Assembly: GCA_905234305.1 (NCBI GenBank)
Contig: CAJOHT010000028.1
Coordinates: 1-16,662 of the forward strand
DNA from: an uncultured Ruminococcus sp.
GTDB taxonomy: Bacteria; Bacillota; Clostridia; Oscillospirales; Acutalibacteraceae
Length of the DNA: 16,662 nt
Direction: 5' to 3'
Shown: piece after piece, positions 1 through 16,662 of the stretch
How the letters are laid out: every line of letters begins with the position of its first letter
Numbering within the stretch: the stretch's first letter is position 1
Position numbers and translations under genes: made by a program
Notes under the pieces: generated by a model
What the model saw: the letters and a program-made list of their open reading frames with translations, nothing else
What the model was told of the DNA's origin: nothing
Database searches by the model: none

Positions 1-659
1 TAAGCCATACAGTAATACCTTTCTGCCCTGCTTTATGTCCGCTTAAAGTTAAAAGCAATATTCTTCCATCATTAAAAGGACTAAGAGTTAACGGTAAGGT
101 AAGTTTATATGATTTCGATAAACATATAGATACGGAATACGGTGAGATTCAGTTTAACGATAACTCATTATCAGGAATATGCGTATTCAATCTCAGCGCT
201 AAGAGTTATTTTATTAATAAACCTGTAATTAAAATATCTTTACTGCCTGATACGGATACACCCGCTCTTATTGAAAAAGCAAAAAAAAGATATACAGACA
301 GATGCTGCGAGGATTTATTTACAGGTATTTTTCAAAAGAAGCTCAGTCTTGCTTTATTAAAAGAAGCTGGAATTAAACCATCATATAAAATAAACACTCT
401 TACAAAGAATGATACAATCAAAATAATAAACCTTTTATCCGAATGGTCATTTGAAGTTACAGGTACAGAATCCTTTAACAAAGCTCAGGTTGCATTAGGA
501 GGTGTTTCGGGAGATGAGATAAATCCCGAAACTATGGAGAGTAAACTCATTAAAAATCTCTACATTTGCGGTGAAGCCGTTGACATAATCGGTAAATGCG
601 GAGGCTACAACCTCTATTTTGCGTTTACCAGCGGAAAAATTGTCGGAGAAAATATATGA
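1..659 (+). CDS. BaiN/HI0933-type NAD(P)/FAD-dependent oxidoreductase, C-terminal part
   Basis: The gene enters from the left edge; 218 residues are visible and the N-terminal FAD-binding Rossmann motif lies outside the window. The fragment starts SHTVIPFCPALCPLKV, which matches the conserved middle of this flavoprotein family. It ends in the family's C-terminal flavin-binding stretch: GGVSGDEINPETMESK, then LYICGEAVDIIGKCGGYN and the final FAFTSG. By family knowledge these are soluble FAD proteins; characterised relatives reduce bile-acid intermediates (BaiN), but most members have no assigned substrate, so no reaction is claimed. The stop codon overlaps the start of the next flavoprotein gene (ATGA at 656-659), indicating one transcript and translational coupling. 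The family call is secure; the specific role is unknown. Confidence 0.88.
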   Translation, partial: SHTVIPFCPALCPLKVKSNILPSLKGLRVNGKVSLYDFDKHIDTEYGEIQFNDNSLSGICVFNLSAKSYFINKPVIKISLLPDTDTPALIEKAKKRYTDRCCEDLFTGIFQKKLSLALLKEAGIKPSYKINTLTKNDTIKIINLLSEWSFEVTGTESFNKAQVALGGVSGDEINPETMESKLIKNLYICGEAVDIIGKCGGYNLYFAFTSGKIVGENI

Positions 660-2245
660 TAAGGATAAATAATATAAGGCTTGAGCTTGATTATAACGAC
701 ACAATAATTAAGAAAAAAGCAGCTAAAGAACTTAGAATATCGGAAAAAGCGATTGAAAAAGTAACATTATTCAGACGTTCGATCGACGCGCGTAAAAAAA
801 ATGACGTACATTTTCTGGCGGCTTTGGATGTATATCTTAATATTAATGAAAAAAATGCTGTTTCTAAAGCTAAATCCAAAAGAATAAGTTTAGCAGAACC
901 GTATGAATATAAACTGCCTTCAATTAAAAAACTAAATAATCGCCCTGTTATAGTAGGCTTCGGACCAGCAGGGATGTTCGCGGGATTGATACTCGCCGAA
1001 GCGGGAGCTAACCCTATAATTATTGAACAAGGTGCTGACTGCGGCAAAAGAGTAAAAGATATCGACAATTTCATTCTAACGGGAAAGCTGAACACTACTT
1101 CAAATATTCAATTCGGCGAAGGCGGAGCGGGTACCTTTTCAGACGGTAAGCTCAATACAGGCACTAAGGATCCAAGAGCAAGAAAGGTTTTAAATGAATT
1201 CGTAAATCACGGCGCTCCAGAAGAGATTTTATATAACGCAAAACCTCATATAGGAACGGATAATTTACGATATGTTATAAAAAATATAAGAAAACATATC
1301 ATTAATCTCGGCGGTGAAGTTCATTTTAATTCCAAATGTATCTCTTATAAACAAAAGAATAATAAAATAACTGCCGCAGTCATAAAAGAAAACGGCAGTG
1401 AAAAGATTATAGAAACCGATAATATTATACTCGCTATAGGCCACAGCTCACGCGATACATTAAAAATGCTTTACGAGAGCGATATTATTATGGAGCAGAA
1501 GCCGTTTTCTGTTGGAGCGAGAATCGAGCATTTACGTGAAGAAATCGATAAAACGCAATACGGCGCTTTCGCAGGTAACGAAAGACTGGGCTCTGCCCCG
1601 TACAAGTTAAATGTTCATACTAAAAACGGCAGAGGAGCTTATACATTTTGTATGTGTCCCGGAGGCGAGGTTGTCCCCGCCGCAAGTGAAAATGAAATGG
1701 TTTGTACTAACGGTATGAGCAGATTCGACAGAGATAATACTAATTCCAACTCCGCGCTCTTAGTTTCAGTTACTCCCGAAGATTTTGGAAGCGAGAATCC
1801 CTTAGCGGGAATCGAATACCAGCGAAGAATTGAAAAATCCGCCTATAAATACGGCGGAGGAGATTATAAAGCACCTGTTCAAAGGATTGGAGATTTTTTA
1901 ACGAAAAGAAACACTACCGCTTTAGGCGATGTAATCCCAAGCTACAAACGCGGATATGAATTCTCTGAGATGGATAATTTTCTTCCCGATTACGTTACTG
2001 AAAGTATGAGAGAAGCTATTATTACGATGAATAAATATCTTAACGGATTTTCTCATCCTGACGCTGTTTTAACAGGCGCCGAAACACGCAGCTCCTCCCC
2101 TGTTCGTATTTTAAGAAATAAGGATACACTAGAATCGGTATCTGTAGAAGGAATGTATCCCTGCGGAGAAGGCGCAGGTTATGCGGGCGGAATAGTTTCC
2201 GCGGCTGTAGACGGTATTAAATGTGCGGAAAAGATACTGACGTAA
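656..2245 (+). CDS. FAD-dependent dehydrogenase of the COG2509 type
   Basis: A 529-residue protein. The start chosen is ATG 656, which overlaps the preceding stop and has GGAGA at 645-649; an in-frame upstream ATG at 596 lies inside the preceding gene and lacks a ribosome site. Residues 1-90 form the small N-terminal domain typical of this family, with the RRSIDARKK motif at about 40-48. The dinucleotide-binding motif GFGPAG is at 101-106, in IVGFGPAGMFAGL. The C-terminus carries the flavin motif YPCGEGAGYAGGIVSAAVDG. The family is annotated as an uncharacterised FAD-dependent dehydrogenase; substrate and electron partner are unknown. Coupling to another flavoprotein suggests the two are made together, which is an inference. 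A strong terminator follows immediately after the stop. Confidence 0.88.
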   Translation: MIRINNIRLELDYNDTIIKKKAAKELRISEKAIEKVTLFRRSIDARKKNDVHFLAALDVYLNINEKNAVSKAKSKRISLAEPYEYKLPSIKKLNNRPVIVGFGPAGMFAGLILAEAGANPIIIEQGADCGKRVKDIDNFILTGKLNTTSNIQFGEGGAGTFSDGKLNTGTKDPRARKVLNEFVNHGAPEEILYNAKPHIGTDNLRYVIKNIRKHIINLGGEVHFNSKCISYKQKNNKITAAVIKENGSEKIIETDNIILAIGHSSRDTLKMLYESDIIMEQKPFSVGARIEHLREEIDKTQYGAFAGNERLGSAPYKLNVHTKNGRGAYTFCMCPGGEVVPAASENEMVCTNGMSRFDRDNTNSNSALLVSVTPEDFGSENPLAGIEYQRRIEKSAYKYGGGDYKAPVQRIGDFLTKRNTTALGDVIPSYKRGYEFSEMDNFLPDYVTESMREAIITMNKYLNGFSHPDAVLTGAETRSSSPVRILRNKDTLESVSVEGMYPCGEGAGYAGGIVSAAVDGIKCAEKILT

Positions 2246-2275
2246 AAAGAAGCTCCAAAAAAAGGAGCTTCTTTT
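2245..2275. terminator. Bidirectional terminator between the flavoprotein genes and rnpB
   Basis: A 12-bp stem (AAAAGAAGCTCC at 2245-2256 with GGAGCTTCTTTT at 2264-2275) encloses a 7-A loop. It ends in a T run on both strands, so it can end the flavoprotein transcript rightward and the RNase P RNA transcript leftward. The convergent arrangement of the two transcripts fits this. Confidence 0.9.
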
Positions 2276-2280
2276 AATGC

Positions 2281-2596
2281 GACTAAATCTATAAGCCGGG
2301 TTCTGTCGTGAACAGTCATCTATCTTGGCAAGCCGTTGCCGACTTGCTCAACGCCACCTCCACGGGAATGCCGAGCAGACAATACTTCCCTCCACGGTGT
2401 TGCTCCAAACAGGGTTTACACGCCAGGTATGTCTCCATACCAGCGGTGGGCTCTTACCCCACCTTTCCATCCTTACCCGAATAAACGGGCGGAGGTCGCC
2501 CTCGGCGGCCGTTAGCCGTTGTTATCGCTCTATGGAGCCCGGACTTTCCTCGGAAAAATACTTTTCAGAATAGTTCCGCGACTGTTCAATTTACTC
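2281..2596 (-). ncRNA. rnpB: RNase P RNA (bacterial type A)
   Basis: Read on the minus strand, the sequence carries the hallmark conserved regions of the catalytic RNA of ribonuclease P, which trims the 5' leader of pre-tRNAs. GAGGAAAGTCCGGGCTCC lies near the 5' end (about 2533-2550). GGTGGGGTAAGAGCCCACC is the P11/P12 region, here with a short P12. TGGCGTGTAAACC and GGAGCAA follow, and ACAGAACCCGGCTTA lies near the 3' end (about 2292-2306). The two ends pair as P1 with one mismatch (GAGTAAATT at 2588-2596 with GATTTAGTC at 2281-2289). At about 316 nt it is on the short side for the class, but no conserved core element seems missing. The exact ends are inferred from the P1 pairing and the promoter position. 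Confidence 0.95.
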
Positions 2597-2604
2597 GCAT
2601 AAAC

Positions 2605-2633
2605 ATTTTAATTCATTTTAATTTAAAAGTCAA
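2605..2633 (-). promoter_or_regulatory. Promoter of rnpB
   Basis: On the minus strand TTGACT (2628-2633) and TAAAAT (2605-2610) are separated by 17 nt. The predicted first base is 8-9 nt further, at the 5' end deduced from the RNA's P1 stem. Confidence 0.78.
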
Positions 2634-2646
2634 ATTCAATTAACAC

Positions 2647-2675
2647 TTGAACTTATTCTAAAAAGAATGTATAAT
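2647..2675 (+). promoter_or_regulatory. Promoter of the malic enzyme gene
   Basis: TTGAAC (2647-2652) and a perfect TATAAT (2670-2675) are 17 nt apart. The -35 box lies only 13 nt from the -35 box of the divergent rnpB promoter. The predicted leader of the malic enzyme mRNA is about 25 nt. Confidence 0.8.
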
Positions 2676-2709
2676 ATAAAACGGTAATTTTAAAATATGG
2701 AGTAAGAAA

Positions 2710-3882
2710 ATGGATATCAGACAGGAAAGTTTAAAAAAACATTATGAATGGAACGGTAAAATCGAGGTTATCTCCCGCGTTCCGATTAATACGAGCGAGG
2801 AGCTTGCCGTAGCTTACACCCCTGGTGTAGCGGAGCCGTGCCGTGAAATCAATAAGAATTATGATAAGAGTTTTGAGCTTACTAGAAGAAATAACCTTGT
2901 AGCAGTTATAACCGACGGTACAGCGGTACTCGGTTTAGGCGATATAGGTCCCGAAGCAGGTATGCCCGTTATGGAAGGTAAATGCTCGTTGTTTAAAGAA
3001 TTTGCCGATGTCGACGCGTTCCCTATCTGCGTCAGGAGCAAGGATGTTGACGAAATTGCGCGTACGATTTATCTTATAAGCGGGAGCTTCGGCGGAATCA
3101 ATCTTGAGGATATTTCAGCCCCGAGATGCTTTGAAATCGAGAGAAAGCTCAAGGAAGTATGTGATATTCCCGTATTTCACGATGACCAGCACGGTACTGC
3201 CGTTATAGTTGCCGCGGCGCTAATGAACGCTCTCAAGGTTGTCGGTAAAAAAATCGAGGATGTTAAGGTAGTAATAAGCGGAGCGGGCTCCGCCGGAATC
3301 GCTATCGCGAAACATATAATGAATATCGGCGTTAAGAACCTTACGCTTGTAAACAGTAAGGGTATTGTCTGTGAGGGTGATGAAAAACTTAACTCTGAGC
3401 AGGCTTATATGGCAACAATTACCAACCGCGAACATAAAAAAGGCGCTTTAGCCGACGCTATGAAGGGTGCCGACGTATTTTTAGGAGTATCGGCTCCGAA
3501 TATTGTCAGCGAAGAAATGGTTAAATCTATGGCTGAAAAACCCGTAGTTTTCGCTATGGCTAATCCTACTCCCGAAATTATGCCTGATTTAGCTAAAAAA
3601 GCTGGAGCCGCTGTTGTAGGAACAGGACGCTCGGATTTCCCTAATCAGATAAATAACGTACTCTGCTTCCCTGGAATGTTCAGAGGAGCGCTTGATTGCC
3701 GAGCTACCGAGATTAATGAAGAAATGAAAGTAGCGGCATCCTACGCGATAGCAGAGCTTATTGACGACGAAAAACTCTCGGCTGATTATATCATTCCCGA
3801 AGCGGTTGATAAGCGTGTAGGCGAAGCTGTAGCGAAAGCGGTAATAAAAGCCGCCCGAAATACAGGAGTAGCCAGAATATAA
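2710..3882 (+). CDS. NAD(P)-dependent malic enzyme (oxaloacetate-decarboxylating), short bacterial type
   Basis: The enzyme converts malate to pyruvate and CO2 with reduction of NAD(P), in the cytoplasm, linking the C4-acid pool to pyruvate. The 390-residue protein contains only the catalytic and NAD-binding domains and lacks the phosphotransacetylase-like extension of long MaeB proteins. Visible motifs are [14 protein letters not shown] (31-44) with catalytic Tyr36; MEGKCSLFK (88-96) with the expected catalytic Lys91; FGGINLEDI (127-135) and FHDDQHGTA (156-164), which hold acidic metal ligands; and the nucleotide-binding GAGSAG at 191-196. The ribosome site GGAG (2699-2702) is 7 nt before the ATG. 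Cofactor preference cannot be read with certainty, so no gene symbol is given. The stop overlaps a TATAAT, and a tRNA gene begins 7 nt later. Confidence 0.94.
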
Positions 3883-3883
3883 T
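3878..3883 (+). promoter_or_regulatory. Possible -10 box of the tRNA-Gly gene, overlapping the malic enzyme stop codon
   Basis: A perfect TATAAT spans the stop codon (TAA 3880-3882) and ends 6 nt before the first base of the tRNA (G3890). No good -35 box or extended -10 is seen upstream, so this may be chance in an A+T-rich junction. Otherwise the tRNA would depend on read-through from the malic enzyme promoter. Confidence 0.35.
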
Positions 3884-3889
3884 AATACT

Positions 3890-3963
3890 GCGGATATAGT
3901 TTAGTGGTAAAACATCAGCTTCCCAAGCTGAGGTTGGGGGTTCGATTCCCCTTATCCGCTCCA
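3890..3963 (+). tRNA. tRNA-Gly (anticodon CCC)
   Basis: A complete 74-nt cloverleaf with CCA encoded. The acceptor stem GCGGATA pairs with TATCCGC (7 bp). The D-arm is GTTT/AAAC with G18-G19 kept. The anticodon stem TCAGC/GCTGA encloses TTCCCAA, so the anticodon is CCC at 3922-3924, reading GGG. The T-arm has loop TTCGATT and a GGGGG/CCCCT stem with one G-U pair. The gene lies 7 nt after the malic enzyme stop and is followed at once by a strong terminator hairpin. The last 16 bases (3948-3963) recur downstream, which suggests the 3' end has served as an attachment or target site. Confidence 0.95.
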
Positions 3964-4000
3964 TAAATAATAGGCACCCATCAAGGGTGCCTATTATTTA
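3964..4000 (+). terminator. Terminator after tRNA-Gly
   Basis: A 16-bp perfect stem (TAAATAATAGGCACCC at 3964-3979 with its complement at 3985-4000) has a 5-nt loop. It starts directly after the CCA. The A/T ends of the stem supply the T-rich tail, so it can work in both directions. Confidence 0.85.
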
Positions 4001-4013
4001 TTAAACAAGAAAA

Positions 4014-4194
4014 GAGCTGATAAGGGGAATCGAACAGGCTGTGCCAAGGATTAAGCGCAAGCGAAATCCGAAGGTAAAAACAGTCCTGCGGACTGTTTTT
4101 AAGCCGCCGCGTTGATGAACATCTTAGCTTCGCTACTCGTCCCAAGTTTCGAGATTAAAGTTCTTTAATTTATGAACTAAACTTATCCGCTCCA
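4014..4194 (+). repeat. tRNA-anchored repeat element, copy A
   Basis: A non-coding unit bounded by tRNA-derived ends. Its left end (4014-4035) is an inverted copy of the last bases of the tRNA-Gly (3940-3961), 21 of 22 matching, and is followed by AACAGGC. The core holds an 11-bp hairpin with a TGC loop (AAAAACAGTCC at 4076-4086, GGACTGTTTTT at 4090-4100) and then a block ending GCCGCCGCGTTGATGAA (4103-4119). A second small hairpin has arms GGATT and AATCC (4049-4069). The right end is a direct copy of the tRNA 3' end, CTTATCCGCTCCA (4182-4194). No open reading frame of note is present. The same plan recurs in copy B. It may be a non-autonomous element using tRNA ends as terminal repeats; the mechanism is inference. 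Confidence 0.6.
4182..4194 (+). repeat. Direct copy 2 of the tRNA-Gly 3' end (att-like)
   Basis: CTTATCCGCTCCA is identical to tRNA positions 3951-3963. No tRNA body precedes it, so this is only the 3' acceptor end plus CCA, as left by site-specific integration at a tRNA gene or by duplication. Confidence 0.75.
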
Positions 4195-4231
4195 AATTAA
4201 AAGGGCCCAAAATGAGCCCTTTTTAATTTGG
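4192..4231 (+). terminator. Terminator-like hairpin joined to tRNA-end copy 2
   Basis: CCAAATTAAAAGGGC (4192-4206) pairs with GCCCTTTTTAATTTGG (4216-4231) with one bulged T and a 9-nt loop. As after the real tRNA, a T-rich hairpin directly follows the copied CCA, so the tRNA-end-plus-hairpin layout was kept although the sequence of the hairpin differs. Confidence 0.65.
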
Positions 4232-4233
4232 TT

Positions 4234-4382
4234 AGCAGATTCGGGAATCGAACAGCCCGTTAAGAAAACGCTCCGAGGGAGCGTTTTTAGGGCGCCGCGC
4301 TGATGAAACTTTTCTCACATACGTGAACCCTACAGGTGAGATGATGTTATTTCATTAATCCTAAAGCCCCTTATCCGCTCCA
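4234..4382 (+). repeat. tRNA-anchored repeat element, copy B
   Basis: It has the same plan as copy A. The inverted tRNA-like left end is AGCAGATTCGGGAATCGAAC (4234-4253) followed by AGCCCG. Its complement fits the 3' end of a tRNA-Gly of the GCAGAT... type better than the local gene. The core hairpin has a GAG loop (AAAACGCTCC at 4265-4274, GGAGCGTTTT at 4278-4287) and runs into GGGCGCCGCGCTGATGAA (4290-4307). That block matches copy A with 3 differences over 24 bases, counting from the T run. A variable part contains a CTCAC...GTGAG stem (4315-4340). The right end is a direct 16-base copy of the tRNA 3' end (4367-4382). No coding potential is seen. Confidence 0.6.
4367..4382 (+). repeat. Direct copy 3 of the tRNA-Gly 3' end (att-like)
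   Basis: CCCCTTATCCGCTCCA is identical over 16 bases to the end of the tRNA gene at 3948-3963, again without a tRNA body in front. Confidence 0.78.
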
Positions 4383-4385
4383 AAA

Positions 4386-4411
4386 AAGAAGATTCAGGAA
4401 TCAAACAGCCA
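4386..4411 (+). repeat. Truncated left end of a third repeat element, copy C
   Basis: The stretch AGAAGATTCAGGAATCAAAC followed by AGCCAC matches the left end of copy B at 21 of 26 bases. No core hairpin of the A/B type or GCCGCG-TGATGAA block follows. The sequence instead runs into the terminator of the neighbouring minus-strand operon, so this is a decayed or truncated unit. Confidence 0.5.
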
Positions 4412-4414
4412 CAA

Positions 4415-4444
4415 GCAAAAAGCCTCAGCCAATTTTGACTGAGG
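4415..4444 (-). terminator. Terminator of the murD-GNAT-lyase operon
   Basis: On the minus strand CCTCAGTC and GGCTGAGG form an 8-bp stem (one G-U pair) around AAAATT, followed by CTTTTT. It begins 6 nt after the lyase stop codon. Confidence 0.82.
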
Positions 4445-4450
4445 TTAATA

Positions 4451-5707
4451 CTATTTATCATTAAAAATCTCATTCGCCGCGAGCATAACGCCGAGTTTGC
4501 CCGCGTGGAAATTCAGGCTTCCCTGCATCCAAACTGCATAGGGTTCCCTGAGCGGAGCGTCAGCTGAAAGCTCGATTGACGAACCGAGAGTAAAGGCTCC
4601 AGCCGCCATAATAACCTTATCCTCGTACCCCGGCATATCGTCTGCATACGGGGTGACAAAGCTGTCGACCGCCGAGGCGTGCTGAATACCAACGCAAAAT
4701 TTCTCGAGCGCTTCGGGAGTACCAAGCTCAATTACCTGGATTATATCTCCCCTGTCTTCGTAATATTCGGGACTGACCTTATAGCCAAGAACCTTAAATA
4801 ACGCAGAAGCGAATACAGCGGTTTTAAGTGCTTCACCACTAGCGTGAGGAGCGTGATATGCGCCTAAAAAAAGCTCTCGGGTAACGTTTAGCGTAGCGCC
4901 GAGTTCTTTACCTGTACCGGGAGTAGTTAAACGATAGGAACACATCTCCACTAAATCACTACACCCAGCGATATACCCGCCTGTCGGCGCTATCCCACCG
5001 CCGGGGTTCTTGATTAACGAACCGGCCATCAAATCTACGCCGACAGATAAAGGCTGTTTTTTTTCTATAAACTCGCCGTAGCAGTTATCGAGCATTATTA
5101 TAACGTCCTTATTAACCGTTCTGACGGCTTTTACAACGCTTTCGATATCGTCACAGGTCAAAGAAGGTCTGAGGCTGTAGCCGCGCGAGCGCTGGATATA
5201 GACCATTTTATATGTATCGTCAAGAGTGTTTTTTATTGCTTCTAAATCAACCGTACCGTCGGACTTAAGAGCTATTTCCTCATATTTTATACCGAAATCG
5301 ATAAGAGAACCCGAATAGTCCCCTTCTATTCCAATAGCGCTTCTGAGCGTATCGTAAGGAGTTCCCGTAACGCTGAGCATTTTATCGCCTGGTCTTAATA
5401 CGCCGAATAAAGCTACAGTTAACGCGTGGGTACCGCTTACGAAATTATACCGAACAAGAGCTTCCTCCGCGTCAAATACATAGGCGTACACTTCGTCAAG
5501 AGTATCACGTCCCCTGTCGCCGTAGCCGTAACCTGTAGAACCAGCGAAGTGGCTTTCGCTGACTTTAGCCTTCTGGAAGGCTTTAATCATTTTTTGCTGA
5601 TTATATTCCTGGATATCGTCTATTTCATTTAACTTATCCGAGCATAATTCCATAGCCTTTTTTGAGGCATTTAAAATTTCCTCGGAAATATTAAAAATAT
5701 TATTCAT
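4451..5707 (-). CDS. Methionine gamma-lyase family PLP-dependent protein (COG4100)
   Basis: A 418-residue protein of the fold-type I, PLP-dependent Cys/Met metabolism group. Members of this branch are often labelled aluminium resistance protein or methionine gamma-lyase family protein. Key motifs are SGTHALTVALFGVLRPGD (91-108, phosphate-binding side), MLDNCYGEF (205-213) with the Asp that contacts the PLP ring nitrogen, and GSLIKNPGGGIAPTGGY (229-245) with the Schiff-base lysine at 233. The catalytic set is complete, so it should be active, probably a C-S lyase or related eliminase; the substrate is not known for this branch. Start: ATG 5707 with AAAGGATG (5713-5720) upstream. It lies 12 nt after the GNAT gene, as third gene of the murD operon, and is followed by a strong terminator. 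Confidence 0.88.
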   Translation of the reverse strand: MNNIFNISEEILNASKKAMELCSDKLNEIDDIQEYNQQKMIKAFQKAKVSESHFAGSTGYGYGDRGRDTLDEVYAYVFDAEEALVRYNFVSGTHALTVALFGVLRPGDKMLSVTGTPYDTLRSAIGIEGDYSGSLIDFGIKYEEIALKSDGTVDLEAIKNTLDDTYKMVYIQRSRGYSLRPSLTCDDIESVVKAVRTVNKDVIIMLDNCYGEFIEKKQPLSVGVDLMAGSLIKNPGGGIAPTGGYIAGCSDLVEMCSYRLTTPGTGKELGATLNVTRELFLGAYHAPHASGEALKTAVFASALFKVLGYKVSPEYYEDRGDIIQVIELGTPEALEKFCVGIQHASAVDSFVTPYADDMPGYEDKVIMAAGAFTLGSSIELSADAPLREPYAVWMQGSLNFHAGKLGVMLAANEIFNDK

Positions 5708-5719
5708 TTACTTCATCCT

Positions 5720-6475
5720 TTATGAGTATTCCGCCCAGGTTCCGTATTCGATAAAACCTAACTTGCTGTAAAACTCAATGTTTTCATCGGGAGCGCGGTG
5801 TAAAAAAACATTCTTTCCCTCTTTTACAAGAACATTATTTATGTACTTAATAAGAAACGCTCCGTGTCCTAAACGGCGGTAATCGGGATCGGTAGCCAGC
5901 GCGCCAAGTACCGCGCCGTCGTCGGTTACGGCTAATGTCATAATACAGGAAATTAAACGGTCATCGCCTATACCGTAAATCCTCAAAGTATTTTTGCTGA
6001 TTTTATGAGCTACGTCAAGCGCAAAGCTCTCGTATGACGGAACTCTAAAATTCTCGGAACGGTACTTGATTATAAGATTGTATACATCCTTTATATGAGG
6101 GTTAAAAACCTTATGGCCACGCTCATTCTCCATAATATCATCGCTTATAAATATCGGTCCCGATACGCGTTTCATATTACAGTCAAGCTCATATTTGCCG
6201 TCGCAGATTATATTCTCAGCACCCGATACTCTTATAAAAGCGCTGATTTCCTCCATATCGGAATTATCAGTCAATCTTAATACAAAAGAGGTTTCAAGCC
6301 TTGCGATAAGCGCTACGGGTTTTTTATTAATAATCTGAACCCAGTAATCGACAAAAGCTAAAGAATAGTCATATGTATTGTAGAGAGCCTTTATCCTGCA
6401 TCCGAAGGGATTCTTTTTTGATAACGCGTCTATATATTCATCTATAATAAAGTCATTATCCGCTATCTTTATCAT
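5720..6475 (-). CDS. GNAT-family N-acetyltransferase
   Basis: A 251-residue protein. The C-terminal third is a recognisable GNAT acyl-CoA-binding domain: GALATDPDYRRLGHGAFLIK (191-210) holds the pyrophosphate-binding R-x-x-G-x-G/A signature (RRLGHGA), and HRAPDENIEFYSKLGF (226-241) is the usual final strand-helix element. The N-terminal 150 residues are less typical and may shape the acceptor site. The substrate is unknown. Its ribosome site (GAGG) overlaps the murD stop codon, with only 7 nt between the genes, so it is translated from the murD transcript. A role in amino-acid or cell-wall precursor modification would be speculation from context alone. Confidence 0.85.
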   Translation of the reverse strand: MIKIADNDFIIDEYIDALSKKNPFGCRIKALYNTYDYSLAFVDYWVQIINKKPVALIARLETSFVLRLTDNSDMEEISAFIRVSGAENIICDGKYELDCNMKRVSGPIFISDDIMENERGHKVFNPHIKDVYNLIIKYRSENFRVPSYESFALDVAHKISKNTLRIYGIGDDRLISCIMTLAVTDDGAVLGALATDPDYRRLGHGAFLIKYINNVLVKEGKNVFLHRAPDENIEFYSKLGFIEYGTWAEYS

Positions 6476-6482
6476 TTTATCC

Positions 6483-7871
6483 TCAGTCTAAATTATTAAC
6501 AATATCCTTAAAATGGTTGCCACGCTGCATAAAATTTTTATACAGTCCAAAGCTCGCGCTTGCGGGTGAAAGTGATACAATATCCCCTTCCTTAGCGTTT
6601 TCACGCGCAGCTTTTACGGCTTCCTCCATATTGTTAACATTAATAATAACGGGATTACCCTCGCTGTACTGAGGGCTGTTCTTAACAGCCTCCTCTATTT
6701 TTGGAGCTGTATCGCCCATAAGGATAAGAGTTTTAACTTTATCGCATATCACGGGTCCTAAGGGTTCGTACGGAATATGCTTATCGTACCCGCCCGCAAT
6801 GATTATGATTTTTTCATCATACAGAGAAAGCGTACCTATCGCGGTTCTTGTAGGACTTGAAGCGATTGAGTCGTTATAATATTTTACCCCGTCAACCTCA
6901 CGGACAAATTCAGCTCTATGCTCAACGCCGCCAAAATTTTCAGCAACCTTAACTATATTCTCTACGCTGACAATACCCCATACCGCGCTTATAGCGGCAA
7001 GGTAATTCTCGACGTTATGCATACCAGGGATCTTTATATCTTTAATATCGATTACCTCGGTTGATTTTCCGTAGTCGTTATATATTATTTTATCATTTTC
7101 GAGATAAGCGCCGTTTTCAACTTTGTTCTTACGCGAGAATTTCGCGAGCATGCCCCGTACAGAAGAAGAGAAATCATCGGCAATTTTATTATCCAAATTC
7201 AATACAGCTTTAGAGAAAGCGTTCTGGTGCAGAATGATATTCTTTTTAGAATCAACATACTCGTCCATATCCTTATGTATATCGAGATGGTTAGGAGCAA
7301 GGTTAGTAACAACCGCGATTTCGGGACTTTTACGCATAGAGATAAGCTGGAAGCTCGAAAGCTCGACAACCGCGTAATCATCATCGTTTATTTGTTCAAT
7401 AAAGGGAAGCAGCGGCGTGCCGATATTTCCGCCAAGATGCACGGTTTTACCCTCGGCTTTAAGGAACTCGGAAATAACGGTCGTAGTGGTAGTTTTTCCG
7501 TCTGAGCCTGTTACGGCAATTATTTTACACGGGCATAAATCGAAAAACACTTCCATCTCGGAGGTAACAATAACTCCTTTTTTCTTAAGAGCCTCAAGCT
7601 CAGGCAGATAGAACGGTGTACCAGGACTTCTGAAGAGAATATCAGTATCAATCCTTTTAAGATAATCGCTACCGAGTATAAGCTCAGCTCCCGCTTTTTC
7701 CGCACGTACGGCATTTTCGCCGAGAGCTTCATAAGTCTGCCTGTCGCAGGCTGATACAACGGCGCCTTTTTCAGCGAATAACTCTATAAGAGGAAGGTTA
7801 CTTGTACCTATTCCCACAAAACAAACTCTTTTTCCTTTAATGCTTTCAAAAAACTTTTCTGTCTTATTCAT
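6483..7871 (-). CDS. murD: UDP-N-acetylmuramoylalanine--D-glutamate ligase
   Basis: MurD adds D-glutamate to UDP-MurNAc-L-Ala with ATP in the cytoplasm, the second amino-acid step of peptidoglycan precursor synthesis. The 462-residue length is usual. The N-terminal Rossmann-like UDP-binding domain has VCFVGIGTSNLPL (16-28). The ATP-binding P-loop is VTGSDGKTTTTTV (120-132). The central motif VVELSSFQL and NLAPNHLDIH are typical of MurD, as is the C-terminal domain with IIAGGYDKHIPY and SLSPASASFGLYKNF. Start: ATG 7871 is chosen because GAGGAG (7879-7884) sits 7 nt upstream; an in-frame ATG at 7901 has no ribosome site and lies in the promoter region. First gene of a three-gene operon, outside the usual mra/dcw cluster; no other mur or division gene adjoins it. 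Confidence 0.96.
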   Translation of the reverse strand: MNKTEKFFESIKGKRVCFVGIGTSNLPLIELFAEKGAVVSACDRQTYEALGENAVRAEKAGAELILGSDYLKRIDTDILFRSPGTPFYLPELEALKKKGVIVTSEMEVFFDLCPCKIIAVTGSDGKTTTTTVISEFLKAEGKTVHLGGNIGTPLLPFIEQINDDDYAVVELSSFQLISMRKSPEIAVVTNLAPNHLDIHKDMDEYVDSKKNIILHQNAFSKAVLNLDNKIADDFSSSVRGMLAKFSRKNKVENGAYLENDKIIYNDYGKSTEVIDIKDIKIPGMHNVENYLAAISAVWGIVSVENIVKVAENFGGVEHRAEFVREVDGVKYYNDSIASSPTRTAIGTLSLYDEKIIIIAGGYDKHIPYEPLGPVICDKVKTLILMGDTAPKIEEAVKNSPQYSEGNPVIINVNNMEEAVKAARENAKEGDIVSLSPASASFGLYKNFMQRGNHFKDIVNNLD

Positions 7872-7907
7872 TGCGCTTCTCCTCGATAAATGTATTTCCA
7901 ATATTTT

Positions 7908-7936
7908 ATTATACTTAAAACAGAATAAAATATCAA
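7908..7936 (-). promoter_or_regulatory. Promoter of the murD operon
   Basis: On the minus strand TTGATA (7931-7936) and TATAAT (7908-7913) are separated by 17 nt. The start point should fall near 7901, giving a leader of about 30 nt. Confidence 0.8.
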
Positions 7937-7982
7937 CCTTTTCTTAAGTTAAAAAATGTGTTATTATAAAAACGGTGATAAT

Positions 7983-9311
7983 ATGATTTCTGACTTTATT
8001 AATATTGATAAAAAATCGAATACACCCTTATATCTGCAAATCTATAACGAAATAAAAACAACTATAGAAAACGGTAATTTAAAGGAAGATGAAAAAATCC
8101 CATCGATAAGAAAACTTTGCGCGGATTTAAACGTTTCAAAAACTACTGTCGAAAGCGCTTACGGTATGTTATGCTCCGATGGGTATATTATCAATAAACC
8201 GCAAAAGGGTTATTATATCGAGAAAGGTCTTTATATTAATAAGAACTCAGATAAAATCTCCGATAATAAACAAGTTCATACTATATATAAATACGATTTT
8301 TCAGGTAAAGGAATCGACAAAAACTGCACCAATATTAAAGAATGGAGAAAATATGTAAAAGATATACTAAATAAGGAATACCTTTTAAATACCTACAGTG
8401 AAAATCAGGGTGAAAAGGAATTAAGAGACGCGCTTTCAAAATACGCTTTTTCAACTCGAGGAGCATCAATAAGCGCGGATAACATTATTATCGGCTCAGG
8501 TTCCCAGACTCTTATATACATACTCTGCGGAATGCTGGGGTTAAATAAAACGGTAGCAATTGAAAAAAATTCATTTCCTCAGGCTGAGCAGGTTTTCAGG
8601 GATTTTAAATATAACGTAATGTATGTTGAAAGCGATAATAAAGGTATTTCACTTAATTCGCTAGAAAAAATCAAGCCAGATGTTTTAATAATCAATCCTA
8701 ATTTTATCAGTACGAACGGTTCAACTGTTCCGATTTCACGAAGAATTGAACTTATAAAATGGGCTGACAACAATAATTGCTATATAATCGAGGATGATTA
8801 TAACGGCGAGATGAGATACAAAACCCACTCAAAAGCCTGTATTCAAAGTCTCAGCCGAGAAAGAGTGATATATATAGGCTCATTCTCAAAAATACTTCTT
8901 CCGTCCGTCAGGATAAGTTATATGGCGCTTCCCGAAAAACTAATTGAGCAGTATAATACAATACGTGAAAATTACAATCAGACAACATCTAAAATAGAGC
9001 AGCTCGCATTAGCGGAATATATCAGAGACGGAAGCCTCGAGAAGTATTTAAGAAAATCAAGAAGATATTATTTAAATAAATATGAAAATATTAAATTACT
9101 GATAAAAAAATACTTCAATAACTATATATTTAATGAAACGGCTATGTATTTTGAAATACCGTTTAACAAGGATATGATATCCATATGTAAAAAAGCCTCT
9201 ATCAAGCCGATGAGAACTTCAACCGAGAATAAGATAAAATTGAATTTTTCTCAAATAGAGGAAGAACTTTTACCGTCAGCGATTGAAACATTATATAACA
9301 TCTCAAAATAA
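7983..9311 (+). CDS. MocR-type transcriptional regulator (GntR wHTH fused to an aminotransferase-like domain)
   Basis: A 442-residue fusion. Residues 10-80 are a GntR winged helix (PLYLQIYNEIKTTIENG, then KIPSIRKLCADLNVSKTTVESAY). Residues 105-440 are a fold-type I aminotransferase-like domain with IIEDDYNGEMRY (268-279, the Asp pair) and GSFSKILLPSVR (299-310) with the PLP lysine at 303. Such MocR proteins (GabR, PdxR and others) sense PLP or an amino-PLP adduct and bind direct or inverted repeats near their own and neighbouring promoters. Start: ATG 7983, with GGTGAT at 7974-7979; an in-frame ATG at 7956 has no ribosome site. Divergent from the murD operon, whose last gene is PLP-dependent, so that operon is the likeliest target (inference). 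PdxR versus another subgroup cannot be decided. Confidence 0.9.
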   Translation: MISDFINIDKKSNTPLYLQIYNEIKTTIENGNLKEDEKIPSIRKLCADLNVSKTTVESAYGMLCSDGYIINKPQKGYYIEKGLYINKNSDKISDNKQVHTIYKYDFSGKGIDKNCTNIKEWRKYVKDILNKEYLLNTYSENQGEKELRDALSKYAFSTRGASISADNIIIGSGSQTLIYILCGMLGLNKTVAIEKNSFPQAEQVFRDFKYNVMYVESDNKGISLNSLEKIKPDVLIINPNFISTNGSTVPISRRIELIKWADNNNCYIIEDDYNGEMRYKTHSKACIQSLSRERVIYIGSFSKILLPSVRISYMALPEKLIEQYNTIRENYNQTTSKIEQLALAEYIRDGSLEKYLRKSRRYYLNKYENIKLLIKKYFNNYIFNETAMYFEIPFNKDMISICKKASIKPMRTSTENKIKLNFSQIEEELLPSAIETLYNISK

Positions 9312-9314
9312 AAC

Positions 9315-9346
9315 GGCAGTGGATTTTGTCCACTGCCTTTGTTTTA
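9315..9346. terminator. Bidirectional terminator shared by the MocR and Xre genes
   Basis: A 9-bp stem GGCAGTGGA (9315-9323) and TCCACTGCC (9329-9337) has a TTTTG loop. It is followed by TTTGTTTTA rightward and GTTTTATTTT leftward. It lies between the two convergent genes. Confidence 0.85.
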
Positions 9347-9353
9347 TTGATTA

Positions 9354-9602
9354 TTAATTTTCTCTCCCGAGGAGATAGTCTACCGATACCTCTAAAATAT
9401 CAGCCAGAGCTACAAGCTCTACGTCGGTAACAAATCTTATTTGTCCTTCTAACTTCGATAATCCCGAAGCATTCATATCAACACCGTTTACCTGAAGTTG
9501 AGCCAGAAGCTCTTTCTGCTTCATTCCCTTCTTCTTCCTGACGGTTTCAACACGGTGTCCGACTAAATTTCGATCACCTAATTCCTGCTTTCTTAATCTC
9601 AT
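9354..9602 (-). CDS. Small Xre-family helix-turn-helix regulator
   Basis: An 82-residue protein made almost wholly of one Cro/CI-type HTH domain. RVETVRKKKGMKQKELLAQLQ (about 17-37) gives helices 1-2, ASGLSKLEGQIRFVTDVEL the recognition region, and ALADILEVSVDYLLG (66-80) the usual closing motif. It has a good ribosome site (AGGGAG) 8 nt before the ATG and its own promoter. It carries no ligand-binding domain, no toxin or other partner lies beside it, and it is the only gene of its transcript. Its targets are unknown; autoregulation is likely for the family. Confidence 0.85.
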   Translation of the reverse strand: MRLRKQELGDRNLVGHRVETVRKKKGMKQKELLAQLQVNGVDMNASGLSKLEGQIRFVTDVELVALADILEVSVDYLLGREN

Positions 9603-9661
9603 TTTCTATCTCCCTATATTTTTAATTCATTAAAATAATTCTTTAAAAACAATGTGAACTT

Positions 9662-9690
9662 ATTATAATACGAAAATAGAAAAAAAACAA
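9662..9690 (-). promoter_or_regulatory. Promoter of the Xre regulator gene
   Basis: On the minus strand TTGTTT (9685-9690) and a perfect TATAAT (9662-9667) are 17 nt apart. This leaves a leader of about 50 nt before the ATG. Confidence 0.65.
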
Positions 9691-9798
9691 GTGCTTTTTG
9701 TAAATTAATTTAAAAATATGAAATTTTTTGTTATTCTTTATTACAAACGAGTTTATATTAGGTTAATATTTGTAACATTTTTTCTAAAAAGCAGGGAT

Positions 9799-10263
9799 TT
9801 ATAACCATTCATCGGCAAAACAACCGTTCTCAAGATCTTTTAACATCTGAACACGGCGGATATGACGCTCCTCATCGGCTGAAAAAGGCGTGTTTATAAA
9901 GATGTCAGCATATTTCACAGCATCCTCTGCGCTTGTAACACGGCCTCCCATGCATAATACGTTAGCATTATTATGCCTTCTTGTCATTTCCGCGCCGAAT
10001 TCATTACTTACAACAGCGGCTCTTATCCCCTTTACCTTATTCGCGGCGATAGAAATACCTATTCCCGTTCCGCAACATAAAATACCGCTCTCAAATTCGC
10101 CGTCGGCTACCGCTTTAGCAACCTTGTAGGCGTATATAGGATAATCTACAGCGTCTTCGGTATAGCATCCAAAGTCCTTATATTCAATATTATTCTTCTT
10201 TAAATACTCGATTATTGCGGTTTTAAGGTTGATTCCGCCGTGGTCACATCCCAATGCTATCAT
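9799..10263 (-). CDS. rpiB: Ribose-5-phosphate isomerase B
   Basis: It interconverts ribose 5-phosphate and ribulose 5-phosphate in the non-oxidative pentose phosphate pathway. The 154-residue LacAB/RpiB fold shows GCDHGG (5-10), with the Asp-His pair that helps open the sugar ring. GILCCGTGIGISIAANK (60-76) holds the active-site Cys64 and the anion hole, and RRHNNANVLCMGGR (95-108) the phosphate-binding and His region. The cysteine and the GTGIG loop support RpiB over an aldose-phosphate paralogue, although related LacAB-type isomerases look similar. Its ATG overlaps the tsaB stop (ATGA, 10260-10263). Last gene of the fhs operon; no clear terminator follows in the 196 bp before the Xre gene. 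Confidence 0.93.
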   Translation of the reverse strand: MIALGCDHGGINLKTAIIEYLKKNNIEYKDFGCYTEDAVDYPIYAYKVAKAVADGEFESGILCCGTGIGISIAANKVKGIRAAVVSNEFGAEMTRRHNNANVLCMGGRVTSAEDAVKYADIFINTPFSADEERHIRRVQMLKDLENGCFADEWL

Positions 10264-10955
10264 TTTTTACTCTCCATTCTCTTTTTTAGTTCCCTTTGAG
10301 CCTGAGGTAATCGTAAATATGTCGGCATAAGCTCCTCAGCGCTTATCATATCCTTTTCAAAAGCTGAAAAAGCTACTCCAACCGCGTTTTGGTAACGAAT
10401 ATTCTCAGACGATAAAATTATATTATCGTTATTTTCTTTAAAAGAATTATAGCACAATTCCGCTCCGTCTCCGACAAGCACAATTCTATTGTTATAGTTT
10501 CTCAGTTCAGAGTCAAGCTCATCTATAGACAGCGCCCTGTCATCACAAAGACGTTTAACTGTCCCCGAGTTTATCTCAAACAAAGCGTTATAAACCTGAT
10601 TGCAGCGAGCGTCCATCACAGCGGCGACAATACAATCCTCATCTAATAAATTATACGCCATAGCTTCTAAGGTCGAAACAGAGATACATGGCTTATTAAG
10701 AGGCATAGCAATTCCTTTTATAGCGGAAACTCCGATTCTTACCCCAGTAAATGAACCCGGTCCCGCCGATACGGCAAACGCGTCAATTGAGCTTAAATCT
10801 GTTGAGGTATTCTTTAATACAGCGTCAATCATTGGTACCAGCGTCTGGCTATGGGTTAAGGCTGTGTTGATAAAGAAACTCCCCAGCACTCTGTAATCCT
10901 CAACAACAGCGGCAGAGCATGCCTTAGCGGATGAATCAACAGCTAGAATTTTCAA
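10260..10955 (-). CDS. tsaB: tRNA threonylcarbamoyladenosine biosynthesis protein TsaB
   Basis: TsaB is the non-catalytic ASKHA-fold partner of TsaD and TsaE in making t6A at position 37 of ANN-reading tRNAs. The 231-residue protein begins KILAVDSSAKACSAAVV, has THSQTLVP (34-41) and carries the family signature AGPGSFTGVRIG (64-75). TsaB lacks the metal-binding His residues of TsaD, which separates the two. The start is TTG 10955, directly after the tsaE stop (TAA then TTG), with GAGGG 7-8 nt upstream inside tsaE. It overlaps rpiB by 4 bp downstream. tsaD is not in the window. Confidence 0.94.
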   Translation of the reverse strand: MKILAVDSSAKACSAAVVEDYRVLGSFFINTALTHSQTLVPMIDAVLKNTSTDLSSIDAFAVSAGPGSFTGVRIGVSAIKGIAMPLNKPCISVSTLEAMAYNLLDEDCIVAAVMDARCNQVYNALFEINSGTVKRLCDDRALSIDELDSELRNYNNRIVLVGDGAELCYNSFKENNDNIILSSENIRYQNAVGVAFSAFEKDMISAEELMPTYLRLPQAQRELKKRMESKK

Positions 10956-11350
10956 TTATATTCCCTCGATTTTAATTAATCTTTCGTTTTCATTATCATT
11001 TTTATCGATATATACCTTAATAACCTCGCTTGGAAGCGCGCCCTCGATATTTTCGCTCCACTCAATTATAATAACTCCGTTGTTAATATAATCAAAAAAG
11101 CCTATAGACTCAAGGTCATTCCAATCCTCGATCCTATACATATCGAAATGATAAATCGGATATTGTCCCGAATACTCGTTAACTATCGCGAATGTCGGGC
11201 TTGAAACGCCGTCTTCTACACCAAGTCCTCTTGCAAGTCCTCTTGTAAAACAAGTTTTGCCCGCGCCTAAATCGCCGTACATTGCGATAATTTCAATTCT
11301 TCAGCAAATCGCTCGGTTTCTTCTACCGAATGTGATAAAAAATCATCCAT
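10956..11350 (-). pseudogene. tsaE: TsaE (t6A biosynthesis ATPase), broken by a frameshift after codon 18
   Basis: TsaE is the P-loop ATPase of the t6A machinery. The catalytic part is complete in one frame (10956-11294): EIIAMYGDLGAGKTCFTRGLA with the Walker A loop, SSPTFAIVNEYSG, YHFDMYRIEDW and the C-terminal strand with IIIEWSEN. The N-terminal helix [19 protein letters not shown] lies in another frame, starting at ATG 11350 (TAATG overlap with the fhs stop) and ending at TAG 11267-11269. The frames fail to join at about 11294-11298. Compared with the family, about 7-8 residues (the usual KxLxxGE/D stretch) are missing, which fits loss of 3k+1 bases. Translation could in principle start at ATG 11282, giving a 108-residue P-loop protein, but with a poor ribosome site and without the first strand. 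It could also be a sequence error. Confidence 0.82.
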
Positions 11351-13014
11351 TAAAACAGTCCTACAACTTTATCGTTAATTATATCTACTTTCTCTGCGGC
11401 AGGCTGCTTAGGTAGTCCAGGCATAGTCATAATATCGCCTGTATAAACTACAACAAAACCTGCTCCGTTAGATAAGGAAAGATTCCTTACTGTAATCGTG
11501 AAATCCTTCGGGGCTCCGAGAAGCGCGGGATTATCTGACAGAGAATACTGGGTTTTAGCTATACAAACAGGAAGTTTGTCAGCGCCGAGAGCTTTTACCT
11601 CTTTAAGAGCCTTTAACGCCTGGGATGTATAAGCAACATCACCAGCGCCGTAAATCTTTTCGGCAATCGCCTTGATTTTTTCCTCAACAGTTAAATCAAG
11701 AGAATAAATCGGCTTAAAGTCGGAAGGCTTTTCAACAGCTTCAACTACCTTTAAAGCAAGTTCTTTTCCGCCGTCTCCGCCGTTCGCGAAAACATCGGAT
11801 AATGCAAAATCCGCACCCTTTTCCTTACAATACTGCTCGATATACTCAAGCTCTTCTTTTGAATCGGTAAGAAAACGGTTTATGGCTACTACTACGGGTA
11901 CTCCATATTTTCTCATATTCTCAATATGAACGCCGAGGTTTACTATACCCTTTTTAAGAGCTTCAAGATTAACCTCACCGCATTCGGCTTTATTAATACC
12001 CGCGTTATACTTTAGCGCGCGCGCTGTAGCTACGAGAACAATAGCGTTAGGCTTAAGTCCAGCGAAACGGCACTTAATATCAAGGAATTTTTCAGCACCG
12101 AGATCAGAACCGAAGCCTGCCTCGGTAATGCAGTAATCGGCGAGCTTAAGCGCAAGCTTAGTAGCTCTTACCGAGTTGCAGCCGTGAGCGATATTAGCGA
12201 AAGGACCGCCGTGCATAACTGCTGGAGTACCCTCTAAGGTCTGGACGAGATTAGGCTTAATCGCGTCTTTTAACAGCACGGTCATCGCTCCGTCGGCTTT
12301 TAAATCACGGGCATAAACAGGTTCACCACCGTAATTATAGGCGACTAAGATATCGCCTAGACGCTTTTTCAGGTCGTCGATATCGGCAGCCAAACAGAGA
12401 ATAGCCATTACCTCGGAAGCAACCGTAATGATAAAATGGTCCTCTCTAGGAACACCGTTTACTTTTCCGCCTAAACCCACAATAACATTCCTGAGCGCTC
12501 GGTCGTTCATATCAAGACAACGCTTTATAAGAATACGTCTGGGGTCTATACCAAGAGCATTACCCTGCTGGATATGGTTATCGAGCATTGCGCAGCAAAG
12601 GTTATTCGCGGCTGTAATAGCGTGCATATCACCAGTAAAATGAAGATTAATATCTTCCATAGGAAGGACCTGAGCGTATCCGCCGCCCGCAGCGCCGCCT
12701 TTAATTCCGAATACAGGTCCTAAGGAAGGCTCTCTTAAGGCAATTATCGCGTTTTTACCGATTTTAGCCATTGCCTGTCCCAGACCCGCTGTCGTGGTAG
12801 TTTTTCCCTCTCCCGCGGGAGTCGGGTTAATAGCGGTAACAAGAATGAGCTTTCCGTCGGGTTTATCCTTAAGTCTTTCCATAAGGTCGTCGGATAATTT
12901 AGCCTTATAATGGCCGTAAGGCTCAAGCTCATTTTCTTTAATATTCAGTTTTTCAGCAATTTCTTTTACAGGCAAAAGCTCCGCCTGCTGAGCGATTTCA
13001 ATATCACTTAACAT
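11350..13014 (-). CDS. fhs: Formate--tetrahydrofolate ligase
   Basis: It makes 10-formyl-tetrahydrofolate from formate, THF and ATP, feeding purine and fMet-tRNA synthesis; in acetogens it is the methyl-branch entry of the Wood-Ljungdahl pathway. The 554-residue length is normal. The P-loop is [10 protein letters not shown] (64-73). The family signature [12 protein letters not shown] lies at 102-113, followed by [16 protein letters not shown]. Start: ATG 13014, 9 nt after GGAGGTG (13024-13030); an in-frame ATG at 13032 overlaps that ribosome site and would add 6 residues. First gene of the fhs-tsaE-tsaB-rpiB transcript, with its stop overlapping the tsaE start. Presence of this enzyme alone does not show acetogenesis, as many fermentative Clostridia have it for folate metabolism. 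Confidence 0.97.
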
Positions 13015-13049
13015 ATTGAAATACACCTCCATTATACATTAGTAGTGAT

Positions 13050-13058
13050 ATTCTACCA
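13050..13058 (-). promoter_or_regulatory. Probable extended -10 promoter of the fhs operon
   Basis: On the minus strand TGGTAGAAT (extended -10, TGn plus TAGAAT) lies about 20 nt before the fhs ribosome site. No convincing -35 box is found 17 nt upstream. No riboswitch-like structure fits in the short leader. Confidence 0.4.
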
Positions 13059-13096
13059 TAAATAAAGATATAATATATTCTAATTTGAAAATATAC

Positions 13097-13125
13097 TTGA
13101 TATTAGGGAGATTATTTTATATAAT
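13097..13125 (+). promoter_or_regulatory. Promoter of the SEDS cell-wall gene
   Basis: TTGATA (13097-13102) and TATAAT (13120-13125) are exactly 17 nt apart. The expected start near 13132 gives a leader of about 27 nt that holds the ribosome site AAAGGCGGTG (13144-13153). Confidence 0.82.
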
Positions 13126-13158
13126 AACATAGTAAATATTAAGAAAGGCGGTGCTTAT

Positions 13159-14305
13159 TTGGAGAAATTTTTTGAAAATTTCAAAAACTATTTCGGTAAA
13201 ACAGACCTTGTTCTCTGGATTTTTACTGCCCTGGCTACGATATACAGCCTGCTGCTTATCAGTGATATGCAGAGAGCAGGTAATTACAACTATCTTCTGA
13301 CACAGTCGATAGCGATTACAATCGGATTTATCTTCGCGGTGATTATATCTCTAGTTAATTATAATTTTATCGTTAAACTTTGGTGGCTTTTCGCGATTGC
13401 GGGAATAGTTCTTTCGGCACTTGTATTTGTTTTCGGAATTACGGTATCAGGTACTGACGATACCGCGTGGATCCACCTCCCCGGCGGTATAACAATACAG
13501 CCCTCGGAATTTATGAAAGTCTGCTTTATTATTACTTTTACAAAACATTTATGTTTTCTAAAAGATATCGATAAAATCAAATCGCTGTTTGGAGTTATAA
13601 CACTCATTATTCACGTGGGGATTCCGATTATTCTGATTCATTTGCAGGGCGACGACGGTACAGTTCTAATTTTCCTTATTATGGCTATAGTTATGGCTTT
13701 TCTCGCGGGAGTTCAGGCGAGATACTTCGCGATACTAGGCGGTATTATAGCAGTAGGATTGCCCGTGCTTTGGAGCTTTTTCCTTAACAATGAACATAGA
13801 AACAGAATTCTCGCGCTTTTTGACCTCGACGGAAACGCTCTTACAAACTACGGATGGCAGCAATACCAAGGCAAAGTTTCAATAGCGTCGGGACAAGCGT
13901 TCGGAGCGGGACTTTATAACGGCAGACGAGTAGAATTCGGAATAGTTCCCGAACAGGAAAACGATTTTATTTTCACTGTCGCGGGCGAAGAATTCGGTTT
14001 TATCGGATGTCTGTATTATCATAAGGGTAATAATCAACGCTAAAAACGCTTACGATAATAAAGGCGCGTATATCTGCTACGGAGTATTCGCGATGATAGC
14101 TTCACAAACCGTAATCAATATCGGAATGGTACTCGGAATAATCCCAGTTATCGGAATTACTTTACCGTTCTTCAGTTCGGGAGGTTCCTCGGTATTAAGT
14201 ATGCTTATAAGTATAGGACTTGTTCAGTCGGTACTTTATAACCAGGAAGAAGATATGGACAAGGCTACTGTAAGGCTAGGAAGTCAAAGCAGAGCCAGAA
14301 TTTAA
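13159..14305 (+). pseudogene. FtsW/RodA/SpoVE-family (SEDS) peptidoglycan polymerase, interrupted by a frameshift
   Basis: SEDS proteins are multi-pass membrane glycan polymerases for cell elongation or division. It starts at TTG 13159, 5 nt after AAAGGCGGTG. The first frame (13159-14043) runs through most of the protein: hydrophobic segments, WIHLPGGITIQPSEFMK (104-120), the conserved acidic QGDDGT (163-168), SGQAFGAGLYNG and ENDFIFTVAGEEFGFIGC (267-284). It then derails to a stop at 14041. The remainder, IRVIINAKNAYDNKGAY...NIGMVLGIIPVIGITLPF then FSSGGSS, continues in another frame from about 14021 to 14305. About 10 residues are missing at the join (14011-14021), which fits loss of 3k+2 bases. 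The joined protein would be about 385 residues, a normal length. RodA and FtsW cannot be told apart with certainty. It may be a real lesion or an assembly error. Confidence 0.85.
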
Positions 14306-14310
14306 ACTAA

Positions 14311-14349
14311 AAAACCCTAAACTTGCACTAACAACAGGTTTAGGGTTTT
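14311..14349. terminator. Bidirectional terminator between the SEDS gene and the deoxyribosyltransferase-like gene
   Basis: AAAACCCTAAAC (14311-14322) pairs over 12 bp with GTTTAGGGTTTT (14338-14349) around a 15-nt loop. T-rich tails follow on both strands. It sits between the two convergent genes. Confidence 0.85.
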
Positions 14350-14359
14350 AAATTTTTAA

Positions 14360-14813
14360 TCAGAGTTTATTTTTCGATAAATATGTTTTTATCTCCTTGA
14401 TCAGCTTATTGCCGTCGTAATTCTGGAATATTTTAGTCATACATCCGCTAATCATCGGATTCAGATCAAGCGACTTTTCAACGGAACGGGTATCGGTTTT
14501 AAATCCGTAACATCTTTTATTCTTCGCATAAGCAATACCGAGTTCAACACACGCACCCTCATCAGGAATTCTTCCATCCAGATTTATAAAGATGATATCA
14601 GCTTTTAATACTTCGCTTTCATCAAGTTTAAAAATCATTTTTATGAGTTCTTTTTCGGATTTACCCTCCAATTGAGCAGCTTCAATACCATCGCGTTGCG
14701 GTAAGAAAACTTCGTATCCGTAATCTTCAAGAACTTTGGTTAATTTTAAGTTAAAATCCTTTTCAGCCTGATTGAAAAGAGGACCCGCATATCTCTTTAT
14801 TCAAAGAATCCAA
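14360..14813 (-). pseudogene. Nucleoside 2-deoxyribosyltransferase family protein, frameshifted near the N-terminus
   Basis: The family moves 2-deoxyribose between bases in nucleotide salvage. One frame encodes almost all of it (14360-14788): AGPLFNQAEKDFNLKLTKVL, LPQRDGIEAAQ, ADIIFINLDGRIPDEGACVELGIAYA with the expected catalytic Glu in VELG, and a C-terminal helix. No usable start exists in that frame upstream: it reads IKRY then a stop. In another frame TTG 14813 or TTG 14804 begins (MDS)LNKEI, which would join AGPLF as NKEIYLAGPLF if 5 bases were restored near 14789. That is the normal N-terminus of this family, so a 5-base (3k+2) loss is the simplest reading. A TTG internal start at 14671 would drop a third of the protein. 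It is last in a run behind the CDP-alcohol phosphatidyltransferase gene. Confidence 0.75.
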
Positions 14814-14827
14814 CGTTAACTATGGAA

Positions 14828-15334
14828 TTAACTGAGTTTTTTGTCTGTAGCAATAAAAAAACTCTCTTGAACGGCTGCAACATTTGCTACGACACATACA
14901 ACTGTAAAGCTGTATATGTGTTCAATGAAATGCAGTGTTAACGGCAAAAGAAAAAGCAATAATCCCGTGAGTTTGTTCAAAACAGTATGTAAAGCTACAA
15001 GCTCCTTTCTGAATATAAAGCTCAAAACAATATTGGAAAACTTAATAATTGCTATAACAACGATCCATATCCACAACCAAGCAGGAAGATATAACAGCGG
15101 CAATAGCTTAATCAAGCACACTACCAAAAAAACGAAGTCTGCTGCCGTATCTAACCTTGAGCCGAACTCGGTAACGGCATTCTTTTTTCTTGCGATTGTT
15201 CCGTCAATCATATCGCTAAAACCGCAAAGAAGATATATAGCGTAGAATCCTAACGAAAACATAGGAATGAACAGTAAGGCTATGCTGCCTATAATGCGTA
15301 CGCTTGTTATTATGTTAGCAAGTTGTTTTTTCAT
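14828..15334 (-). CDS. CDP-alcohol phosphatidyltransferase family membrane protein
   Basis: It joins a CDP-activated lipid to a small alcohol in the membrane, a phospholipid head-group step. The 168-residue protein carries the complete family signature D-x2-D-G-x2-A-R-x8-G-x3-D-x3-D as DMIDGTIARKKNAVTEFGSRLDTAAD. It has several hydrophobic segments on either side (about 9-36, 66-110 and 118-158). It resembles PgsA-like enzymes, but the acceptor alcohol (glycerol phosphate, inositol phosphate or other) cannot be read from this, and the main pgsA may be elsewhere. No clear ribosome site precedes ATG 15334. The VOC gene ends 29 nt upstream and the deoxyribosyltransferase-like gene follows after 14 nt, so the three probably share a transcript. 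Confidence 0.85.
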   Translation of the reverse strand: MKKQLANIITSVRIIGSIALLFIPMFSLGFYAIYLLCGFSDMIDGTIARKKNAVTEFGSRLDTAADFVFLVVCLIKLLPLLYLPAWLWIWIVVIAIIKFSNIVLSFIFRKELVALHTVLNKLTGLLLFLLPLTLHFIEHIYSFTVVCVVANVAAVQESFFIATDKKLS

Positions 15335-15363
15335 ATTCGTTTATGCAATCAAAATTTTTCGGC

Positions 15364-15726
15364 TCACATTGGTGTTCCCACTTCGATTAAGTTACCGTCC
15401 AAATCATAGAATCGAACCACGCGCTGTCCCCAACTATGTGTCATAAGACGGTTTACATATTCAATTTCGGGGTATAGTTTCTCTAATTTTTCAACAAACA
15501 AGTCAATCTCCTGCTCCTCAAAATATAATTCGCAAGAGTTACTCTTATGAACAACATCTCTATCTAAAAACGATTTCCAAATTTTCTCTTCCTGAAGGAC
15601 AAGACCTTCCGTCAGAATCATATTGCCGTCGTTGTCAATTACCAAGTCTATACCGAACAAGTCGTGATAGAATTTTCTGGATTTTTCAATATCTTTGACA
15701 ACAATCAAAACATTCTTCAATTTCAT
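15364..15726 (-). CDS. VOC-family (glyoxalase/bleomycin-resistance fold) protein
   Basis: A 120-residue single-domain protein with the vicinal-oxygen-chelate layout of two beta-alpha-beta-beta-beta modules. It begins MKLKNVLIVVKDIEKSRKFY, with the usual first strand and helix. DLFGIDLVIDNDG follows, and RVVRFYDLDGNLIEVG closes the second module; its Glu is a usual metal-ligand position. The family includes glyoxalases, antibiotic-binding proteins and dioxygenases, and nothing here picks one. The ribosome site is weak (GGTAAAAGAT before the ATG). It appears to be first in a three-gene minus-strand run. The upstream 15727-15852 stretch is A+T-rich; no confident promoter was found there. Confidence 0.82.
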   Translation of the reverse strand: MKLKNVLIVVKDIEKSRKFYHDLFGIDLVIDNDGNMILTEGLVLQEEKIWKSFLDRDVVHKSNSCELYFEEQEIDLFVEKLEKLYPEIEYVNRLMTHSWGQRVVRFYDLDGNLIEVGTPM

Positions 15727-15852
15727 ATCTTTTACCGTTAAAAATAACCTAAGTTTGTTTTTGTCTAAATAAAGGCTATCAGCTTTATCGACTATAATAC
15801 ATTTGCTTTATAGTTATATTTTACCACGAATCTGAAAAGATAGCAATAGAAG

Positions 15853-15888
15853 AAGCCGTCAAGAAGGAATTATCCAACTTGACGGCTT
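15853..15888 (-). terminator. Terminator after guaA
   Basis: An 11-bp perfect stem (AAGCCGTCAAG at 15853-15863 with CTTGACGGCTT at 15878-15888) has a 14-nt loop. On the minus strand it is followed by TCTTCT, a modest T run. It lies 24 nt after the guaA stop. Confidence 0.75.
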
Positions 15889-15912
15889 TAATTATAATTC
15901 TATATTAGAAAT

Positions 15913-16662
15913 TTACTCCCACTCTATAGTTGCCGAGGGCTTCGGGGTTAAATCATAAAGAACTCTGTTAACGTTCTCAACCTCGGCAGTAATACGCTTA
16001 GTAATATGCTCTAAAAGCTCAAACGGTACATTTTCAACAGTAGCGGTCATAGCGTCCTTTGTATTTACCGCGCGGATAATTACAGGATATGCGAAAGTGC
16101 GTTTTCCGTCCTTAACACCTACCGATTTAAAATCGGGAACTGCTGTAAAATATTGCCAAACTTTACCCTCTAAGCCGTTTTTAGCAAACTCCTCGCGCAG
16201 GATAGCGTCGGATTCTCTGACAGCTTCGAGTCGGTCTCTCGTAATAGCTCCAAGACAACGTACACCAAGTCCAGGTCCAGGGAAAGGCTGGCGGTATACC
16301 ATATTATCGGGAAGTCCTAACGCCTTGCCGACAACTCTGACTTCATCCTTAAAGAGGAGTTTTACTGGCTCTACAAGCTCGAATTGTAAGTCCTCGGGAA
16401 GTCCGCCAACGTTATGGTGAGCCTTTACACCGTCACTCTCAAGGATATCGGGATAGATAGTTCCCTGAGCAAGGAACTCGATACCGTCGAGCTTTCTTGC
16501 CTCTTCCTCAAACACACGGATAAACTCAGCGCCGATGATTTTACGCTTTTTCTCGGGCTCGGCAACATTCGCGAGCTTATCGAGGAAGCGGTCAACCGCG
16601 TCAACATAGATAAGATTAGCGTTCATCTGATTCTTAAATACCTCAATAACCTGCTCGGGCTC
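15913..16662 (-). CDS. guaA: GMP synthase (glutamine-hydrolysing), C-terminal part
   Basis: It makes GMP from XMP, ATP and glutamine. The gene enters from the right edge; 249 C-terminal residues are visible, beginning EPEQVIEVFKNQMNANLIYVDA in the synthetase domain, whose PPi-loop and the glutaminase domain lie outside the window. Visible family motifs are VDAVDRFLDKLANV, KRKIIGAEFIRVFEEEA, FLAQGTIYPDILES, KAHHNVGGLP (substrate-binding lid), the dimerisation domain with YRQPFPGPGLGVRCLG, and the closing ATIEWE at the very C-terminus. No break is seen. A hairpin terminator follows. Confidence 0.97.
   Translation of the reverse strand, partial: EPEQVIEVFKNQMNANLIYVDAVDRFLDKLANVAEPEKKRKIIGAEFIRVFEEEARKLDGIEFLAQGTIYPDILESDGVKAHHNVGGLPEDLQFELVEPVKLLFKDEVRVVGKALGLPDNMVYRQPFPGPGLGVRCLGAITRDRLEAVRESDAILREEFAKNGLEGKVWQYFTAVPDFKSVGVKDGKRTFAYPVIIRAVNTKDAMTATVENVPFELLEHITKRITAEVENVNRVLYDLTPKPSATIEWE

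What the first reader, a model, noticed from the sequence alone, without database searches (positions are those of the whole stretch)
4014..4411. A family of small non-coding elements with a shared hairpin core
Seen: copies A and B both have, in the same order, an AATCGAACAG head, a perfect hairpin with a 3-nt loop ending in a T run, and a block ending GCCGCG(T/C)TGATGAA (3 mismatches in 24 bases). The hairpin stems differ in sequence but not in shape (11 and 10 bp), which is the pattern expected for a selected RNA or DNA structure. Copy C keeps only the head. No feature type in ordinary annotation covers this. It could be a MITE-like or REP-like element, a structured RNA, or a transcription stop cassette.
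Basis: partly seen in the sequence, partly recalled or inferred. Interest (0 to 1): 0.7.

Follow-up and report, generated by a model that had tools for sequence, protein, structure and literature searches.

The report
tRNA-copying hairpin elements behind tRNAs
Small gene-less DNA elements with a conserved hairpin sit, often in tandem, behind many tRNA genes of these gut bacteria, and most carry one inverted and one direct copy of the end of the very tRNA beside them, a pattern I found no described repeat family to explain.

Summary
The two window copies belong to a repeat family with 17 strong copies in the same genome and hits in 51 of 60 genomes of the genus. Of 191 cores I collected, 124 have a called tRNA upstream in the fetched stretch, always on the same strand (119 of them within 400 nt; 26 isoacceptors). 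The hairpin stems differ between copies by compensating changes.

The key feature was missed: in 116 units examined, the left side matches an inverted copy of nt 54-68 of the local tRNA, and 94 of 116 have a direct copy of nt 64-76 on the right, around a shared middle of about 115 nt. A few arrays hold small genes (barstar; Fic-, HipA- and HTH-like).

I read it as a gene-less integrative element at tRNA 3' ends, moved in trans. The enzyme is not identified: Y1 and IS110 transposases do not track the arrays, and the own genome shows only two tyrosine recombinases. No Rfam family reaches its cut-off; seven paper searches showed no description. Architecture and distribution are well supported; mechanism and function are inferred.

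The parts
3890..3963 (+). tRNA-Gly(CCC) gene, the anchor of the array; its nt 54-76 are the source of the arms
3963..4002. first palindrome between tRNA and unit A (terminator-like by eye; not flagged by the simple scan)
4014..4035 (-). unit A, inverted arm: inverted copy of the tRNA 3' end
   Evidence: 95% complementary to 3940-3961; head at 4028-4037
4035..4111 (+). unit A, core: outer stem GGCT/AGCC with an extra insert of about 30 nt, inner 11-bp hairpin at 4076-4100
   Evidence: (E = 1.6e-8)
4112..4182 (+). unit A, tail
   Evidence: about 60 nt is usual in the family
4183..4194 (+). unit A, direct arm: copy of the tRNA 3' end with CCA
4194..4229 (.). second palindrome, between units A and B, different in sequence from the first
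4231..4253 (-). unit B, inverted arm, more diverged from the tRNA than that of A
4253..4299 (+). unit B, core: outer stem GCCC/GGGC, inner 10-bp hairpin 4265-4287
   Evidence: (E = 6.6e-19)
4300..4366 (+). unit B, tail
4367..4382 (+). unit B, direct arm: copy of the tRNA 3' end with CCA
4391..4410 (+). remnant C: diverged inverted-arm head followed by CAGCC, then host sequence; arrays elsewhere also end in such a cut copy
   Evidence: compare L018, L249, L108

Best explanation
A family of gene-less, probably mobile DNA elements that integrate at the 3' end of tRNA genes. SHOWN: a unit is [inverted copy of tRNA nt 54-68] - [core of about 50 nt: outer 4-bp stem, perfect 10-bp hairpin with a G-centred triloop] - [tail of about 60 nt] - [direct copy of tRNA nt 64-76]; where a tRNA is called upstream it is on the same strand; units are often in tandem, separated by palindromes; the arms follow the local tRNA, the middle does not. 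INFERRED: (1) strands are exchanged near the T-loop and the T-stem/acceptor boundary (nt 53/54 and 63/64, where the arms begin), by a recombinase acting in trans or by host recombination; (2) a new unit takes its arms from the local tRNA, so that one core can settle behind many tRNAs without harming them; (3) the hairpin core is the recognition site; (4) arrays grow and shrink by recombination between the repeated tRNA ends and palindromes, and this sometimes traps small genes.
For: Sharp arm edges and tRNA-specific match (direct arm score at least 8 in 69 of 77 units against the own tRNA, 62 of 1036 against other tRNAs). Fixed orientation, 124 of 124. Covarying core. Tandem spacing of 139-201 bp in 40 of 51 neighbouring pairs. 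In L108 an exact 74-nt direct repeat from tRNA nt 63 through palindrome and inverted arm stands on both sides of core plus tail. Core plus tail of 61 units: nearest neighbour in the same genome 10 times (2.5 expected) and at the same tRNA elsewhere 16 times (3.5 expected). Occupancy of the same anticodon differs between two species. The same layout, with slightly different edges, in 11 loci of other genera and families.
Against: No enzyme found: of two tyrosine recombinases in the own genome one looks like Xer and the other is short; Y1 in 12 of 23 genomes and IS110 over cut-off in 5 of 28, neither tied to arrays. No insertion caught in the act and no empty site with the same flanks. The nearest neighbour of 35 of 61 units is neither in the same genome nor at the same tRNA. 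In two genomes of another genus the hairpin lies away from tRNAs. Tandem growth alone needs no mobility.
Confidence: 0.5

Rival explanations
1. A two-way transcription terminator or insulator cassette: stacked palindromes behind tRNA operons stop read-through and keep antisense RNA out of tRNA genes; arms and tandem copies are side effects of local duplication.
For: The core hairpin is flanked by A on one side and T on the other and is Watson-Crick on both strands; it lies at operon ends and in none of 7 tRNA-to-tRNA gaps read in the own genome.
Against: The simple terminator scan flags neither core hairpin nor palindrome in the window. It does not explain arms matching the local tRNA with sharp edges, the covarying outer stem, or the loop G in 149 of 150 distinct cores.
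Confidence: 0.15
2. A recombination-site-only satellite: each unit is a minimal attachment site that hijacks integrases of islands and prophages that target the same tRNA.
For: Arm edges fall at the T-loop and T-stem/acceptor boundary, which I recall as usual integrase territory. Integrase genes do lie between a tRNA or tRNA fragment and an array (L121, L350, L354).
Against: One core type is shared over 26 isoacceptors, which would need many integrases. The own genome has 17 copies but only two tyrosine recombinases. The adjacent integrases look like ordinary later insertions.
Confidence: 0.12
3. A guide RNA or guide-like nucleic acid: the inverted arm pairs with one strand and the direct arm with the other strand of the tRNA 3' end, as in a bridge RNA.
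For: Opposite sense of the two arms, which together cover nt 54-76 with about 5 nt overlap.
Against: No IS110 match in the own genome and none in most array-rich genomes searched; no transcript known; hardly any G-U pairs.
Confidence: 0.07
4. An integron-like cassette site that folds as single-stranded DNA, with the tRNA end as attI and the unit as attC.
For: Arrays with a few genes of the cassette kind (barstar, Fic-like, HipA-like, HTH-like).
Against: Pairing between inverted and direct arm is not kept: of 680 cells at nt 63-70 in 85 units, 197 have a changed inverted arm with an unchanged direct arm and 1 is compensated. Most units are empty. I found no integron integrase, but did not search for one by its own model.
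Confidence: 0.06

Closest known systems
Integrative elements at tRNA 3' ends (islands, ICEs, prophages)
   Same: Site at the tRNA 3' end; tRNA left whole; direct copy of the tRNA end at the far side
   Different: No genes, about 190 bp per unit, tandem, one core type over 26 isoacceptors, plus an inverted copy of the tRNA T-arm
MITEs, REP/BIME and other short dispersed palindromic repeats
   Same: Short, non-coding, hairpin, many copies, no transposase of their own
   Different: Target-derived arms on both sides; almost bound to tRNA ends; no constant terminal inverted repeats; copy number not tied to Y1/RAYT
Integron gene cassettes and attC sites (recalled)
   Same: Tandem structured sites in fixed orientation, some with small toxin-antitoxin or immunity type genes
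   Different: Arms are copies of a tRNA and their mutual pairing is not conserved; mostly empty; many anchors per genome
IS110 bridge RNA (recalled)
   Same: Two segments of opposite sense that together cover one target site
   Different: No IS110 transposase in the own genome; longer segments; no transcript known

Membership tests
Integrative element at a tRNA 3' end | Direct copy of the tRNA 3' end at the far edge, tRNA intact | tested here: met
   94 of 116 units; edge at nt 63/64
Integrative element at a tRNA 3' end | Own or cognate integrase | tested here: inconclusive
   No gene in the units seen apart from rare cargo; PF00589 in 19 of 19 genomes, 2 matches in the own genome
Integrative element at a tRNA 3' end | Excision or a free circular form | not testable with these tools
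   no reads or strains
MITE | Constant terminal inverted repeats matching an autonomous transposon | tested here: not met
   Ends are tRNA-specific; no autonomous partner found among PF00589, PF01797, PF01548 matches
REP/RAYT system | Y1 transposase gene present with the repeats | tested here: not met
   Absent from array-rich G015, G008, G018, G005, G059 and from G060
Integron attC | Complementary arms that fold the site | tested here: not met
   1 of 680 cells compensated, 197 broken; arms of relatives overlap more but pairing was not tested there
Integron | Integron integrase gene | not tested
   only the general model PF00589 was searched
IS110 bridge RNA | IS110-type transposase | tested here: not met
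   0 matches in the own genome; over cut-off in 5 of 28 genomes
Known Rfam family | Match at or above the gathering score | tested here: not met
   window: only RNase P and tRNA; nothing at cut-off; only tRNAs at cut-off
Intrinsic terminator | RNA 3' ends at the hairpin | not testable with these tools
   sequence scan does not flag the core hairpins

The most novel reading that the evidence does not exclude
An element class whose targeting arms are rewritten at each insertion from the host tRNA: one core can settle behind any tRNA, leave the tRNA whole, stack in arrays and trap small genes, so that the tRNA set of a genome serves as ready-made insertion anchors across Clostridia.
Probability: 0.3. 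Interest if true: 0.9.

Novelty: new variant of a known kind. Interest (0 to 1): 0.74.

Why it matters
tRNA 3' ends are the classic landing sites of mobile DNA, each usually tied to one integrase (recalled). Here one non-coding core type stands behind many tRNA operons of a genome with arms that match each tRNA. If the arms are rewritten on insertion, that is an unknown way to retarget DNA. If the arrays capture genes, it is a gene-capture system in gut Clostridia outside the integron. If neither holds, it is still a widespread repeat that I found in no catalogue searched here, and many contigs of these metagenome genomes end in it.

Tried and rejected
One local duplication: rejected, since copies are genome-wide and genus-wide. 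A tRNA-like or tmRNA-like RNA on the minus strand: it would need an acceptor stem from both arms; that pairing is not kept, and folds of the first 16 units that passed my filter show by eye no common fold beyond the core. Known Rfam family: none at cut-off. RAYT/REP, IS110, attC: see the membership test. Phage or plasmid carriage: no blastn match of window 4240-4384; of three exact patterns in viral contigs two found nothing and one found what looks like the host flank of a prophage in a tRNA-Ser gene. A conserved tail: length more than sequence.

Choices that shape the counts: the 191 cores are 130 of 146 hits, 51 of 127 and 10 of 19; I left out duplicates, cut-off, weak and opposite-strand self matches by hand. 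Some named contigs may be the same genomes as G handles, so 191 is not a count of independent copies. 67 of 191 have no called tRNA upstream in the fetched stretch; I did not classify them all (contig ends, short stretches, tRNA fragments behind an inserted island are among them). In one search a core had to pair at 9 or more of 10 inner positions and begin with AAA, which raises inner pairing; the less filtered one search gives 1271 of 1300. One search required an exact head and a direct copy of at least 9 of 13; one search is unfiltered for the inverted arm. One search used a strict pattern, so its list of gene-bearing intervals is incomplete. Genome searches over 40 genomes used stricter filters, and many weaker hits there cover only the hairpin and may be chance.

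Papers: seven searches answered; I saw listings and starts of abstracts. Of PMC2267715 I saw seven passages: stem-loop families in other bacteria, tRNA-related clusters removed. None of these described this family; subscription papers and preprints were not searched. Statements on attC, bridge RNA, MITEs and integrase sites are recalled.

Full report
What is there. In the window the tRNA-Gly(CCC) gene (3890-3963) is followed by a symmetric palindrome, unit A, a second palindrome, unit B and a broken third head (coordinates). They also have, on the left, an inverted copy of the tRNA 3' end (4014-4035 is 95% complementary to 3940-3961; that of B is more diverged) and, on the right, a direct copy ending in CCA.

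It is a family. BLAST with each unit found 6 and 11 places in the same genome; in the 14 loci so fetched ARAGORN calls a tRNA in 11, of many kinds. A covariance model of the core (R1) found 17 copies in the own genome at E up to 0.001 and hits in 51 of 60 genomes of the genus, up to 36 per genome. In the family 60 of 200 genomes and 47 of 135 genera have a hit, in the class 38 of 391 genomes; many of the weaker hits cover only hairpin and outer stem. Of six of those genomes searched whole, Ruminococcus sp. FMBCY1 has 10 matches and Anaeromassilibacillus sp. An172 one strong match, while Gemmiger formicilis has only a weak partial one that may be chance. Eleven or so hits at about 28 bits (model positions 22-47 only) are plain hairpins and probably chance.

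Place and orientation. Of 191 cores collected, 124 have an ARAGORN-called tRNA upstream in the stretch held, all 124 on the same strand, 119 of them within 400 nt, of 26 isoacceptors; 67 have none called. Of 92 cores that start within 110 nt of the tRNA, 86 start at 38-73 nt. In the own genome 29 tRNAs could be read. Seven are followed by another tRNA and have no unit of their own. Of the 22 others, 15 have a matching inverted arm (two of these are cut by a contig end before the core), Pro-GGG has a core with a foreign head, 4 have neither (Thr-CGT, Leu-TAA, Cys, Leu-CAA) and 2 lie at contig ends (counted by hand). Leu-GAG on C111 and a masked tRNA on C172 also have units but are not among the 29.

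The arms copy the local tRNA. For 116 units I compared the inverted arm, without gaps, with the local tRNA and with other tRNAs. The match starts sharply at nt 54; nt 45-53 are at background. Where tRNAs differ it is tRNA-specific: nt 57 93% against 57%, nt 59 94% against 36%, nt 64 85% against 24%, nt 66 78% against 30%, nt 68 65% against 25%, at background by nt 71-72. A direct copy of nt 64-76 (9 or more of 13) is present in 94 of 116; in 85 selected units it matches 99% at nt 64, 73% at 63 and 14% at 62. An earlier test gives the chance level: direct score of 8 or more in 69 of 77 against the own tRNA and 62 of 1036 against others; inverted score of 12 or more in 55 of 77 and 22 of 1036. 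Outside the genus the same layout holds with slightly different edges in the 11 of 20 fetched loci that have a called tRNA upstream: inverted from 50-55 to 61-69, direct from 55-61 to 64-76 (one of the 11, L382, lacks an encoded CCA, so its numbering is unsure).

The core. Among 150 distinct cores the inner hairpin is Watson-Crick at 1493 of 1500 pairs although it has 15 different 6-bp inner sequences; its variable pairs score 99% against 76% in shuffles. The outer stem occurs as GGGC/GCCC (65), GCCC/GGGC (27), GGCC/GGCC (6) and others; without the 24 cores with tandem G-A pairs it is 93% paired against 71% in shuffles. The loop centre is G in 149 of 150. These cores were chosen by pairing; the less filtered count is 1271 of 1300. 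Seven copies from the own genome show 5 pairs changed on both sides; the covariation score exceeds all 500 shuffles, but the number of such pairs does not (188 of 500 shuffles reach it). G-T and A-C pairs are equally rare.

Tandem arrays and cargo. Of 51 neighbouring pairs of cores, 40 are 139-201 bp apart. In L108 an exact repeat of 74 nt from tRNA nt 63 through palindrome and inverted arm stands on both sides of core plus tail. In several arrays the last copy is cut near the start of the core, as copy C is. Twelve intervals of 250-5000 nt were listed; genes in or beside arrays are: barstar (Pfam, over cut-off) and a small unknown protein in L096; a HipA_C-like protein below cut-off between a unit and a partial unit in L014; a DUF1232 protein (over cut-off) and a weak HTH in L180; an HTH-like (L214) and a Fic-like (L395) protein by eye; an unknown 114-aa protein between tRNA and core in L145; an AbrB-like frame by eye after the last cut copy in L008. 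Most units hold no gene.

Dynamics. For core plus tail of 61 units the nearest neighbour is in the same genome in 10 (2.5 expected), at the same tRNA in another genome in 16 (3.5 expected) and neither in 35 (55 expected). So there is both persistence at a tRNA and sharing within a genome. Occupancy differs between two species: Thr-CGT is empty in G000 and occupied in G033, Gly-CCC and Pro-TGG the reverse.

What moves it. Not identified. Tyrosine recombinases occur in 19 of 19 genomes with and without arrays; the own genome has two, of which one looks Xer-like by eye and one is short. Y1 transposase occurs in 12 of 23 and is absent from array-rich G015, G008, G018, G005 and G059 and from G060. 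IS110 is over the cut-off in 5 of 28, two of them array-free, and absent from the own genome. Integrases beside arrays look like those of prophages or islands inserted at the tRNA. Pairing between the two arms is not maintained, which speaks against an attC-like fold and a tRNA-like RNA.

Results that do not fit neatly. G108 (19 hits) and G226 (18 hits) have the hairpin core with no tRNA near in the five loci read. Pro-GGG arrays carry a head that does not match the tRNA T-arm. The terminator scan flags neither palindrome nor core.

Verdict. A widespread family of structured, gene-less elements at tRNA 3' ends with tRNA-derived arms, in no catalogue searched here. Architecture and distribution are well supported; mobility is likely; the mechanism is inferred; function is open.

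Noticed in passing
window 2276-2597 (-): Bacterial RNase P class A RNA gene (Rfam 211 bits).
   Followed up: no
L385-L389 (genomes G108, G226): The same hairpin core in many copies with no tRNA near, among other intergenic repeats; flanks look partly repeated on both sides.
   Followed up: partly
L338, L041, L112: Units behind tRNA-Pro(GGG) carry a head ending in CTCTTGAA that does not match the tRNA T-arm, in three genomes.
   Followed up: no
24 of 150 distinct cores: A core class whose outer stem holds tandem G-A pairs (CC GA CC / GG GA GG) with covarying flanks.
   Followed up: partly
L008, L011, L294, L316: Another repeat of about 110 nt (CTCCTTAT..CTTTTGCTCCCTT..CCGCC..GGCGG..CGCAACGCTAC) that has landed in or beside units.
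   Followed up: no
L121, L350, L354: Integrase genes between a tRNA or tRNA fragment and the array, apparently of prophages or islands inserted at the tRNA.
   Followed up: partly
G000:C172, G000:C60 and many contig ends: Assembly gaps (N) and contig ends fall in the arrays, so copy numbers in these metagenome genomes are probably too low.
   Followed up: no
L096 1997-2662, L395, L214, L145, L180, L014: Barstar and other small immunity, toxin-antitoxin or regulator type genes lodged in the arrays.
   Followed up: partly
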